Shown one piece after another: positions 1 through 64,000 of a stretch of DNA of 64,000 nt (position 1 is the first letter of the stretch; each line of letters begins with the position of its first letter). Location of the stretch: contig JABABU010000040.1 in NCBI GenBank assembly GCA_014238065.1, positions 1 through 64,000 on the forward strand, written 5' to 3'. The translations under genes were made by a program, and so were the position numbers. This DNA comes from Actinomycetota bacterium (lineage in GTDB: Bacteria; Actinomycetota; Acidimicrobiia; Acidimicrobiales; Poriferisodalaceae). The notes beneath the pieces are model-generated. The model did not search any database and had not been told where the DNA came from. It was given only the letters and a program-made list of their open reading frames with translations.

Positions 1-1
1 C

Positions 2-193
2 ATTGTCGACGTGGAGACGAGAATTTCGGGAGAAGTGTTGGCCCAGCTGACTGAGATGGGCCACGAACTCAATCGTCTCGAGGACTATTCGATGCTGGTC
101 GGTGGCGGCCAAGGGATTCAGATCGACCCCGAGTCTGGCGCATTCATGGGTGGTGCCGACCCTCGTCGAGATGGGTACGCGATCGGCTGGTGA
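2..193 (+). CDS. ggt: gamma-glutamyltransferase, C-terminal fragment (5' end outside the window)
   Basis: The frame is open from the window edge and encodes about 63 residues ending in a GGGQGIQID...GGADPRRDGYAIGW tail. This is the conserved C-terminus of the small subunit of gamma-glutamyltransferase, an Ntn hydrolase that cleaves the gamma-glutamyl bond of glutathione and related amides. The nucleophilic Thr and the large subunit lie outside the window, so catalytic integrity cannot be judged. The next 600 bases hold no gene, so this is the 3' end of its transcript. Confidence 0.8.
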   Translation: MVDVETRISGEVLAQLTEMGHELNRLEDYSMLVGGGQGIQIDPESGAFMGGADPRRDGYAIGW

Positions 194-829
194 TCCGAGA
201 TTCCGAGGCCTGCCGCGCCGTCGAATCGGTCTTCGATCCGCTGCCAGGACCCTGTCGCAATCAGCGATGAGACGCCCGACGAGACTCCGACGGTCAGAGC
301 CTCGACCGGCTTCAATACTGTGCGGCACTCCGCAAATGCTCTCGGCCAGCGCTCTCAGGTCGACGAACTGTGCGGTATGAGTGACCTGCCTGCATTGAAG
401 CTCGCTCTTTGCGGGCCTTCGACGAGACTGTCACCTCTGCCATGAGGAAGCCCAGTGCCACACACCAAACTTCACGCAAGGGTGATGTGATACGTGCCCA
501 CGCTGAGCTAAGCGCGTCGGCACGGCCACGATCACAGGTCACTACACGCATTGACATCCTCTCGAATGGTTCGCCCTGCCCGAACTGGACAACTCGGCGA
601 CAACAAGCAGTACCGCGTTCAACGACCGACATGGGTGACCTCGTAAGGTTCTGAGTGCCGTCACATAACGTCCGCTCGTTGTGGACATCACGATGTTCAA
701 CGTGGGAGGTCGAAGACCCGCCGATGTGTCTTCACCGCACTCTTACCAGATGGCCTCCTGAGGGCGGTCACCAGCATGGCCCGATCACAGGTTGATCCTC
801 GACCGGTGGAGTGTGCTGCAGCCGAGAAC
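194..829. other. gene-poor stretch, 636 bp
   Basis: Between the ggt stop and the stop of the next minus-strand gene I see only short overlapping frames on both strands, rich in Arg, Ser and Thr as expected of non-coding high-GC sequence. None has a convincing ribosome binding site or a recognisable motif. No tRNA cloverleaf, long inverted repeat or poly-T terminator stands out. It may be the remnant of a decayed gene or a long 3' region. Confidence 0.4.
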
Positions 830-1828
830 TCAGAACGCCGGCAAGACCTCGTCGGCGAGTCGGCGCATCAGCGCTCTGCCATCGCCATATGGAGCGAGAA
901 TCAGCCGGTCGGCTCCCGCTGCATTCAGTTGGGAAACGCGATCTCGTAGGTCGTGAGCTGACCCGGCGAACCCACCCTCGCGTTCGAAGAGATAGTCGTA
1001 CACCCCAAGATCCTTCGCGCGAGCAGCGGTCTCTGGCCCGAATTGATCGGAGCCACGCCACGCGCCCATCTCGGAGTGAAGAATCTTCAGTGGCTCGTGC
1101 AATTCATCAGGCACCTGCTTTCCGTCGAGCCCATGCTCGAAGAGGAAGTGCACCGACAAGCCGACGAGGTTCTCCTCGCTCCACGAGCGTGCGAGGGTGA
1201 CGATCGGGTGCCACCAGATCTCGATCTCGGCCGGATCGCGACCGACCGACACTGCGCCGGTTGCCACCTGCTCTTTCACGAATGCGATGTTCTCGGGCCG
1301 CATGCCGAAGCCGGATACGACACCGTCGGCCACTTGCCCGGCGAGATACATCGACTTCGGGCCATGGCATGACATCCAGACCTTCGTCTCGGCGTATTCG
1401 TGGTTCGGCCACGCTGGTCCGAACGTCGCTCCGTCCCAGTCGACCTCGTCACCGCGCGTGAGGCCGCGCACAGCCATGATGTACGCGGCGACGTCGGACA
1501 GTCGAGCCGATGGTTTCCCGATCATGTGCACCGAGCTGTCACCGGTTCCAACGATGGCGAACGCTCTTCCAGGGGCCAACTCGTTTATGGAAACGAGCGC
1601 GGACGCGGCCGTTGACGGGTGACGAGTCACGGGGTTCGTGACGAGCGGGGTGATTCCGATGGTGTCGCACGTCGCTGCAATTGCCATACACATGGCGTAT
1701 GACTCGCGAACGATGAGCGGCGAGTCGGGAATACCGACGAAATCAAAACCGGCCGCCTCGGCGTCGCGTGCCCACGCCACGACCTCCCCGGTCGACACAT
1801 TCGGAAAGATGTTGGTGGCGAAGCGCAC
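830..1828 (-). CDS. LLM-class (luciferase-like) oxidoreductase, probably F420-dependent
   Basis: The 332-residue protein starts MRFATNIFPN and has the TIM-barrel pattern of bacterial-luciferase-like enzymes: an N-terminal beta strand, 'GFDFVGIPDSP' after helix 1, 'GITPLVTNPVTRHP' around residue 65, and a C-terminal barrel strand. The VTNP-x-TRHP stretch resembles the F420-binding Mer/Adf-like branch, so reduction or oxidation of a small organic substrate with F420 or FMN is expected; the substrate is unknown. I chose the GTG at 1828, preceded by AAAGG, because the frame upstream is Arg-rich and overlaps the end of glnB. It lies downstream of glnB on the same strand and may be co-transcribed. 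Confidence 0.75.
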   Translation of the reverse strand: MRFATNIFPNVSTGEVVAWARDAEAAGFDFVGIPDSPLIVRESYAMCMAIAATCDTIGITPLVTNPVTRHPSTAASALVSINELAPGRAFAIVGTGDSSVHMIGKPSARLSDVAAYIMAVRGLTRGDEVDWDGATFGPAWPNHEYAETKVWMSCHGPKSMYLAGQVADGVVSGFGMRPENIAFVKEQVATGAVSVGRDPAEIEIWWHPIVTLARSWSEENLVGLSVHFLFEHGLDGKQVPDELHEPLKILHSEMGAWRGSDQFGPETAARAKDLGVYDYLFEREGGFAGSAHDLRDRVSQLNAAGADRLILAPYGDGRALMRRLADEVLPAF

Positions 1829-1905
1829 GATTTCAACCTTTCTGCGACCCACGTGTCCTATCACCGGGCGGCTTCCTTCGTGCCCGAGGCGACGCCGTAG
1901 TCCCG

Positions 1906-2247
1906 TCAGAGCGCGTCGTCGCCCATTTCTCCGGTACGGATTCGCATCAGACGGTCGATGGTTGTGACCCATATCTTGCCGTCGCCGATCGATCCGGTGC
2001 TCGCCGCCTTCTGGATCTCGCGGGCGACCCTGTCGGCGTCCTCACTTGACACGACGACCTCGACCTTCAGCTTCGGGAGGAACTCGACCTGATACTCGGC
2101 GCCGCGGTAGGTCTCCGAGTGGCCTCCTTGGCGACCGAAGCCACTGACGTCGGTGACGGTCATTCCGGACGAACCCGATGCCTTGATTGCTTCCTTCACG
2201 CCGTCGAGCGCGTGGGGCTTGATGATTGTGGTGATCAGATGTTGCAT
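1906..2247 (-). CDS. glnB: nitrogen regulatory protein PII (GlnB/GlnK family)
   Basis: The 113-residue protein matches the PII trimer subunit. It has 'IKPHALDGVKEAI' in helix 1, 'MTVTDVSGFGRQGGH' leading into the T-loop, the signature YRGAEY with Tyr52 (equivalent to the modified Tyr51 of E. coli), and 'STGSIGDGKIWV' in the second signature. PII senses ATP/ADP and 2-oxoglutarate and gates ammonium transport. The ATG at 2247 follows a strong GAGGAGG site, which fixes the start. It lies 10 bp downstream of the ammonium transporter, the classic amtB-glnK arrangement, so it should bind and block that channel when nitrogen is plentiful. In Actinobacteria such PII proteins may be adenylylated; no partner enzyme is in the window. 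Confidence 0.95.
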   Translation of the reverse strand: MQHLITTIIKPHALDGVKEAIKASGSSGMTVTDVSGFGRQGGHSETYRGAEYQVEFLPKLKVEVVVSSEDADRVAREIQKAASTGSIGDGKIWVTTIDRLMRIRTGEMGDDAL

Positions 2248-2257
2248 CGTTGCCTCC

Positions 2258-3688
2258 TCAGGCTCTTGCTGCCGCTGGCAAGGCGGTCGATGGGATTCCC
2301 GTCGCAACGAGAATGTCGGGTCCGTATCCGGGTGCCCCGTGTTCGCTCAGGTCGAGACCGGCTAGTTCGTCTTCGGCTGACACTCGGAGAATTCCCATGG
2401 CTCGCAGCCCAAGGAACAGTGCGCCGGCGGTGATCGACACGAACACGGCGATCGCGACGCCGCCGATGAACTGGTCTGCGAAGAGTCCGAAGCCGTCGCC
2501 GTAGACGAGACCACCGTCTTTCGCGAGGAGACCGGTCGCTAGGAGCCCCCAGAAGCCGCACACACCGTGGACGGAGAATGCGCCGACCGGATCGTCGATC
2601 TTGAAGTTGCGCTCGACGACCAACACCGACGGCACGACGATCAGACCGGCGACCAGTCCCGTGATGAGCGATCCCCACGCCGACATCACACCGACACCGG
2701 AGCAGATCGCGACCAGCCCAGCGAGCATTCCGTTGCCGGCCATCGACACGTCTGGCTTGCCGAGCAGCACCCAGCTGATCGCCATGGCCCCTACTGCGCC
2801 GGCGCATGCTGCGAACAGCGTGAGTACCGCGATCACGGGAACGGCCATGTCGGCTTGCAACTGTGAGCCCGGGTTGAAGCCGAACCACCCGATGAAGAGG
2901 ATGAACACGCCGGTGATGGCGAGCGGAACAGAATGACCCGGAATGGCCCGAGGTTCACCGTTCTCACCGAACTTCCCGATGCGAGGCCCCAGCACGGCAG
3001 CGCCGGTCAGGGCGGCCACGCCACCCGTCATGTGGACGAGTCCCGAACCTGCGAAGTCCTCGAAGCCACGTTGCGCGAGCCACCCTCCTCCCCACTGCCA
3101 GCTTACGACGACCGGATAGATGAGGCCGGTGATGACGACCGTGTAGCCGAGGTACCCCTTGAAGTTGGTGCGACCGGCAACCGCTCCGGAAACGATCGTC
3201 GCCGCCGTCGCGGCGAAGGCTGCCTGGAACAGGAAATCGACGGGAACAGCCAGCGGATAGAAGTCAGTGGACGCGACTGCCTCTGCAGAGATGTCGAGCC
3301 CGGAAGTTAAGCCGTCGATGCCGAAGCTCGCGAAGCCGAAGACGTTGCCGATGCTGAAGTCGCCAGGGTAGGCGATCCCCCATCCGACCGCAGCGAACAC
3401 GAGCACGCCGACGGACACGTCCATCAGGTTCTTCATCATGATGTTGGCGCAGTTCTTCGCCCTCGTGAGTCCCGCCTCGACCAGAGCGAACCCCGCCTGC
3501 ATGAAGAAGACGAGCACGGCAGCGATGAAGATGAAGATGTTGTCCAGCACGACCGTCTGCGCGATGTCAGCACCCTCGCTGAACCGCGAGAACCGGTCCG
3601 CCTGCGTCTCCTGTGCCATGGCCGGAGCCGCCATCGCGACCAGCGACGCGACCGAGACTCCCGCTCCGGTGAGCAGTTTTCTTCTCAC
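2258..3688 (-). CDS. amtB: ammonium transporter, Amt family
   Basis: The 476-residue polytopic membrane protein begins with a cleavable-looking signal segment (RRKLL then a hydrophobic run to AMA-Q) followed by about eleven membrane spans. Family marks include 'AGFALVEAGLTRAKN', 'GGGWLAQRGFEDFAGSGLVHMTGG' containing the first pore His, and 'FSVHGVCGFWG' with the second pore His. It conducts NH3/NH4+ across the cytoplasmic membrane. The GTG at 3688 is preceded at good spacing by GGGAGG; another in-frame GTG lies at 3709. glnB follows after 10 bp and the pair is probably induced on nitrogen limitation, although I could not identify a regulator box. Confidence 0.95.
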   Translation of the reverse strand: MRRKLLTGAGVSVASLVAMAAPAMAQETQADRFSRFSEGADIAQTVVLDNIFIFIAAVLVFFMQAGFALVEAGLTRAKNCANIMMKNLMDVSVGVLVFAAVGWGIAYPGDFSIGNVFGFASFGIDGLTSGLDISAEAVASTDFYPLAVPVDFLFQAAFAATAATIVSGAVAGRTNFKGYLGYTVVITGLIYPVVVSWQWGGGWLAQRGFEDFAGSGLVHMTGGVAALTGAAVLGPRIGKFGENGEPRAIPGHSVPLAITGVFILFIGWFGFNPGSQLQADMAVPVIAVLTLFAACAGAVGAMAISWVLLGKPDVSMAGNGMLAGLVAICSGVGVMSAWGSLITGLVAGLIVVPSVLVVERNFKIDDPVGAFSVHGVCGFWGLLATGLLAKDGGLVYGDGFGLFADQFIGGVAIAVFVSITAGALFLGLRAMGILRVSAEDELAGLDLSEHGAPGYGPDILVATGIPSTALPAAARA

Positions 3689-3787
3689 GGATCCTCCCAC
3701 TTGTCTCACCGTGACGTTCGTCGCGGTTTCGGATGTGAGAGCACCGTATGGAACCGCGATTTCGGCTGTGTTGTCGTGGTGTGACGG

Positions 3788-4303
3788 CTACGACACGGCT
3801 GTCTGAACCGAATCTGACACGACGAGCATGTAACCGCGTGAACGAACTGTCCTGACGCCGAGACCGACAACGGCAAGTCGGCGGCGAAGGCGCACCATGT
3901 GCGTATCGAGGGTGTTGCGCGCCGGGTCGGCTCCCGGCCACGCGGCGCGCATCAGACAATCACGGCGCACCACCGCGCCCCACCGTTCGACCATTTCGTT
4001 CGTCAAACGGCTCTCGACCGGAGGAAGCACCTGCGTTCTGCCTCTGAACGTGACCAACCCGTCGGTGTCGACCTCTGGCGCGTCCTCCCTTTCTGGGATG
4101 GCCCGGAGTTGGAGCGTCGCGACGCGCGCTCTTACATCGGATGGGTGGATGGGCAACCTCACCCAGTCCTCGATCGTGTCTGGGGTCGGTGCAGGCGGCG
4201 CCTCTTGCGCGTCGACGAGGACGAGTCGCGGCACGCGCTGTCGGCGGAGTTGGTCCAGTCGATGACGTTCTTTGGGCCAACTCACGAGTGTCACGTCCAA
4301 CAT
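3788..4303 (-). CDS. winged-helix response-regulator-like protein (OmpR/GlnR type)
   Basis: About 171 residues. The C-terminal 90 form a winged helix of the trans_reg_C type: 'TNEMVERWGAVVRRDCLMRAAWP', then 'NTLDTHMVRLRRRLAVVGLGV' as the recognition helix and 'RTVRSRGYML' as the wing. The N-terminal half has the alternating strands of a receiver domain (LDVTLVSW, PRLVLVDA) but no canonical acidic pocket or phospho-Asp, as in GlnR-like orphan regulators. It lies just upstream of amtB-glnB on the same strand, so control of nitrogen genes is a reasonable inference. The start is uncertain: ATG 4303 has no good ribosome site and a GTG exists at 4333. Confidence 0.7.
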   Translation of the reverse strand: MLDVTLVSWPKERHRLDQLRRQRVPRLVLVDAQEAPPAPTPDTIEDWVRLPIHPSDVRARVATLQLRAIPEREDAPEVDTDGLVTFRGRTQVLPPVESRLTNEMVERWGAVVRRDCLMRAAWPGADPARNTLDTHMVRLRRRLAVVGLGVRTVRSRGYMLVVSDSVQTAVS

Positions 4304-4493
4304 GAGAACGACAGTACGGCTGTCAGGTTTCACGAATGTTTCGGCGACTTTGACGAACCGAGAACTTCCCGGACGGATTGCTTCGCGAATCTCAGACGCT
4401 GAGCGGGCGCCTCTCACGTCCTTCCACGACGAGCCTCGAAACGGCAGCCCGAGCCCGAGTGGCTGACTGACGCTGACTTTCGTCGTCGTGTCG

Positions 4494-5495
4494 TCAGTAG
4501 TCGGTGTCGGTCGTCTCCCGATCAGTTGGCAGTACCGAGCGGACCCTCTGCGCCGTCGTCTGTGCCATCCACGATCGCACCTTGATGCCGTTCTTGTAGC
4601 GATCGCCCACCAAGCGGTTCGTCGCGTCTCGGAACTGTTCGACGATGGCTCTGGTGTCGGAGCGGCTGTCCGTGATCCGTACGGGATCGAACAACTCGAA
4701 ACGCAGATCGGCTGGCGCGACCGTGCCGTCGTCGCGGAAGGTGGGACAGTCGATGCAGATCGCAATGACCTTCACATTGGGTGTGACGTAGCCCTCGAGG
4801 GTTCTGCGGTTGGGCTCGTGGATGTACAGCGTGTTGCCGTTGCTCGATGGGAGGTTGTGTCGGGCGACGAGCGACATGACGGTGACCGACCCCTCCGTGT
4901 CCCTGGCCGCTTCCAATACATGAAGCCCCGCTGAGTTCTTGCGCGCCCGATATTGACGCAGATCGTCACTCGGAGAACCGTCGAGGCGGGGCACGGTTTG
5001 GACCACGGCGGAGATGTGGCGCAACGTGCGGATCACGTCGTACGGTCCCCCTCCGATGTCGAGGCCCATGAGGCTGATCATCTCGCTGACGACCTGAACC
5101 GTGGTGCCTCTGTGGCCAAGCCCCATCCGACCGATGGTCTCTGCGACGACTGGGACATCGGTGAACTGGCCGTGATCGGTGACGACGAGGAGCGACTCGC
5201 CAGCATCAACCCATCCGCGCAACCCGTGCTTCGAGGCGTAGGAATCGAGCTCGTTGAGGAGACGCTCGTGACTCTCCCGCGTCAAGATCGCGTCCACGAG
5301 TGTCTGGTCGACGCCGCGGGTCGGGTCGTGCCGGTGCAGCGTTTGAGCCATGTCGAAGCGGGCATCGTCGAACTCGCGCACATGGAATGCCGGGAACCGT
5401 TTAGCGAGTGTGTGGCGATAGATGTCGTAGATCTCTCGCTCGGGGAGTCCGTCGAGCCAGCGGCCTGGTGCCTCGGGGTTTGAGGGCTGAGTCAT
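4494..5495 (-). CDS. hypothetical protein with an HX4D acyltransferase-like motif
   Basis: A 333-residue protein of unknown function, free of membrane spans or signal peptide. In the middle, residues 102-120 read 'LLVVTDHGQFTDVPVVAET'. His108 and Asp113 have the spacing of the HX4D catalytic motif of glycerolipid acyltransferases, and a later 'VTPNVKVIAICID' resembles their last conserved strand. The usual EGTR block is not obvious ('EPNRRTLEGY' lies nearby). It could be a divergent lipid acyltransferase or unrelated. The ATG at 5495 was chosen; a GTG three codons upstream is possible. It sits upstream of the winged-helix gene with about 190 bp between them. Confidence 0.65.
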   Translation of the reverse strand: MTQPSNPEAPGRWLDGLPEREIYDIYRHTLAKRFPAFHVREFDDARFDMAQTLHRHDPTRGVDQTLVDAILTRESHERLLNELDSYASKHGLRGWVDAGESLLVVTDHGQFTDVPVVAETIGRMGLGHRGTTVQVVSEMISLMGLDIGGGPYDVIRTLRHISAVVQTVPRLDGSPSDDLRQYRARKNSAGLHVLEAARDTEGSVTVMSLVARHNLPSSNGNTLYIHEPNRRTLEGYVTPNVKVIAICIDCPTFRDDGTVAPADLRFELFDPVRITDSRSDTRAIVEQFRDATNRLVGDRYKNGIKVRSWMAQTTAQRVRSVLPTDRETTDTDY

Positions 5496-5692
5496 GGTGA
5501 CCACACGCTACGAGTATTCGCCAGGCTTCACGGCATTCCAGTCTCAAGTGAAGTGAAAGCGCCATCACGGAGGAAGGGCCGAGGGATAGCGACCTCGGCT
5601 TAGCGTGCATCAGGTCCAAGCGCTCATCGCCGGCCTGGATCCGTAGCGCACGAGCTTGGTACGAGGACGGGCTCGGTCTCGACCTCGCAGGG

Positions 5693-6721
5693 CTATAGGG
5701 CCGAGTCGCCGAGGTGAACGTCGGCGAGAAGGTTGATCGAATTCAGACGCTCCTCGATGGTCAATGAAGAGTGCACGGTGATGAGTTCGTCCACCTCGGC
5801 TTCGATGGCCAGGTTCACCAGATAGCGCTCGACCAGTTCGGGAGTTCCGGCTGCGGTGTAGTGCATCATCTGCGCGATGTTCTGACCTTGCGGCGAAGCG
5901 AGGACTTCATCGGCCTCGGCGTCGGTGAGTTCGCGTGGTACGCGCAGGAATCGAGCAACCCTGCGTCGGGCAACGTCGAGAAACTGGCGTTGTGCATCGT
6001 CGTCGGTGTCGGAGGCGATGACATTCACCCCAGCTATGACGTACGGCTCGGTCAACTGCTCTGAGGGTTTGAACTCGCGCCGATACAACGCGACAGCGTC
6101 GAGAAGATGGCCGGGTGCAAAGTGCGACGCAAATCCGTAGGGCAGGCCGAGCATGGCGGCGAGCTGAGCACCGAACAGCGACGATCCGAGGATGCACAGC
6201 GGGACGTTGGTGCCAGAACCGGGGAAAGCCTCGACCCCTGAGACACGGGAATCGCCACTCAGATACGCCTGCAGTTCGAGGACGTCCTGAGGGAAGCGGT
6301 CTGACGTCATCGGATCGACCCGCATGGCCCTCATCGTGACCTGGTCGCTACCTGGAGCGCGGCCGAGTCCGAGATCGATCCGGCCAGGGTGCAACGTGGC
6401 CAGCGTTCCGAACTGTTCAGCGATCACGAGGGGGGAGTGGTTGGGCAGCATCACCCCGCCAGCGCCGAGACGAATCGTGCTGGTGTGAGCGGCGACGTGA
6501 GCGATCAGCACGCTCGTTGCCGACGATGCAATGGAGCTCATGTTGTGGTGCTCGGCGTACCAGACCCGCTCGTAGCAACGTCGCTCCGCCAGTTGCGCAA
6601 CGGCGACGCTGTTCTCGAAAGCGTCGGCCGGTGATTCGCCCCGGCCGACGATGGCGAGGTCGAGAATCGACAGTGGGATCGGCTTGCCTGGTGTCGCCTC
6701 TTCAGTCACGTTCGACAGCAT
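5693..6721 (-). CDS. LLM-class flavin-dependent oxidoreductase (MsnO8/YhbW-like)
   Basis: The 342-residue protein has the luciferase-like alkanal-monooxygenase fold. Marks are '[15 protein letters not shown]' at the N-terminus, '[10 protein letters not shown]' near residue 55, '[25 protein letters not shown]' near 85-110, and '[15 protein letters not shown]'. These match the MsnO8/YhbW group, which uses FMN rather than F420, though the cofactor cannot be proven here. It probably oxygenates or reduces a small hydrophobic substrate. The ATG start gives the conserved N-terminus. It reads toward the acyltransferase-like gene with 188 bp between them. Confidence 0.85.
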
Positions 6722-6856
6722 GCCGGATGGCGACCACCAACGCGAAAGAAGCCGGTCTGAGGGACCTCACATCGGCTGGCGTCTCTGCACGGGCCATGCC
6801 CTCGAAGAGCCGACTGACATCGACGATGTCGGTGATCGGGATCTCGCCGTATCCGC

Positions 6857-7972
6857 TCAGCTGGTGCCGAACTCAGCTTCCCAGGAGCTGAGGAACTTGT
6901 GGAATCGCTGGTGCGCGTAAGGGATGAATCTGATCTTCTGGATTGGCTTCACCGCCAGGGGGAGCGCAGCCATTGCGTACATGTAGTCGGACAGCATGAG
7001 CGCTCGTCGGGTCTCGAGGACCAGCGCATCGAGCTCCTCCTGCCTGGCCGTCGTCGAATCGAACTTGAGGTTGTCGAGGTAGAAGCCGATGAACGAGCGC
7101 AGGTCGGTGTGGGTGAAACGCGGCGGCGTGATCTGGAAATGGGGTGGGTCGGCAAGCCCGTGAACCATCGCGGTCTCTGCGAAGAAGTTCGCGAAGTCGA
7201 AGGCGATGTGGTTCCTGCACGAGAACTCGAAGTCGAGCAGCCTGATGGTGCCGTCGTTGAGCATGAACACGTTGCCGTGGTAGGTGTCGTTGTGGCAGAA
7301 GACAGGCTCTCGGCCAGGGAGACATGCGAGCACTTTCTGCGTGGTCTCCGGGGAGTAGATCGTCTCGAGATCTGCACACATCTGCTGCTCGTCGACGGGA
7401 AACGTCGAGCGCTGGTCGACCAATGTGCTGCGGGCCAGCGGACCCCAGTTATCGGTGAGGAGTTCGAAGAACGTCGCGTCCGGAAGACCGTCGGGCTGTA
7501 GTTGATGGAGACCGAAGAGCTCGTTGGCGACGCCACGTTGGACGACTGGATCGAACACGTCATCGGCTGTGAGTGTTCGGCCGCGGTAGAAGGCTTCGAT
7601 CCGATGGGTGCGTTCGTAGGCGAGACATTCAGCCGCGATGCCGGCTTCTCCGAGCATGAGGAACACTTCGCGTTCCTGTTCGAACGCGAGGATCGCATTC
7701 TCTTTGCCGGCCAGCTCCCGGTACAGCACGGCCGGCGGGTCTGCGGGGACCTGAGCTCGGATCCCGGATGTAAAGGACGAGAAGCCTTTCGGATCATCCA
7801 TCTCCACGTCGCCGACCGACAACGCGTCCCATGTGGGAACAGCAGCCTGGCATCGCTCAAAGACGGTGGCTCGCGAACGTGCGTTCTGGACCACGTCGTC
7901 GTGACTGGGATCGACTTCGTTGTTCTCGGTTTTCACGATGTCTTCAACCCACAAGGTCCTCGCTGGGAGCAC
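6857..7972 (-). CDS. choline/ethanolamine-kinase-like phosphotransferase (APH fold)
   Basis: About 371 residues with the aminoglycoside-phosphotransferase/choline-kinase fold. It has an ATP-grasping N-lobe ('AVLYRELAGKEN'), the catalytic Brenner loop 'VFCHNDTYHGNVFM', and the Mg-binding 'IRLLDFEFSCRNHIAFDFANFF'. The E-F-S-x-R-N and D-F-A-N-F-F pattern is that of choline/ethanolamine kinases, so ATP-dependent phosphorylation of an amino alcohol is likely. Start is ambiguous: GTG 7972, TTG 7954 (GAGG upstream) or GTG 7936; the conserved region begins well downstream of all three. It diverges from the TauD gene at 8102. Confidence 0.8.
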   Translation of the reverse strand: MLPARTLWVEDIVKTENNEVDPSHDDVVQNARSRATVFERCQAAVPTWDALSVGDVEMDDPKGFSSFTSGIRAQVPADPPAVLYRELAGKENAILAFEQEREVFLMLGEAGIAAECLAYERTHRIEAFYRGRTLTADDVFDPVVQRGVANELFGLHQLQPDGLPDATFFELLTDNWGPLARSTLVDQRSTFPVDEQQMCADLETIYSPETTQKVLACLPGREPVFCHNDTYHGNVFMLNDGTIRLLDFEFSCRNHIAFDFANFFAETAMVHGLADPPHFQITPPRFTHTDLRSFIGFYLDNLKFDSTTARQEELDALVLETRRALMLSDYMYAMAALPLAVKPIQKIRFIPYAHQRFHKFLSSWEAEFGTS

Positions 7973-8101
7973 GAATGAGGCTAATCATCCCGACGGCTGG
8001 AGTGACGGTCGCCGTGATGGCAGCATGTCCGCCGAGGAAGGGTTTGCCGGATGGTTGAGATTCGTCCGATCTCAGGGCTGTGCGCATGGCGTGGAGAGAA
8101 C

Positions 8102-9136
8102 ATGGTCTCCTCCGACAGCTGGATTCGCGATCTACGCCCCGCCGACATCGCAGAAATCGAAGCAGCGCTCGTCGTGGTCGAGGACCGCGGGCTTTCGTGG
8201 GACGAAATCATGCCTGCCGATTTTCCGCTACCGGGAATGTCGGCCCTGTTCGACGACGTTCGTGACGAACTCGAGCACGGTTGCGGAATGTTGAAGCTAC
8301 GGGGTGTTCCCGTTGGCAACTACAACGAGGACCAGCTGCGAAAGATCTACTTCGGGCTCGGTCAGAACATCGGCTCGCCCGTGCACCAGAACCGCCGTGG
8401 AGAAGTCATGCGCTTCATCCGGGACGAGGGAACCGATGTCGGTGAGAAGTACGGTCAGATCACCACCGCGACGATGGACGACGGCAAACCGTTCCTCTCT
8501 TCCTATGCGCGCACGCTGACGAATGGGGCGCTGCGGTTTCACACCGACCGCACCGATGTCGTGAGCCTTCTGTGCGTGAACCAGGCCGCCAGCGGGGGAG
8601 TGAGCACCATCTGCAGTTCGGTATCGGTCATGAACACGATGCTCGACCGCAGACCCGACCTGACCGAGCTGCTCTACGAGCCCTACTTCCGAAGCCGGCT
8701 CGGCGAGGAGGCTCGTGTTCCAGAAGACGTGTACCCACTGCCGGTATTCGCCCAACGCGACGGCAAATTCACGAGCCACTTCTCGCTGACGTACATCGAG
8801 GCCGCTCAGAAGACCGAAGTCGTTCCGAAGCTGAGCGGTGCTCAGGCCGAGGCAATTGACGTGATGCTGGAAGTGGCGGCCGAGCTTTCGTTCGAGATGA
8901 TCCTGGAGCCCGGCGACATCCAGTTTTTGAACTCTCACGTCACGTACCACGGCCGTACTCCGTTCGAGGATGACCAAGAAGCCGGGCTCAGTCGCCTACT
9001 CATGCGCCTCTGGCTGTCGATGCCGAACAGCCGTCCACTTCCGATTGATCACGCTGTTCTGTGGCGCGACACCGAACCCGGACAGATCCGCGGCGGCATC
9101 TGCCAGATACCAGAATTGCAACATGGCGTCGACTGA
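8102..9136 (+). CDS. TauD/TfdA-family Fe(II)/2-oxoglutarate dioxygenase
   Basis: The 344-residue protein carries the non-haem iron motif as 'LRFHTDRTDVV' (His147, Asp149). The distal His is in 'NSHVTYHGRTPFEDD' and a 2-oxoglutarate-binding Arg is probably in the 'LSRLLMRLWL' segment. This is the TauD/TfdA superfamily, which hydroxylates sulfonates, aryloxy acids or similar substrates; 'GVPVGNYNEDQL' is typical of its N-terminal half. ATG 8102 follows GGAGAG with correct spacing, so the in-frame ATG at 8051 is rejected. The next gene overlaps its 3' end by 14 bp, so the two are translationally coupled. Confidence 0.85.
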   Translation: MVSSDSWIRDLRPADIAEIEAALVVVEDRGLSWDEIMPADFPLPGMSALFDDVRDELEHGCGMLKLRGVPVGNYNEDQLRKIYFGLGQNIGSPVHQNRRGEVMRFIRDEGTDVGEKYGQITTATMDDGKPFLSSYARTLTNGALRFHTDRTDVVSLLCVNQAASGGVSTICSSVSVMNTMLDRRPDLTELLYEPYFRSRLGEEARVPEDVYPLPVFAQRDGKFTSHFSLTYIEAAQKTEVVPKLSGAQAEAIDVMLEVAAELSFEMILEPGDIQFLNSHVTYHGRTPFEDDQEAGLSRLLMRLWLSMPNSRPLPIDHAVLWRDTEPGQIRGGICQIPELQHGVD

Positions 9137-9896
9137 TCCTTCCGCTGGACCCCTTGATCTCTCAGAACCTGATCCGCATCTGAGCCAGCGCGTCGCCGCG
9201 GCGTACGACCGAGCTCATCGTTCCGAATTCACTGATGCTGTGGTCGGGCCTGCAGTCGAACTTCTTGCCGAGATCGCAGCCGGTGGCGCTGCAGTCGAGT
9301 TCGCTGTCGGTACAGGGCGTATCGCGCTTCCGCTGTCCGCTGTCGGAGTCGAGGTTCATGGCATCGATTTCTCTGAACCGATGTTGGCCGAGCTACGGGG
9401 CAAGGTCGGTGCCGAACGTATCGACATCGCTGTCGGCGATATGACAACCACGCGGGTTTGCTCAGATGCATCGCTTGTGTATCTGGTGTTCAACACCATC
9501 ACGAACCTGCGAGCCCAGGCCCAGCAGGTCGAATGTTTCCGGAATGCTGCTGCCCATCTCGCACCGGGTGGCCGGTTCGTCATCGAGAACGACGTGCCGA
9601 TCCTTCGGAACCTGCCGCCAGGAGAGACCCTTCACCCCTTCGACGTGTCGGCTGAACATCTCGGCTTCGACGAGTACGTCGACTACGTGAACCAGATCTC
9701 GATCTCGCGCCACTACTTCATCAACGGCGATCGGGTCCGGGTATCGGCCGGTGCGTTCCGCTACGTGTGGCCTTCGGAGCTCGACTTGATGGCACAGATC
9801 GCAGGAATGGAGCTCGAGTCACGCTGGGCCGATTGGCATCGAGCCCCGTTCACGGGAGAATCTCGATCGCACGTTTCGGTCTGGCGAAAGCCCTAG
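9123..9896 (+). CDS. SAM-dependent methyltransferase
   Basis: A 257-residue class I methyltransferase. Motif I is degenerate: 'GAAVEFAVGTGRIALPLS', followed by 'VEVHGIDFSEPMLAEL', 'IAVGDMTT', 'LVYLVFNTITNLRAQ' and 'HLAPGGRFVIEND'. Substrate unknown. It starts inside the last codons of the upstream dioxygenase gene (ATG 9123), so the two are very likely one operon and may act on the same compound. Confidence 0.85.
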   Translation: MASTDPSAGPLDLSEPDPHLSQRVAAAYDRAHRSEFTDAVVGPAVELLAEIAAGGAAVEFAVGTGRIALPLSAVGVEVHGIDFSEPMLAELRGKVGAERIDIAVGDMTTTRVCSDASLVYLVFNTITNLRAQAQQVECFRNAAAHLAPGGRFVIENDVPILRNLPPGETLHPFDVSAEHLGFDEYVDYVNQISISRHYFINGDRVRVSAGAFRYVWPSELDLMAQIAGMELESRWADWHRAPFTGESRSHVSVWRKP

Positions 9897-10012
9897 GTCT
9901 CGACACATGACGGCATGACGATGTGCGGGCCTCGAGGCATTGATGCGCTCAGAGCCTGACGATTGAAGAACGCAGGTCCAGCGCAGTTCGCGGAAACAGT
10001 TAACGTCACGCC

Positions 10013-10804
10013 ATGGCCATGACTGAGCAGCAACGACGTGACGCAGCGGCCTCGCTCGTCGAAGCAGAGAACACCCGCAACTGGGTTCCTCCGATCACGA
10101 CCACCTACGAGGGCGCCGGTGTCGAGGACGCATATGCCATTGGCCAGTACGTCACCGACGCCAAGGTCGCTGCGGGACGAATCGTCAAGGGCCACAAGAT
10201 TGGTTTGACCTCGAAGGCGATGCGATCCACCACCGGCGCAACCGAACCCGACTACGGAACGATCTTCGACACGTGGTTCCTCGACGAAGGCTCCAAGGTC
10301 TCGATGAGCACCATGAATCGACCCATGGTCGAGGTCGAGATCGTATTCGTTCTCAAAGAGGACCTTGGCGGACCGTCGGTGAACGCGGTCGACGTCATCA
10401 GGGCGACCGACTTCATCCTGCCGGCCTTCGAGGTGGTCGACAGTCGCTACAGCGGCCGGGGCGCCGGCGTCGTCGACAGCATCGCTGATGCCGCCTCGTG
10501 CGGGTTCGTGATGGTCGGCGGCAATCCGACGCTGCTCACCGACGTGGACATTCGACACGTGGCCGGCGCGTTGTATCTCAACGGCGAGCTGGAAGAGTCG
10601 GGTACCGCAGCAGCTGTCATGGGCAATCCCGTCAACTCCGTGGCGTGGCTGGCGAGGAAACTCGACGAGTTCGGCGTCACCATGCTGGCAGGCCACTCGA
10701 TCCTGTCCGGCTCATTCGTCAGGGCGCGCACGATCGCGGTAGGCGATTCGGTACTCGCCGACTTCGGTCCGCTGGGTCAGATCAGCTTCGGGGTTGTCGA
10801 GTAG
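10013..10804 (+). CDS. 2-oxo-alkenoate hydratase (HpaH/HpcG, MhpD-like)
   Basis: The 263-residue protein belongs to the 2-keto-4-pentenoate hydratase/FAH fold. 'VKGHKIGLTSKAM', 'EPDYGTIFDTWFL' and 'RPMVEVEIVFVLKEDLGGP' with the Mg-binding Glu residues, and 'PAFEVVDSRY', are close to 2-oxohept-4-ene-1,7-dioate hydratase of homoprotocatechuate degradation. It adds water to a 2-hydroxydienoate produced after extradiol ring cleavage and gives a 4-hydroxy-2-oxo acid, the substrate of a pyruvate aldolase. The convergent rraA-type gene at 11249 may encode that aldolase, and an extradiol-type enzyme is at 13593. No dehydrogenase or decarboxylase lies adjacent. Confidence 0.85.
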   Translation: MAMTEQQRRDAAASLVEAENTRNWVPPITTTYEGAGVEDAYAIGQYVTDAKVAAGRIVKGHKIGLTSKAMRSTTGATEPDYGTIFDTWFLDEGSKVSMSTMNRPMVEVEIVFVLKEDLGGPSVNAVDVIRATDFILPAFEVVDSRYSGRGAGVVDSIADAASCGFVMVGGNPTLLTDVDIRHVAGALYLNGELEESGTAAAVMGNPVNSVAWLARKLDEFGVTMLAGHSILSGSFVRARTIAVGDSVLADFGPLGQISFGVVE

Positions 10805-10826
10805 CTGCCCGGGTTGGAGTTGTAGC

Positions 10827-11213
10827 TCAGTCCTCGATGTAGGCCACGAAATCGCAGCTGATCTGAGCTGGGGTTGCCCAATCGACCTTCATGTTGTGCC
10901 GGGCCGGCCTCGAGGCAGGATCAGGGAATCGCTCGAGCCACGGTCCATTCAGAGCCTTTCGGCTCTCCAGCGGATCCGCTACGTAGAACGTCATCTTCGC
11001 GACGTCGTCCCAGGTGCCACCTGCACGGTCCAGCATCTGGCCGACGTGCGTGAAGAGATTGTCGATCTGTCCCGCGAGCGTGTCCGGCACGTCGCGGGTC
11101 CCGGGGTCGAACGGGCCGACGATGCTCGACGTCACGTACGGACCAATTCTTGTCGCAGCAGGAATCGGATTTCCGTGGACGAGACTCTCGATGTCGATCG
11201 ATCTGCGGGGCAT
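10827..11213 (-). CDS. RidA-family (YjgF/YER057c/UK114) protein
   Basis: 128 residues. The start ATG at 11213 follows AAGGAG. The sequence 'AATRIGPYVTSSIVGPFD' followed by 'QIDNLFTHVGQMLDRAGGTWDDVAKMTFYV' and 'RPARHNMKV' is the RidA pattern, although the C-terminal Arg-Thr signature of canonical RidA is replaced. Family members hydrolyse reactive enamines/imines, and some are 2-aminomuconate deaminases in ring-cleavage pathways. It follows the RraA-type gene by 35 bp on the same strand and is probably in its operon, which makes a catabolic role more likely than housekeeping. Confidence 0.8.
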   Translation of the reverse strand: MPRRSIDIESLVHGNPIPAATRIGPYVTSSIVGPFDPGTRDVPDTLAGQIDNLFTHVGQMLDRAGGTWDDVAKMTFYVADPLESRKALNGPWLERFPDPASRPARHNMKVDWATPAQISCDFVAYIED

Positions 11214-11248
11214 CGTTTTTCTCCTTGTTGGCGTCCTTGCGGCGCCGC

Positions 11249-11968
11249 TCAGCTGTTGCGCTTCGCGAGCCATGCTTCGAACTCTGGACGGTTCTCGTCC
11301 GCGAGCGGGAAATAGCCGGTGGTCGGAGCGCCTTCTGCCACTCGCTCGATGGCGAACTCTTCGGCAATCTCCATCTTCGTCGAGGCGGCTGCGATCTCTT
11401 CCAACATCGCGGCGGGGATGACAACGGCGCCTTCACCGTCGCCGACGATGATGTCGCCTGGCATCACGGTGACGCCGGCGCATGCGATCGGAACCTGGTG
11501 CGAGAGAGGTGTGTGGAGACGGCCGAGCACCGCTGCATGTGAGGACTGGTGATACACCGGCATACCGAGGGCCTTGATGGCCGGCGTGTCGCGAAGTGAT
11601 CCATCGGTGATGACGCCGACGCAGCCTCTGTACTTGGCTCGCATGGCGTAGATGTCGCCGATCGTTCCCGCGTCGGTCTCGCCTCTGGCTTCGACGATGA
11701 GCACCTCGCCCGGCTCGATGCTCTCTGCGGCCTCGCGCTGCGCGTTCGATCCGAGCAAGCCGGCGAGATCCGGGCGGGCAGGGACGTAGCGGAGCGTGTG
11801 CGCATAGCCGATCATCGACTGGCCCTCGTTCAACGGCTTCAACCCGCTGAGAAAACAGTTCTGGTACCCGCGGCGTTGAAGCTGGCTCGTGATCGTCGCG
11901 GTCGACACCGAAGTGAGGGCTGCCTTCAGCTCGTCGGTGAGCTCTGCTTGGCGTGGCGGGATGTCCAT
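11249..11968 (-). CDS. RraA-type aldolase / demethylmenaquinone-methyltransferase-like protein
   Basis: 239 residues of the RraA fold. Marks are 'LTSVSTATITSQLQRRG', 'AGTIGDIYAMRAKYRGCVGVITDGSLRDTPAI' with the G-x-R-D substrate and Mg site, and 'VMPGDIIVGDGEGAVVIP'. RraA-like enzymes such as 4-hydroxy-4-methyl-2-oxoglutarate aldolase are class II pyruvate aldolases. Next to the hydratase, cleavage of a 4-hydroxy-2-oxo acid to pyruvate plus an aldehyde is the natural guess. It has a long N-terminal extension relative to RraA itself, as in HMG/CHA aldolases. The start is ATG 11968; it diverges from the HpaB-type gene at 12098. Confidence 0.85.
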   Translation of the reverse strand: MDIPPRQAELTDELKAALTSVSTATITSQLQRRGYQNCFLSGLKPLNEGQSMIGYAHTLRYVPARPDLAGLLGSNAQREAAESIEPGEVLIVEARGETDAGTIGDIYAMRAKYRGCVGVITDGSLRDTPAIKALGMPVYHQSSHAAVLGRLHTPLSHQVPIACAGVTVMPGDIIVGDGEGAVVIPAAMLEEIAAASTKMEIAEEFAIERVAEGAPTTGYFPLADENRPEFEAWLAKRNS

Positions 11969-12097
11969 GGATGACTCTTCTCTGCTTGGCGTCGTGGCGG
12001 TTCGCGAGATCCTATGACGTGGTCGGGCTGTGGTCGCGAAGTGAGATTGGTGACTACTGTCGGACAGGCGTTGAGGCAGTTCAAGAGGGGGAACGAG

Positions 12098-13600
12098 ATG
12101 AGCCTGAGGACGGGCGCGGAGTATCTGACGTCGCTCAAAGATGGACGCCGGGTGTACCACGACGGGCGCCTGATCGACGACGTCACCATCGAGCCTGGCC
12201 TCCGGAATACGGCGCTCACCATTGCCCAGTACTACGACATGCAGAACCGGCCCGAGCTCGAGGACCTGCTCACCTACGAGACGTCTGATGGCGAGAGAGC
12301 CCACCTGTCCTACATCGAACCGCGCTCGATCGATGACCTCCGTCGCAGGGCTGCCGCGTTCGGGGCTTGGGCAGAGGTGACCGGTGGACTCATGGGCCGG
12401 GCTCCCGACTACATGAACGCGTGCATCATGGCGATCGGCAACGCAGGTCACGTGTTTGGCATGAACGACGACCGCTTCGCGAAGAACGCGTACGACATCT
12501 ATCTGCGCTGCCGACGCAACGACGTGTGTATGACACACACGTTCATCAACCCGATGGTCGATCGCTTCACGCCGATCGTCGATCAGGAGAAGTTCATCAA
12601 TGCAGGCATCGTCGACAGGAACAGCGACGGCATCATCGTCACTGGTGCACGCATGGTCGGCACTCTGGCGCCTTTCGCAGATGAGAATCTCAGCTTCGGC
12701 GCGCCGGGGAACCTCCAGGGCTACGGCGACGAGATCTATGCGCTCGGGTTTCAATGCAGGGTCGACCACCCCGACCTCAAGTGGATATGTCGGGACAAGC
12801 TCGACGGCGAGCACTCGCATTTCGATCGACCGCTGACTGGCCGCTTCGAGGAGATGGACGCACTTGCCATCTGGGAAGAGGCCCTGATCCCGTGGGAAGA
12901 CGTCTTCATCGCGGGTGACACCCAGACGCACAACATGGCACTGCCGGGTATGAAGTTCTTCCAGTCGCTCGGCCATCACGTACTTGTGAAGAACGTGGCC
13001 AAGACGCGGTTCCTCTTCGGACTTGCTCACCTCATGGCCGAGTCGTCCCAGATCTCGCAGTTCGTGAACGTGCAAGACCGACTCGGCGACATCTTGATGT
13101 GGCTGAACACGATGGAGGCGCTCGCCATCGCTGCGGTGGAAGGCGGCGAGGTCAACCCGGCCAATGGTCTGTTCTATGCAAACGAGAACGCCATTCAGGC
13201 TTCGCTGCGGCTGTACCCGGAGGTATACCCACGAATCATCGATCACATCATCCAGCTCGGTGGAGGCGGCTACGTGTCGCTTCCTCAGGAAGCAACGCTC
13301 GAGTTGGCCGAACTCGTCATAGACCGTTACTACAAGGGAGCGAGCCAGAAGTCCGACGACAAGGTGGCGCTGTTCAGGCTGGCGTGGGACATCTGCGGTA
13401 CCGGCTGGGGTGGTCGACAGGAGCTGTATGAGCGGTTTTTCTTCGGCGACACCCAACGTATGAAGGGCATCAACTATCAGATGTACGACAAGGCAGACGC
13501 GGTCGACATGGTGGCCCGAATTCTGCAGCCGCCTCAGGATGCACAGCGAGTGGCATGGCCACAATGGATAGCCTCAGGGCTGGGAGGTAGTGATGGCTAA
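12098..13600 (+). CDS. HpaB-type flavin-dependent monooxygenase (4-hydroxyphenylacetate 3-hydroxylase family)
   Basis: A 500-residue protein of the HpaB/PheA1 acyl-CoA-dehydrogenase-like fold. It starts 'MSLRTGAEYLTSLKDGRRVY' and continues with 'RSIDDLRRRAAAFGAWAE', 'GRAPDYMN', 'FINPMVDR' and the C-terminal 'LYERFFFGDTQRM' typical of the oxygenase component. It would ortho-hydroxylate a phenol with reduced FAD supplied by a separate reductase; no HpaC-like reductase is in the window. ATG 12098 follows AGAGGGGG, so the earlier in-frame ATG at 12014 is rejected. The VOC gene starts inside its last codons, indicating coupling. Confidence 0.9.
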   Translation: MSLRTGAEYLTSLKDGRRVYHDGRLIDDVTIEPGLRNTALTIAQYYDMQNRPELEDLLTYETSDGERAHLSYIEPRSIDDLRRRAAAFGAWAEVTGGLMGRAPDYMNACIMAIGNAGHVFGMNDDRFAKNAYDIYLRCRRNDVCMTHTFINPMVDRFTPIVDQEKFINAGIVDRNSDGIIVTGARMVGTLAPFADENLSFGAPGNLQGYGDEIYALGFQCRVDHPDLKWICRDKLDGEHSHFDRPLTGRFEEMDALAIWEEALIPWEDVFIAGDTQTHNMALPGMKFFQSLGHHVLVKNVAKTRFLFGLAHLMAESSQISQFVNVQDRLGDILMWLNTMEALAIAAVEGGEVNPANGLFYANENAIQASLRLYPEVYPRIIDHIIQLGGGGYVSLPQEATLELAELVIDRYYKGASQKSDDKVALFRLAWDICGTGWGGRQELYERFFFGDTQRMKGINYQMYDKADAVDMVARILQPPQDAQRVAWPQWIASGLGGSDG

Positions 13601-14153
13601 ACGACCGGCGGGACCCGTTACACCGAGGGGCCTGAACCATCTCGTGCTCAACGTGCGAGATCTCGACGAGGCGCACCACTTCTGGTCCGACCTCCTCGGC
13701 TTTCAGCAGGTGGGCGAGCTCCACCAGCGAGAAGACGACCCTTCGCCGATGGTGATGCGGTTCTACAGCGGCGCCACCGACGACCTGAGTCACCACGACA
13801 TCGCGTTGGTCGAGCGTCCCACGCTCCCACCGCCGCCCGAGAACTGGAGCATGTCAGCCGGTGAGTGCGCGGTGAACCACATCGCCATCACCTACCCCGA
13901 CCAAGAGTCGTGGAAGCAGCAGGTCGAGTTCCTCCAAGATCAGGGCGTGAAGATCAACGTCCGCATCGATCACGGAATGACACACAGCATCTACATCAAC
14001 GACCCAAATGGATACGGGGTCGAGGTGCTTTACGACCTGCCTCGTGAGGTGTGGGGCCACGACATCGATGGCGCATTGAACTACGCCAGGTTTCTGCCAA
14101 CCGAGGGTGACGAAGTCACCGAAGAGACCGAATACGTCTCCGATTTCTCGTAG
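13593..14153 (+). CDS. VOC-family extradiol dioxygenase-like protein
   Basis: The 186-residue two-module vicinal-oxygen-chelate protein has potential iron ligands in the second module: His96 ('CAVNHIAIT'), His131 ('GMTHSIYIND') and Glu144 ('YGVEVLYD'). This is the type I extradiol dioxygenase layout in a short form. The ligand-like residues in module one are His16 and His68/69. It probably opens the catechol formed by the HpaB-type enzyme, whose gene it overlaps by 8 bp (ATG 13593 with GGGAGG). Another VOC activity cannot be excluded. Confidence 0.8.
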   Translation: MAKRPAGPVTPRGLNHLVLNVRDLDEAHHFWSDLLGFQQVGELHQREDDPSPMVMRFYSGATDDLSHHDIALVERPTLPPPPENWSMSAGECAVNHIAITYPDQESWKQQVEFLQDQGVKINVRIDHGMTHSIYINDPNGYGVEVLYDLPREVWGHDIDGALNYARFLPTEGDEVTEETEYVSDFS

Positions 14154-14167
14154 CGGACGGATATTCG

Positions 14168-16420
14168 ATGAGCATTCTCGGCAACCGCGTCGTTCGGCGA
14201 GAGGATCCGGGTTTCCTGACCGGCGCTGCGACATACGTCGACAACCTCCAACTCGAGAACGCTGCTCATCTCCTGTACGTCAGGTCGACGCTGGCGAACG
14301 GCACCATCACCGAACTCGACGTCGAGGAGTCTCGAACGGCTCCCGGCGTGATCGCCGTGTTCAGCGGCGCCGAGATTGCGGCCGAGATGGGAACGACGCC
14401 GAACGTTCTTCCCATGTTTCCTGAGGAACTGAGGCGTCCGTACGTCGCCATCGATTCCGTCAAGCATGTGGGTCAGCCAGTCGTCGCGATTCTGGCAGAG
14501 ACGATGGGTCAGGCCCTTGATGCCGCCGAACTCGTCATCGTCGACTACGACGTCCTTCCAGCTGTCGTCGACCTCGAAGACGCAATGCAGGACAACATCG
14601 TCTTGCACCCAGAATTTGGATCGAACGTGCTCGATCGCATGCCGGCGAGCGAGGCTGACTTCTCCGGTTGTGAGGTCGTCGTCGAGGCCCGTATCGACAA
14701 TCAGCGCCTCACGGGAGCACCGATCGAACCCCGGGCCGGTGCTGCGTGGTGGACCGACGACGGTCGTCTGGTCCACTACTCGGCCTGTCAGGGAGCGCAT
14801 CCGACGCGGGATCTGCTGGCCACGATCATGGGTCTCGAGAAGGACCAGGTCAGGGTCGTCGTGCCCGATGTCGGTGGGGGGTTCGGGGCGAAGTCCCGGA
14901 CCTACCCAGAAGAGCTGGCGCTGGGCTGGTACGCCAAGAAAATCGGGCGGCCGGTGAAGTGGACCGAGACCCGCACCGAGAACGTTCAGGCGATGCCGCA
15001 GGGCCGTGGCCAACTGCAGTACGCCAAGCTCGGCGGAACCAGGGACGGCGAGATCACCGCCTACCAACTCGATGTCCTGCAGGACATCGGTGCATATCCG
15101 ATCATCGGGGCTGTGCTTGCAGGGATGACGCGGCGCATGCTTACGGGAACGTACGACATTGCCAACGTCGGTTTCAGCGCCGCGAATGTTCTGACATCGA
15201 AGGTGTGCGTCACGGCATACCGAGGTGCCGGCCGGCCCGAGGCAACTGTTGCCATCGAGCGCATGATCGATCTGTTCGCCGATGAGATCGGGGCCGACGC
15301 AGCCGAGGTCCGCGCCAAGAACCTGGTGCCGAAATTCCTCGAGCCCTACACAACAGGAATCGGCACCGAATACGACAACGGCGACTATCCGGAGGCCCTT
15401 CGCCTGGCCCTTGCAGCCGTTGACTACGAGCAGATGCTCGCCCGACAGGCAGCGGTCAGGGCATCAGGCAGCTCGAACGTCCTCGGCATCGGTATCGGGA
15501 TGTACGTCGAGGTCACCTCTGGCGGACCCGGAAGCGAGTTCGGGTCGGTTGCCCTTCAGCCAGATGGTCGCGTGCGCGTACTGAGCGGAGCCACAGCGTT
15601 CGGTCAAGGTCACGACACCACCTTCGCGATGATCGTCGCCGATCGTCTCGGTGTGCCAATGGAGCACATCGACATCGTGCAGGGCGATACTGATCTGGTC
15701 GACCGTGGCGCGCTCACCGTCGGCTCGCGGTCGATGCAACTTGCCGGCACGGCGCTTGCAAACGCGTCGCAGCGGCTCATCGACCGGGCGAAACAGCTCG
15801 CGGCCGATCACCTCGAAGCCGACGTCGACGACCTCACCTTCGATTCCGGTGCGGGACGATTTCACGTCGTGGGCACCCCGGCGGTGGCTGCGACATGGCT
15901 CGACATCGCTACGGTGCTCGACGACGACCTCCGAGAGGAGCACGATTTCAGCGCACCCATGCCCACCTTTCCGTCCGGTTGTCATGTCGCCGTCGTAGAG
16001 GTCGACACCGACACGGGTGGAGTCAATCTGCTTCGCATGGTTGCCGTCGACGACGCAGGGAAGATCCTGAATCCACTCATCGCCGAAGGGCAGATCCATG
16101 GTGGACTGGCCCAAGGTATTGCTCAGGTGCTGTTCGAGGGGATCCAGTATGACGAGGACGGCAATCTCGTGACAGCCAACTTCATGGACTACCTGGTGCC
16201 GTCGGCCGCTGAGCTACCAAGCTTCGAGTTGGTACATCTCGAAACACCGACGTGGGTGAATGAGCTCGGAGCCAAGGGAGTCGGCGAGTCGGGCACGATC
16301 GGTGCTATTCCCGCGGTCTACAATGCCGTGATGGACGCGGTGTCGCACCTCGGTGTGCGCCACATGGAGACTCCGCTGACGCCAGAGAAGATCTGGCGGG
16401 CGCTGACCGGCCGCAGCTGA
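14168..16420 (+). CDS. xanthine-dehydrogenase-family large subunit, form II CoxL-like, without partner subunits
   Basis: The 750-residue molybdenum-cofactor-binding subunit has the aldehyde/xanthine dehydrogenase layout: 'RREDPGFLTGAATYVDN' at the N-terminus, 'VVPDVGGGFGAKS' (236-243), the form II signature AYRGAGR at 350-356 in place of the AYxCSFR of true CO dehydrogenase, 'GAFGQGHDT' and the catalytic 'GVGESG' with Glu707. Related enzymes hydroxylate purines, nicotinate, quinoline-type rings or aldehydes. The FeS (CoxS) and FAD (CoxM) subunits needed for electron transfer are absent from both flanks, so they must be encoded elsewhere or are not needed. It starts 14 bp after the VOC gene, so it belongs to that operon. 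Confidence 0.9.
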   Translation: MSILGNRVVRREDPGFLTGAATYVDNLQLENAAHLLYVRSTLANGTITELDVEESRTAPGVIAVFSGAEIAAEMGTTPNVLPMFPEELRRPYVAIDSVKHVGQPVVAILAETMGQALDAAELVIVDYDVLPAVVDLEDAMQDNIVLHPEFGSNVLDRMPASEADFSGCEVVVEARIDNQRLTGAPIEPRAGAAWWTDDGRLVHYSACQGAHPTRDLLATIMGLEKDQVRVVVPDVGGGFGAKSRTYPEELALGWYAKKIGRPVKWTETRTENVQAMPQGRGQLQYAKLGGTRDGEITAYQLDVLQDIGAYPIIGAVLAGMTRRMLTGTYDIANVGFSAANVLTSKVCVTAYRGAGRPEATVAIERMIDLFADEIGADAAEVRAKNLVPKFLEPYTTGIGTEYDNGDYPEALRLALAAVDYEQMLARQAAVRASGSSNVLGIGIGMYVEVTSGGPGSEFGSVALQPDGRVRVLSGATAFGQGHDTTFAMIVADRLGVPMEHIDIVQGDTDLVDRGALTVGSRSMQLAGTALANASQRLIDRAKQLAADHLEADVDDLTFDSGAGRFHVVGTPAVAATWLDIATVLDDDLREEHDFSAPMPTFPSGCHVAVVEVDTDTGGVNLLRMVAVDDAGKILNPLIAEGQIHGGLAQGIAQVLFEGIQYDEDGNLVTANFMDYLVPSAAELPSFELVHLETPTWVNELGAKGVGESGTIGAIPAVYNAVMDAVSHLGVRHMETPLTPEKIWRALTGRS

Positions 16421-16423
16421 ACG

Positions 16424-18286
16424 TCAGTCTTCGGATTCGAGGACCTTGGTGAACTCTTCCGCGAGAATGTCGGTAAGCGGCTCTGGTGCGTGGAAGAGAA
16501 AGCCCTGTCCGAGCTGACAACCGGCCGCGCTCATTGCTGTCCACTGCTCTTCCGTTTCGATGCCCTCGACGATCGTGACCATGCCAGCCCCTTTGGCCAT
16601 GGCAGCGATAGCCGACGCGAGTTCGGGAGCGCCCGGCCTGGAGGTTGCCTGCGTGATGACGCGATCGACTTTGATGTGGCTGAAAGGAACCTCGAGCAGC
16701 TGTTCCAGCGAGGCGTAGCCGCTTCCGAAATCGTCCATCGCCAGCCCGAGGCCGAGAGTTCGAAGCTGGTTCGCTGTCTCCCGCCAGATCGGCGATGAAG
16801 GAAGATGCTGCGACTCAGTGATCTCGAGGATAAGGCGCTTGGCCTCGACATCATGATGAACGAGAAGAGCGAGGATCTCTGCGGGAAGTCGACGGTGGTA
16901 GAGGTGTCGTGCCGAGATGTTGACCGCGAGGAAGTCTGACCGATCTCGCAGGCAGGGGGAGGCGAGGGCCTCGATGCCGTGGGTGACCATCGCCAGTCCG
17001 AGCGCAGGGCCCCTGCCCTGATGTTCGATGATCGGAACGAACACCTCAGGCGGAACCATGGATCCGTCTGGCTGCTCCCAGCGGGCCAAGAGTTCCAGCC
17101 CGACTGCCTCACCTGTTGACAGGTCGACGATTGCCTGGGCCCACGGCATGATCTCGCCTGATTCGAGGGCGGTGCTTGCCCTGTTACCGACCTCCAATTT
17201 CGTCTTCTCAAGCATTCGGAGTTCGTCGGTCATCTCGAGAACCTGGTGTTTGCCGAGCCGTTTTGCAAAGCGCAGGGCCGAGGCCGCCTCGCGAAACAAG
17301 TCCTCAACCGAGGACTGACCGGCAGGTACCATTGCGAGACCGATGCTCAACGATTGGGCGATTTCGAGGCCGCCGTGATCGCTCAGGTGGATCTCGAACT
17401 CGATGAGATCCTCGAAGTTGGCCGGTTCGCTGCCGGCAGCTACGAACTCATCGCCTCCGAAGCGGGCAACGATCCAGCTGGCGGGCAGATGTGCGTTGAG
17501 TAGCCTCCCGACTTCCACCAACACGGCATCGCCGACCGAGTAACCATGATTGTCGTTCAGATGCTTGAAGTCGTCGACATCGATGAACGCGCAATGCACT
17601 TCGCGGCCGCGGTCGATCAGTCGCTGGACAGACCCGATAGCAGCGTTCCGCGTCGCAAGTCCTGTCAGATCGTCAGTGCGTCGCCGCTCTTCGCTCGCGA
17701 CCCTTTTGTGGATGAGCTCTGTGGCCACCTCGGACCATGCTTGACCGCCGAGGATGGAGCTCCCACACATGAGGAGCACTGCGGCCATCGGAAGTAGTTG
17801 GAGCTCGGTCGAAAATGCTACGAGGTAGCTGACCCCATATGCGAGCACCATCACGTCGAGCGACGGGGCATCGGTCTGACTGAGGAACAGTAGGTCGGTT
17901 GCGATCCCGTACGTGACCACGAACACCAGCACCCACACCACTTTCCCGTTGGACAGCTGGTTGTTGACGAGCCACGGAAGCGCGGCCCATACAACTGTTT
18001 GAACCCAGGCCAGGAAGTCGCGCGCACGGTCGGTGGTTTCGGACATCTCGGGATGTCGGCGCTGGAACGCTTCCCACGTGAACGAGGTGAGGATCATGCT
18101 GATTGCCCAGACGAGGAGGAGCGCATTCCGGTCTAAGTCCCACAGCGCTATGGTTGCCATGACCGCGACAATGGAATCACCGAAAAACACCAGCGCGCCG
18201 ATGGCCTTGCCGTGGATGGAGAACAACTCTTTATGGGCCGAGTCGATCGCCTCGTCGCGATACCCACTCAACTCATTCTGAGCCAT
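16424..18286 (-). CDS. membrane-anchored GGDEF-EAL cyclic-di-GMP enzyme
   Basis: 620 residues. About five membrane helices occupy residues 28-185 and act as the sensory anchor. A diguanylate cyclase domain follows ('DDLTGLATR', FGGDEF at 276-281), then an EAL phosphodiesterase domain from about residue 385. The EAL motif itself reads E-L-L (398-400), and the catalytic elements NISARHL, LEITES, DDFGSGYASL, KVDRVI, EGIET and GQGF are all present. Both domains therefore look active. No RxxD inhibitory site lies upstream of GGDEF. It would control c-di-GMP level at the membrane. The gene is convergent with coxL, with only 3 bp between the stops. Confidence 0.9.
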   Translation of the reverse strand: MAQNELSGYRDEAIDSAHKELFSIHGKAIGALVFFGDSIVAVMATIALWDLDRNALLLVWAISMILTSFTWEAFQRRHPEMSETTDRARDFLAWVQTVVWAALPWLVNNQLSNGKVVWVLVFVVTYGIATDLLFLSQTDAPSLDVMVLAYGVSYLVAFSTELQLLPMAAVLLMCGSSILGGQAWSEVATELIHKRVASEERRRTDDLTGLATRNAAIGSVQRLIDRGREVHCAFIDVDDFKHLNDNHGYSVGDAVLVEVGRLLNAHLPASWIVARFGGDEFVAAGSEPANFEDLIEFEIHLSDHGGLEIAQSLSIGLAMVPAGQSSVEDLFREAASALRFAKRLGKHQVLEMTDELRMLEKTKLEVGNRASTALESGEIMPWAQAIVDLSTGEAVGLELLARWEQPDGSMVPPEVFVPIIEHQGRGPALGLAMVTHGIEALASPCLRDRSDFLAVNISARHLYHRRLPAEILALLVHHDVEAKRLILEITESQHLPSSPIWRETANQLRTLGLGLAMDDFGSGYASLEQLLEVPFSHIKVDRVITQATSRPGAPELASAIAAMAKGAGMVTIVEGIETEEQWTAMSAAGCQLGQGFLFHAPEPLTDILAEEFTKVLESED

Positions 18287-18401
18287 TGTTTCCCGCCGGT
18301 TGAAACGAAGCGTAGTCTTGGTATCGCTTCGGCAGCATCGTAGGCGCTATTGACGGGGACTACGAAGTTCACTGGCAGGCCTCAACGAGGGAATGTGAGA
18401 C

Positions 18402-19301
18402 ATGGCAACGTCCGTCACGATCACCGGTACTGGCTGTCCGATTCCCGACGCTGAGCGGGCGGGGCCAGGCGTGCTGGTTCGGTGCGACGAAATGACCTTG
18501 CAATTCGATGTCGGCCGGTCCACCGTGCAACGTCTCGCGGGAGCGCAGGTGTGGGTACCTGATCTATCTGCAGTGTTCATCACGCACCACCACAGCGATC
18601 ACCTGACGGGGCTTACTGATCTGCTGCTGACCCGTTGGATCATGGACAGGACCGACAGAACTTGTGCCTTGCCGGTCATTGCTCCGAGCGGCCCTTCTGC
18701 CAACTGTGTGTCGGGCATCCTGGATGGATGGGAGGACGACATTGAGGTTCGCGCTGCACACGCGGGACGGTCGTCGCGACCTGCGATGAACCTCATTCCG
18801 TTCGACATCCCCGATCGTCCGACCGAGGTGTGGAGGGACGGTGACGTTGTCGTGACCGCTGGTCAGGTACGGCACGAACCGTGCCCGAACTCGGTCGGAT
18901 ACCGGATCGACACGCCAGATGGGTCTGTGGCGATCACCGGCGACACGGTCGTCTGTGACGAGGTCGCCGAACTTGCGGATGGCGTTGATGTGCTGGTCTA
19001 TGAAGCAATGCGGTTCGCGTTCTTTGACGACCTACCTGTGCATCGCCGGTTCATCAGGGACTATCACGCAGACACACGTCTCATCGGTAGGCAAGCTGCC
19101 GCTCTCGGGGTGCCGAAGCTCATCCTGACCCATCTCATCCCAGGACCTACGACCGGCGCGGAGAGACAGGCATTCGTGGATGACGTCCGATCCGGCGGTT
19201 ATGAGGGCGAACTGACAGTCGCCGACGACCTCTACACGACAGCGGTTGGTGAGGCGGTGCTCGACGTCCGAGAGATCGTTCAGGCCGAAGAACGCTCCTG
19301 A
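18402..19301 (+). CDS. metallo-beta-lactamase-fold hydrolase, RNase Z-like
   Basis: 299 residues. The zinc motif HHHSDHLTG (HxHxDH) is near residue 66, preceded by 'GTGCPIPDAERAGPG', which is typical of the RNase Z/arylsulfatase branch. Further metal ligands are in 'VRHEPCPN' and 'AITGDT', and the closing His is in 'ILTHLIPGP'. Either tRNA 3' processing-type endonuclease or a small-molecule hydrolase is possible; the length and the N-terminal motif favour the RNase Z-like small-molecule group. It is monocistronic, divergent from the GGDEF-EAL gene. Confidence 0.8.
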   Translation: MATSVTITGTGCPIPDAERAGPGVLVRCDEMTLQFDVGRSTVQRLAGAQVWVPDLSAVFITHHHSDHLTGLTDLLLTRWIMDRTDRTCALPVIAPSGPSANCVSGILDGWEDDIEVRAAHAGRSSRPAMNLIPFDIPDRPTEVWRDGDVVVTAGQVRHEPCPNSVGYRIDTPDGSVAITGDTVVCDEVAELADGVDVLVYEAMRFAFFDDLPVHRRFIRDYHADTRLIGRQAAALGVPKLILTHLIPGPTTGAERQAFVDDVRSGGYEGELTVADDLYTTAVGEAVLDVREIVQAEERS

Positions 19302-19431
19302 GCCTCGGTTCGTCAACGACGACCTGCCGAAGTACATGAAGAGCATCGACAGGATGATTGCCGGGTACCAGGCGAGCCTTGCACGAACGGCTCGGACCTC
19401 TGGCCTCGACAGGCTCAACTCGCGCTGAGCG

Positions 19432-20136
19432 TCATGAGGATTCAGGCGTCGTCCGATCCTCGAGCACTTGGGCGATCTCGGGACCAACGATGCCTTCGAA
19501 CTCGGCCCTCAGGCTCACCGCAACCGCGACCTCACCGACGTAGGCGTTGGGGAGGTCGCCGTCGTGTCGGTGTTCGGTGCAACACCAGGCGAGAGCTTCG
19601 CCGTCTTCCCCCCAGTCCGAGCGTCGCCAGCGCCGCAGTGTTTTGGCGCCGTCGTTTTCGGTGTCGACGCGGACGGGCACCTGCCAGCAAATCGTGGGGC
19701 GCCAGTCATTTGGTGACTCGTCTTCATCCAGCGCCGCGATGTACAAAGCGCATCCTTCTCCGCCGCCGAAGCCGGGACGGTTGTGAAAGATGCACGCGCC
19801 GTTGACCACTCTGGTGGCGCGACCAGCGTTCGTGTTCTCGGGTGCGTCGCGTAGCACGCCGTGTTCGGCCGCATCAGCATGATTCTCGAAGTGCTTCGGC
19901 TCGAGCATCATGCCTAGCGCTCCGATGAGCTTTGTCTCGTCTTCGCCGAGGAGGTGAGCCCCCTCGCTACAACATCCCTGGGAAAGTTCTGGTGCCGGTC
20001 GATCCAGGATTCCTTGGCAACCGTTACCCCAGAGGCACTGCCAATTCGAATCGGTGAACGCGACATCGATACGCCAACGTGTGCCATCGACAGGATCGGT
20101 GAACTCTTCGAACCGTTCCGTCCCGCCAGCTGACAT
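19432..20136 (-). CDS. cysteine-rich protein of unknown function
   Basis: About 234 residues with Cys in clustered positions: 34, 40, 55 and 56, then 115, 129, 150, 185 and 186. The first group sits in 'CLWGNGCQG' and 'SQGCCSEGAHL', the second in 'NGACIFHNRPGFGGGEGCALY'. The pattern resembles metal-binding YkgJ/DUF3109-like proteins that co-ordinate zinc or an iron cluster. No catalytic motif is recognised. The start is ATG 20136 (a GTG two codons earlier is possible). It stands alone between a hydrolase and an NTPase gene. Confidence 0.65.
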   Translation of the reverse strand: MSAGGTERFEEFTDPVDGTRWRIDVAFTDSNWQCLWGNGCQGILDRPAPELSQGCCSEGAHLLGEDETKLIGALGMMLEPKHFENHADAAEHGVLRDAPENTNAGRATRVVNGACIFHNRPGFGGGEGCALYIAALDEDESPNDWRPTICWQVPVRVDTENDGAKTLRRWRRSDWGEDGEALAWCCTEHRHDGDLPNAYVGEVAVAVSLRAEFEGIVGPEIAQVLEDRTTPESS

Positions 20137-20254
20137 GGCCACGACTGTAGGGGAGTGCCGGCGTCGGTGATCGTGACTGAGGCAGGCACTACTCCTGGTT
20201 TGGGAACTCCGACATTGGGAACCCGGATTCGGACTCTCACCGGCATTCCGGACG

Positions 20255-20401
20255 GTGACGCGACATCAGCACGATCGGGCCGAGCGCCGTTTCGGAGTCG
20301 GCGAAGTTGACATCAACACCGGCAGGGACATCCACGGCACGACGACGCTTGGCGCGAAGTTGGTCAGAGAGCTCACGGGAGCGATGATCGCCCGATCCTG
20401 A
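20255..20401 (+). CDS. possible small ORF or gene remnant (48 codons)
   Basis: A GTG-started frame ends in 'GVGEVDINTGRDIHGTTTLG...LVRELTGAMIARS'. Its third positions are mostly G or C and its amino-acid composition looks like a real protein, unlike the Ser/Pro/Thr-rich antisense frame. The same frame is open upstream to about 20180 without a good start. It ends 35 bp before the NTPase gene. It may be a small protein or the C-terminal scrap of a lost gene. There is no ribosome binding site. Confidence 0.2.
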   Translation: MTRHQHDRAERRFGVGEVDINTGRDIHGTTTLGAKLVRELTGAMIARS

Positions 20402-20436
20402 AGCGACGAGCCTCCGGCGCGATAGTTTCCGGCGTG

Positions 20437-21045
20437 ATGTCGCCTGCCAAGAAGATCGCCTTCATCGGCTCGCACTCAGTTCGAAAGACCAACGCTGTGC
20501 ACTCTTTCGCCGGTGCGGTCGGCCGGAGTGGACGCAGCGTCGAGGTCGGTCGCGAAGTGGTTCGCTTCAGCCCGCTCGGGTTGAACGAGGGTGCGACGCC
20601 TGAAGCTCAGCTGTGGGCGATTGTGGCGCAGATTCGACAAGAACTCGAACTTCGTACGCAAGCCGACGTTCTCGTGCTCGATCGGGCGGTGATCGACAAC
20701 TTCGCCTACTTCATGCGCGCCACCGGTGGCGAAGATCCCTTCGATGTCAAGCCGTTGGTTCGTAACTGGTGCGACACCTACGACCTCTTCGTCCGCCTTC
20801 GGCCGGACACCCCGTTGAAAGCCGACGGTGTTCGGAGTACGAACGAACGCTTCCGCAACGAGATCGAGAAGATTCTCGACCTGATCATCCCACAGTACGT
20901 CGACCCCGATCGACTGGTTGAGATCAGGGCATCGGAGATCACAGAGACGTTCGCGTGGGGCCCGCTGCTCGAGCGACTCTGCGGCCCGGAGACCGACGAC
21001 GCCGATCCGAAGCCCGTGGAGTACAGCCCGACGTTGTGGGACTGA
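20437..21045 (+). CDS. NadR-like AAA ATPase/kinase with altered P-loop
   Basis: 202 residues of the AAA_28/NadR kinase type: a P-loop near the N-terminus, 'VLVLDRAVIDNFAYFMRATGGED' in the Walker B/lid region, 'YDLFVRLRPDTPL' and a C-terminal helical part. The P-loop reads GSHSVRKT (residues 11-18): Arg16 takes the place of the conserved Gly before Lys17-Thr18. Members phosphorylate nucleosides or act as NTP-dependent regulators. Substrate unknown. ATG 20437 is preferred over GTG 20434. Confidence 0.7.
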   Translation: MSPAKKIAFIGSHSVRKTNAVHSFAGAVGRSGRSVEVGREVVRFSPLGLNEGATPEAQLWAIVAQIRQELELRTQADVLVLDRAVIDNFAYFMRATGGEDPFDVKPLVRNWCDTYDLFVRLRPDTPLKADGVRSTNERFRNEIEKILDLIIPQYVDPDRLVEIRASEITETFAWGPLLERLCGPETDDADPKPVEYSPTLWD

Positions 21046-21207
21046 AGGGCGTCAGACGAGCGAACGTGCGGCGTGATGGCGCCAAGCACAGAGACGGTCC
21101 TTCGAGCTTCAGCTCGCGAGCTGCAATGCGATCGGTGCTGATCGTCCGTTCGTGGATGTACCCGGAAAATTCTCGACATTGTCGGCGATCGGGCGCCCGA
21201 CTTTTGC

Positions 21208-22059
21208 ATGCGACACTGGTCCGCAGAAGGGACTTTGGTCCACACTTGCTCGGTGATTCTTGTCGCAACGGTCGAGGGTGAACTCGATGCGGTGGCGTTG
21301 CGTCTCGCCGATCTCGAAGCTTCAGTGGTCGAGGTGAAGTCCACGAGTCCGCGCCGACGAGTCGTGCTTGCCGCTGCGACCGACGAGTGGGCAGCGGAGA
21401 AGATCACGGCAACTCTGCGTTCCGAGGGGCTGATGGTTGCGTCCCGACCTGATGAAGGTGTGCGCCTTGCCCGTTGGTCTCACGTCACACGCCCGGTCAC
21501 CATTGCTGGCCGCGTCACTGTCGCGTTCGCCTGGTCGGAACACGATCAAGGAGGTCTCCCGCGCGTGATCGAACTCGGCTACGGCGGATTCGGTAACGCT
21601 CAGCACCCAACGACGCGGCTTGTGATTGAGGCGCTGGCCGACCGTGTCGCTAGGGGCGATCAGGTTCTCGATGTCGGGTGCGGCAGCGGTGTACTTGGAC
21701 TGTGTTCGCTCGCGCTTGGCGCTGATCGCATGGTGGGAGTTGATCTTGATGAACGTGCGGTACTGGCTACCTCGCGACACGCCGTCGTCAATGGAATGGG
21801 TTCTCGCGTCGAAGTCACCGCTGGCTTCCTCGAGAGCATCGACGCCACGTTCGATGTCGTGGTCGCGAACATCGCAAGAGCAGGAATCGTCGAGTTGGCC
21901 GACCAACTCGTTGCCAAGGTGGCGCCTGGCGGATGGATTGCAGTGAGCGGAATCACACCATCGCAGTGCACTCAGGTGACCGAGTTCCTACGACCGCTGC
22001 GAGAAGTCGGACGCCGAGTTGACGGCGATTGGTCGGTTGTCGTTCTGTCCCGAACGTGA
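21208..22059 (+). CDS. prmA: ribosomal protein L11 methyltransferase-like enzyme
   Basis: 283 residues. The substrate-recognition region ends in 'GFGNAQHPTTRLVIEAL', followed by SAM motif I 'VLDVGCGSGVLGLCSLALGAD', motif II 'GVDLDERAVLATSRH', 'VEVTAGFLESID' and 'VVVANIARAGIVELADQL', all PrmA-like. PrmA trimethylates lysines and the N-terminus of ribosomal protein L11. The N-terminal L11-binding domain is weakly conserved here. The start is uncertain among ATG 21208, TTG 21235 and GTG 21253. Confidence 0.75.
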   Translation: MRHWSAEGTLVHTCSVILVATVEGELDAVALRLADLEASVVEVKSTSPRRRVVLAAATDEWAAEKITATLRSEGLMVASRPDEGVRLARWSHVTRPVTIAGRVTVAFAWSEHDQGGLPRVIELGYGGFGNAQHPTTRLVIEALADRVARGDQVLDVGCGSGVLGLCSLALGADRMVGVDLDERAVLATSRHAVVNGMGSRVEVTAGFLESIDATFDVVVANIARAGIVELADQLVAKVAPGGWIAVSGITPSQCTQVTEFLRPLREVGRRVDGDWSVVVLSRT

Positions 22060-22257
22060 TTCGAGAAACAGTCCGGGTTGCAACAGCGTAGGGTCGGCCC
22101 GGCCCGACTGAAGTGGCGAACTCCGATCGAAGTGCTGCTCGTATTGTGGCGGCGTGCCGACCGATCGCGACGAAGAGGGACCCATGGGCGACGTCACGAT
22201 CCGTCTCGCCGACGTGCAATCCAATCGGCCGGCTGACCTGGCATAAGGTCACGGGCC

Positions 22258-23211
22258 ATGGAGTTCTTCGACGCGGCTCGGCTGACTGAGCTATTGGCCT
22301 GGCCTGAGCTGATCGACTCGATCAGTGACATTCTTCATGAACCGGTGGCCGAATCGCCGGAACGACACGTGCATCCCGTCGCAGCCGACGGCAGCGACGA
22401 CGACATGTTGTTGCTCATGCCCGCATGGATCCCCGGCCAGGCCATCGGCGTGAAGATGGTGACGTTCTTCGCCAGCAACACCGAACGTGGCCTCGCCAAC
22501 ATCAACGCCAGCTATGTGTTGATGGATGGCAAAACCGGGGTGCCCCTCGCGGTGATGGACGGCGAGGAGTTGGGCTCGCGGCGCACGATGGCAGCTTCGG
22601 CGCTCGCGGCTCGCTCGCTCGCTAGGACTGACGCAAGACGGCTGCTGGTGGTCGGAACGGGACAACTCTCGCCGTTCGCGGTTGCCGCGCACTGCGCGGT
22701 GCGGTCGATCACGCACGTGGAGGTGTGGGGGAGAGACGAGGCGAAGGCGGCTGATGTGGTTCGCCATGTAGCGGCTCTCGGCATCGAGGCCACGACTTCG
22801 GCTGATCTCGACGCCAGCGTGGCTGGCGCCGACATCATCTCGTCCGTCACGAGTGCTGGCTCACCGCTTATCAAAGGTGATTTGCTGCAGCCGGGGACTC
22901 ACCTCGATCTCGTCGGGAGTTTCAAGGCCGACATGCGAGAGTCAGATGACGAGTGCGCCCGGCGGGCAACGGTGTTCGTCGACACGTTCGAGGGGGCGAG
23001 CCTGAGCGGCGACATCAGCCAACCACTCGAGGTGGGCATCCTGTCGCCTGCCGATCTTGTCGTCGACCTGAAGGCGCTGGCCACTGGAGCCCATCCTGGT
23101 CGGGTGACCGAAGCAGAGATCACAATGTACAAGTCAGCAGGATTTGCGCTCGAGGACCTGGCAGCGGCGCGTCTCGCGTACCGGCTCGCAGCTGCTGAAT
23201 CGACTCGGTAG
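22258..23211 (+). CDS. ornithine cyclodeaminase / mu-crystallin family oxidoreductase
   Basis: 317 residues with the OCD/mu-crystallin fold. 'PGQAIGVKMVTFFASNTERGL' carries the substrate Lys, followed by 'TGVPLAVMDGEELGSRRTMAASALAA'. The NAD-binding segment is 'RLLVVGTGQLSPFAVAAH', and 'ADIISSVTSAGSPLI' and 'DLVGSFKADMRE' complete the pattern. The reaction is an NAD(P)-dependent cyclodeamination, imine reduction or alanine-dehydrogenase-type step; the substrate is unknown. The position 47 bp after a short spacer downstream of prmA does not inform its role. Confidence 0.85.
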   Translation: MEFFDAARLTELLAWPELIDSISDILHEPVAESPERHVHPVAADGSDDDMLLLMPAWIPGQAIGVKMVTFFASNTERGLANINASYVLMDGKTGVPLAVMDGEELGSRRTMAASALAARSLARTDARRLLVVGTGQLSPFAVAAHCAVRSITHVEVWGRDEAKAADVVRHVAALGIEATTSADLDASVAGADIISSVTSAGSPLIKGDLLQPGTHLDLVGSFKADMRESDDECARRATVFVDTFEGASLSGDISQPLEVGILSPADLVVDLKALATGAHPGRVTEAEITMYKSAGFALEDLAAARLAYRLAAAESTR

Positions 23212-23299
23212 CGCCTGCGAGTTGTTTTCCAGGTCAGGTGACCGAACCTCGATCTCCGTGAACGCTTCCGATCATTCGCCGGCCACAGGATCAAGCTCT

Positions 23300-24454
23300 T
23301 CAGGTCGACAGCGACGAGCGGTAACCAGCTGTGATGTTGGCAGCGAGCCAGTCGGTGTCGTCGTGGCGCGGAAGCTCGTAGCTCGGCGGTCCCTTGCAGC
23401 TGATCCGGTACATCAGCCTTGCGTCCTTGGGGTCGTTGATGACCTTCTTGTGCGGAGGGGCGGTGTGCAGTGTCGAGAAGTTGCTCCAGATGGTGACGTC
23501 GCCGGGCGTGTGGACATGGTCGTACCTGAACTGTGGCTGGAGGCAGTGCGCTTCAAGTCTGTCGAAGAAGTGGCGGGAAGCTTCCGCAGACATCCCCTCG
23601 ATTTCGGCAGGGGCGATCCGTCTGCCGCGTGATGCCCATACCGGGCTGTGCAACGACTTCATGCCGGTCCTCGGGTTCACCCGCACAAGCGGTATCAGCC
23701 AGCCGTCGTCACTCTTCCTGAAGCGCCGTCTGACCATGATGGTGTCGAGTTCGCATTGCTCGGTCTCAGCAAGCGATGCGTATGCAGCAGCGGTGTCTGC
23801 GTAGGCCGTCTCGCCGTTGAGTGGTAGCGCTTCACGCAGTTTCGCCAGCTCTTGGGACGAGTCAGGGTGATAGAAGCCCGGTTCGCGTGGAGGGTTCGTG
23901 ACCCACGTGCCCAGACTGCTGTTTCGGGTACGTGGAACTTGCTGCACATAGAACATGCTGGTCGAGAGCGGTACGGGTTCGAACTCGATGTCGGTATGCC
24001 AGTGCTGGCCGCCTGCCGACAGTTCTACCTTGTCCCGACCCCCACCGGGAACGTTGGTGACGATGTAAACCGCAGGACTGTCGGCCCCATCCATGCACTT
24101 GATCGAGTCAGGGAACGCCTCACGCACAAGCGTCGACGTTCTCCGTTCGACTGGTTGCAACGAGGGAGTGACGTGGCGGTTGCCGTAGTTCGAATAGTTG
24201 TTCGGATGGGCGATAGGTGCCCCGAAATGATTTGCGATCCGCTCCAGATGGGTGACGACGAAGTCATGCTGGTCCTGGCTCGGGAACGTCACGATCTGGA
24301 ACCGGTCGACGAGTTCGATGAGCATTTCGGCCTGGGTTCCGGTCAGTTTTCGTGAGAGATCCAACCCTTCGACGCGTCGGCCCATCCGATCGTCGGTGGT
24401 CAGGGGAGACACCCTGACCTCGGCACCGAAGAGCTGTTGAAGTTGTTCGATCAC
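23300..24454 (-). CDS. TauD/TfdA-family Fe(II)/2-oxoglutarate dioxygenase
   Basis: 384 residues. The iron site is 'GQHWHTDIEFEP' with His153 and Asp155, the distal His is in 'WSNFSTLHTAPPH' and the cosubstrate Arg is in 'LMYRISCKGPP'. The N-terminal 'GRRVEGLDLSRKLTG' and 'RFQIVTFPSQ' are typical. It oxidises a sulfonate, aryloxy-acid or similar substrate using oxygen and 2-oxoglutarate. The gene lies 10 bp downstream of the LLM oxidoreductase gene at 24465, so the two probably form one operon under the TetR protein at 25558. Confidence 0.85.
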   Translation of the reverse strand: MIEQLQQLFGAEVRVSPLTTDDRMGRRVEGLDLSRKLTGTQAEMLIELVDRFQIVTFPSQDQHDFVVTHLERIANHFGAPIAHPNNYSNYGNRHVTPSLQPVERRTSTLVREAFPDSIKCMDGADSPAVYIVTNVPGGGRDKVELSAGGQHWHTDIEFEPVPLSTSMFYVQQVPRTRNSSLGTWVTNPPREPGFYHPDSSQELAKLREALPLNGETAYADTAAAYASLAETEQCELDTIMVRRRFRKSDDGWLIPLVRVNPRTGMKSLHSPVWASRGRRIAPAEIEGMSAEASRHFFDRLEAHCLQPQFRYDHVHTPGDVTIWSNFSTLHTAPPHKKVINDPKDARLMYRISCKGPPSYELPRHDDTDWLAANITAGYRSSLST

Positions 24455-24464
24455 GATCGCCCCG

Positions 24465-25430
24465 TCAGCTGGTCGCGGCTAGGCCGACCTCGCCGAGGAG
24501 GGCTATCCTGTCGGGATTGTGGCCGTTGCCTGGGAGGTTGACGGTGATTCCGTCGACGCCCATGTCCATGCAGGCCTGGAGTCGCTCGCCGACAGTGTCG
24601 GCGTCGCCATAGATCAGGATCGTTCTGATCATCTCCAGAATGTCGTCGTTCCAGCCTTTCGCTTCGGCAACCTCGCGGAGATCGCTCTCGGCTTCCTCCA
24701 TGGTGGGGGCAACGAGCGCCATCTGCAGCTTGGTGACCTTGATCTCCGAGCGGTCGCGGCCAAGGCGTTCGCAATGCTCGGCGAGAGCCTCGAGTTTTCT
24801 GGGAATCTCCTCGATGGCTCCACCGGACAAATTGGACTCGTCTGCGTACTGGGCGACCATACGGAGTGTCTTCTTCTCGCCGGAACCGCCGATCATGATC
24901 GGGATCTTCGAGATCGGTGCAGGTGAGTTGACAGCGTCGGTGACCTGATAATGCTTGCCGGTCAGGGTGACCGGTTGGCCGTTGAGCATCGGAACGATGA
25001 TCTGGAGAGCTTCCTCGAGTTTCTCGAACCGATCGGTGAAGGTTCCGAACTCATAGCCGAGGGCGTCATGCTCAAACTCGAACCAACCAGCGCCGATGCC
25101 GAGCGTCGCCCGGCCTCCGGATACGTGATCGAGGGCGGTGATGGTCTTCGCGAGCAGCGTGGGATTCCGGTACGTGTTGCCGGTGACGAGTGCTGAGAGT
25201 CGAACCGATTCGGTGTGCTGGGCGAGTGCTGAGAGGATCGTGTAACACTCGAACATGGGCTCGGTTGGGGCGCCGATGCCTGGCAGTTGGTAGAAGTGAT
25301 CCATCACGAAAACACGGTCGAATCCCGCTGTTTCAGCCGCCTTCGCTTGTGCGATGACGTTCTTGAACGTGTCCTCGGGAGCCATGCCCGGGTAGGTGAA
25401 GTTCGGAATCTGATAGCCGAGGCGGGTCAT
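24465..25430 (-). CDS. LLM-class F420-dependent oxidoreductase
   Basis: 321 residues, starting 'MTRLGYQIPNFTYPG'. The sequence 'GFDRVFVMDHFYQLPGIG', 'VRLSALVTGNTYRNPTLLAKTITALDHVSGGRATLGIGAGW' and 'KIPIMIGGSGEKKTLR' is the typical F420-dependent LLM pattern seen in mycobacterial families. The start ATG at 25430 follows CAGGAG with good spacing. It is transcribed divergently from the TetR regulator, and the intergenic half-sites lie about 50 bp upstream, so repression by that regulator is likely. Confidence 0.9.
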   Translation of the reverse strand: MTRLGYQIPNFTYPGMAPEDTFKNVIAQAKAAETAGFDRVFVMDHFYQLPGIGAPTEPMFECYTILSALAQHTESVRLSALVTGNTYRNPTLLAKTITALDHVSGGRATLGIGAGWFEFEHDALGYEFGTFTDRFEKLEEALQIIVPMLNGQPVTLTGKHYQVTDAVNSPAPISKIPIMIGGSGEKKTLRMVAQYADESNLSGGAIEEIPRKLEALAEHCERLGRDRSEIKVTKLQMALVAPTMEEAESDLREVAEAKGWNDDILEMIRTILIYGDADTVGERLQACMDMGVDGITVNLPGNGHNPDRIALLGEVGLAATS

Positions 25431-25475
25431 GTTGAACTCCTGCGGGTCGTTCTGCGCAGTTGGCCTGCTCAGAGA

Positions 25476-25534
25476 CTGACAAATTTCGGTAAAAGTGTCA
25501 GACGAAACCCTGACACAATCGCCTGAATGTGTCA
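25476..25534. promoter_or_regulatory. tandem TGACA-N14-TGTCA inverted repeats, candidate TetR operator
   Basis: Four half-sites are visible: TGACA at 25477, TGTCA at 25496, TGACA at 25511 and TGTCA at 25530. They form two identical arrangements TGACA-N14-TGTCA, and the middle pair also makes a perfect 7-bp inverted repeat with 8 bp between. The second dyad extends to TGACACA-N10-TGTGTCA. They lie between the divergent LLM gene and the TetR start, as expected of an autoregulated operator. Confidence 0.7.
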
Positions 25535-25557
25535 AGCTTTGTGCAGAAGGAGCCGAC

Positions 25558-26136
25558 ATGGCGAAGGATCTTGCAGCGACACGGCGGCAGACGATCCATG
25601 ATGCCGCCATCGCCGAGTTCTCAGACCGTGGATTCTCTGCGACCTCGATGGCCAACATCGCGCTCGCTGCCGACATGTCACGGCCGGCGCTGTATCAGTA
25701 CTTCAAGAACAAGACGGACATCTTCGCTTCCGCGTTCGTATCTCTCATCAACGATCATGTCGAAGCTGCCATCGGCGCCCTTGCCGGGCCAGGCTCGGTG
25801 GCCGAGCGGCTCGACTCGTTTCTCCAACGCTATGACGGTGACATGTGGCAACGACTGAGGGCATCGGCGCACTCCGACGAAATCCTCGAGGTCAAGAACG
25901 ATGAGGTGATGAAGCAAGTTCACGCCGCGATGTCGCGCCTACGCGATGGGCTCGCCACCTATCTGCGGGACGTGTCAGCTGCTGGTGTCGATGACGCGAA
26001 ACTCACTGGTTGGGTCGACGTCGTGCAGCTGTCGCCAAAGGGATTCAAGGCCGACCGCCCCCCGGTCTCGGTCTTTCGACGCCGACTGACGGTACTCGCT
26101 GACAGCGTCGCGGCCGATATCGCCGCTGGTCACTGA
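25558..26136 (+). CDS. TetR-family transcriptional regulator
   Basis: 192 residues. The N-terminal helix-turn-helix reads 'IHDAAIAEFSDRGFSATSMANIALAADMS', then 'ALYQYFKNKTDIFASAF'. The C-terminal ligand domain is divergent, ending in 'VSVFRRRLTVLADSVAADIAAGH', and shows no recognised effector site. ATG 25558 follows AGAAGGAG at good spacing. It diverges from the LLM/TauD pair and converges with the amine oxidase gene (stops 4 bp apart). It probably regulates the LLM operon and itself through the operator described; control of the amine genes would be indirect. Confidence 0.9.
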   Translation: MAKDLAATRRQTIHDAAIAEFSDRGFSATSMANIALAADMSRPALYQYFKNKTDIFASAFVSLINDHVEAAIGALAGPGSVAERLDSFLQRYDGDMWQRLRASAHSDEILEVKNDEVMKQVHAAMSRLRDGLATYLRDVSAAGVDDAKLTGWVDVVQLSPKGFKADRPPVSVFRRRLTVLADSVAADIAAGH

Positions 26137-26140
26137 GGTC

Positions 26141-28072
26141 CTACGACTCGCAATGGCTCGACGGCGGGACGTCGATTGACGGGTTCTGGTCGAAGAACCC
26201 GAAGGGCACCAGGGTGAAGCCTGCGTATTCGACAGGCATGACCGGCCAGTCTTCTGGCCTCGGTACGTGGGTGACACCGAAGGTGTGCCACACGACGATG
26301 TCGGTGTTCTCGACCGATCGGTCGGCATCAACATAGTTCGCGAGGCCGACCTCGCCCGGGTGGAGGTTCGTGTAAGGACCTGCGCCTGCGTAGTGCTCTT
26401 CGGCGTGATACGGGGTGACCCAAAGGTTGTGGCGGGCGAAACCACCTCGTTGACCGGCCGGCGTATCGGCTGGTGGGTACATCGTGGGGGAAGCCTGGGG
26501 AAGAAGTTTGTACCCGACCGGCGTGCCGAACGAATTGAGCGAGCCCGGGTTGACGATGCGCCAACTTCTGCTCTGTGACGCATCGACGTTCCGCATTGCC
26601 TGCTGTTCAGTGGTGAGTGTCGTTGTCACCGACCGGAAACCTGCTCGGTATGGATGTCGGCCGGACGTGTCTGCCTCGACGTTCGTCTCGATAACCGAGT
26701 TCTCGGGGCCGTCAACTGCGGGATCGAGGCGGAAGCAGAACAGGTGTTGATGTATTGGCGACGTGACTGATGGTCCGACTTGAGGGGAGGTCTCGAGATC
26801 GGTGCCATCGTGAAGGGTGGACACGCCGATGATGCCGGTCAGTTTGACCTCGAGCTGGATCGTGCCGTCCATGTAGAAGTACCAATAGAACCCGTATTCG
26901 TAGTTGCCAACCGTGTGGATCATGCTGACCACGAGACGACGTGACCGCCTGACCTCCGGAGCGAGATCCGGCCTGAACTGGTTGGTGTGTTTCCAGAGGA
27001 TGCCGAAGTCCTCTTCGTGGAGGCACACAGCGTTCTCGCGAACCATCGGCTTGCCGTCGGGACCGAGAAAGACTGCGTCGAAGTAGGTGATCTCTCCCAG
27101 ACAATCACACCCGAGCGTCAGGGAGTTGGCCTGATGACCCAGCGCCGTCTCGCCCGCATCGAACGCGTGCTTCCAGAAGTGCAGCGGAGACGCATCGCCA
27201 TACGGAACAAGCATGTCCGAGAGTGCTGCTCGATGAAGGATCGATCTATCGCGATCGCCGTCGCGGTACCTGACGTCGTGCAGTACAAGGCCCTCGATCG
27301 GGTGCACGGAGATGCGTAGATGCCACTTCTGCCACGTGATGACATGTTCCTCGACCTCGAAGCTCGGACCCTCGGGTTGGGTGATCTCGAGCGGCTTGAG
27401 ATCGGTCCGGTGATCATCGACGAAGGCGGCAGCGTAGTCGCCAGACTCCTTGGGAATCGGGTGAACGCTGCCGTCGGAAGCTGCATGGTCTTCGACGATG
27501 ACGCGACCGCTGTCGGAATCGACAAATGCCACGAGGCCCTCGATAGGGCGGGCGTAGTAGTTGTCGTCGGGGTGCTCGTGTAGGAACGCAATCGCGCGCA
27601 GGACTCGGCCGGTCGGCATCTCCGGAGGGCGGATACCCGCGAGCCATGGTTCGATGTGCACGAGCGAGAGGTCGTCGATGTCTCGCTTGGCCAGAGCGTC
27701 GAGCCAATCACTGTTCTTGCTCAGCGTCGCGGTGACCTCGAAGACGTCGGCGCCGCCGATCGGTGCCTGTCCATCGTCGATCCACCTGAAGTCGACGATC
27801 TCGACCCGTTCGACCTCGATGTTGGCCTCGAAGCTCATGCCCTTGGCTCTGTCGTGCCCGATCAGCCGCATTATCCGATCGATCGACGACCCCCTCGAGT
27901 ACTTCGCGAGTTCGTGTCTCGATGGTTCTGCCGCGTATCCGGCAGAGAAGAACGTGCGATCGCTGAGCTTGTCATCCGATCGCAGAACGGCCACGGCTCG
28001 CTCGAGCTCGTCGGCTGTACATGGGTCGAGGGGGTGTGGCTTGTGAAACGCCGTGGGTGTCTTTTGGATCAT
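26141..28072 (-). CDS. copper-containing primary amine oxidase
   Basis: 643 residues, typical family length. The Tyr that becomes topaquinone is Tyr391 in 'TVGNYEYGF'. The copper ligands are His441 and His443 ('PIHQHLF') and His602 ('GVTHVPRPEDWPVMP'). The catalytic base is Asp305 in 'HAFDAGETALG'. It oxidises primary amines to aldehydes with release of ammonia and H2O2. ATG 28072 follows GGAG and is the first usable start downstream of the Rieske gene. No signal peptide is seen, so it is probably cytoplasmic. It lies 136 bp downstream of the Rieske oxygenase, suggesting that both act in one amine-degradation route. Confidence 0.95.
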   Translation of the reverse strand: MIQKTPTAFHKPHPLDPCTADELERAVAVLRSDDKLSDRTFFSAGYAAEPSRHELAKYSRGSSIDRIMRLIGHDRAKGMSFEANIEVERVEIVDFRWIDDGQAPIGGADVFEVTATLSKNSDWLDALAKRDIDDLSLVHIEPWLAGIRPPEMPTGRVLRAIAFLHEHPDDNYYARPIEGLVAFVDSDSGRVIVEDHAASDGSVHPIPKESGDYAAAFVDDHRTDLKPLEITQPEGPSFEVEEHVITWQKWHLRISVHPIEGLVLHDVRYRDGDRDRSILHRAALSDMLVPYGDASPLHFWKHAFDAGETALGHQANSLTLGCDCLGEITYFDAVFLGPDGKPMVRENAVCLHEEDFGILWKHTNQFRPDLAPEVRRSRRLVVSMIHTVGNYEYGFYWYFYMDGTIQLEVKLTGIIGVSTLHDGTDLETSPQVGPSVTSPIHQHLFCFRLDPAVDGPENSVIETNVEADTSGRHPYRAGFRSVTTTLTTEQQAMRNVDASQSRSWRIVNPGSLNSFGTPVGYKLLPQASPTMYPPADTPAGQRGGFARHNLWVTPYHAEEHYAGAGPYTNLHPGEVGLANYVDADRSVENTDIVVWHTFGVTHVPRPEDWPVMPVEYAGFTLVPFGFFDQNPSIDVPPSSHCES

Positions 28073-28208
28073 CAGCTCCAGCGTCTCAAATAAACGGCCT
28101 CGATGGCGAACTTCTGAGGGAAGCGGCCTTCCGTCATCGTCGGGCTTGGGCGACGCCGACGAAACTGCCAGCGGCTCGATCGGGGTTGGCGTTTCTGCCG
28201 GAGTGAGT

Positions 28209-29327
28209 TCAGTCGAGCGCGTCGAGCACCATGGTGTGGAAGTGGTGGACCGCGTGCTCGGAGATCTCCGGCCGGTCGGGAATACAGATGAAGCGGCCCT
28301 GGTGGTAGGCGTGCGAACGCAATCCGACTTGCACGCTCTCGCACAGAGCCACGTCCTCTGGACCAAGAACACTCTGGAAGTACTCGGCTGCCTTGTGTGC
28401 AGCTTCGCCAGGACCCTCGGGGGTCCCGTACATCGTGGTCCGCTGCATCGTCTGTTCCGGCCCCATCGGATCGAATTGGAACAGCAACACACCGTCGATG
28501 CCCGGGAGGTGACCGATCGACACATTTGGCCACAGGAAGATGGACGCAAAGCTCTGAGGACCGGAGGTCACTTCGTAGGTCGAGTTTCCTTCGCGGCTCT
28601 TGCCCGACTGGATCGACCAGTTCTGGTGTGTCTCGTTGACGTAGGTGTCCATGTCGATGAGATCGACGAAAGCGGGGTGGGCCGGGTGGCAGTGGTAGCA
28701 CTCGAGTAGGTTGTCGCCCACGTTCTTCCAGTTCGCGGCGATCTCGAACGCGAAGCTGGAGTACGCCGCCGAGGCTCCAGGGTCGGGACACAACCCACGA
28801 ATGGCGTCCTCCGCTCCCGGGTAGACCTCGCTCATGGGTTCTGGGTTCGCCGAGAGGTTCACGAACAAAAAGCCGCAGAAGTCCTCGATCGCGATCTCGG
28901 GAAGGGTGAAGTCGTCGAAGTCGAACTCTTCCATGCGGTCCGACATCCTTGCGCCCTTCAGTCGGCCGTCTGTGCCGTACGCCCATGCGTGGTACGGGCA
29001 AGTGATGAGATTTTTGGCGGTGCCGTTTCCTTCGAGCAGTACATGACCGCGGTGCATGCACACGTTGAAGAAGGCTCTGAGCTCGCCGTCGGCGCTTCTG
29101 ATCGCGAACACACGCTGGCCAAGAACATCGGCCGTTGTGTATTGACCGGTCTCGCGCACGCCCGATGCGTGCCCGATGCAGATCCAGCTCTTCCAGAAGA
29201 TGGCTTCCTTTTCTTGCTCGAGCACCACAGGGTCGAAGTAGTAGTGCGCCGGCAAGGTGAAGGACCGCGTCGGGTCGGCGTCGAAACGGTCCACCGTTCT
29301 GTCAGGCCGGCGGTAGGTGTCAACCAT
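28209..29327 (-). CDS. Rieske non-haem iron oxygenase, alpha subunit (quaternary-amine type)
   Basis: 372 residues. The Rieske centre is C90-x-H92...C110-x2-H113 ('NVCMHRGHV', 'LITCPYHAW'). The catalytic domain has 'NWKNVGDNLLECYHCHPAHP', in which Glu, Tyr and two His in the ECYHCHPAHP segment match the choline/glycine-betaine/carnitine monooxygenase group, followed by 'DVALCESVQVGLRS' near the C-terminus. Such enzymes N-demethylate or cleave quaternary amines using an external reductase. No reductase gene is adjacent. The pairing with a primary amine oxidase supports amine catabolism. Start ATG 29327, with a weak ribosome site. Confidence 0.85.
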   Translation of the reverse strand: MVDTYRRPDRTVDRFDADPTRSFTLPAHYYFDPVVLEQEKEAIFWKSWICIGHASGVRETGQYTTADVLGQRVFAIRSADGELRAFFNVCMHRGHVLLEGNGTAKNLITCPYHAWAYGTDGRLKGARMSDRMEEFDFDDFTLPEIAIEDFCGFLFVNLSANPEPMSEVYPGAEDAIRGLCPDPGASAAYSSFAFEIAANWKNVGDNLLECYHCHPAHPAFVDLIDMDTYVNETHQNWSIQSGKSREGNSTYEVTSGPQSFASIFLWPNVSIGHLPGIDGVLLFQFDPMGPEQTMQRTTMYGTPEGPGEAAHKAAEYFQSVLGPEDVALCESVQVGLRSHAYHQGRFICIPDRPEISEHAVHHFHTMVLDALD

Positions 29328-29650
29328 GGGAGATCCGATCTCGCTTCTGTTGCCTCTCCATCGTCGCATGTGACGATCGACGGTGCGACGTCGGTCAGGT
29401 CAGCTGCATGAGGCCACCACCGTGTCACATTGTTTCGGTGACGATGACGTCTTCGATGAAGGTTGGGTGGCGTTCTAGGGTGGGTCGATGAGCGATGTCG
29501 TGGCCCCGAGGATCGGTGGATGCTTTTGCCGAAGCGTCCTGTGTCGCGCCTGGCTCTTCGGTGGCGTGTCGAATCGTCACTGCGAGAACTACCGTCGGCT
29601 GGGCGGCATCCCGCCAGCGCTGACGCACCACGAAGGAAACGGCTAGCTCG
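29328..29650. other. intergenic region between divergent Rieske and MDR genes
   Basis: 323 bp with only short overlapping frames, the best a 68-codon minus frame at 29425-29631 without a ribosome site or known motif. Promoters for both flanking genes presumably lie here. I see no strong inverted repeat. Confidence 0.4.
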
Positions 29651-30625
29651 GTGCGGCAATGGTGGGTTGTTCCTGGCCAGATGGGTGGCTTCAGCGAACT
29701 CAGGTCGGTGGCGATCCCCGATCCAGGTCCGGGTCAGGTTCTTGTTGCGGTTGCGGCCACCACGATCAACCGTGGCGAGCTGATCGGGCGGCCACGCCTT
29801 CTCTCCGCGAACCCGAAGGCGCGGTCGGCGCCGAGCGGTATCGAGTTCGCGGGCACTGTCTCGGTGGTCGGTGCAGGCGTCGATGGTTGGTCGGTGGGCG
29901 ACCGGGTGATGGGTAGGGGCTCGGCATGCCACGCCGAAAACGTCGTGGTCTCCGAACGAGCTCTCATCGCTGTGCCCGCCCGGCTCAGCCTCGTCGACGC
30001 AGCCGCGATCCCGAACGTCTTCGTCACTGCGCACGACGCCATCGTCACCGCCGCCCGTCTCCAGCCCGGCGAATCGGTGTTGGTCACGGCCGGTTCTTCG
30101 GGGGTCGGCACTGCAGCCATCCAGATCGCGCGCTATCTCGGCGCATCGAAGGTCATCGCGACGACGACCTCACCGAAGAAAGCTCCGGCGTTGTTGCGGC
30201 TCGGAGCGAGTGATGTCGTGGACAGCAACGGGGATGATTGGTCGACTGCGGTTCGAGACCTCACAGGAGGCGCCAACGTCGTGATCGATCAGGTCGGTGG
30301 CGAATTGGCCCGGCCATGCCTCGCGGCGATGGCGACCAGCGGCCGATTTGTCACCGTTGGTCGAAACGGAGGAAGCGAGGCGATGATCGATCTCGATCGG
30401 GTAGCACTCGAACGGCTCTCGATCATCGGCGTGACGTTTAGGACGAGGACGCCCGAAGAAGCCCTGGCCTGCAGCGAACGCTTCGTCGCTGACCTCTTGG
30501 CCGGCTTCGATGACGGTTCTTTGCTGCCCGTCGTGGATACGACGTTTGCACTCGACGATTTGCCGGCCGCCCATGAATACATGGCCAGCGACCAGCAGGT
30601 GGGCAAGATCGTGATCGTCACGTGA
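29651..30625 (+). CDS. zinc-independent MDR oxidoreductase (quinone oxidoreductase-like)
   Basis: 324 residues with the medium-chain dehydrogenase layout: N-terminal 'GGFSELRSVAIPDPGPGQVLV', 'PSGIEFAGTVSVVGAGV', the nucleotide-binding 'VLVTAGSSGVGTAAIQIARYLGA' near residue 140, and 'GANVVIDQVGG'. No structural-zinc Cys cluster is seen. It likely reduces quinones, enals or enoyl compounds with NADPH. Start is GTG 29651. It overlaps the next gene by one base, so it is first of a three-gene operon. Confidence 0.85.
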   Translation: MRQWWVVPGQMGGFSELRSVAIPDPGPGQVLVAVAATTINRGELIGRPRLLSANPKARSAPSGIEFAGTVSVVGAGVDGWSVGDRVMGRGSACHAENVVVSERALIAVPARLSLVDAAAIPNVFVTAHDAIVTAARLQPGESVLVTAGSSGVGTAAIQIARYLGASKVIATTTSPKKAPALLRLGASDVVDSNGDDWSTAVRDLTGGANVVIDQVGGELARPCLAAMATSGRFVTVGRNGGSEAMIDLDRVALERLSIIGVTFRTRTPEEALACSERFVADLLAGFDDGSLLPVVDTTFALDDLPAAHEYMASDQQVGKIVIVT

Positions 30626-31806
30626 TGTCGTCGCGTCTTGCTCCACTGCCTGTCCAGGACTGGGAGCCTGGGCTGCTCGATCGAACTCGCGCCATCCTGG
30701 GGGCTGACTACAACGCTGCGGCGAACGTCTACTGCACGCTGGCGAACGAGCCGGACCTCTTTGTGGCCTGGCTCCACTGGGGAGGGCACGGCCTCCGGCA
30801 ATCGACGCTCGAACCGCGTGAACGCGAGCTGGTGATACTGCGAGCAACGGCCATCTCGCATGGTGAGTATCCGTTTACCCAGCACACTCGAATCGGTGCT
30901 GCGATCGGTCTCACCGGTGAAGAACTCATCGCGGTTCGTGCAGGCTCGACCAGCGAACTCTGGGACGTATCAGACTCGGCGTTGATCGCCGCTGTCGAAG
31001 ACCTTCTCATGACAGGAACGATCAGCGACCCAGTTTGGGAGGCGCTCACTGTTGCGTTCTCGACGGTGCAGATCATGGATGTCATCGCGACGACGGCTTT
31101 CTATCGCCTTGCTTCCTGGATGCTGAACGTCTGTGGGACTCCGCTCGACTCTGGCCAAGAAAGCCAGCTGAAGTCCGTCACCTTGGGGGCCTTCGAACCG
31201 AGGATGGAGAGGTGTCGTCTGCGTATTCGGCCGATCGATCTTCAGTATTGGCCTGACGACTTGGTGGCGACCACCGCGACCTGGCCCCGTTTTTGCACCC
31301 GCGAAGAGCTGAGGCGAGCGAACGTGTACGGCACGCTCGCGAACCACCCTGCCCTGTTCGAGGCCATCGGGCCGTTCATGGCTTACCTGTTGGTCGACAA
31401 CTCTTTGTCCGATATCGGTCGCGAGGCCGTCATCATTCGATCGTGCGTTCGCGACCGCGGTCGGTATCCGTATCGCCAACACGTCCGTATCGGCGCGCAG
31501 GCAGGACTCTCCGATGGGGACCTGAATGAACTCGTTGCCCCCAAGCCAGTGTTCGATGACCCCACTCTGGCGATTCTGGTCGAGATCACCGATGAGCTTC
31601 ACGACACGAACGTGCTGAGCGATCACACATGGGAGCGAGCCACGGGCCGTCTCACCCGTCGTCAAGTTCTCGACACCGTGGCTACCGTCGGGTTCTACGG
31701 ATTCATCAGCTTCGTGTTGAATGGTTCCGGGACCGAACTCGAACCCGGAGATGTCCATCTTCCGGACGACGTCCCGCTGAAGAGAGGTGATCGATGGATG
31801 TCGTAG
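30625..31806 (+). CDS. duplicated carboxymuconolactone-decarboxylase-fold protein
   Basis: 393 residues containing two CMD/AhpD-like halves. The first has 'RERELVILRATAISHGEYPFTQHTRIGAAIGL', the second 'GREAVIIRSCVRDRGRYPYRQHVRIGAQAGL'. The conserved Glu and His are present in both, but the CxxC of the peroxidase AhpD is absent, which points to a decarboxylase or hydratase-like role rather than a thiol peroxidase. Both halves also share 'ANVYxTLAN' near their starts, so the protein arose by internal duplication. It starts within the stop of the oxidoreductase gene and overlaps the TauD gene. Confidence 0.8.
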   Translation: MSSRLAPLPVQDWEPGLLDRTRAILGADYNAAANVYCTLANEPDLFVAWLHWGGHGLRQSTLEPRERELVILRATAISHGEYPFTQHTRIGAAIGLTGEELIAVRAGSTSELWDVSDSALIAAVEDLLMTGTISDPVWEALTVAFSTVQIMDVIATTAFYRLASWMLNVCGTPLDSGQESQLKSVTLGAFEPRMERCRLRIRPIDLQYWPDDLVATTATWPRFCTREELRRANVYGTLANHPALFEAIGPFMAYLLVDNSLSDIGREAVIIRSCVRDRGRYPYRQHVRIGAQAGLSDGDLNELVAPKPVFDDPTLAILVEITDELHDTNVLSDHTWERATGRLTRRQVLDTVATVGFYGFISFVLNGSGTELEPGDVHLPDDVPLKRGDRWMS

Positions 31807-32579
31807 AAGTCAATGGAGCACTCGGGGCTGAGGTCAGCGACATCCGCCTGGCCGAGGTGACTGACCGCGAATTCGCCGACATCCGCGACGCGTTCCACGA
31901 GTACTGCATGCTGGCGTTTCCAGGGCAGTTCCTCACGATCGACGAACACGTTGCCTTTGCGGGTAGATGGGGCGAATGGAGTATCAGCCCGTTCGTCCCC
32001 TACCTCGAAACTCACCCGTGCGTTCTCCCGCTCACGAATCGCGGCAAAGAGCACACTGTCACCGAGGCCTGGCACACCGACTCGGCGTTTCTCGCCCAGC
32101 CGCCGGCGCTGAACGTGCTGTCGGCGCACAAGGTTCCCATCGGGGGCGACACCATGTGGTCGAACCAGTATCGCGCCTACGAGCGGCTGTCCTCCGGCAT
32201 GAAGTCACTCCTGGAAGGAGTTCGGGCCGAATACATCGGGACTGTGCTCGCTGCTCTCGGCGGTAGCGATGACGTTCCTTCGACGTACCACCCGCTTGTG
32301 CGCACGCATCCTGAGACCGGCCGCAAGGCGCTGTACATGACCAGGCCCGGTGCCACGATCTCTCGGCTCGAGGGTATGACGCCTGCCGAGAGTCGGCCGT
32401 TGCTCGACTACCTCTACGCCTTCTCTGCCCGGCCCGACAACGTCCATCGCCATCGCTGGAGCGATGGTGACGTCGTGATGTGGGACAACCGGTGCACGAT
32501 GCACTTTGCGGTTCACGACTACGGCGACGCGGTTCGCGACATCCACCGCATCAGCATCAAGGGCGACGTGCCGGTATGA
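31794..32579 (+). CDS. TauD/TfdA-family Fe(II)/2-oxoglutarate dioxygenase
   Basis: 261 residues, close to TauD length. The iron site is 'EAWHTDSAFL' (His94, Asp96). The distal His is in 'CTMHFAVHDYGD' and the 2-oxoglutarate Arg in 'IHRISIKGDVP'. It overlaps the duplicated CMD gene by 13 bp (ATG 31794 after AGAGG), so it is the last clear gene of this operon. Together with the MDR and CMD proteins it suggests oxidative breakdown of a small cyclic or aryloxy substrate. Confidence 0.9.
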   Translation: MDVVEVNGALGAEVSDIRLAEVTDREFADIRDAFHEYCMLAFPGQFLTIDEHVAFAGRWGEWSISPFVPYLETHPCVLPLTNRGKEHTVTEAWHTDSAFLAQPPALNVLSAHKVPIGGDTMWSNQYRAYERLSSGMKSLLEGVRAEYIGTVLAALGGSDDVPSTYHPLVRTHPETGRKALYMTRPGATISRLEGMTPAESRPLLDYLYAFSARPDNVHRHRWSDGDVVMWDNRCTMHFAVHDYGDAVRDIHRISIKGDVPV

Positions 32580-33035
32580 CAGTCAACACCGCTGGGTTCC
32601 AGGTCGACCGTTTCACCGTGCTTTCGTGACGCGTACTTCCGACTGAACTGATCGACGCAAGATCATGGCTGGAGAAGCCGGACGGAGATGACTTCCGGCT
32701 GTTCGAACCTGCTGATGTTCGTGCTCCGAGTCCGGTGATGGACGACGTGGCTTCAGCGAGGGGCATCCTCAAATCGTTCGCAGATGCCCCTGAACAGCGT
32801 CATGGTGGCGATGTGGGGCGTAGCTTCAACGCCCGGCACCGGATTGCAACAGCACCCGACCAGAGCTCGGCCGATGACTCGCCTGTTGCCGTCGACATGG
32901 GCGTCGAGGAACCAGCGTCGGCAGCCGGAACTTCGAGATCATCGACTGGTCCCGCGCTGTCCCGTTGTGGTCGAGCCAACCTGTGTAGCGGAAGATGATT
33001 CGTCGATCGGCTCTCGACGGTGGGATTCTGTTGCG
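32580..33035. other. 456-bp stretch without a confident gene
   Basis: A 17-codon frame starts at ATG 32576, overlapping the dioxygenase stop, and ends at 32629. Beyond it, a plus-strand frame running to 32998 reads 'LIDARSWLEKPDGDDFRLFEP' and is locally protein-like but lacks a start and loses that character near 32800. This could be a decayed gene between the TauD operon and the exporter. No terminator is obvious. Confidence 0.3.
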
Positions 33036-34352
33036 GTGACATCAACGCCCGCCGTCGGTTCTGAGGAACTCGAAGAACCGACTGGGGTTACACCGACCCG
33101 CCGACCCGACTCGAACAAACCGGCTCTGCGGCAGGCGTTGGGGGTGCTCCGCATCCGCCACTACCGGAACTTGTGGTTGTCGTCGTTTGTCTCGTTCACC
33201 GGCATGCAGATGCAGCAGATCGCGAGAGGAGTGCTCGCGTGGGACCTGACCCAGAGTCACGCTGCCGTGGGTTCGGTGTTCCTGTCGTTCGGTCTGCCGA
33301 TGTTGCTGTTCTCGCTGGTGGGCGGCGCGACGGCAGATCGGCTGAACAAACGCAGCCTGACGATGATGACGCAGGGCGCAACCGGCGTTTTGGCGCTCGT
33401 GACGGCGCTGCTCGTGGTGAGCGATGTCATCACCATCGAATTGCTGCTGTTGGTCGGAGTGGTTCAAGGTTCGTTTTTCTCGTTCGGTATGCCGGCTCGT
33501 TCGCCGTTGATGGCGCTTTCGGTGCCGGCGGACGATCTGACGAGTGCCATGGCGCTGTCGAATGCTGCGATGAACGCCACCAGGCTCGGCGGTCCCGCTA
33601 TCGCTGGCGGTCTGATCGCGCTTCAAGGTGTCGAGACGGCGTACTTCGTGCAGGCAGCGCTGTACGTCATCAGCGTTGTCATATTGCTCCGGGTACCACA
33701 TGGTCTCGGTGCGCCGAACAACTCGGAGCGAAGGAGCGTCTTTCGAGAGATCGGCGCCGGCGTCGGCTATGCGGTGCATCACAAGATCCTGCGCCTCCTG
33801 TTGCTGATGGGATTCATCAGCGCGATGTTCGCGATGCCCTACGTGATTCTCTTGCCGGGTTTCGTCGAGGAGGATCTCGGTCTGGGTTCCAGCGCGTTCG
33901 GCATTCTGTCGTCGGTGACCGGCGTCGGAGCGCTCGTCGGGTCGTTGGTCGTGGCAGCCTTTTCGAATCACAATCGCAAGCCGCTCATTCAGTTTGGTTG
34001 TGGCATTGCCGGTGGACTCGGTTTGATCCTGCTCGGCGTTGGGTCGGACAGATTCGGCTATGCAGGCGCGCTCGTCGCCGTCTTGTTCCTCGGTCTCACG
34101 CTCACGACGTTTCAGACGCTGAACATGACCATGGTGATGGCCGCCACCGACGAGCAGTACTACGGGCGCATCAACTCGATGATGATGCTGACGTTCAGTT
34201 CGATGCCTGTCATGGCGATACCGCTGGGACTCGTCGCAGACGAGATCGGCGTGGTGAATTTGTTCGTGCTGCAGGGGCTTGTCGTCATGGCTGCTCTTGG
34301 CGTCGTGGCGGCGATGAACGTGAAGTACACGTTCGGTCCTCAGGCTGGCTGA
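33036..34352 (+). CDS. MFS transporter, EntS-like exporter family
   Basis: 438 residues with 12 predicted membrane helices. 'RHYRNLWLSSFVSFTGMQMQQIARGVLAWDLT' begins the first helix, 'GGATADRLNKRSLTMMTQ' is the motif A-like loop after helix 2, and 'SVPADDLTSAMALSNAAMNATRLGGPAIAG' is a hallmark of the enterobactin-exporter-like MFS branch. It probably exports a small molecule. The GTG at 33036 is chosen because the frame further upstream is Arg/Pro-rich without hydrophobic content; the exact start is uncertain. The RidA gene follows after 23 bp. Confidence 0.85.
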   Translation: MTSTPAVGSEELEEPTGVTPTRRPDSNKPALRQALGVLRIRHYRNLWLSSFVSFTGMQMQQIARGVLAWDLTQSHAAVGSVFLSFGLPMLLFSLVGGATADRLNKRSLTMMTQGATGVLALVTALLVVSDVITIELLLLVGVVQGSFFSFGMPARSPLMALSVPADDLTSAMALSNAAMNATRLGGPAIAGGLIALQGVETAYFVQAALYVISVVILLRVPHGLGAPNNSERRSVFREIGAGVGYAVHHKILRLLLLMGFISAMFAMPYVILLPGFVEEDLGLGSSAFGILSSVTGVGALVGSLVVAAFSNHNRKPLIQFGCGIAGGLGLILLGVGSDRFGYAGALVAVLFLGLTLTTFQTLNMTMVMAATDEQYYGRINSMMMLTFSSMPVMAIPLGLVADEIGVVNLFVLQGLVVMAALGVVAAMNVKYTFGPQAG

Positions 34353-34375
34353 CCTACGGGTACTACGTTGCGTAC

Positions 34376-34834
34376 ATGAGCCACGAGAAGCGAATGATCG
34401 AAGCAGGAATCGAATTGCCAGACGGCCCAGGTCCTGCCGGACTGTACGTCTCGTGCGTGCACGTCGGCGATCTGTTGCACATAGGGGGACACGGCCCGTT
34501 TCGGCCAGAGGGCGGGTTCGTCACCGGCAAGGTGGGCGATACCGTCTCGCTCGAAGAAGCACGGCACGCTGCGAGATTGACGGGTAAGCAATGTCTTCGG
34601 TCTGCACGCATCGAACTCGGGTCACTCGACAGAGTCGTCAGGACGGTGAAGGTGCTCGGCATGGTGAACTGTGCGCCGGGCTTCAACAACACCCCCGCCG
34701 TCATCGACGGCTGTTCCGAATTGTTCCACCAGGTGTTCGGCGACGCCGGAATCCACACCCGGTCCGCAGTTGGCATGGCCGAACTGCCATTCGATATCAG
34801 CGTCGAGATCGAGGCCATCTTCCAAGTCGCGTAG
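34376..34834 (+). CDS. RidA-family protein
   Basis: 152 residues. 'GDLLHIGGHGPF' near the N-terminus and 'RTVKVLGMVNCAPGFNNTPAVIDGCSELFHQVFGDAG' followed by 'RSAVGMAELPFDISVEIEAIF' match the YjgF-YER057c-UK114 group with the RidA Arg in 'TRSAVGM'. The length of 152 is longer than canonical RidA (about 128). It hydrolyses enamine/imine intermediates or has a related deaminase role. It lies 23 bp behind the exporter and is convergent with the secreted protein gene. Confidence 0.85.
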   Translation: MSHEKRMIEAGIELPDGPGPAGLYVSCVHVGDLLHIGGHGPFRPEGGFVTGKVGDTVSLEEARHAARLTGKQCLRSARIELGSLDRVVRTVKVLGMVNCAPGFNNTPAVIDGCSELFHQVFGDAGIHTRSAVGMAELPFDISVEIEAIFQVA

Positions 34835-34885
34835 AGCCGTGATGGCGACAGCGTGTCAGAAAGAAAACCCGGATCGGGCCGGTGA

Positions 34886-36772
34886 TCAGAGCGGGCGTAC
34901 CGACACCATGCCGAACAGAGCGTCGACCTCGTGGGCGATGAGAGCGAGCGAGCCACTGGCGGGTTCACTCGACCGACCTGGCGTCGTGTATTCGACGTTC
35001 CATGTCGTCGGCTCGGTGTCGCCTTGCTCCCAGATGCGGAAGCGGTAGGTCGTGGGCCCTGTGCCTTGGACATGGCCTTTGAACATGTACGTCGTCCGAG
35101 GTGTCATCGTGAACGAGTCGTCGGATCCGCGAAGGGTGTTCCGCTCGTCGTAGATCTCGAACCCGGGATCACGCAGTGGCTCATCCCGCCAGAAAAGGAT
35201 AGCTCCGAAGGGTGTCGGGTTGATGCCGTCAGGTCGGAAGCCGACCTGCGGTTGGGCGCCCGGAACAATCGTGTCGTTGTGTCCGTTCCAGCGCATTGCA
35301 AATCCGAGGCCTGGCCCGTTGGACGAGCCGTCGTCGGCATCTGGATTGATGGACAACAGCACCACGGGAACCGTGACCTCGTAGTCGGTCCAGGTCTGAT
35401 CGCCAATGGCGATGATGCGGTCGTACCCGTCGTCGATGTTGTTGAGCCATTGGCCGTGAATACGCCACTCGCCGTCGACGGGCTGGGCCACTGACCATGG
35501 GTTGGAAGCCGCCCACCATGACACCGTCATCGTCGTCGGCGCGGTGACGCCTGACGTCCACATCACCGTTGTGGCTCGGGTCGTTCTGTTGCCGGCGGCG
35601 TCCGTCACACGAATTTGGAGTGTGTTGACGCCGATGATGAGGTCGGACACGAGGATGTCGACGTTGAAGTGGTTGTCCCCGACTAGGCGTCGCAGGTCGG
35701 GTCCGAGCTGCATGGCGGTCCACAGGTCGCCATTGAGCCGGTACTCGATGGTCGCGATGCCTTCGGGGTCTGTTGCTTGTCCTTGGATGTTGATCCAGCG
35801 CTGCGGCACTCCGTTGTGACCGAAGCTCGGTGTCGTGTCGTGCCAGATGTCGACGGTGGCATTCTCGGCTGGCGGTGTCGTGGTGGGTGACGGTGGAGCA
35901 TCGCGAAGCGGCGAGATCGCCACGACGGGATCTGAGAGCGTTCGATCGGCAATGGTCCTGGTGAATTGCAGGTTGCTGAACGTGAACACACCGCTGTCGC
36001 TCGCAACCATCAGGTACCCGTCGCCGTAGGCCACAGCGGCAACAACGAGAGCGTTGAGCGGGGCCCCGGGAAGGACCTGGGGGATCGAACCTGTGAACGG
36101 TGCGTCGCCGAAGGCGAAGAGTCCTCCGTCGGCTGCAACGAGCCAGTAGCCGAGCCCTGAAGCTGTGACGACGATACCGACGAGCGGTTCGTCGAGTTCG
36201 ATTCCGGGGATGACTTGGGGAACCGACCCCTGAAATCGTGCGGTACCGAGTGCGAAGATCCCGCCGTCCGCGTCAAGCAGAAACAATCCTGTCGACCCTG
36301 TGGCCGAAGCATCTATGACCGGCGCGTCGAGGGCGATCCCTGTGATGTCGTTCATGGGCGTCGCGTCGCCGAGGGTGACAACTCGTCCCTCGGTGGTCAC
36401 GACCCAAGCCCCAGCTTCCGAAGGCGTCATCACGAGAGCTGCAGCAGACTCGCCTGGACGCCACGTTGAAACGTCTGGTGAGGTCGGGGACCACATTGTT
36501 CCGGTAGAGGTGATGGTGCCGTTTGCGCTCAGCCGATGGACCCCGTTTCCGCCGTCGACGAGCACCACGTCGACCGTTGCAGGTAGTGGTGTGACGGAGG
36601 GGAGTGTGATCTCGCCGAGGTGGAGAAGTTCGCCTTGGCTCGAGCTGAGCACGTAGCCACTTGACGCACCACTCGCTGTGCCGGCTGTCAGCGGGAACAA
36701 CGCGGCGAGCAGCGCGCATGTGACCAGGGTCGTTGACAACGTCTGAGACTGTCGGCCGAAATTGCCCATCAT
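34886..36772 (-). CDS. secreted repeat protein with a C-terminal beta-sandwich domain
   Basis: About 628 residues. An N-terminal signal peptide ends near 'LFPLTAGTASGAS'. Residues 45-330 hold repeats of about 45 residues with 'GxxxLDADGGIFALGTARFQGSVPQ', 'GYWLVAADGGLFAFGDAPFTGSIPQ' and 'GYLMVASDSGVFTFSNLQF', a propeller-type repeat common in secreted proteins of Acidimicrobiia. A linker rich in Pro/Thr follows. The last 280 residues have an Ig-like segment ('NTLQIRVTDAAGNRT') and a lectin/glucanase-like beta-sandwich with 'LGFAMRWNGHND'. A role in extracellular binding is likely. The start is one of the paired ATGs at 36772 and 36769; a GTG lies at 36796. Confidence 0.8.
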   Translation of the reverse strand: MMGNFGRQSQTLSTTLVTCALLAALFPLTAGTASGASSGYVLSSSQGELLHLGEITLPSVTPLPATVDVVLVDGGNGVHRLSANGTITSTGTMWSPTSPDVSTWRPGESAAALVMTPSEAGAWVVTTEGRVVTLGDATPMNDITGIALDAPVIDASATGSTGLFLLDADGGIFALGTARFQGSVPQVIPGIELDEPLVGIVVTASGLGYWLVAADGGLFAFGDAPFTGSIPQVLPGAPLNALVVAAVAYGDGYLMVASDSGVFTFSNLQFTRTIADRTLSDPVVAISPLRDAPPSPTTTPPAENATVDIWHDTTPSFGHNGVPQRWINIQGQATDPEGIATIEYRLNGDLWTAMQLGPDLRRLVGDNHFNVDILVSDLIIGVNTLQIRVTDAAGNRTTRATTVMWTSGVTAPTTMTVSWWAASNPWSVAQPVDGEWRIHGQWLNNIDDGYDRIIAIGDQTWTDYEVTVPVVLLSINPDADDGSSNGPGLGFAMRWNGHNDTIVPGAQPQVGFRPDGINPTPFGAILFWRDEPLRDPGFEIYDERNTLRGSDDSFTMTPRTTYMFKGHVQGTGPTTYRFRIWEQGDTEPTTWNVEYTTPGRSSEPASGSLALIAHEVDALFGMVSVRPL

Positions 36773-36818
36773 GGGAGTCCAATGTTGGCTACTCACGGTG
36801 GTGTAGTCCAGCCCTGGG

Positions 36819-37460
36819 GTGGAGCACCGACATAGTATCGAACACGTGACTGATGAGGCCGTAGTGAGAGCCGATCTGCAGTCATATTACGAGCGGGAGG
36901 CGAAGCTCGAGTTGCGAAAGGAACTTCGTAGCGGTCGGCTCGGTGTCCGCGAACGTTACCTCGAACTTCTGGCCGCGGAGGGACGAACGTCAGTCGTCGA
37001 CTTTGGCTCTGGTCCTGGTCACGACGGCGAAGGCTTCGTTGCCGCTGGTCTTCGATTCGTCGGGGTCGACCTCGCCCACGGCAACGGTCTCCTCGCGGCC
37101 AAGGCAGGAGTTGCTGTCGTGCAGGGGTCGATCACCGCGCCACCGATCCGTCATGGAATCTTCGAGGCGGGATGGTCGATGAGCACGCTGATGCACCTGA
37201 TGGAGCACCAGGTGACCGCCGCGATCTCGGCGATGGCCGGTGCGATTGGGCCCGGTGCTCCGATGATGCTCGGCATGTGGGGCGGTGAACGGGCCGACAA
37301 CTTGGAAGAAGATCAGATCGATGGCGAACGGCGGCTTTTCAGCCTGCGACCGGTCGAACTCAACCGCCGACTGCTGGAAACTGGAGGAACCGTCGAATCG
37401 TCGGAGATCCTGCCGTCGCAGAACGGGCGCGAGTATCAGCTCTTTTTGCTTCGCGTCTGA
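36819..37460 (+). CDS. SAM-dependent methyltransferase (class I)
   Basis: 213 residues. The motif I is 'VVDFGSGPGHDGEGF' with 'FVGVDLAHGN' following. 'GWSMSTLMHLMEH' and 'AIGPGAPMMLGMWGG' are the later strands. Substrate is not identifiable. Start may be GTG 36819 or GTG 36846; neither has a strong ribosome site. It is convergent with the membrane hypothetical at 37482 and divergent from the secreted protein. Confidence 0.75.
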   Translation: MEHRHSIEHVTDEAVVRADLQSYYEREAKLELRKELRSGRLGVRERYLELLAAEGRTSVVDFGSGPGHDGEGFVAAGLRFVGVDLAHGNGLLAAKAGVAVVQGSITAPPIRHGIFEAGWSMSTLMHLMEHQVTAAISAMAGAIGPGAPMMLGMWGGERADNLEEDQIDGERRLFSLRPVELNRRLLETGGTVESSEILPSQNGREYQLFLLRV

Positions 37461-37481
37461 ACCGGAAACCGTCGGCGGATC

Positions 37482-37949
37482 TCAGCCGATGTCGTCACGG
37501 ACCCTTCGCTCGATGGAACTACCGGTCAGCTTGAAGATGGTTGTGAGACGGCCAGGGTCCCGGTCGCTTGCACTCACGTTGCAGTCGCTCACGTGCAGCC
37601 GGTACGTGCGATCGACTGAATCGAGGGGGCGGACTTGGGCGAGTGTCCCGCGAGTAGAGTCATCGACGTTTTCGAGCTCGAAGGCGACCACGCTCACGCG
37701 ACGTTCGTTCGGGTTGGTGACCCGAATCTGGAATTGCCACTCGCATCCTGCATCGACGGCGACAACATCCTGATCGAGAACTTCGACGTCGAGGTTGTAG
37801 GTCGTGGCGAGCAGGTTCCTTGTTGTCATGAACAGAGCCATGACCGTGACGATCGCAGCGCAAGTCAGCAGAGCCGTCTTCCACGTCAGGCCGTGCTTCA
37901 CGGTTCGACCGCGAGTGATTTTGAGAAGAAACTTCGGTTGTTTGATCAC
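37482..37949 (-). CDS. membrane-anchored hypothetical protein
   Basis: About 155 residues. A basic N-terminus ('KHGLTWK') precedes one transmembrane helix ('TALLTCAAIVTVMALFM'). The rest is extracytoplasmic, with 'CEWQFQIRVTNPNERRVSVVAFELENV' looking like an Ig-like beta-sandwich and two Cys (in CEWQF and SDCNVS) that could form a disulfide. No family recognised. The start GTG 37949 is tentative. It follows the DUF1353 membrane gene at 38 bp on the same strand and probably shares its transcript. Confidence 0.6.
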   Translation of the reverse strand: MIKQPKFLLKITRGRTVKHGLTWKTALLTCAAIVTVMALFMTTRNLLATTYNLDVEVLDQDVVAVDAGCEWQFQIRVTNPNERRVSVVAFELENVDDSTRGTLAQVRPLDSVDRTYRLHVSDCNVSASDRDPGRLTTIFKLTGSSIERRVRDDIG

Positions 37950-37986
37950 CGTGATCAACGCTAGGCCGCTGATTCCTGAAGCGTCA

Positions 37987-38772
37987 TCAGAGTTTCGACG
38001 GTCGGTCGGGTATCGGCCGAGGACCTTTGTTCTTGTTCGACGGAAGCTTGCTGACTGTTGTCTCCGCGATCCAGTAGATGAAGTAGAAGAGCGCGGCAAC
38101 AACGCTCGGCACGACGACGATGAGGAATGCGTACGTCGCGACGAGACCCTGTTGTCGATCGTCGCCCCACAGAAGCATCGCCGCCAGCGGTAGCAGAGCC
38201 GCAACGATGAAGTACACGAGCGACGACCAGCCAAAGAGAGATCCGACACCAGACGCGCCGAGGATCCATACCCAGAGAGAAGTGATTCCTGCCACCGCCA
38301 ACAACAGCCACGCCACGAGGCCGAGCCGGGCCATCACCCCGTAGCCGTCTGTCCGACCCAAGACGCCTTTGCCCCATCGTGTTCGAGCCGTTACGGCAGC
38401 CCACATGATTTGACGGCGGATCACGCTGACGCCGAGGTCGGTCATCGACGTAAAGAAGAGCCGGTCGGCAGCCCGTCGATCGGGGATTTCGGCCGGATTG
38501 TCCACCCCTGGTTGCACGAGTTGATCGTGCATCAACGCCGCGAGCGTGTGACGGCCATACCTTGACACGAACCACCGAATCATCCATGGGATGGAAGCAA
38601 GGTCCGTGCTGGCCAGGTTTGATCTCTCGATCTCGACGGTCACGGCATCGACGCCCTCCCTCACGAACGAGAAGTCCTCTTCGAGCTTGAATGTGTTCGC
38701 CGAGACCTGCCTCAGGGCGACGCCCTCGCCGTCACCCGTGAGCAGTTGCCCGCAGCTGTCCAGAAATGGCAT
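37987..38772 (-). CDS. DUF1353 domain protein with C-terminal membrane helices
   Basis: 261 residues. The DUF1353 signature is 'TDLASIPWMIRWFVSRYGRHTLAALMHDQLV' around residues 56-86. This is followed by 'WAAVTARTRWGKG' and then by about three membrane helices from residue 145 to 240. DUF1353 is of unknown function and known mostly from phage and bacterial small proteins; attachment to a membrane domain is less common. ATG 38772 follows GGAGGGTGAGG, a strong ribosome site. Confidence 0.75.
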   Translation of the reverse strand: MPFLDSCGQLLTGDGEGVALRQVSANTFKLEEDFSFVREGVDAVTVEIERSNLASTDLASIPWMIRWFVSRYGRHTLAALMHDQLVQPGVDNPAEIPDRRAADRLFFTSMTDLGVSVIRRQIMWAAVTARTRWGKGVLGRTDGYGVMARLGLVAWLLLAVAGITSLWVWILGASGVGSLFGWSSLVYFIVAALLPLAAMLLWGDDRQQGLVATYAFLIVVVPSVVAALFYFIYWIAETTVSKLPSNKNKGPRPIPDRPSKL

Positions 38773-38940
38773 GCCTCACCCTCCATCTCACCTGATGTGT
38801 GTTGGACTCACGGTCAGTCGAGCGGGTAGAACTCGATCTCGTCTTGAAAGCGTCGATCCTTTGTCTCCCTCATACTTGTCAACGATGGAACCCTACGAGA
38901 TGACTCGCGATCGGCATCCTCTGGATGGTGGAGGACTGAG

Positions 38941-39717
38941 TTGACAAAGTCGTATTTCACGATCGAAGAGCGCGGTTTCATGCCTGGCGAACAAGCCGCA
39001 GGCCCGTGGTCGCCAGACATGCTCCACGGGAGATTCGTCGGTGGGCTCGCCGCCAGGGAGATCGAGCGAGAGTTCGTCGAGGACGGTTGGCGGGTGTCCC
39101 GCCTCACCGTCGACATGTTTCGACCAGGTGGAATCGAGCTAGTGACCATCTCGCCCCGACTCATCAGATCGGGTAGGAGGATCAAAGTGGTCGACGTTTC
39201 CATCACCGCTGGCGATCACACGATCGGCGGGGTCAGAGCGGTGATCCTCGCAGAGGGCGAGGAGCCTGAAGGCGACGTTTGGCATGCTCCGATGTGGGAA
39301 TCGCCCGATCCTGAGACACTCGGCGGCATCCCGGAAGCCGATGCTGCCGTGCAGAGTTCGGTGTGGGAGTTCCGAGTACATCAGGGAGGAATCCGGTCAG
39401 GTGACCGTTCTCGGGTGTGGACCAACGACCATGGAGCGCTCGTCGACGGCGAGTCGATGTCACCTCTGGTCAGAGCAGCCGTGTCGGCCGACCTGGCCAG
39501 CCCGCTCGCCAACGGCAACGACGACGGCGTGGCGTACATCAACGCTGACTACACGCTGGCGATGGCTCGCTATCCCGTTGGCGCGTGGATCGGGCACGAA
39601 GCGACCACTCACCTCGCAAACAGCGGCATCGCGGTCGGAGCAACCACGATGTACGACGAAGAGGGACCCTTCGCAACGAGCACCACGACCGCGCTGGTGA
39701 ATCCGGGGCTCAGCTGA
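38941..39717 (+). CDS. acyl-CoA thioesterase, TesB-like double hotdog
   Basis: 258 residues. The N-terminal hotdog has 'GPWSPDMLHGRFVGGLAAREIERE' and 'VSRLTVDMFRPG' with the F-R-P motif; the C-terminal hotdog has 'DYTLAMARYPVGAWIGHEATTHLANSGIAVGATTMYDEEGPF', in which the Gln/Asp/Thr network of TesB is replaced in part. It likely hydrolyses an acyl-CoA. It starts at TTG 38941 after GGAGG. It precedes the first amidohydrolase by 60 bp, and both probably belong to the catabolic region that follows. Confidence 0.75.
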   Translation: MTKSYFTIEERGFMPGEQAAGPWSPDMLHGRFVGGLAAREIEREFVEDGWRVSRLTVDMFRPGGIELVTISPRLIRSGRRIKVVDVSITAGDHTIGGVRAVILAEGEEPEGDVWHAPMWESPDPETLGGIPEADAAVQSSVWEFRVHQGGIRSGDRSRVWTNDHGALVDGESMSPLVRAAVSADLASPLANGNDDGVAYINADYTLAMARYPVGAWIGHEATTHLANSGIAVGATTMYDEEGPFATSTTTALVNPGLS

Positions 39718-39777
39718 AGGATCGGGGCGAGAAGAAGTGGCCCCAGTTTTCTGTCTCCCGTTGTTTCAGGTAGCAAG

Positions 39778-40944
39778 ATGGGACAAGCAAGCGATCTGGG
39801 GGAAGCCGTGCGCTACTACTCGTGCGATTCACACGTCGTCGAAGCCGCAGAGATCTACGACGGTCTCTACGAACGGTTCGGCGATCGAGCACCGTTCATC
39901 GCCAAGGACCACGACGGTAAGCGGGGCACGTTCGTCGTGCTTCCGGGTGGTCCGCTTGCGATCTCGGTGGGTCGGCTCGGTATAGCGGGCGCGAGCCTGG
40001 ACGATCCAGCGACGCACGAGCGGATCGCCATGGGGTACGAGGGCTTCAACCCCGGCGTGATGGATTCGTCGGCGAGGCTCCTGGAGCAAATCCAGGACGG
40101 CATCGTGGGCGAGGTCATGTACCCGAGTCTCAGTATGTTCACCTTCGCCGTTCCAGATGACGAGGTCCGCGACGCTGCGTTTCGACGACACAACGACTGG
40201 GTCCTCGAATACTGCTCGGTCGACCGCGACCGATTGATCGGCATCGGGTGTCTTCCGCTGCCTGACATCGAGCGCGCCATCGCCGAGATCGACAGGTCGG
40301 CTGAGCGCGGGGTTCGCGGCTTCTCCATACCAGCGCACATAGACCCGGCCAAGCCCTACAGCCATCCCGACTTCGATCCGTTCTGGGCCAGAGCTCAGGA
40401 ATACGGGGTACCGCTGACGATGCACATCTTCACGGGTCAGACGTTCGATGGCGGGATGCCCGAACATTGGGGAACGCCGGGCGGTCATCTGAAGGGCTAT
40501 ACCCTCGCCCATACCACGGTGGTCAACAGCATCATCGATCTGATCTGCGGGGGCGTCGTCGAACGGTTTCCCGAGCTTCGGTTCGTTGCTGCCGAGTACG
40601 AGACGGGTTGGGTGGGGCATTTCAAGCAACGGCTGGACCACGCCGCCTACCGGACTCCGTGGGAGGTGACGGGCAACCTCACGATGAAGCCTTCGGAGTA
40701 CTTCGACCGTAACTTCTGGGTGACTTTCGAAGACGACCTCGAAGGTATTCAGACGCGTGGCTCCATTGGCGTCGACAACATGCTGTGGGGGAACGACTAC
40801 CCCCATCATGATTCGATCTGGCCACACTCCCAGCGGATTCTCTCCGACATCCTCGACGGCGTGCCGGAGGTCGACAAGGAGAAGATGGTCTGGGGCAATG
40901 TGATCGACCTGTACGGCCTCGACCCTGCTGCGCTACCGGCGTGA
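39778..40944 (+). CDS. ACMSD-type amidohydrolase (COG2159)
   Basis: 388 residues of the TIM-barrel metal-dependent hydrolase fold. The first metal motif reads 'YYSCDSHVVEAAEIYDGL', with Asp17-x-His19 instead of HxH. Later marks are 'GVRGFSIPAHIDP', 'PLTMHIFTG' with the third ligand, 'ERFPELRFVAAEYETGWV' and the closing Asp in 'LWGNDYPHHDSIWPHS'. Family members include decarboxylases and hydratases of ring-cleavage products, e.g. 5-carboxyvanillate decarboxylase and OMA hydratase. It is the first of three such genes in this region and precedes the KshA-like oxygenase. Confidence 0.9.
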   Translation: MGQASDLGEAVRYYSCDSHVVEAAEIYDGLYERFGDRAPFIAKDHDGKRGTFVVLPGGPLAISVGRLGIAGASLDDPATHERIAMGYEGFNPGVMDSSARLLEQIQDGIVGEVMYPSLSMFTFAVPDDEVRDAAFRRHNDWVLEYCSVDRDRLIGIGCLPLPDIERAIAEIDRSAERGVRGFSIPAHIDPAKPYSHPDFDPFWARAQEYGVPLTMHIFTGQTFDGGMPEHWGTPGGHLKGYTLAHTTVVNSIIDLICGGVVERFPELRFVAAEYETGWVGHFKQRLDHAAYRTPWEVTGNLTMKPSEYFDRNFWVTFEDDLEGIQTRGSIGVDNMLWGNDYPHHDSIWPHSQRILSDILDGVPEVDKEKMVWGNVIDLYGLDPAALPA

Positions 40945-41077
40945 CATCGAATCCAGCGGTGCCGGTCGCGGAATCGAACGCATCGACATGCGGTGGAGGT
41001 ATCTCGACATGACGCTGCAATGGAAGTCGGTCACTCGAGTGCCGAAGGAGGGCCTGAAGGGGCGCTAGCCTCGCCGG

Positions 41078-42082
41078 ATGCGGGAGAGACTCCAATACCC
41101 ACCGAAATTCAAGGTTCCAGTCGGCTGGTTCTTCGGGTGTTTCTCCGAGGATCTCTCTGTCGGGGAAGCCATGCCGCTGGAGGCCGTGGGACAGCAGCTG
41201 GTCATTTGGCGTTCTGACGACGGCATTGCCCACGTACACGACGCGTTCTGCCCTCACCTCGGAGCCCACCTGGGTCATGGGGGCCGCTCTGATGGAGGGC
41301 GCCTCGTCTGTCCATTCCACGCATGGGAGTTCGATCCTGACGGATCCTGTGCCGCGATCCCCTACAGCTCCCGACTCAACAAGCAAGCCCGCCTCCGGAG
41401 ATATGAGGTCGATGAGCGGAATGGTCTCGTGATGTTCTGGTGGCATCCCGCCGCCGACGTCGGCCCGTTGTGGCAACTTGGTCAGGTCACGGAGTGGGAT
41501 GACGACGACTACACAGAACCGCAACGTCGACAATGGGAGGTCGCGGCTCCATGGCAAGAAATCGCAGAGAACGCGCTAGACCTCGCTCACTTCCCGTATC
41601 TCCACGGAACCGGCATGTTGCCGGTGCTCGACTCCTACGAAGCGGACGGCCCGCTGGCCAGGGTTCGGACGACCCAGCAGTATGACGAGCGTGCCGGCGG
41701 CGCCATGGGCCGGATCGACACCGATTCCTACGGTCCGGGCTTCAACATCGTGCGGTTCTCCGGCATCGTCGACACGGTCCTCATCGGAGCCGTTGCCCCC
41801 ATCGACGAGATGTCCACGCGGATCACGTTCTCGTTCACCGTGAAACGGGCGTCGGCGGAAGCCTTCGGCTCCGAGGAAGCCGCGGCCGCGTTCACCGAGA
41901 AAGTCGGTGACGCTTTCGTGGCCGAAGTCGGTCGCCAACTCGAGCAGGACGTCGTCATCTGGGAGAACAAGGCACACATCCCTGTACCAGCCCTTGCCGA
42001 AGGGGACGGACCTGTCATGCAGTTTCGGCGGTGGGCCGAGCAGTTCTACGTTCCGACCGGTGCAACGGAATCGGCCCCATGA
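41078..42082 (+). CDS. Rieske non-haem oxygenase, KshA-like
   Basis: 334 residues. Rieske ligands are C58-x-H60 ('AFCPHLGAHLGHGG') and C78-x2-H81 ('LVCPFHAWEF'). The mononuclear iron site is N165-x2-D168-x2-H171-x4-H176 in 'ENALDLAHFPYLHG', as in 3-ketosteroid 9-alpha-hydroxylase. The C-terminal part is shorter than in KshA. A reductase (KshB) is not nearby. Position within a region rich in Hsa/Kst-type genes supports a steroid or polycyclic-aromatic substrate, but the substrate remains unknown. It overlaps the next gene by 4 bp (ATGA). Confidence 0.85.
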   Translation: MRERLQYPPKFKVPVGWFFGCFSEDLSVGEAMPLEAVGQQLVIWRSDDGIAHVHDAFCPHLGAHLGHGGRSDGGRLVCPFHAWEFDPDGSCAAIPYSSRLNKQARLRRYEVDERNGLVMFWWHPAADVGPLWQLGQVTEWDDDDYTEPQRRQWEVAAPWQEIAENALDLAHFPYLHGTGMLPVLDSYEADGPLARVRTTQQYDERAGGAMGRIDTDSYGPGFNIVRFSGIVDTVLIGAVAPIDEMSTRITFSFTVKRASAEAFGSEEAAAAFTEKVGDAFVAEVGRQLEQDVVIWENKAHIPVPALAEGDGPVMQFRRWAEQFYVPTGATESAP

Positions 42083-43035
42083 GTTCGCCACCGTCTGAAG
42101 AACTGGTCTTGTCCTGGTTCGACGAGTTGTCGAACTGGGGTCGCTGGGGTGACGACGACCGCCTCGGCACGCTCAATCACCTCACTCCTGCGAAGCGGGT
42201 CGCCGCCGCTCAGCTGGTGACCGAGGGCGCATCGGTGTCATGCAGCTGGGACATTCGCACCGGTCGACAGCCAGGAGCGACGGTCGAGTCACAGCGCTAC
42301 ATGCTCTCGACTGGCCTCGGGCTCGAAGACGAGGGCCGCAAGGGCTTGTTCGATGGTGGCAGAGCCGGGGGAGCCCAGGAGTACATCGGCATGGTGTTCC
42401 ACGGGCTCGATGTCACCCACCTCGACTCGTTGGCCCACCTCTTCTGGGACGGGAAGATGTACGGCGGTGCTCCTGCTTCGCTGGTCTCGGATCGCCAGGG
42501 TGCATTGATGCATGATGTGCTCGCAGTACAGGACGGGGTCACGACCAGAGGCATATTGCTCGACATCGCCCGGTTGCGAGGCGTCGACGTGCTCGATCCG
42601 GACGACCACGTCTATCCAGAGGACCTCGAGGCTGCCGAAGAGTTGGCTGGAGTGCGCTGCGAACCGGGCGACGTGCTCTTGGTCCGCACTGGCGAGGGAG
42701 GGGCCCGCATCAGAGAGCGTCGTCGCTACAACGCCAACAAACCCCGCTCCGGTTACCAGGCTGCATGTCTGCCGTGGCTCCACGACAGGGGCATAGCGAT
42801 GATCGGATCCGATGTCGCGCAGGATCCTGCGCCGTCTGGGTATCGCAGCATCTCGATGCCGGTGCACATGATCGGCATTGTTGCCATGGGGCTGTGGCTG
42901 ATCGACAACTGTCAGCTCGAAGACCTGGCAGCAGCATGTGAACACCGATCCCAGTGGGAGTTCCAGTTCATGCTGTCGCCGATTCGATTTGTGGGTGTTA
43001 CCGGTAGTCCCGTCAACCCGCTTGCGATTTTCTGA
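42079..43035 (+). CDS. cyclase-family (kynurenine-formamidase-like) metal-dependent hydrolase
   Basis: 318 residues. The cyclase signature is near the middle: 'VFHGLDVTHLDSLAHLFWDGKMYGG', which contains the T-H-x-D-S-x2-H metal-binding pattern. 'GEGGARIRERRRYN' and 'PWLHDRGIAMIGSDVAQD' are typical of the family, which hydrolyses lactones, amides or similar bonds. ATG 42079 overlaps the stop of the Rieske gene, so it is coupled, and may act on the product of that oxygenase or of a nearby ring-cleavage step. Confidence 0.85.
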   Translation: MSSPPSEELVLSWFDELSNWGRWGDDDRLGTLNHLTPAKRVAAAQLVTEGASVSCSWDIRTGRQPGATVESQRYMLSTGLGLEDEGRKGLFDGGRAGGAQEYIGMVFHGLDVTHLDSLAHLFWDGKMYGGAPASLVSDRQGALMHDVLAVQDGVTTRGILLDIARLRGVDVLDPDDHVYPEDLEAAEELAGVRCEPGDVLLVRTGEGGARIRERRRYNANKPRSGYQAACLPWLHDRGIAMIGSDVAQDPAPSGYRSISMPVHMIGIVAMGLWLIDNCQLEDLAAACEHRSQWEFQFMLSPIRFVGVTGSPVNPLAIF

Positions 43036-43059
43036 TCCGGTTTCTGATCGGACCCACTG

Positions 43060-43554
43060 GTGCCAGCGATCGACACACCTCTTCTGATCGTCGGCCATGG
43101 CCCAGCTGCACTGGTCATCGCCAAAACGGCGAGTGGACGAGGATTGCCGAGCCTCGTCATCGGCCACGAACCGATCGACGCAGGTTGTGCTGTGGAACTC
43201 GGCCCGGAAGCGCTCGCGGCGATGGCGCCTCACGGTGTGCTCGAGGTACTTCGGCCATACGCCGCAACGCAGGACCCGTTCGCCATCGCTCCGCTTCTGT
43301 TCGAGCAGGGCCTGAAGCATCACTGCATTGCCGACATGCTCGTCACGATCTTCGACGAGATGGTCTACGAGGCATCCTCGGCTGTCGCCGGCGTGTTGAC
43401 AGACGGACGACGCCGTTGGTCCGTCACCGCTGACCACATGATCGACGTGAGCGAGCTTCCGACCGAACTCAATTCAGCAATCGTCGCCGGAGCTGCGGCG
43501 GCGAACAGCCTGGTTGATTCCTTCACCGATCGTCGGCCGAGGACCAGTGGGTAG
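43060..43554 (+). CDS. small Rossmann-like protein of unknown function
   Basis: 164 residues, start GTG 43060. The N-terminus 'PLLIVGHGPAALVIAKTASGRGLPSLVIGHE' is a beta-alpha-beta dinucleotide-binding start with G-x-G-x2-A. The rest lacks the substrate domain expected of an FAD monooxygenase, so this is either a short standalone cofactor-binding protein or a truncated flavoprotein. It sits 24 bp after the cyclase and ends 10 bp before the SnoaL-like gene, so it is likely in their operon. Confidence 0.6.
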   Translation: MPAIDTPLLIVGHGPAALVIAKTASGRGLPSLVIGHEPIDAGCAVELGPEALAAMAPHGVLEVLRPYAATQDPFAIAPLLFEQGLKHHCIADMLVTIFDEMVYEASSAVAGVLTDGRRRWSVTADHMIDVSELPTELNSAIVAGAAAANSLVDSFTDRRPRTSG

Positions 43555-43564
43555 GATCAGACCG

Positions 43565-44059
43565 ATGTCGCTACGTGAAGCTGATCCGACTGCTTGGCTC
43601 ATCGCCTGCGAGCAGATCCGTCAGCTCGCCAGTCGCTATGCCGTGGCCATGGGCAGCCACGACGTCGATGCTCTTGCGGAGTTGTTCGTGCCGGACGTTC
43701 GAGTCGGGCAGAGCCGCACAGGCTCAGATGCCCTCCGCCAAGACCTCACGCGGCAGTTGGCGCCCCTTGGTCGTACCATCCTGCACGTCACCAACCACGT
43801 CATCGATGTGCAGGATCATGGGCACGCATCCGGAGTCGTCGGTACCAGGGCCGAACTCGAGATCGGCGGAGACTGGATCATCCAGATGATCCAGTACGAC
43901 GACACCTACGAGCAGCGCGGCTCCGACTGGCTGTTCGTCCGACGAGTGCACCGACTCTGGTACGGCATGAAGAGCGAATCGTCGCCTTTAGGTCTGCCTC
44001 CTGCCAACTGGCCCGAGAACGCAGTCGGCATGGGCAACCTTCCTTCACCGTCGACCTGA
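43565..44059 (+). CDS. SnoaL/NTF2-like protein
   Basis: 164 residues with the cone-shaped alpha+beta barrel. 'ACEQIRQLASRYAVAMGSHDVDALAELFVPDVRVG' forms the helices before the sheet, and 'HVTNHVIDVQDHGHASGVVGTRAELE' the strands. Family proteins include polyketide cyclases, ketosteroid isomerase and dehydratases; no catalytic residue set is certain. Start ATG 43565 after AGGA. It ends 16 bp from the convergent ligase gene. Confidence 0.7.
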   Translation: MSLREADPTAWLIACEQIRQLASRYAVAMGSHDVDALAELFVPDVRVGQSRTGSDALRQDLTRQLAPLGRTILHVTNHVIDVQDHGHASGVVGTRAELEIGGDWIIQMIQYDDTYEQRGSDWLFVRRVHRLWYGMKSESSPLGLPPANWPENAVGMGNLPSPST

Positions 44060-44075
44060 TGCGGTGGCCGCTCTG

Positions 44076-45629
44076 TCAGGACGGTAGGCGCGCACGCAAC
44101 TCGAACTTGAGCACCTTGCCCGAAGCGTTGGTGGGCAGCGCGTCGACGAGATGCACGATCCTGGGCACCTTGTAGTTGGCCATGCGTGCCGAACACCATT
44201 CGATGATTTCTTCGGAGTCCGGCTCCTCCCCTGATCTTGCGACCACGAATGCATGTCCGACCTCCCCGAGGCGTTGGTCGGGAACGCCGACCACGGCGCT
44301 GTGCGCGATGGCTGGGTGTTGGAGCAGCAGGTTCTCGATCTCGGCGGGGTAGGCGTTGAAGCCACCGACGATCATCATGTCCTTCTTGCGATCGGTGATG
44401 TCGATGTAGCCGCGCTGATCCATCACCCCGATGTCGCCGGTGTGGAGCCAACCCTCGGCATCGATGGCTTCCGAGGTCGCCTGCGGGTCGTCGAGATAGC
44501 CCGGCATGACGTTGTAGCCGCGTACGATGATCTCGCCGGGTTCGCCTCTCGGAAGTTCGTTCGCAGCCTCGTCGACAACCCGAATCTCCACGCCGGGAAT
44601 CGCAAGGCCGGATGTCGCCGAGATCGTCTCGGCGTCATCGCCAGGGCGGCACATCGACACGGTACCCGTCGATTCGGTCAGGCCATACCCGGTGAGAATC
44701 GTCGAGAAGGTCAGCTCTGAACGCATGCGATCGATCATCTCGACCGGCACGGCGGCTGCGCCGGTGACCGCGAGCCGCAACGACGACAGATCGAAATCGG
44801 CGCGCTGAGGGTGATCGAGGATCGACAGAAACAAGGTCGGCGGGCCAGGGAGCATGGTGATTGATTCCTTCGCGACTCGACCGAGCAGCGCTGATACTTC
44901 AAAGAACGGTTCTGGCACCATGGTCGCCCCCCGGATGAGGCACGCCACGATTCCTGCCTTGTATCCGAAGGAATGAAAGAACGGGTTGACGATCAGGTAT
45001 CGGTCGGTGTCGGTCAAACCGACGATGTCGGACCAGGAGGAGAACACCCGGACGGTCTGGCCATGAGTGGCCATCACGCCCTTAGGGCGACCAGTGGTCC
45101 CCGAGGTGTAGATCACATCAGAAAGATGACTCTCTTCAACCTGTGGCAGAGCTGCCGCTGGCGCGTCGGTCAGGAACTCGGTCCATGACGTCGCCCCATC
45201 GGGCGTGTGACCGCGTAGGACGACGATCTGATCGACGCCGGGCAGCTCAGTGCGTTGCAGAGCACCGACATAGTCGAAGTCGAGGAAGTCGGACATGCAG
45301 AGCACCAGACGGGCCTGACTGCGGTTGATGATGTCGGCGGCCTCATCGCCCTTGAAGCGCGTGTTGAGTGGGACAACGACGCCGCCGGCGAGATGAACCC
45401 CTAGCATCGCAACGATCCACTCTGGAATGTTGGGAGCCCAGATGGCGATGCGATCGCCGCGATCGATCCCGGCTCTCACGAACGCCCACGCTGCGGTCGT
45501 TGCTCTTGCTTCGAGTTCGCCGAACGTCCAACGCACGTCATCTGTGACCACGGCCTCGCGGTCTGCGAAATCGAGGGCTGCCCTCGACAGCACCGCTGGG
45601 ACGGTCTGACTCATCGAAGTTCGGTCCAT
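44076..45629 (-). CDS. acyl-CoA synthetase (AMP-binding, FadD-like)
   Basis: About 517 residues of the ANL superfamily. The P-loop-like A3 motif is 'VIYTSGTTGRPKGV'. 'YGLTESTGTVSMCR' is the A5 region, 'GWLHTGDIGVMDQRGYIDITDRKKDMMIVGGFNAYPAEIE' covers A7-A8 and the hinge, and the A10 Lys is in 'TNASGKVLKFEL'. It activates an acid to an acyl-CoA. Starts at ATG 45629 or 45614. It lies 11 bp after the NTF2-like gene on the same strand. In a steroid cluster, a side-chain or ring-degradation ligase is expected. Confidence 0.9.
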   Translation of the reverse strand: MDRTSMSQTVPAVLSRAALDFADREAVVTDDVRWTFGELEARATTAAWAFVRAGIDRGDRIAIWAPNIPEWIVAMLGVHLAGGVVVPLNTRFKGDEAADIINRSQARLVLCMSDFLDFDYVGALQRTELPGVDQIVVLRGHTPDGATSWTEFLTDAPAAALPQVEESHLSDVIYTSGTTGRPKGVMATHGQTVRVFSSWSDIVGLTDTDRYLIVNPFFHSFGYKAGIVACLIRGATMVPEPFFEVSALLGRVAKESITMLPGPPTLFLSILDHPQRADFDLSSLRLAVTGAAAVPVEMIDRMRSELTFSTILTGYGLTESTGTVSMCRPGDDAETISATSGLAIPGVEIRVVDEAANELPRGEPGEIIVRGYNVMPGYLDDPQATSEAIDAEGWLHTGDIGVMDQRGYIDITDRKKDMMIVGGFNAYPAEIENLLLQHPAIAHSAVVGVPDQRLGEVGHAFVVARSGEEPDSEEIIEWCSARMANYKVPRIVHLVDALPTNASGKVLKFELRARLPS

Positions 45630-45640
45630 GTCGGTTGGGT

Positions 45641-46144
45641 TCAGTCGTCGCTCTGCCCGGCGGGAATGCGGCTTCGTCCATTGGTTCCCCACCAGCTCGC
45701 CGTCAGAGAGAGGTCGGCCGGTCGAGGCTGAATCTCTTCATAGACTCGCTTGTAGCCGGTGTGGGAGATGTACCAGATCCCGTCGATCCTCCGGTACTTG
45801 TCGTGGTAGTACGCCGCCCCAGTGATCGTGATGCCGAACCCGGTGTCGACGATCTTGTCCTCGAGAGCCCAGGTTCCCTCGGCCTCATCTTGGGCTGTGA
45901 TCTCGATCTCCGGGTGGTGGACCTTGTGTGACGTCAGCATTTCTTCTCTGGTCATGGACTCGCGCAGGAAGGCCAAGATCGAGTCACGACTGTCGAAGGC
46001 GTACGCGCCGCCCCCGTAAGACGCTGTTGCGTCCGGCGTCAGGGTGTTCTCGAGATCGTCGAACTGTTTCAGATCAAGAAATCGCAGGTACCGATACTTG
46101 AGCTGTTCGATGGCTCGGATCTGGGTAAGGTCGTCGAGCGTCAT
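45641..46144 (-). CDS. SnoaL/NTF2-like protein
   Basis: 167 residues. 'RAIEQLKYRYLRFLDLKQFDDLENTLTPDATASYGGGAYAFD' and 'ILAFLRESM' and 'YYHDKYRRIDGIWYISHTGYKRVYEE' are characteristic of the NTF2-like SnoaL_4 family that contains ring-hydroxylating dioxygenase small-subunit-like proteins and dehydratases. The start is ATG 46144 (GTG 46153 is possible). It is the upstream partner of the ligase gene and diverges from the SDR gene. Confidence 0.8.
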   Translation of the reverse strand: MTLDDLTQIRAIEQLKYRYLRFLDLKQFDDLENTLTPDATASYGGGAYAFDSRDSILAFLRESMTREEMLTSHKVHHPEIEITAQDEAEGTWALEDKIVDTGFGITITGAAYYHDKYRRIDGIWYISHTGYKRVYEEIQPRPADLSLTASWWGTNGRSRIPAGQSDD

Positions 46145-46228
46145 GGGCCACACTCTAGGTGTGATGTACGTCGCCCCTTGTTACGGTCCTCCGGCAACAG
46201 AATCTCGAATGGCCCGAGGAGGGCTCCG

Positions 46229-46993
46229 ATGACGGCAATACAGCGTCGATTCGACGGCAGGGCGGTCGTCGTCACAGGCGCGGCGTCCGGAATCGGGTTG
46301 GCTGCCGTCGAGCGGTTGGCCTCTGAGGGCGCATCGATCGCGTGCGTCGACCGAGACTTCGTCGGTGCCGGCGCAGCCGCCGAAAACGCTCGAGAACTAG
46401 GCGCGGAAGCTTTCTCCTTGGAATGCGATGTCGGCGACGAGTCGGCAGTGGTCTCGACTGTGGGGTCGGCAGCAGAACGTCTCGGTCGGCTCGACGTCCT
46501 GGTCAACATGGCAGGCATCCTCGCGTGCGAGCACACCGACCAGACCAGCCTGGACTCCTGGGAGCAAATTCTCCGAGTGAACCTCACCGGAACTTTTCTC
46601 ATGTGCCGAGAGGCCATACCCCACCTGCTCGAGACGGGAGGAAACATCGTCAACGCGGCCTCGACCGCTTCGCTGTCCGGCTACCCGTGGTTCGCCGCCT
46701 ATGCAAGTTCGAAGGGCGGGGTCCTACTCCTCACCCGCAGTATCGCGATCGAGTACGCGAAGCGTGGCCTGCGGGCCAATGCGGTGGCTCCCGGTGGAGT
46801 CACGACTCCCATGACTGAGGGCCTCGATCTGCCGGCCGAAGGCGTCGACTGGAAGCTTCTGGCCAAGATGTCACCGCTCGATCGATTCCGCGGGCCAGAG
46901 ACGGTCGCATCAGTCATCGCTTTTCTCGCGTCGGACGACGCGGCCCACGTCAACGGTGAGCATGTTCGCTGCGATGGCGGAACTCTGGCGTAG
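46229..46993 (+). CDS. short-chain dehydrogenase/reductase (SDR)
   Basis: 254 residues. The cofactor motif is 'VVVTGAASGIGLAAVERL' with an Asp-Arg ('VDRDF') at the end of beta 2, indicating NAD preference. The catalytic triad is Asn ('VNMAG'), Ser ('NAASTASLSG') and Tyr-x3-Lys ('YASSKGG'). Start ATG 46229 follows GAGGAGGG. It would oxidise or reduce a hydroxyl/keto group; a hydroxysteroid dehydrogenase role is plausible given the neighbours but not proven. It converges with the LLM gene (11 bp). Confidence 0.9.
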   Translation: MTAIQRRFDGRAVVVTGAASGIGLAAVERLASEGASIACVDRDFVGAGAAAENARELGAEAFSLECDVGDESAVVSTVGSAAERLGRLDVLVNMAGILACEHTDQTSLDSWEQILRVNLTGTFLMCREAIPHLLETGGNIVNAASTASLSGYPWFAAYASSKGGVLLLTRSIAIEYAKRGLRANAVAPGGVTTPMTEGLDLPAEGVDWKLLAKMSPLDRFRGPETVASVIAFLASDDAAHVNGEHVRCDGGTLA

Positions 46994-47004
46994 TTGCCGA
47001 GCGG

Positions 47005-47898
47005 TCAGCCGAGTTGGCTCATCACCTCGTCGCGGAACCTCCGCATGGCATCGATCCGTGTGTCGAGCAGGCTCCGCTCGCCGCCGTAGAAGTACCAGGG
47101 AGCCACCTGGATGTCGGTGACACCATCGATGGCAGCCAGGCGCCTGAATGAGTCGAGATCCCAGGCCTCGGTACAAAAGACGCTGATCTGGAACGCTTCG
47201 TCGGCGCGTTCAGACTCCTGGCGAAGCGACAGCAGTGTTGCAGTGACCTGCTCGATCTCGGCAAGGGTCGCTTGGGTCGAGATCCAGCCGTCGCATCGCT
47301 GAGCGGCGCGACGAAGGGCTGCTTCGGCGTATCCTGCACCGAGAATCGGGACCGGCTCGCTGGGTGCCGGGGAGATCATCAGTCGGTCGAAGTCGTAGTG
47401 CTCGCCGTGGTGCTCGACCCAGCGCGGTCCTCCACCGGCGCACACTTCCCGAACGATGTCGATCGCCTCGTCGACCCGTTTGCCGCGAGTCGACTTTGCG
47501 GTACCGGTGTACGCGAACTCTTCGGGGATCCACGCCAGGCCCACGCCGAGTGAGAACCGGTTTCCCGACAGCACAGCGAGAGAGCTGACTTCCTTTGCGG
47601 CGAGCAGCGGATTCCGCAACGGGAGTTTGTACACGTTGGTGTAGAAACGGATCCGCTCGGTCACAGCTGCCATGGCCGAGATGGCGAGAAACGGGTCGAC
47701 GAAGGGCGTGTCGGCGCCCCAGAACCGCGATCCGTCCGCGGAGTACGGGTAATCGGCGCTGACCTGTTCGGGATAGAATACTGAGTCCGGTAGGGCGATC
47801 GCGCCGTAGCCCAACTCATCGGCGACTTGTGCCAGTGGGCCGAGCTGATCGGTGTCGGTCATCGCCATCGGGAGCGAGAAGGTGACGTTCTCGTTCAC
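47005..47898 (-). CDS. LLM-class oxidoreductase
   Basis: About 297 residues. 'NVTFSLPMAMTDTDQLGPLAQVADELGYGAIALPDSVFYPEQ' is the start of the barrel, then 'IRFYTNVYKLPLRNPLLAAKEVSSLAVLSGNRFSLGVGLAW' and 'PVPILGAGYAEAALRRAAQRCDGW' are F420-LLM-like. GTG 47898 has GGAG nine bases upstream. ATG starts at 47928 and 47949 are alternatives, but the latter would share bases with the divergent gene's start. Confidence 0.85.
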   Translation of the reverse strand: MNENVTFSLPMAMTDTDQLGPLAQVADELGYGAIALPDSVFYPEQVSADYPYSADGSRFWGADTPFVDPFLAISAMAAVTERIRFYTNVYKLPLRNPLLAAKEVSSLAVLSGNRFSLGVGLAWIPEEFAYTGTAKSTRGKRVDEAIDIVREVCAGGGPRWVEHHGEHYDFDRLMISPAPSEPVPILGAGYAEAALRRAAQRCDGWISTQATLAEIEQVTATLLSLRQESERADEAFQISVFCTEAWDLDSFRRLAAIDGVTDIQVAPWYFYGGERSLLDTRIDAMRRFRDEVMSQLG

Positions 47899-47947
47899 GA
47901 CAACTGCTCCATCTGATCGATCCTGCATCGGCACTATGGTATTGGTC

Positions 47948-50065
47948 ATGCAGCGCCCTCGACGTGCCAAGGGATCGTCGAGCGCTCTGCAGCCAGGCCG
48001 GATCGGGCCCCTCGAGTTGGCGAACCGGATCATCTTGCCCGCGATGGACATGAACATGTGTGCTGACGGCGTCATCACTGATGCTGAGATCGCTCACTAC
48101 GTGGCCAGAGCGAAAGGGGGCGCTGCACTTCTGATCACCGGTTCGGGAGCAGTTGCCTATCCCCGTGGCGCGACCTCGAGGAAACAGCCTGGCCTGTCAG
48201 AGGACCATTTCATTCCTGGTCTTCGCCAACTGGTCGACGCGGTGCACGAGGCAGGGAGCCTGCTCTGCGTGCAGTTGTGTCACCACGGCAAGAACGCGCG
48301 CCTCGACATGATCGATGATCGCTCTGTCCTTGTTCCCTCGATTCCCGAAGGCCGGCCCGATCTGTCGGCGCTCGCCGACTGCACGCGTTCCGAACTGACC
48401 CAACTGGCCGCGACGACCGCCGGTCGGGCGCCAAGGTTCCACGAGGCGACCGAGGACGATCTGGTACTGGCCATCGACGACTTCGCTGAAGCGGCGCGGC
48501 GGGCTCGTGAGGCAGGGGCCGACGCGGTGGAGATCCACGCCGCCCACGGTTATCTCCTCTCGACATTTCTGTCGCCGACGGACAACCGCAGAACCGATCG
48601 GTGGGGTGGGTCGCTCGAGAATCGTGCTGGGCTCATCGTAGAGGTGACCGCAGCGGTACGTGCCGCCGTTGGCTCGGACGTAGCGGTGTTGGTGCGGATC
48701 AGCGGGCAGGAATTCGGCAGCGAAGACGCGCTCACGACCGCCGATGCGACCGCATCAGCTGTGCTGTCTGCGGCGGCAGGAGCTGATGCCATCCACGTCA
48801 CCGGCTACGGCACCAACTCCTTCGCCAACTTCACCGATGGTCCGTTGCCGGAGAAGATCGGCGCCTATCGACTCCAGGCATCGGCCATCAAGAGCGCTCT
48901 CGACATCCCCGTGATCGCGGTCGGGCGTATCACCCCTGAACTGGCCGATGAGATGCTCGCTGCTGGCGACTGTGATTTCGTGTCCATGGGTCGGCAGTTG
49001 CTCGCCGACCCCGACCTCGTCCAGAAACTCCGCTCTGGACGCCAAGAGCAGGTTCGCCCGTGCATCAACTGCTACGTCTGTGTCGAGCAGAACTTCTTCG
49101 ACGAGCCCCCGATCTGTGCGGTGAATCCTGCCCTGGCCGGGCATCTACCTCCTTTCGAGCGTGCGGAATCCTCACGAAGTGTCCTGGTGGTCGGAGGTGG
49201 TCCTGCCGGCATGGAGGTTGCCCGAATAGCGCGGGAGAGAGGTCATCGGGTGACCCTTCTCGAGGCCGGTACCCGACTCGGAGGCACGGCCTGGTTCTCG
49301 CAACTAACGACACCGACCAACGGCCCCCTCATCACCTGGCTCGAGCACGAAATTCGTCGACTCGGCGTCGACGTGGTGTTGTCGACTCGAGCAGACGTTG
49401 CGTTGGTCCGATCGCTTGCACCAGACGTGGTGGTTGTCGCTACCGGGGCCAACCGCGGACGTCCTGACGTCTCGGGGGCGGAGTTGCCACATGTCCACAC
49501 AGGCGACGATCTCCGCGCCCTACTTCTCGGCGAAGGATTCCACGGCCAGCCGATCCGTCTGCGCGGCCTGGCCCGGTTGGCGAGGGCGTTCCGGCTCACA
49601 AGTGATGCCGGCCGGATACGGGAACTCACCAGGCGCTGGATGCCGCTCGGACGTAACGTGGTGATCGTTGGCGGCGGACTCGTCGGCCTCGAACTGAGTG
49701 AGTTTCTGGCTGTGCGCGGCCGAAACGTCACAGTGCTCGAGTCGAGTCGCCACGTCGGAGTGCCCATGGCGATGCCACGTCGCTGGACTGCTGTGCGACG
49801 TGCCACCGAAGTTGGCGTGACCGTCGTTCGAGGCGCCCGCCTGAACGAGATCACGACGAAGGATGTCGGGTACGAGTTGGGAGGAGCCGAGCATCGCGTC
49901 GTTGCTGACGAGGTCATCTTCGCCAGCGATGTTTGCCCCGATTCGATCCTCGGCGACCGTCTGGCCGGGCTTGACATCGAGGTGCACACGGTGGGCGATG
50001 CCGGCGAAGTCGGCTACATCACAGGGGCGATGCACTCGGCGTGGGTGACGGCCAGCAAACTCTGA
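47948..50065 (+). CDS. 2,4-dienoyl-CoA-reductase-like FMN/FeS/FAD oxidoreductase (OYE family)
   Basis: 705 residues. Residues 15-345 are an Old-Yellow-Enzyme barrel with 'EIHAAHGYLLSTFLSPTDNRRTDRWGGSLENR'. The 4Fe-4S ligands are C372, C375, C378 and C390 ('CINCYVCV', 'ICAVNP'). The C-terminal half has an FAD site 'VLVVGGGPAGMEVARIARERGH' and a pyridine-nucleotide site 'VVIVGGGLVGLELSEFLAVRG'. It is of the FadH/trimethylamine-dehydrogenase type and reduces double bonds using NAD(P)H. In this cluster, reduction of an unsaturated acyl-CoA or steroid ring is plausible. Confidence 0.9.
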   Translation: MQRPRRAKGSSSALQPGRIGPLELANRIILPAMDMNMCADGVITDAEIAHYVARAKGGAALLITGSGAVAYPRGATSRKQPGLSEDHFIPGLRQLVDAVHEAGSLLCVQLCHHGKNARLDMIDDRSVLVPSIPEGRPDLSALADCTRSELTQLAATTAGRAPRFHEATEDDLVLAIDDFAEAARRAREAGADAVEIHAAHGYLLSTFLSPTDNRRTDRWGGSLENRAGLIVEVTAAVRAAVGSDVAVLVRISGQEFGSEDALTTADATASAVLSAAAGADAIHVTGYGTNSFANFTDGPLPEKIGAYRLQASAIKSALDIPVIAVGRITPELADEMLAAGDCDFVSMGRQLLADPDLVQKLRSGRQEQVRPCINCYVCVEQNFFDEPPICAVNPALAGHLPPFERAESSRSVLVVGGGPAGMEVARIARERGHRVTLLEAGTRLGGTAWFSQLTTPTNGPLITWLEHEIRRLGVDVVLSTRADVALVRSLAPDVVVVATGANRGRPDVSGAELPHVHTGDDLRALLLGEGFHGQPIRLRGLARLARAFRLTSDAGRIRELTRRWMPLGRNVVIVGGGLVGLELSEFLAVRGRNVTVLESSRHVGVPMAMPRRWTAVRRATEVGVTVVRGARLNEITTKDVGYELGGAEHRVVADEVIFASDVCPDSILGDRLAGLDIEVHTVGDAGEVGYITGAMHSAWVTASKL

Positions 50066-50076
50066 CCTTGTGGGTG

Positions 50077-50871
50077 TCAGGGGGCGGCGTCGCGGGGCAT
50101 CGGTGCTGGGTGAGCAAAGGGTTGAAGTAGAGCGTCCGTGCCACCATCGACGAACAACACCTGCCCCACGACATAACTCGCCGCCGGTGCCTGCATGAAG
50201 GCGATCGCCTCTGCGATCTCTTCTGGCTCGGCCCATCGTGCGGCAGGGATCGGGATCAGGTCCAGGCCGCCTTTGCCATCAGGACCGCCGGGTAACGACT
50301 CGGTCATCGTGGTGCGCGTGACTCCCGGAGCAACCGCGTTGACCCTGATGCCAGCTGCCATCCATTCGGCGGCATGAGACCGAACCCAATAGGCGAGGGC
50401 GAGTTTGCCGGCAGGGTAGGCGAGCCACGATCGACCCTCGAAACGAGCTACGACCTCGTCCTCGGTCGAGTTCAGGAATGCCTCGGCGTGCCGAAGCTCC
50501 AGCCACGGGATCATCGTCGTGCTGTTCGATGAGATGAGGACCACTGACGCCTGGTGGCCGGCTTCGAGAGCGGGACGGAGTCCGGAAAGCAACGCCATGG
50601 TGCCGTAGAAGTTGACTTTGACGATCCGTGAGACGTCCGATCCGCTCACGCCTGCACAGGGGATGAATCCATCGAGACGGCTCCCGCTCAGTTCGAGCAA
50701 ACCGTCGAGTGCCCTCCCGCGACCGTCGACCGTCGACAGGTCGGCGTCGATGTCGGATCCTGAAAGATCGACTCCGATGACGCGATGCCCGTTGCTCTCA
50801 AGGAGCGATCGTGTCGCTGCGCCGATACCACTGGATGTTCCGGTCATTGCGATGGTGCGCGACTGCGTCAC
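50077..50871 (-). CDS. short-chain dehydrogenase/reductase (SDR)
   Basis: 264 residues. 'TIAMTGTSSGIGAATRSLLESNGHRVIGVDLSGSD' is the cofactor site (Asp after beta 2, NAD-type), with 'LISSNSTTM' for the Ser and 'YPAGKLALAYW' for Tyr-x3-Lys. The loop from 'FIPCAGVSGSD' resembles 3-alpha-hydroxysteroid dehydrogenases of the bacterial type, with short N-terminal strand. GTG 50871 follows AGGAAAG and lies 1 bp after the upstream FadD gene stop, showing coupling. Confidence 0.9.
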   Translation of the reverse strand: MTQSRTIAMTGTSSGIGAATRSLLESNGHRVIGVDLSGSDIDADLSTVDGRGRALDGLLELSGSRLDGFIPCAGVSGSDVSRIVKVNFYGTMALLSGLRPALEAGHQASVVLISSNSTTMIPWLELRHAEAFLNSTEDEVVARFEGRSWLAYPAGKLALAYWVRSHAAEWMAAGIRVNAVAPGVTRTTMTESLPGGPDGKGGLDLIPIPAARWAEPEEIAEAIAFMQAPAASYVVGQVLFVDGGTDALLQPFAHPAPMPRDAAP

Positions 50872-50872
50872 A

Positions 50873-52447
50873 TCAACTTTCCTTGTCGAGCAGACTCTCG
50901 GCCATGGCTTTGACCGCCTGATAGTCGACCTTGCCGACTGGCGTTCGGGGGACCTCGTCGATGAACATCACGGTCCTCGGGGTCTTGAAGTCGGCGAGCA
51001 GTTCCCTGCAGTGAGCTTGGAGCTCTTCGAGTGTCAGCGTCTCGTCTGTGGCCTGCACCAGCGCAGAGACCTGCTGACCCCACCGTTCGCTTGGAGTGCC
51101 GAGGACCGCAGCATCGGCAACCAGCGGGTGCTGCATCAAAGCTCCCTCGACCTCCTCGGGGAAGATCTTCTCGCCGCCAGAATTGATCGAACCTGAACCA
51201 CGCCCGAGCACGCTGATTGAGCCGTCCTCTTCACGGCGGGCGAAATCGCCTGGAATCACCCACCGGCGACCATCGACGATGGGAAACGTGGCAGCAGTCT
51301 TCTCTTCGTCCTTGTAGTAGCCGAGCGGAATGTGGCCGGTCCTGGCCAACATTCCGATCTCGCCGACCTCGGCCTGTCCAAACTCCTCGTCGAATACCGT
51401 GACGTCGGCACCCATCATGAAACGCGGTGAAGAGTGGTCTTCTGCGTCGGCCCCGACACCGGTCGCCCCCGTTTCCGAGGCGCCGTAACTGTCGACCAAC
51501 ATGGCATTCGGGAAGGCCTCGCGCAGACGTCTGCGTACGCCAGGCGTGAGTGGAGCCGCACCGTTCGACACTGCGAAAATGTTCGGTACGTCGATCGTCG
51601 GCTTGCTGGTGTCGAGAAGACGGTCGGCGATCGGTTTTCCCATTGCGTCGCCGAAAACGCTCAGGGAACTGACACCGGTGCTCGCTGCGATCTCGAGCAC
51701 TTTTTCGGCGTCGAACTGTCGCTCGCAATACAGCACGAAGGTGCCGCCGACGAGGTGGATGTTACCCATGGCCCACTGACACCCGCCGTGCATCATCGGC
51801 CCCATGGTCATGAGTGCCATCGGATTGTTCGCTGCGACCTCGGCGGTGAGATCACCGACCTCAGCCAAAGCTGCACCTTGGCGGTACGAGTTGAGTGCCC
51901 CGAGCACGACATCCTCGTTCCGCCACATGACTCCCTTCGGGAGTCCCGTCGTTCCGCCGGTGTAGACCATGTAGATGTCGTCAGGCGATCGTTCGGCGAA
52001 GTTCCGCTCGTTCGAAGCTTCGTTCACCGCCGCCTCGTAGTCGGGGCCGATCACGAGCATGTGTCGGAGTTCGGTGAAAGCATCGCGCACGGACTCGACG
52101 GCGCCAACGAACTCGGACGAGACCACGACAGCCACGCAGTCGCTGTTTCCGTAGAGGTGACGTAACTCGGCCTCGCGATAGCGGAAGTTGATGTTGACAG
52201 GCACAGCGCTGATCTTGAAACAGGCGTAGAAGGACTCGACCCATTCGACGCAGTTCCTGGCGTGGACTCCGACCTTGTCGCCGGCGCCGACCCCATTAGA
52301 GGCCAGGTGGTTGGCGAGGCGGGTCGCTCTGTCGTCCAGCTCGGCGTAGGTTCGTCGCTCCTCACCGGCCACCAGCGCCAGCCTTGAACCTGCGGCGTCG
52401 GCGAGCGTTTCGATGATGTCGGCGATCTGAATGTGCCGTTGTGTCAT
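50873..52447 (-). CDS. acyl-CoA synthetase (FadD-like, steroid-cluster type)
   Basis: 524 residues. Motifs are 'DIYMVYTGGTTGLPKGVMWRNED' (A3), 'VDSYGASETGATG' (A5), 'GRGSGSINSGGEKIFPEEVEGAL' (A8) and the A10 Lys in 'RTPVGKVDYQAV'. The pattern, including the long 'GGCQWAMGNIHLVGGTFVLY' segment, is close to the actinobacterial FadD group that activates steroid side chains or ring-derived acids. It sits between an SDR and the MDR gene on the same strand, so it is part of the same transcript. Confidence 0.9.
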   Translation of the reverse strand: MTQRHIQIADIIETLADAAGSRLALVAGEERRTYAELDDRATRLANHLASNGVGAGDKVGVHARNCVEWVESFYACFKISAVPVNINFRYREAELRHLYGNSDCVAVVVSSEFVGAVESVRDAFTELRHMLVIGPDYEAAVNEASNERNFAERSPDDIYMVYTGGTTGLPKGVMWRNEDVVLGALNSYRQGAALAEVGDLTAEVAANNPMALMTMGPMMHGGCQWAMGNIHLVGGTFVLYCERQFDAEKVLEIAASTGVSSLSVFGDAMGKPIADRLLDTSKPTIDVPNIFAVSNGAAPLTPGVRRRLREAFPNAMLVDSYGASETGATGVGADAEDHSSPRFMMGADVTVFDEEFGQAEVGEIGMLARTGHIPLGYYKDEEKTAATFPIVDGRRWVIPGDFARREEDGSISVLGRGSGSINSGGEKIFPEEVEGALMQHPLVADAAVLGTPSERWGQQVSALVQATDETLTLEELQAHCRELLADFKTPRTVMFIDEVPRTPVGKVDYQAVKAMAESLLDKES

Positions 52448-52480
52448 GTTGGTGCTCCGAGTATTCGATCTTGACGGACT

Positions 52481-53503
52481 CTATTCGAGCTCGATGACCG
52501 ACTTGCCGATCCCGCTGCCGCCGTACAGCGAAACAAGTGCCGCTGGTGCTGACTCGAGTCCACGGCTGATGTTGGCCCGGTAGATCAGCGAGCCGTCGTC
52601 GAGCCAGGCCCGATAGTTCGACACGATCTCTGGGACCAGATCGAGATGGTCGATCGTGTTGAAGCCGCACATGGTCGCTCGCCGACTCATCAGTCGGTCG
52701 TGGTTGGCGAGAAGGTAGGGCTCCTCGGTGTCGTCGGTCGAGATGCTGCCGCACAGAGCAATGCACGCCCCATGGCCGATCCTCCGGAGTGCGGTGTCGA
52801 GGGTCGTGCCACCGACATTGTCGAACAGCTTGGATATTCCCTTCGGGAAATGCTCCTTCAGCCCCTGATCGAGGTCGTCGGCGCGGTAGTCGATGCACGC
52901 CTCGAACCCGAGGTCGTCCACGCACCAAGCGCACTTTGCTGCCGAACTGGCCGTACTGATGACTCTCGCTCCTGCTCGTCGCGCCAGTTGGCCGGCGAGG
53001 GACCCCACGAGGCTGGCGCCCGCCGTTACCAGCACGGTGTCGTCTGGTCGGACGTCGAGGATGCGGTGAACTCCGATGTATGCCGTCCAGCCCGAGTGCG
53101 AAAATACGGTTGCGGCTTCCAGAGGAGTGACATTCGGTGCAACGGGGGTCGCGAACTCGAAAGGACGTGTCGGGTCGGTGGTGATGATCGTGTAGTCCTG
53201 CCAACTCGTCATCGCCGTCACGATGGTTCCGACTGGATAATTTTCGAGGTTCGACTCGACGACCTCGCCGACTCCGCTCGCTCGCACGACGTGGCCGAGC
53301 TCAACGCCCGGCATGTATCCGCTCCCGCGCGCATTGAGCCACCCTCGGATCGCGGGGTCGATGGCAATGAGTCGGTTCCGAATCAGCGCTTCGCCAGGTC
53401 CTGGAACCGGGATGGGTCCAACGGTCTGTTCGAAACATGACTGCTCGACGGCACCATCGGGTCGTCGGACCAGCACGATCTGACGATTCGTCGACGGCAT
53501 CAT
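52481..53503 (-). CDS. NADP-dependent MDR oxidoreductase (prostaglandin/leukotriene reductase-like)
   Basis: 340 residues. 'LIRNRLIAIDPAIRGWLNARGSGYMPGVELG' and 'VLVTAGASLVGSLAGQLARRAGARVI' are the substrate-binding and nucleotide-binding segments of the zinc-free PTGR/curcumin-reductase subfamily of MDR enzymes. It reduces enone double bonds with NADPH. The start is ATG 53503 or 53500, after TTAGGGAC, 5 bp from the ring-cleavage gene. The activity fits reduction of an unsaturated degradation intermediate. Confidence 0.85.
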   Translation of the reverse strand: MMPSTNRQIVLVRRPDGAVEQSCFEQTVGPIPVPGPGEALIRNRLIAIDPAIRGWLNARGSGYMPGVELGHVVRASGVGEVVESNLENYPVGTIVTAMTSWQDYTIITTDPTRPFEFATPVAPNVTPLEAATVFSHSGWTAYIGVHRILDVRPDDTVLVTAGASLVGSLAGQLARRAGARVISTASSAAKCAWCVDDLGFEACIDYRADDLDQGLKEHFPKGISKLFDNVGGTTLDTALRRIGHGACIALCGSISTDDTEEPYLLANHDRLMSRRATMCGFNTIDHLDLVPEIVSNYRAWLDDGSLIYRANISRGLESAPAALVSLYGGSGIGKSVIELE

Positions 53504-53508
53504 CGTCC

Positions 53509-54420
53509 CTAACCGACTCGGCGCATGATGCCTGGCGGCGGGGGGCCGTCGTCGGGAGCACGGTGACCCCAAAGGCTCACCCGGTCGTAGCTACCGACTT
53601 CCCAGGTTTCATCGTCGACAACCCGGCCGCCGGTGCCGTATTCGATGTCGAACCCAGAGGGGCCACGAACGTAGAACGATGTCATCAGATCGTTGGGGTG
53701 CCTTCCAAGGTCCATTGGAAGCAGCATGTTTTGCTTCTTCACGAGATCGAGCGCGGTTCCTACATCGTCGATGTCGGTCACCTCGAGCATGAGGTGGAAC
53801 AGGCCTGCCATCCCCGGTACTGCAAGCATCGCCAGGGTGTGATGGCGAGCGTTGTGTCCCGCGCAATGGAAGAAGTTCACCTTCATGGGACCGGTGGTGA
53901 TGGTGTCGCTCTGACGCATACCGAGGATCTCGGTTGCGAAACGTATACCGCTGTCGGCGTCTGGAACCATCAACACGACGTGCCCGAGACCCTGCTCGCC
54001 GGTGACGAACGAACCGACGAGGTCGCGTCCAGGCGTGAAGTCGTCACCTTCGGCGATGCCGTCCACCAACTCGTGCCGAAACCCGAAGGGGTCCTCGAAC
54101 CAACAGATCCTGCCGACCTGCCGTTCGGCAGCCAGTTCCGCGTCGTCTTCGTGCACCTCGCACCCGAAGGCGCGAATTCGAGCCACCAGTGCCGTCAACT
54201 CGCCATCGATCACTTCCCATCCGAAGTAGGCGACATCGTCGACTTCCCCGTGGTGGATGGCGATGCGCCATGCCCGGTCGTCGATGCGCAGTCGAACAGG
54301 AGCTTCTTCGATCTCATTCGATCCATCGACGACCTCTGCTCCGAGAATCTCCGGACCGAAGCTCCGCCACGCTTCGGCATTCGGTGATACGAAGCCGGCG
54401 TACGCGAGGTTGCTGATCAC
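53509..54420 (-). CDS. hsaC: type I extradiol dioxygenase, HsaC/BphC-like
   Basis: 303 residues with two VOC modules, as in BphC. Iron ligands are His147 ('GLGHVVLMVPD'), His209 ('LFHLMLEVTD') and Glu260 ('SGFDIEYG'), within one position of the BphC numbering (146, 210, 260). The catalytic His193/194 ('RHHTLAM') and Tyr250 are also conserved. It should cleave a catechol next to its hydroxyls; the HsaA and HsaD homologues nearby make a seco-steroid catechol the likely substrate. GTG 54420 overlaps the stop of the amidohydrolase gene by 2 bp. hsaC symbol reflects this context, not a proven activity. Confidence 0.85.
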   Translation of the reverse strand: MISNLAYAGFVSPNAEAWRSFGPEILGAEVVDGSNEIEEAPVRLRIDDRAWRIAIHHGEVDDVAYFGWEVIDGELTALVARIRAFGCEVHEDDAELAAERQVGRICWFEDPFGFRHELVDGIAEGDDFTPGRDLVGSFVTGEQGLGHVVLMVPDADSGIRFATEILGMRQSDTITTGPMKVNFFHCAGHNARHHTLAMLAVPGMAGLFHLMLEVTDIDDVGTALDLVKKQNMLLPMDLGRHPNDLMTSFYVRGPSGFDIEYGTGGRVVDDETWEVGSYDRVSLWGHRAPDDGPPPPGIMRRVG

Positions 54421-55676
54421 TTGCTATGCCTCGACCCGAACCCGAACAGACCTGCGAACGCAGCGGAGTTGGAGTCGGGGATTTCGTCGTCTGAGAGCGG
54501 TGTGGCGATCTCAGAGACGGTGGGACCGATGCGACTTGCGACATCGACCAGCTTCGCGAGGTCGAAGCCGTATACGTCGGCTGCTGTGCCGCCGAATATG
54601 AGTCGGCACTTGTCCTCGGATACCTCTGAGAAGGTCGACCGCAGAGCCTCCCGCGAGTACGGCGTTGTGCCCTCCTCATGCGGGAAGTCTGTGCCCCACA
54701 TGATGCGGTCGACACCGACAGCGTTGATGTAGCGGGCCTCATTTCTCGGCATGAAGCTGGCGCCGAGATAGCAGTTCCGCCCGAAGTATTCACTTGGGGT
54801 GAGGGACAACGAGTCGATGACAGCGGATCCGAACAGAGGAATCGTTCGATTGGCGCCGTCGGCCTTCATGCCGGCCACGACCACATCGAGCTGACCGAGC
54901 ACTTGAAGGGCCCATGAAATGCCACCGCTCTGCTCGGTCCAGACCGCCTTGAGGCCAGGGAAACGCTCGAAAACGCCACCGAGAATGAGATGGCCGAGCG
55001 TGCGCCGGGTCCAGTCGCTGAACTCGAGCATCATGACGGCGCGGGCTGCAGGAAGGTCGGCGCCGACCCGAGGAGCGCCCGTGCCCGGGTGTTGATGGAT
55101 GGGGAGGCCTGTCTCCTCGCACGCGGCCCAAAGTGGGTCGTAGCGCGGGTCGAAGTAGGGCCCTACCGGATGATTCGCCGGCACAGCTGGAATGTGTACG
55201 CCGCCGATGACACCTGTTGCGGCCGCCTCGAGGACGTCGGAGACCGCGGCTTCGATGTCGTGGGGCATGACCTGGATCAGGCCACGGCGACGATCCGGGA
55301 AGTCCTCACAGAACTCGACCAGCCATCGGTTGTGAGCCTGCAGGCCTGCGGCGCGTGGCGCGAGTTCCTCGGCGTTCCATGGCAGGTCTGCGATCGTGTG
55401 CACTGTCTCGAAGAACGGGGGGATGGTGTTGGGAAACACGACTTCGCCTGAGATGCCGTCGGCGTCGAGGATCGACATCCGAAGCGAGCTGTCCCAGTTC
55501 TGGTTGGCTGTTGAGTCGACGAGATCGTCGAACGGGCTCTCGTAGTTCGCGGCCCACACGTCGAAATCGTCGTGCCATTTGGCTTCGAGATAGTCCTTGT
55601 ACTGCAGCCTGTCTGCGCCGGCGTGAGTGTCCGACGAGATCACGACGTACTGATCTATGGTGTCCCAGGTTCCCAT
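54417..55676 (-). CDS. ACMSD-type amidohydrolase, paralogue A
   Basis: 419 residues. First metal motif 'VVISSDTHAGADRLQYKDYLEAKWHDDFD' (D-x-H), then 'GEVVFPNTIPPFFE', 'GLPIHQHPGTGAP' with the mid-barrel His, 'ERFPGLKAVWTEQSGGIS' and the closing Asp in 'MWGTDFPHEEGTTPYSREALR'. It is a paralogue of the gene at 59447 and more distant from that at 39778. Likely reactions are decarboxylation, hydration or C-N hydrolysis of a ring-cleavage product. The start may be ATG 55676 or GTG 55697, the latter overlapping the KstD-like stop. Co-transcription with HsaC is probable. Confidence 0.9.
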   Translation of the reverse strand: MGTWDTIDQYVVISSDTHAGADRLQYKDYLEAKWHDDFDVWAANYESPFDDLVDSTANQNWDSSLRMSILDADGISGEVVFPNTIPPFFETVHTIADLPWNAEELAPRAAGLQAHNRWLVEFCEDFPDRRRGLIQVMPHDIEAAVSDVLEAAATGVIGGVHIPAVPANHPVGPYFDPRYDPLWAACEETGLPIHQHPGTGAPRVGADLPAARAVMMLEFSDWTRRTLGHLILGGVFERFPGLKAVWTEQSGGISWALQVLGQLDVVVAGMKADGANRTIPLFGSAVIDSLSLTPSEYFGRNCYLGASFMPRNEARYINAVGVDRIMWGTDFPHEEGTTPYSREALRSTFSEVSEDKCRLIFGGTAADVYGFDLAKLVDVASRIGPTVSEIATPLSDDEIPDSNSAAFAGLFGFGSRHSK

Positions 55677-55693
55677 TTTCAGGAGTCTAGCTG

Positions 55694-57334
55694 TCACCTC
55701 GGCGGTGGCTTGTCCTGCTCCTCAACCAGATTGAGCGCCGCGACGTAACCGAACGTGATGGCCAGGCCGATCGTCGCTCCTGGGCCCCAGTAGGCGCGGC
55801 CAGCCGGCGTGGCCACGCAGTTTCCTGCCCCATAGAGACCGGGAATCGGAGCGCCCTCGCTGTCGAGAACCTGAGCTTTTGTGTTGATGCGAGGGCCTCC
55901 GTTGGTGTCGAGCACGCCTGCACCGACGATCATGCAGTGGTACGGCCCAACGTCGGAGATGGGTGCCATGGTCGGGTTTGCGAGCCCTTCTCGGTTGCCG
56001 AGCGCCCATCCGAGCTCGAAGTCGGTGCCGCCCCTGCCAAAGTCGTCGTCGACACCGGCCAAGGCAAATTGGTTGAATCGCTCGATGGTTGCCGAGAGGT
56101 TCTCCACGAATTCCGCCTGGAGAGTCAGCCCGCCCGTTTCCGACGTCAGAACCTCGAGACGAGCGTCGATGAGTGACTTGAGCTCGTCGAGGGTGTCGGC
56201 TGTGATGACGTAGTCGACGCTGTGGCCCGGCCGCGGAACAGGATCGCGGAACGGCGAGAACGCGGTGTTCTCGGCAACCGCGTCGTCCCAGATCATGAAC
56301 AGCAGAGTGTTGGGGTGATCTCGGGTGGTGGGGTTGTAGGCCAGATGAATCTGGCCTCGCTCGTTGTACGGAGCCTTTTCGTTGACCACGCGTCGACCGT
56401 TGCGATCGACCTGAATCATCGAGTCTCCGTGTGGCATCCACAACGAAGGCGGGGTCGGATGGCGGAGAGCTGGTTCGACAGCGACCTGCTTCCACCACGC
56501 CCGATCGAGGTTGGCCATGGTGGCGCCGAGGCCCTCTGCGATCTGTACGAAGTCGCCAACGGCTGAAGGGGTGGCGCAGCTTCCGAACACCCGTCCTGGG
56601 AGGTGTCGTCGTCGCAGTTCATCGTTCTGACCGAACCCTCCCGAGCCGAAGATGACGCCCTTTCTCGCACGTGCAAGCACAGTGCGTACCCCCGTGCGAA
56701 TCTCGAGCGCAGCCACTTCGCCCTCTTCGTTCTTGACGACTCCGACGACACGGTGGTCCAGCTTGATGCCGACGCCGAGGGCCTCTGCTGTGGCGTGAAA
56801 CTTCTCGATCATCGTCGGGCCGCTCAGGTCAGGCGCCAAATGGCGTCCGATGGGTGACTGGTTCTCTGGGAGGTGTCCGCCGTAGTCGGTGAACGTGATG
56901 CCGTACTTCGCTTCCTCCCCCACATCGGCAGCCAGGTCGAGCGCCCCCATGTCGGTGAGGTGGTCGATGGCCTCAGGCCCACGGTCGTAGAAGGTTGCGA
57001 GGAGTTCATACTGATCCCTGGCCAGACCGAGAGTTGGGTGATCGGCGTCGTAGAACTGCGGGAAGGCCAGACGGCAAAGAAACCGCAACGAATCCTCTCG
57101 CTGATCCTCGAGTCCGGCTGCGCGCATCGAGGAGTTGTTGGGGATCCAGGCAGATCCGCCGGATAGAGCGGTGGTACCTCCGGTGTGTTCTGCCCGCTCG
57201 AACAGGATGACCGCAGCGCCTTGTTGGGCTGCCGTCACTGCGGCTGCGAAACCGGCGCCGCCTGCGCCGACGATCAGCACGTCAGCGACATAGTCGAAGA
57301 CGTCATCATCAGTGTCGAATTTCGTGTTGCTCAC
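55694..57334 (-). CDS. KstD-like FAD-dependent 3-ketosteroid dehydrogenase
   Basis: 546 residues. The FAD site is 'VLIVGAGGAGFAAAVTAAQQG' near residue 20, followed by 'GGTTALSGGSAWIPNN', the mark of KstD/fumarate-reductase-like enzymes. The C-terminal 'GRAYWGPGATIGLAITFGYVAALNL' matches the KstD Tyr-x-G-x-G-x-T-I-G element with Tyr in place. It would introduce a double bond into ring A of a 3-ketosteroid. Start GTG 57334 is one of two possible GTGs. It diverges from the HsaD-like gene by 46 bp, a shared promoter region. Confidence 0.8.
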   Translation of the reverse strand: MSNTKFDTDDDVFDYVADVLIVGAGGAGFAAAVTAAQQGAAVILFERAEHTGGTTALSGGSAWIPNNSSMRAAGLEDQREDSLRFLCRLAFPQFYDADHPTLGLARDQYELLATFYDRGPEAIDHLTDMGALDLAADVGEEAKYGITFTDYGGHLPENQSPIGRHLAPDLSGPTMIEKFHATAEALGVGIKLDHRVVGVVKNEEGEVAALEIRTGVRTVLARARKGVIFGSGGFGQNDELRRRHLPGRVFGSCATPSAVGDFVQIAEGLGATMANLDRAWWKQVAVEPALRHPTPPSLWMPHGDSMIQVDRNGRRVVNEKAPYNERGQIHLAYNPTTRDHPNTLLFMIWDDAVAENTAFSPFRDPVPRPGHSVDYVITADTLDELKSLIDARLEVLTSETGGLTLQAEFVENLSATIERFNQFALAGVDDDFGRGGTDFELGWALGNREGLANPTMAPISDVGPYHCMIVGAGVLDTNGGPRINTKAQVLDSEGAPIPGLYGAGNCVATPAGRAYWGPGATIGLAITFGYVAALNLVEEQDKPPPR

Positions 57335-57380
57335 GAGGCCATTGTGCACGAACCGTCGGAGGCTGTGATAGTTGAAGGTC

Positions 57381-58226
57381 ATGGCCGTCACGCTCGATTA
57401 CGACTCGACCAGCCACACCATCGATGCGGGTGGCCTCAGTTTCCATTACCACGAAGCAGGTTCCGGACCTGTCGTGCTGCTGCTCCATGGTTCTGGCCCC
57501 GGGGTGAGCGGGTGGTCGAACTTCGCGGCCAACTTGCCTGTTTTTGCGGAGCACTTCCGCACCATCGTGCTCGACATGGGCGGATTCGGTCGTTCCGACC
57601 TTCCAGTCCTCGATCGACAGTACCCGGCAGTTGCTGCTGAGGGCGTGGCGAAGTTCTTGGACGCCATGGAGATCGAAGCCGCCCATGTGCTCGGGAACTC
57701 GATGGGCGGAAACGTCGCGGGTCATCTTGTCCTTGCCGATCCTTCCCGGGTCGACCGACTCGTGATGATGGGCCCTGGCGGCTTCGCGGTGAACACCTTC
57801 GGTCCTGAGCCAAGCGAGGGCGGTAAACGGCTGGGTGAGTTCATGAGGAAACCGTCCCGCGATGCGATGGTGGCGTGGATCGAGACGATGGTCGCCGACA
57901 GGTCGGTGATCACTGACGAACTCATCGACGAGCGTATGGCCAACGCCATGGCTCCCGGGGTACTCGAGCGGGTCGGTCAGATCTTCGGTAGTTTCTTCCG
58001 TTTTTCAGACCCGAAACCTCTGTGGGCAAGGGCCAATGAAATCAAGTGTCCGACGCTCATCACCTGGGGCCGCGACGACCGGATGTTGCCGCTCGAGGGG
58101 GCGATGTTCTCGTACCGGCAGATGCCAAACGCCGAGCTGCATGTCTTCGCGAAGTGTGGCCATTGGGCCCAGGTCGAACGCAAGACCGATTTCGAGCGTC
58201 TCGTGATCGAGTTCCTCACTCGCTGA
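57381..58226 (+). CDS. hsaD: meta-cleavage-product hydrolase, HsaD/BphD-like
   Basis: 281 residues of the alpha/beta hydrolase fold. The characteristic oxyanion element is 'LLLHGSGPGVSGWSNFAANL'. The catalytic triad is Ser107 ('LGNSMGGN'), Asp232 ('WGRDDRMLP') and His261 ('CGHWAQVER'), all matching BphD/HsaD. It hydrolyses the C-C bond of a 2-hydroxy-6-oxo-dienoate produced by the extradiol dioxygenase. ATG 57381 follows GAAGG. It leads a plus-strand pair with the HsaA-like gene 31 bp downstream. Confidence 0.9.
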   Translation: MAVTLDYDSTSHTIDAGGLSFHYHEAGSGPVVLLLHGSGPGVSGWSNFAANLPVFAEHFRTIVLDMGGFGRSDLPVLDRQYPAVAAEGVAKFLDAMEIEAAHVLGNSMGGNVAGHLVLADPSRVDRLVMMGPGGFAVNTFGPEPSEGGKRLGEFMRKPSRDAMVAWIETMVADRSVITDELIDERMANAMAPGVLERVGQIFGSFFRFSDPKPLWARANEIKCPTLITWGRDDRMLPLEGAMFSYRQMPNAELHVFAKCGHWAQVERKTDFERLVIEFLTR

Positions 58227-58257
58227 GGTTCGGCCGGCGGGCGGTAGTGTCTCTGTC

Positions 58258-59445
58258 ATGAGCAATGCCGACGGTCAACGCATTCTTCAGGCGGTCGGCG
58301 AGTCGCGTCCGGATTTCGCGGCACGAGCGACCGAAGGCGAACAGATCGGCCGACTGCCAGACCAGAGCGCGCAGCTACTGCGAGATCTTGGCATCATCCG
58401 TATGTTGCAGCCGCCGGAGCACGGAGGCTACGCGTGCGATCCCTGCGACTTCTTTGAGGCCGTCATGGCCGTCGCTTCGGCCGACCCTGCGGCGGGTTGG
58501 GTTGCCGGCGTGATCGGCGTTCACCCTTGGGAGATGGTCTTCAACGACCCGAAGGTCCAACAGGAGGTCTGGGGTCAGGATCCCGACACCTGGGTTGCTT
58601 CGCCGTACGCCCCGATGGGTGTCGCCACCGTAGTCGAGGGGGGATATCGGTTCACTGGACGCTGGTCGTTCTCGTCAGGCACCGACCACTGCGATTGGGT
58701 GGTGCTCGGCGGGTTCGTCGAAGGGAGGGTCGCCGAGAACGGGTTCCCGACCATGTATCACATTCTCCTGCCGAGGCAGGACTATGAGATCGACCACGAC
58801 TCGTGGGACACGCTTGGTTTGCGCGGCACCGGATCCAAGGATGTCATCGTCGACAACGCGTTCGTACCAGAGCACAGGGCTTTGGACGCGACCGGTGTTT
58901 TGGACGGAAGCATGGCGAAAGAACTCGACCGGGACGAGGCGCTGTTCTCGATGCCGTGGTCTGCCATCTTTCCCGTTGCGATCACCTCAGCCGTGATTGG
59001 TATCTGCGAAGGTGCGCTCGCGGCCCACATCGACTACCAGGGCAGCCGTGTGTCGTTCGGTCGCAAGGCGTCGAAGGACCCATTTCAGATGTCGGCCATC
59101 GGTGAGGCCGCATCGGAAATCCACGCGTCGCGATCACAGATACTGATGAACACGAAATCGCTGTTCGATCAAGTGAGCCTCGGCAAGGAGATCTCGTGGG
59201 AGCAGCGAGCCACTGCTCGTCGTGACCAGGTCCGGGCCGGTTGGCGCGCAGTCGAGGCCGTCGACGAGATCTTCACTCGTTCAGGCGGTAACGCAACGCG
59301 TTCGGCGAGTCCGATCGCGAAGATCTACCGCGATGCCCATACCGCGCTGAATCACGCCATCTTTGCTCACGGACCGACGTATCAGGCCGCTGCGTTGGCG
59401 ATGATGGGTGAACCGCCGGGCAACCCGGTGGCACTCCTCATCTGA
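58258..59445 (+). CDS. hsaA: HsaA-like flavin-dependent monooxygenase (oxygenase component)
   Basis: 395 residues of the acyl-CoA-dehydrogenase-fold group D monooxygenases. 'RMLQPPEHGGYACDP', 'ADPAAGWVAGVIGVHPWEMVFNDPKVQQEVWG', 'DTWVASPYAPMGVATVVEGGY', 'GRWSFSSGTDHCDWVVLGG' and 'GLRGTGSKDVIVDNAFVPEHR' match HsaA, which hydroxylates 3-HSA next to the phenolic OH with reduced FMN/FAD. Its usual reductase HsaB is not encoded in this window. The gene is convergent with an amidohydrolase gene, stops 1 bp apart. Confidence 0.9.
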   Translation: MSNADGQRILQAVGESRPDFAARATEGEQIGRLPDQSAQLLRDLGIIRMLQPPEHGGYACDPCDFFEAVMAVASADPAAGWVAGVIGVHPWEMVFNDPKVQQEVWGQDPDTWVASPYAPMGVATVVEGGYRFTGRWSFSSGTDHCDWVVLGGFVEGRVAENGFPTMYHILLPRQDYEIDHDSWDTLGLRGTGSKDVIVDNAFVPEHRALDATGVLDGSMAKELDRDEALFSMPWSAIFPVAITSAVIGICEGALAAHIDYQGSRVSFGRKASKDPFQMSAIGEAASEIHASRSQILMNTKSLFDQVSLGKEISWEQRATARRDQVRAGWRAVEAVDEIFTRSGGNATRSASPIAKIYRDAHTALNHAIFAHGPTYQAAALAMMGEPPGNPVALLI

Positions 59446-59446
59446 C

Positions 59447-60676
59447 CTATTGCTCGGCCATGGCCCGACGAGCCCCCATGAACAGATAGCAGAGCGAATC
59501 TGCCGGTATCTCCTCTGGCCGCAGCGGCACGTCGATCTCGGATGGCGTCGGGCCGTGTTCCAACGCGAGCGGGAGGAGTTGGTCCAGGTCGAAGTTGTAC
59601 AGCGAAGCTGCATTGAGTCCGAGTAGCTTCCGGCGCCTGTCCTCTGGGATGTCGGAGAACGTCAGTCGAAGCGATTCGAGGTTGTATGGGAACGTACCTT
59701 CGCTGTGGGGATAATCATTCCCCCAGCAGATCTTGTCATCCCCGACGACGTCGATACCTGCCAGGTCGGCTGCGCCGGGAAAGCTGGCGCCATACCAGCA
59801 GTTTCGGCGGGCATAGAAGCTGGGTGGCTCTTTCAGTCTCCATTCGGATTGGTCATATTTGAGTTCTCCTATGGCTCCAGCCTGTACCCCCAAGTGGATG
59901 CGGTCGAGGGCAGCGAGGGTGTCAGGGACCCAGGCGCAACCGGACTCGGTGATGATGTATTTGAGACTTGGGAATCGTTCGAAGACACCGCTCATGAGCA
60001 GTGAGCGAAAGCCTCGCTGGCAGTAGAACAGGACCTCGGAGATCCACATCGCCTCGGCGACCAGCCCGGTGCCGTAGTCGGGCAGGCCCTGCCCGCTGTG
60101 CTGGTTCATCACCAGGTCGTGATCCTGAATGGCGGCGAAGATCGGATCCCACGCTGCGTCGTGCAGAGCCGGCACCCAGGTGCAGTCTGGCGGGACCAGA
60201 GGCAACAGCACGCCGCCTCGTAGGCCGGCCTCGGCGATGAATCCGATCTCGGCGATGGCGTCGTCGACATCGTTCGGCAAGATCAGCCCGACGCCGGCTC
60301 GGCGGTGAGGATCCTCGGCGCAGAAATCGGCCAGCCAACGATTGTGTGCACGGGCCCCCGCGAGGCGCAGTTCGTATTCGTGTGGCCGAGGCGGTTGGGC
60401 TGTGACAACGCTTTTCGGATAGAACGGCGGAACCGTGTTGGGAAACACGACCTCGCCGACGACACCCTGGCTGTTCTGGTCTTCGGTACGGACCTCGCGG
60501 TCCCAGTTCTGGAGCTTTCTTCGGCTGGTCCTGTCACGTTTCTCACCGGAGGACGAGTTGCGGCGCCAGTCATCGAACGCGTCGTGGTAGCGGGCTTCGA
60601 GGTAATCCCGGTACTGGCCGACGCTCGCACCAGCGTGGGTGTCGGCAGTGATCAGGATGTACGGGTCGTGGCTCAC
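59447..60676 (-). CDS. ACMSD-type amidohydrolase, paralogue B
   Basis: 409 residues, similar along its length to the protein at 54417: 'LITADTHAGASVGQYRDYLEARYHDAFDDW', 'GEVVFPNTVPPF', 'HDLVMNQHSGQGLP', 'ERFPSLKYIITESGCAWV' and 'CWGNDYPHSEGTFPYNLESLR'. A charged, low-complexity stretch near residue 40-60 is specific to this copy. GTG 60676 overlaps the enoyl-CoA hydratase stop by 4 bp (GTGA). Function is probably decarboxylation or hydration within the same pathway. Confidence 0.9.
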   Translation of the reverse strand: MSHDPYILITADTHAGASVGQYRDYLEARYHDAFDDWRRNSSSGEKRDRTSRRKLQNWDREVRTEDQNSQGVVGEVVFPNTVPPFYPKSVVTAQPPRPHEYELRLAGARAHNRWLADFCAEDPHRRAGVGLILPNDVDDAIAEIGFIAEAGLRGGVLLPLVPPDCTWVPALHDAAWDPIFAAIQDHDLVMNQHSGQGLPDYGTGLVAEAMWISEVLFYCQRGFRSLLMSGVFERFPSLKYIITESGCAWVPDTLAALDRIHLGVQAGAIGELKYDQSEWRLKEPPSFYARRNCWYGASFPGAADLAGIDVVGDDKICWGNDYPHSEGTFPYNLESLRLTFSDIPEDRRRKLLGLNAASLYNFDLDQLLPLALEHGPTPSEIDVPLRPEEIPADSLCYLFMGARRAMAEQ

Positions 60677-61512
60677 TGTCCTTCCTCGCCACCTGTCCTG
60701 TAGTCACCGAAGGGTTGGTCGCGTTCCTGGAGCGCCGCGGTCAGACCGCGATCGGACGCAGACGTCATGAAATCCTTCATGCTCTGCAGATGGGTGCCTA
60801 GAGCGCACAGCTCCGATCCGGCCCTGATGCCAGTGTGAAGGCCCATGATCTCCATCTGCCTGTGGACGACGCGCTTGTTGAGCTGAACCAGCTCAGCGGG
60901 GACACCACAGATGCGTTGCGCGACCGAGAGCACCTGGTCCTCAAGTTCCTCGGCCGGTACAGACTTGTTGGCCCAACCGAGCCTGGCTGCTTCGATCCCA
61001 TCGACCGAGTCGCCGGTCAACATCATCTCCATGGCCTTTCGCATGCCCAGGAACCAGGCGTGGAAGTGGTTGTCGGCGACACCGAACCGTACGGCCGGGT
61101 ACCCCATTTGGGCGTCGTCGGCGATGTAGACCAGATCGCAACACGTGGCCAGCTCGCTGCCGCCGGCAAGGCAGAAACCGTGGACCTGGGCGATGACCGG
61201 TTTTCCAAGTTCCCAGATGCTCATCCATCCGTCGATGACGTGCCGAGGCCAATGCCCGTCGCCGCCCGGCGTGTAATACGGCTTCTCGTGACCTTCGTTC
61301 CCGCCGCCGAGGTCGTACCCGGCCGAGAAACTCGAACCAGCTCCTCGAACCACCATCACCCGCACGTCGGGGTCCTGGTCGGCTTCACGAAGGGCATCGA
61401 GGATGGCCCCGCGCAGCGGATGATTCAGCGCGTTGCGCTTGTCGGGACGGTTCAGTGTGATGCGACGCACCATCGGAATCGGCTCGTCGATGAGCACCCA
61501 GTCGATTGTCAT
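60673..61512 (-). CDS. enoyl-CoA hydratase/isomerase (crotonase family)
   Basis: 279 residues. 'RITLNRPDKRNALNHPLRGAILDAL' is the typical opening and 'SFSAGYDLGGG' the first oxyanion-hole segment. The second oxyanion region is 'VIAQVHGFCLAGGSELATCCDLVYIAD', with one catalytic Glu in place; the second Glu is replaced in 'PAVRFGVADN'. The family hydrates or isomerises enoyl-CoA; loss of the second Glu suggests isomerase or hydrolase activity. ATG 61512 start. Confidence 0.9.
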   Translation of the reverse strand: MTIDWVLIDEPIPMVRRITLNRPDKRNALNHPLRGAILDALREADQDPDVRVMVVRGAGSSFSAGYDLGGGNEGHEKPYYTPGGDGHWPRHVIDGWMSIWELGKPVIAQVHGFCLAGGSELATCCDLVYIADDAQMGYPAVRFGVADNHFHAWFLGMRKAMEMMLTGDSVDGIEAARLGWANKSVPAEELEDQVLSVAQRICGVPAELVQLNKRVVHRQMEIMGLHTGIRAGSELCALGTHLQSMKDFMTSASDRGLTAALQERDQPFGDYRTGGEEGQ

Positions 61513-61554
61513 GGCGCGAGTCTGCCACAGCCATTTCCCGGTAGGTCCTGATGC

Positions 61555-63009
61555 CTACCGGAGGCCGGCTGCAGCGCCGGCTCTGCGCCCGAAGAACGTT
61601 GCGTCGCCCAGTGAGGTTCCGCTGACGTAGCCGGTTGCTGGGATGCCAGAGGTGGTACGTCCTGCCGCGTACAGACCTTCGATCAGATGCCCGTCGACAT
61701 GGCGGACCTCTCCGTCGATCGTGGTGTCGAGGCCGCCGAGTGTGAAGGTGGCAAAGGTCATCTCGCCGAGCCGCAGGTCGATAGCGCCGATCGGCCCTGA
61801 AAGTGGCCTGACCCACTTCGGGTCTTTGTGGAAGGCCGGGTCGGTGCCGAACGCTTCGGCATGACTGTTGAACACGTCGACCGTGGCTTGGAGCACCCCT
61901 TTCGGAAGTTCCATCTCGGCCTCGAGCTCGGCGGCGTCGGCGCCGACCCACGACAGGCCGAGGCCGAAGCTTCGTGCAGCGTCTTCGTCGTAGCCCGCTT
62001 CGTCCAGCAGCAGAAAGATCTCACCGTCGTGCTCGGTCATCGCCTTCTGACCAATTCGCCCCGGGTAGCTGTCCTCGTTGATGAACCTCTGGCCGGTGCC
62101 ATCGACGAGCAGACCGCGTACGAGCAGACGCGGATCGACGCTGATGGCGGCCTCGGCGCTGCTCATCCTGGCAACCGCGGCGCCGAGACCCTGGGCCAGC
62201 CTGATCGAACGGCCGTCATCGCCGTCGGTTCCCAGCTTGAGTCGCCCGAGTAGATGCGGGGCGTGCTCAGACAACATGTCGTCGTTGAAGACGAAGCCAC
62301 CGGTGGCCAACACGACGCCGCGCCGGGCTCGAATGGCCTGTTCGGTGCCGTAACGGCGAGCGATCACGCCGGTCACGATTCCCGAATCGTCGACGACAAG
62401 CCGTTCGATGCTCGAGTCGTAGTTGATGCTCGAACCTCGTAGCCCCGCCATCTTGGCGAGGTGGTGGACGAGCATCCAACCTCCTCCCTTGACACCGGTT
62501 CGTTTGCCCGTCATCTGAGGAACGTGGCCCCTCGGGGCCGGCTCGGAAAGCGTGTTGAAGGGGTAGGCGTTCTCACCGCCGCAGTACATGAGTCCCTGGT
62601 CGCCGGAGGGCTCCCAGCCTGGTTCGTCGTACAGTTCGGCCTTGAACGGAACCCCGCAGCTGACGAGCCAGTCGAAGTGATCGACTGACCGGTCGCAGTA
62701 GATGTCGATCTTCTCGATGTTCGGTCCAGGCCCTGTCGCGGCGCGGAGGAAGGCGGCCATGGCTTCCGGGCTGTCGTTCACTCCGCATGCCTGTTGTAAT
62801 GTTGTGCCCCCTCCCAGGTACAGGAGCCCGCCTGACTGGGCCGAAGCACCGCCCCACCCGCCGGTTCGTTCGAGGATCAACGTTTCGGCGCCCCGCTCGA
62901 TCGCTCCCAATGCTGCGGCCAGCCCTGCGCATCCGGCGCCGGCGACGATCACGTCGGTCTCGACGTCCCAGACGGTGCCGGTGGGTTTCCGCGCTTGGGT
63001 GTCCGTCAT
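61555..63009 (-). CDS. FAD-dependent oxidoreductase, KstD/fumarate-reductase-like
   Basis: 484 residues. FAD-binding 'VIVAGAGCAGLAAALGAIERGAETLILER' near residue 20 and 'GGASAQSGGLLYLGGG' follow the KstD-like order. The C-terminal 'GLYAAGRTTSGIPATGYVSGTSLGDATFFGRRAG' matches Delta-4-3-ketosteroid or 3-oxosteroid 1-dehydrogenase relatives rather than the FAD-pairing in the gene at 55694. It probably dehydrogenates a steroid nucleus. ATG 63009 overlaps the acyl-CoA dehydrogenase stop by 4 bp (ATGA). Confidence 0.85.
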   Translation of the reverse strand: MTDTQARKPTGTVWDVETDVIVAGAGCAGLAAALGAIERGAETLILERTGGWGGASAQSGGLLYLGGGTTLQQACGVNDSPEAMAAFLRAATGPGPNIEKIDIYCDRSVDHFDWLVSCGVPFKAELYDEPGWEPSGDQGLMYCGGENAYPFNTLSEPAPRGHVPQMTGKRTGVKGGGWMLVHHLAKMAGLRGSSINYDSSIERLVVDDSGIVTGVIARRYGTEQAIRARRGVVLATGGFVFNDDMLSEHAPHLLGRLKLGTDGDDGRSIRLAQGLGAAVARMSSAEAAISVDPRLLVRGLLVDGTGQRFINEDSYPGRIGQKAMTEHDGEIFLLLDEAGYDEDAARSFGLGLSWVGADAAELEAEMELPKGVLQATVDVFNSHAEAFGTDPAFHKDPKWVRPLSGPIGAIDLRLGEMTFATFTLGGLDTTIDGEVRHVDGHLIEGLYAAGRTTSGIPATGYVSGTSLGDATFFGRRAGAAAGLR

Positions 63010-64000
63010 CTCCGTTCTTCGCGAAAGCTGAGATTCGGATCCGGCTTCGGCTCTGGTGGCAGGCCGAGAATTTTCTCACCGATCGAGTTTCGCTGGATTT
63101 CGTCGGTACCACCTGCGATCGACAGGGCCGGGGTTCCGATTGCGAACGATGCAAAGGCCGACGATGGCGAATCGTCGTTTTTCAGCATGCCATGAGCACC
63201 CGCGAGGCCGAGTCCCACGTCGCGTTGGCTGCTCGTGAGACGTGAGACAGCGATCTTGTTCGCTGGACCCTGTAAGGAGCCCACCGACTGGCGGAGCCAG
63301 TGCAGGTTGGCGAGCGATTGACGGACGAGGGGATCGTCACCGCGCCCGGACCAATCGGTCAGTTCGGTGATCATCCGACCCACGCCGCGCCCTTGCCTGG
63401 ACGCGGCCTTGCTGTCCTTCTGTCGCTGCAGCAATTCGCCACAGGTTGACGTGAGGTCGACCTTGCCGAACGGGCCGCCCTCGTGCGAGCCGGGGTGGTA
63501 CGAGTTCTTCTCGAGGACCAAGAACGTGCGGGTGACGTTCCACCCATCTCCCGGGCTCCCGATGACGTCAGCGGCAGGCACCCGTGCTTCGTCGAAGAAT
63601 ACCTGGTTGAACGAAACTCCTCCGGTCATGGTGCGTAGTGGGCGGACATCAACTCCTGGCTGATCGCGTGCGATGAGGAAGAACGTGAGGCCACGGTGTT
63701 TCGGAACGTCCCAGTCGGTTCGGGCGAGCATCATGCCGTAGTCAACCTCGTTGGCCAAGGAGGTCCAGATCTTCGAGCCCGTGATCACCCACTCGTCGCC
63801 GTCGCGTTCGGCCGTGGTCGTCACTCCTGCGAGGTCGCTGCCGGCGTCGGGTTCACTCAGCATCTGGCACATCGTCGCTCCACCCCACGCCAGTTGAGGC
63901 AGGTACCGGTCGAGTTGCTCTTCGGTTCCGTGCTTCAGGAGGATGGGGACCATCAGCGATGGGCCGATGCCCGAAGGTGGCCCGAGTGCTCCGATGCGAC
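63006..64000 (-). CDS. acyl-CoA dehydrogenase (FadE-like), 5' end outside the window
   Basis: 331 codons are inside the window; the frame stays open to 64000 with 'RIGALGPPSGIGPSLMVPIL' at its visible start. 'CQMLSEPDAGSDLAGVTTTAERDGDEWVITGSKIWTS' is the acyl-CoA dehydrogenase middle domain with the FAD-binding Trp-Ser/Thr motif, and 'SIAGGTDEIQRNSIGEKILGLP' the C-terminal signature. It introduces an alpha-beta double bond into an acyl-CoA. Its start is beyond the window. It heads the visible part of the minus-strand transcript. Confidence 0.9.
   Translation of the reverse strand, partial: RIGALGPPSGIGPSLMVPILLKHGTEEQLDRYLPQLAWGGATMCQMLSEPDAGSDLAGVTTTAERDGDEWVITGSKIWTSLANEVDYGMMLARTDWDVPKHRGLTFFLIARDQPGVDVRPLRTMTGGVSFNQVFFDEARVPAADVIGSPGDGWNVTRTFLVLEKNSYHPGSHEGGPFGKVDLTSTCGELLQRQKDSKAASRQGRGVGRMITELTDWSGRGDDPLVRQSLANLHWLRQSVGSLQGPANKIAVSRLTSSQRDVGLGLAGAHGMLKNDDSPSSAFASFAIGTPALSIAGGTDEIQRNSIGEKILGLPPEPKPDPNLSFREERR

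Follow-up and report, generated by a model that had tools for sequence, protein, structure and literature searches.

Six contiguous genes of an Acidimicrobiia genome are, judging from their sequences, probably part of a conserved neighbourhood for a variant aerobic meta-cleavage route. They lie within a 64,000-nucleotide stretch of DNA (hereafter, the window), and we observe the family-level identities of their products, the conservation of key residues and linkage across genera. The predicted route provides a testable gene set for phenolic degradation by uncultured Acidimicrobiia and, in part, Dehalococcoidia, and it joins a one-domain extradiol dioxygenase, a lone CoxL and a pathway-bound Rid protein, a connection not visible from family names alone.

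Locus organization and protein families

The six open reading frames, all intact, lie side by side at 10013–16420 (Table 1), and the contiguity described in an earlier note on this DNA is borne out by the open frames, their coordinates and the family matches. The starts of RidA, RraA and HpaB are our own choice, as the mechanical open reading frames begin further upstream. The genes form the strand runs hydratase (+), RidA-RraA (−) and HpaB-VOC-CoxL (+): hydratase and RidA converge with 22 bp between their stops, RidA and RraA are separated by 35 bp, RraA and HpaB diverge with 129 bp between their starts, the HpaB and VOC frames overlap by 11 bp, and a 14-bp gap separates VOC from CoxL. Spacing and strands thus indicate contiguous genes, yet three strand runs rather than one operon; by its coordinates, the divergent region is likely a promoter region.

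Table 1. Features of the locus, in window coordinates
Feature	Position	Strand	Assignment
Hydratase	10013–10804	+	2-oxo-4-enoate hydratase, HpaH/MhpD family; would hydrate the dienoate product (predicted)
RidA	10827–11213	−	Rid-family protein, PF01042; predicted imine/enamine hydrolase
RraA	11249–11968	−	RraA-like, PF03737; predicted pyruvate-releasing aldolase of HMG/CHA aldolase type
RraA-HpaB intergenic region	11969–12097		129 bp, divergent; defined by coordinates only
HpaB	12098–13600	+	Flavin-dependent phenol monooxygenase, oxygenase component; PF11794 + PF03241
VOC	13590–14153	+	One-domain, PF00903; predicted type I extradiol ring-cleavage dioxygenase
CoxL	14168–16420	+	Lone form II molybdenum hydroxylase large subunit; PF01315/PF02738/PF20256; predicted aldehyde oxidase

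In the profile scan none of the six proteins reached an NCBIfam equivalog cut-off. The model nearest to HpaB is HpaB-1 (TIGR02309; 394.3 bits, under the cut-off of 480.2) and 2yyg is a solved relative (E 9.7e-100, 338 bits); a 4-hydroxybutyryl-CoA dehydratase/vinylacetyl-CoA isomerase was ruled out by scores of 51 and 31 bits versus the 338 bits for 2yyg. R101, Y105 and H147, invariant in 25/25 aligned sequences, retain the catalytic triad Arg100, Tyr104 and His142 given for Thermus HpaB in the accessible part of PMC10537072. The same source assigns 4HPA carboxylate binding to Ser197-Thr198, in whose place the window protein has G204-N205 in a pairwise alignment with Thermus HpaB as the sole 4HPA hydroxylase compared.

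In the VOC protein, H17, H69, H97, H128, Y135 and E145 are invariant in all 27 aligned sequences, and the solved-structure matches of its structure model (pLDDT 88.5; Foldseek) are mainly extradiol dioxygenases, together with a glyoxalase in the first row, methylmalonyl-CoA epimerases and HPPD. Taking the roles from two-domain enzymes, we assume that H17, H97 and E145 form the 2-His-1-Glu metal site and that H69, H128 and Y135 are catalytic, with the 128–135 loop presumably two residues shorter than in XylE. Residue set and model resemblance together predict a one-domain type I extradiol dioxygenase. Its VOC fold, single-domain length and metal and catalytic residues probably correspond to those of the family I.1 enzymes, among which PMC4250580 names BphC2 and BphC3 of Rhodococcus globerulus P6 and BphC6 of RHA1. 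The match 9u42, named a homogentisate 1,2-dioxygenase, was rejected as a sign of homogentisate cleavage, since it has no His at the place of H69.

No Pfam family matches the hydratase at E 0.01; its nearest model is TIGR02312 HpaH (249.3 bits, under the cut-off of 351.5) and its best solved relative is 2eb4, a 2-oxo-hept-3-ene-1,7-dioate hydratase (E 8.8e-56). E107, E109 and E140, which we take to be the metal-binding Glu triad of the HpaH/MhpD type, are invariant in 12/12 aligned sequences, an alignment from which the orthologues G059, G159 and G268 are absent. RraA clears the cut-off of the PRK08245 subfamily (249 bits versus 208) and stays under those of PRK09262 (98.4 versus 179) and ligK (90.4 versus 304.5), and its solved relatives are 5x15 and 3noj. 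All five RraA proteins tested, a set without those of L257–L260, carry D-X20-R-D, presumably the motif of HMG/CHA-type (RraA-fold) pyruvate aldolases. RidA matches PF01042 at 37.7 bits, and its structure model has a pLDDT of 71.4, with residues 1–21 below 50. Its Arg105, invariant in 8/8 aligned sequences, corresponds to a residue with a role in the Rid imine hydrolases (RidA/Rid1-3), according to the part of PMC4433059 available to us; the C-terminal end, where these enzymes have Glu120, appears by eye to read differently.

CoxL scores highest against models and structures of the glyceraldehyde- and CO-dehydrogenase types (614 and 476 bits; NF041018 at 614, under the cut-off of 790). With 6-hydroxypseudooxynicotine dehydrogenase (388 bits) and quinoline 2-oxidoreductase (367 bits) not far below, the scores are compatible with more than one substrate class. 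Two presumed form II CoxL features are present: AYRGAGR at 350 as the loop of the active site, and the Glu within GxKGxGE, here GAKGVGESG at 701. That CoxL is a lone subunit, as the earlier note had it, agrees with its neighbours: it is flanked by VOC and by a gene at 16424 for a GGDEF/EAL-type protein (named by eye), with no CoxS or CoxM beside it, and the genome's eight CoxS-type [2Fe-2S] matches all lie on contigs other than that of the locus (C26). A candidate shared partner for lone CoxL proteins, the orphan gene at G000:C10, was dropped as a CoxS-CoxM fusion because it holds no CoxM after all; it encodes a CoxS-type domain plus a tail with weak molybdenum-subunit similarity. Orphans of this type occur in 15/15 genomes chosen for close CoxL proteins or kinship (two partial only) and also in 8/13 controls.

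Linkage in other genomes

Conserved synteny, whose absence the earlier note had named beforehand as refuting, was found outside the source genome. In a sample of 298 genomes from the order, 12 carry the hydratase, all 12 with a further module gene nearby, and at each of the 13 RidA places with at least 50% identity a hydratase and/or RraA gene lies within 1.5 kb, as against 0/3 at weaker places (<50% identity). As the RidA query alignment was built from eight Rid proteins already linked to module genes, and nine of the 13 places had already come up with the hydratase as bait, the new evidence amounts to four places. On the 13/13 linkage we reject RidA as a chance neighbour, despite nine Rid-family matches in its own genome, and the Rid protein belongs to a subfamily tied to hydratase and RraA.

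Across uncultured Acidimicrobiia the gene set reappears in differing composition, with tight recurring pairs and triads whose frames overlap or adjoin; among the loci read, only the window holds all six genes together. VOC-HpaB adjacency is present in Dehalococcoidia too, and locus L042 of a relative genome unites VOC, HpaB-type, flavin reductase, HpaE-type, HpaG-like FAH, hydratase and HpaI/GarL-type genes. At L257 about 2.4 kb separate RidA-RraA-VOC from a gene that looks kynureninase-like by eye, and at L258–L260 RraA-RidA stands beside an apparent protocatechuate ortho-cleavage set (by eye). The final gene calling was codon-trained and misses genes in lower-GC DNA, as seen in L257.

CoxL is the loosest member of the module. 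Among the 30 CoxL loci L133–L162, own locus included, hydratase, HpaB or VOC lies within 1.5 kb only at the own locus and L134; CoxL relatives adjoin the hydratase at L175, L204 and L205, the last being the linked CoxL of the genome that contains L136, which itself is not hydratase-linked. The close HpaB subfamily is rare, with one of 395 genomes in the class sample (the own genome) at E 1e-150 and four of 298 in the order sample at no less than 79% identity. In the sister genus, HpaB (79–82%) and a hydratase-RidA pair sit on separate contigs, with Rieske dioxygenase genes as HpaB neighbours, and at 64 further HpaB loci (35–44% identity) none of the other five module genes was seen.

Proposed route and alternative readings

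We infer each catalytic step, the order of the steps and the substrate as follows. HpaB would likely hydroxylate a phenolic ring in the ortho position, with a flavin reductase presumably acting in trans, and VOC would likely open the resulting catechol. Oxidation of the resulting semialdehyde would fall to the lone CoxL, whose [2Fe-2S] and FAD subunits would have to be encoded at other genomic sites. Rid would act hydrolytically on the ring-fission product in its imine or enamine form, and the hydratase together with the RraA-type aldolase would break the chain to give pyruvate and a smaller carbonyl compound. More tentatively, and with appreciable doubt, we suggest that a CoxL large subunit without small subunits of its own replaces the NAD-dependent dehydrogenase and that a dedicated Rid subfamily denitrogenates or tautomerises the ring-fission acid; jointly, these would define an undescribed meta-cleavage branch in uncultured Acidimicrobiia, its upper enzymes common to Dehalococcoidia. 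If true, these roles would amount to new ways of carrying out two standard meta-cleavage steps that elsewhere fall to other enzymes. We found no description of this gene set in the titles and abstract openings searched, a coverage outside which most subscription journals fall.

The substrate could instead be a nitrogen ring of aminophenol or hydroxypyridine type, with RidA resembling a 2-aminomuconate deaminase and CoxL hydroxylating a heterocycle or oxidising an amino-semialdehyde. The retained Arg105, the two enzymes of nitrogenous substrates among the nearer solved CoxL relatives and, as a weak hint, the kynureninase-like gene of L257 point this way, as does the tie of Rid to hydratase and aldolase genes, which parallels that of amnD to amnF/amnE/amnG in 2-aminophenol clusters (PMC3790839 and PMC6742747, each in part). 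Such a substrate is nonetheless unlikely, given that the 2-aminophenol cluster uses a 2-aminophenol 1,6-dioxygenase, with separate subunits according to the accessible text of PMC3790839, and not HpaB with a one-domain VOC, that the top CoxL scores are of the glyceraldehyde- and CO-dehydrogenase types, and that the L042 relatives of HpaB, VOC and hydratase sit in an hpa-like set. Of the earlier proposal, the ring-cleavage locus of HpaB, VOC, hydratase, RraA and RidA is supported, on families and synteny, and the nitrogen-ring substrate is not: a hydratase nearest HpaH/HpcG and the L042 set lend no support to its argument from RidA plus a molybdenum hydroxylase against homoprotocatechuate, and the CoxL scores fit more than one substrate class. 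Rid proteins also clear stray imines, so a Rid gene alone is no proof of a nitrogenous substrate.

We find it similarly improbable that the locus serves the ordinary 4-hydroxyphenylacetate/homoprotocatechuate pathway, with HpaC, HpaE, HpaG and HpaI partners elsewhere and CoxL and RidA as bystanders. The nearest models of hydratase and HpaB and the relatives in L042 are consistent with it, and outside the locus the genome has three flavin reductase, four HpaG-C-type and eight HpaE-type matches (one weak); however, no HpaG or HpaE match reaches its cut-off, G204-N205 replaces the Ser-Thr pair of the Thermus enzyme, and the consistent linkage of RidA makes a bystander role unlikely. Dehydrogenase-branch meta-cleavage routes need a tautomerase, and none was recognised by eye at the listed loci, which would suit a Rid protein that replaces HpaF/4-oxalocrotonate tautomerase in the same pathway without nitrogen chemistry. 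We know of no Rid protein that acts in this way, and regard the idea as quite unlikely. Retention of Arg105 fits imine hydrolysis instead (PMC4433059, in the portion available). Least probable of all, loosely clustered aromatic genes of different routes, with a VOC that does not cleave rings, would explain why module parts occur in differing combinations beside other aromatic genes and why VOC structure matches take in glyoxalases and epimerases, but hardly the recurring tight pairs and triads or the extradiol residue set complete in every aligned VOC protein.

Relation to known pathways

The proposed variant meta-cleavage route shares with the hpa pathway an HpaB-type oxygenase, a ring-cleavage dioxygenase, an HpaH-type hydratase and a pyruvate aldolase. 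It differs in that the locus lacks HpaC-, HpaE- and HpaG-type genes, and no HpaF- or HpaI-type gene was recognised: in genome searches the locus contig yielded neither a flavin reductase nor an HpaG-C match, its sole HpaE-type match lies at 101 kb, and none of the 20 proteins scanned at 0.8–25.7 kb is of HpaC, HpaE, HpaG or HpaI type. The aldolase is moreover of RraA type, RidA and a lone CoxL are added, the HpaB-1 and HpaH cut-offs are not reached, and HpaB lacks the Ser-Thr pair that anchors the carboxylate in the Thermus enzyme. An RraA-family aldolase with D-X20-R-D recalls the LigK-type CHA aldolase of protocatechuate/gallate 4,5-cleavage, where the ring-cleavage enzyme is of LigAB type, although the locus RraA falls under both the ligK and PRK09262 cut-offs. 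Unlike the amn route of modified 2-aminophenol meta-cleavage, the locus pairs HpaB with a one-domain VOC, and no AmnBA-type dioxygenase or AmnC-type dehydrogenase was recognised; common to both is a Rid-family protein whose gene is linked to those for an aldolase and a 2-oxoenoate hydratase.

Gene layout of the module

The window spans bases 1-64000 of C26, a contig in a draft genome of 3.94 Mb, and the six contiguous genes described in the earlier note are all intact and lie where it had placed them, their families being borne out by Pfam and NCBIfam. The HpaB and VOC reading frames overlap by 11 bp, the VOC-CoxL and RidA-RraA gaps measure 14 bp and 35 bp, respectively, and 129 bp separate the divergent RraA and HpaB genes. 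We looked for a firm tie between the module and the TauD-like and methyltransferase genes upstream and found none; a 35-36% relative of the TauD-like gene adjoins an HpaB of another clade in four loci (L026, L027, L029 and L031). None of the six module proteins reaches an NCBIfam equivalog cut-off, and no description of the six-gene set was recognised in the literature, as judged by titles and the starts of abstracts.

Coordinates of the module genes and of other features mentioned in the text
Feature	Location	Strand	Remark
TauD-like gene	8108-9136	+	upstream of hydratase, same strand
Methyltransferase	9120-9896	+	upstream of hydratase, same strand
Hydratase	10013-10804	+	NCBIfam family
RidA	10827-11213	-	Pfam/NCBIfam families
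RraA	11249-11968	-	Pfam/NCBIfam families
HpaB	12098-13600	+	Pfam/NCBIfam families
VOC	13590-14153	+	Pfam/NCBIfam families
CoxL	14168-16420	+	Pfam/NCBIfam families
Open frame, 336 aa	4494-5504	-	beside luciferase-like gene; no Pfam match at E 1
Second Rid-family match	34427-34819	+	within longer open frame
HpaB in loci L053-L058	about 10001-11500; L057 from 2654
CoxS-type fusion gene	L181:7102-9105		contig C10 of own genome
Kynureninase-like gene	L257:13562-14812		by eye; ~2.4 kb from a RidA-RraA-VOC set

Recurrence of the gene neighbourhood

Synteny beyond the genome itself, whose absence would, by the earlier note, have refuted its reading, is present with the hydratase, RidA and HpaB baits alike. 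At a threshold of E 1e-85, the hydratase occurs in 12 of the 298 genomes of the order, and all 12, including our own with all six genes, carry at least one further module gene in the stretch read: RidA at 73-76% identity (G059, G100, G159, G184, G268), RidA 59%, RraA 61% and a distant HpaB (G203), RraA 61% and RidA 50% (G178), VOC 41%, HpaB-like pieces, RidA 57% and RraA 63% (G024), VOC 46% and HpaB 31% (G234), or a lone CoxL at 51% (G152, G040).

The RidA search, with a query alignment built from linked Rid proteins, yields 16 places in 15 of the 298 genomes; hydratase and/or RraA lies within 1.5 kb at all 13 places of at least 50% identity and at none of the three weaker ones (38-42%). The hydratase search had already brought up nine of the 13, and the four new ones (G249, G040, G121, G152) all adjoin RraA; in G249, which shares its family with the window, RidA (70%) and RraA (78%) run divergently to VOC (73%). 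The counts lack independence, since five of the 13 places belong to one genus and four to another; with nine Rid-family matches in the 3.9 Mb of our genome, a chance neighbourhood would be uncommon. In L258-L260, RraA-RidA adjoin look-alikes (by eye) of protocatechuate 3,4-dioxygenase, carboxymuconate cycloisomerase and 4-hydroxybenzoate hydroxylase.

Against wide recurrence, HpaB at 79% or more is found in 4 of the 298 order genomes, and its close subfamily in 1 of 395 class-sample genomes, namely our own. Among the 80 loci read from the HpaB search in named genomes, L057 holds RraA (65%), hydratase (76%), HpaB (73%), CoxL (44%) and RidA (59%) within 10 kb, and L056 holds hydratase (75%), HpaB (73%) and VOC (67%). 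Of the ten Dehalococcoidia/Chloroflexi loci (L059-L068), nine have VOC immediately ahead of HpaB, and in L067 it lies 2.1 kb off; none of the other five module genes was seen around HpaB of 35-44% in 64 loci (L069-L132). Contig sizes in common number eight for VOC and HpaB matches, five for HpaB and RidA and two for all three, over the first 45 of 120 HpaB matches, and eight for VOC and RidA; these shared sizes hint at further linkage, and the smallest could be coincidence. In the sister genus (L053-L055), HpaB follows Rieske dioxygenase alpha and beta genes and an SDR and precedes a luciferase-like gene, as in L058 (Pfam for L053, by eye for L055 and L058), and the hydratase-RidA pair sits on a different contig; the module is accordingly deployed in parts.

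A luciferase-like monooxygenase gene follows HpaB in all six other actinobacterial loci with HpaB of at least 73% (L053-L058), and one protein, P0219, combines both Pfam domains. The luciferase-like protein could serve HpaB as a reductase or as a second oxygenase.

The member that recurs least reliably, and a further point against the synteny, is CoxL: among 30 CoxL loci, own included, hydratase, HpaB or VOC lies within 1.5 kb only in our locus and L134. Hydratase-CoxL linkage in two separate supported CoxL clades (the window with L175; L204 with L205), between which the branching is not settled, would fit recurrent coupling. Our genome has 14 MoCoBD_2 matches (about 12 CoxL-type genes) versus 8 CoxS-type matches, and several of its CoxL genes seem to stand alone. 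One orphan CoxS-type [2Fe-2S] domain is fused to a long tail with weak molybdenum-subunit similarity; each of the 15 loci listed has a Rid gene next after this fusion, and none of these stretches shows a CoxL match.

Proposed route and known pathways

The six-gene set would work like a meta-cleavage pathway, and we infer a likely order of HpaB, VOC, CoxL, Rid, then hydratase and RraA. HpaB, with a flavin reductase encoded elsewhere (our genome has three candidates), would yield a catechol that VOC would open; CoxL with trans-encoded partners would oxidise the semialdehyde, Rid would hydrolyse the ring-fission product in an imine or enamine form, with nitrogen supplied either by the substrate or by free ammonia, and hydratase and RraA would release pyruvate. 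As previously remarked, neither a hydrolase nor a decarboxylase step is encoded locally; the genome's four FAH-type genes all lie outside the locus.

The earlier note had favoured a nitrogen-containing ring. The 2-aminophenol modified meta-cleavage (amn) pathway offers precedent for a Rid protein beside hydratase and aldolase (PMC3790839), whereas locus L042 shows relatives of VOC and hydratase in a setting like that of 4-hydroxyphenylacetate (hpa) meta-cleavage: an HpaI/GarL-type aldolase, HpaE-type dehydrogenase, hydratase, HpaG-like FAH, VOC, HpaB-type oxygenase and flavin reductase (best model HsaB) stand side by side, none of the set's proteins reaching the hpa cut-offs. Given these opposing precedents, we leave the substrate undecided and do not adopt the nitrogen ring. 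Compared with the hpa and amn pathways as defined, the module would resemble meta-cleavage in its working, yet is a member of neither.
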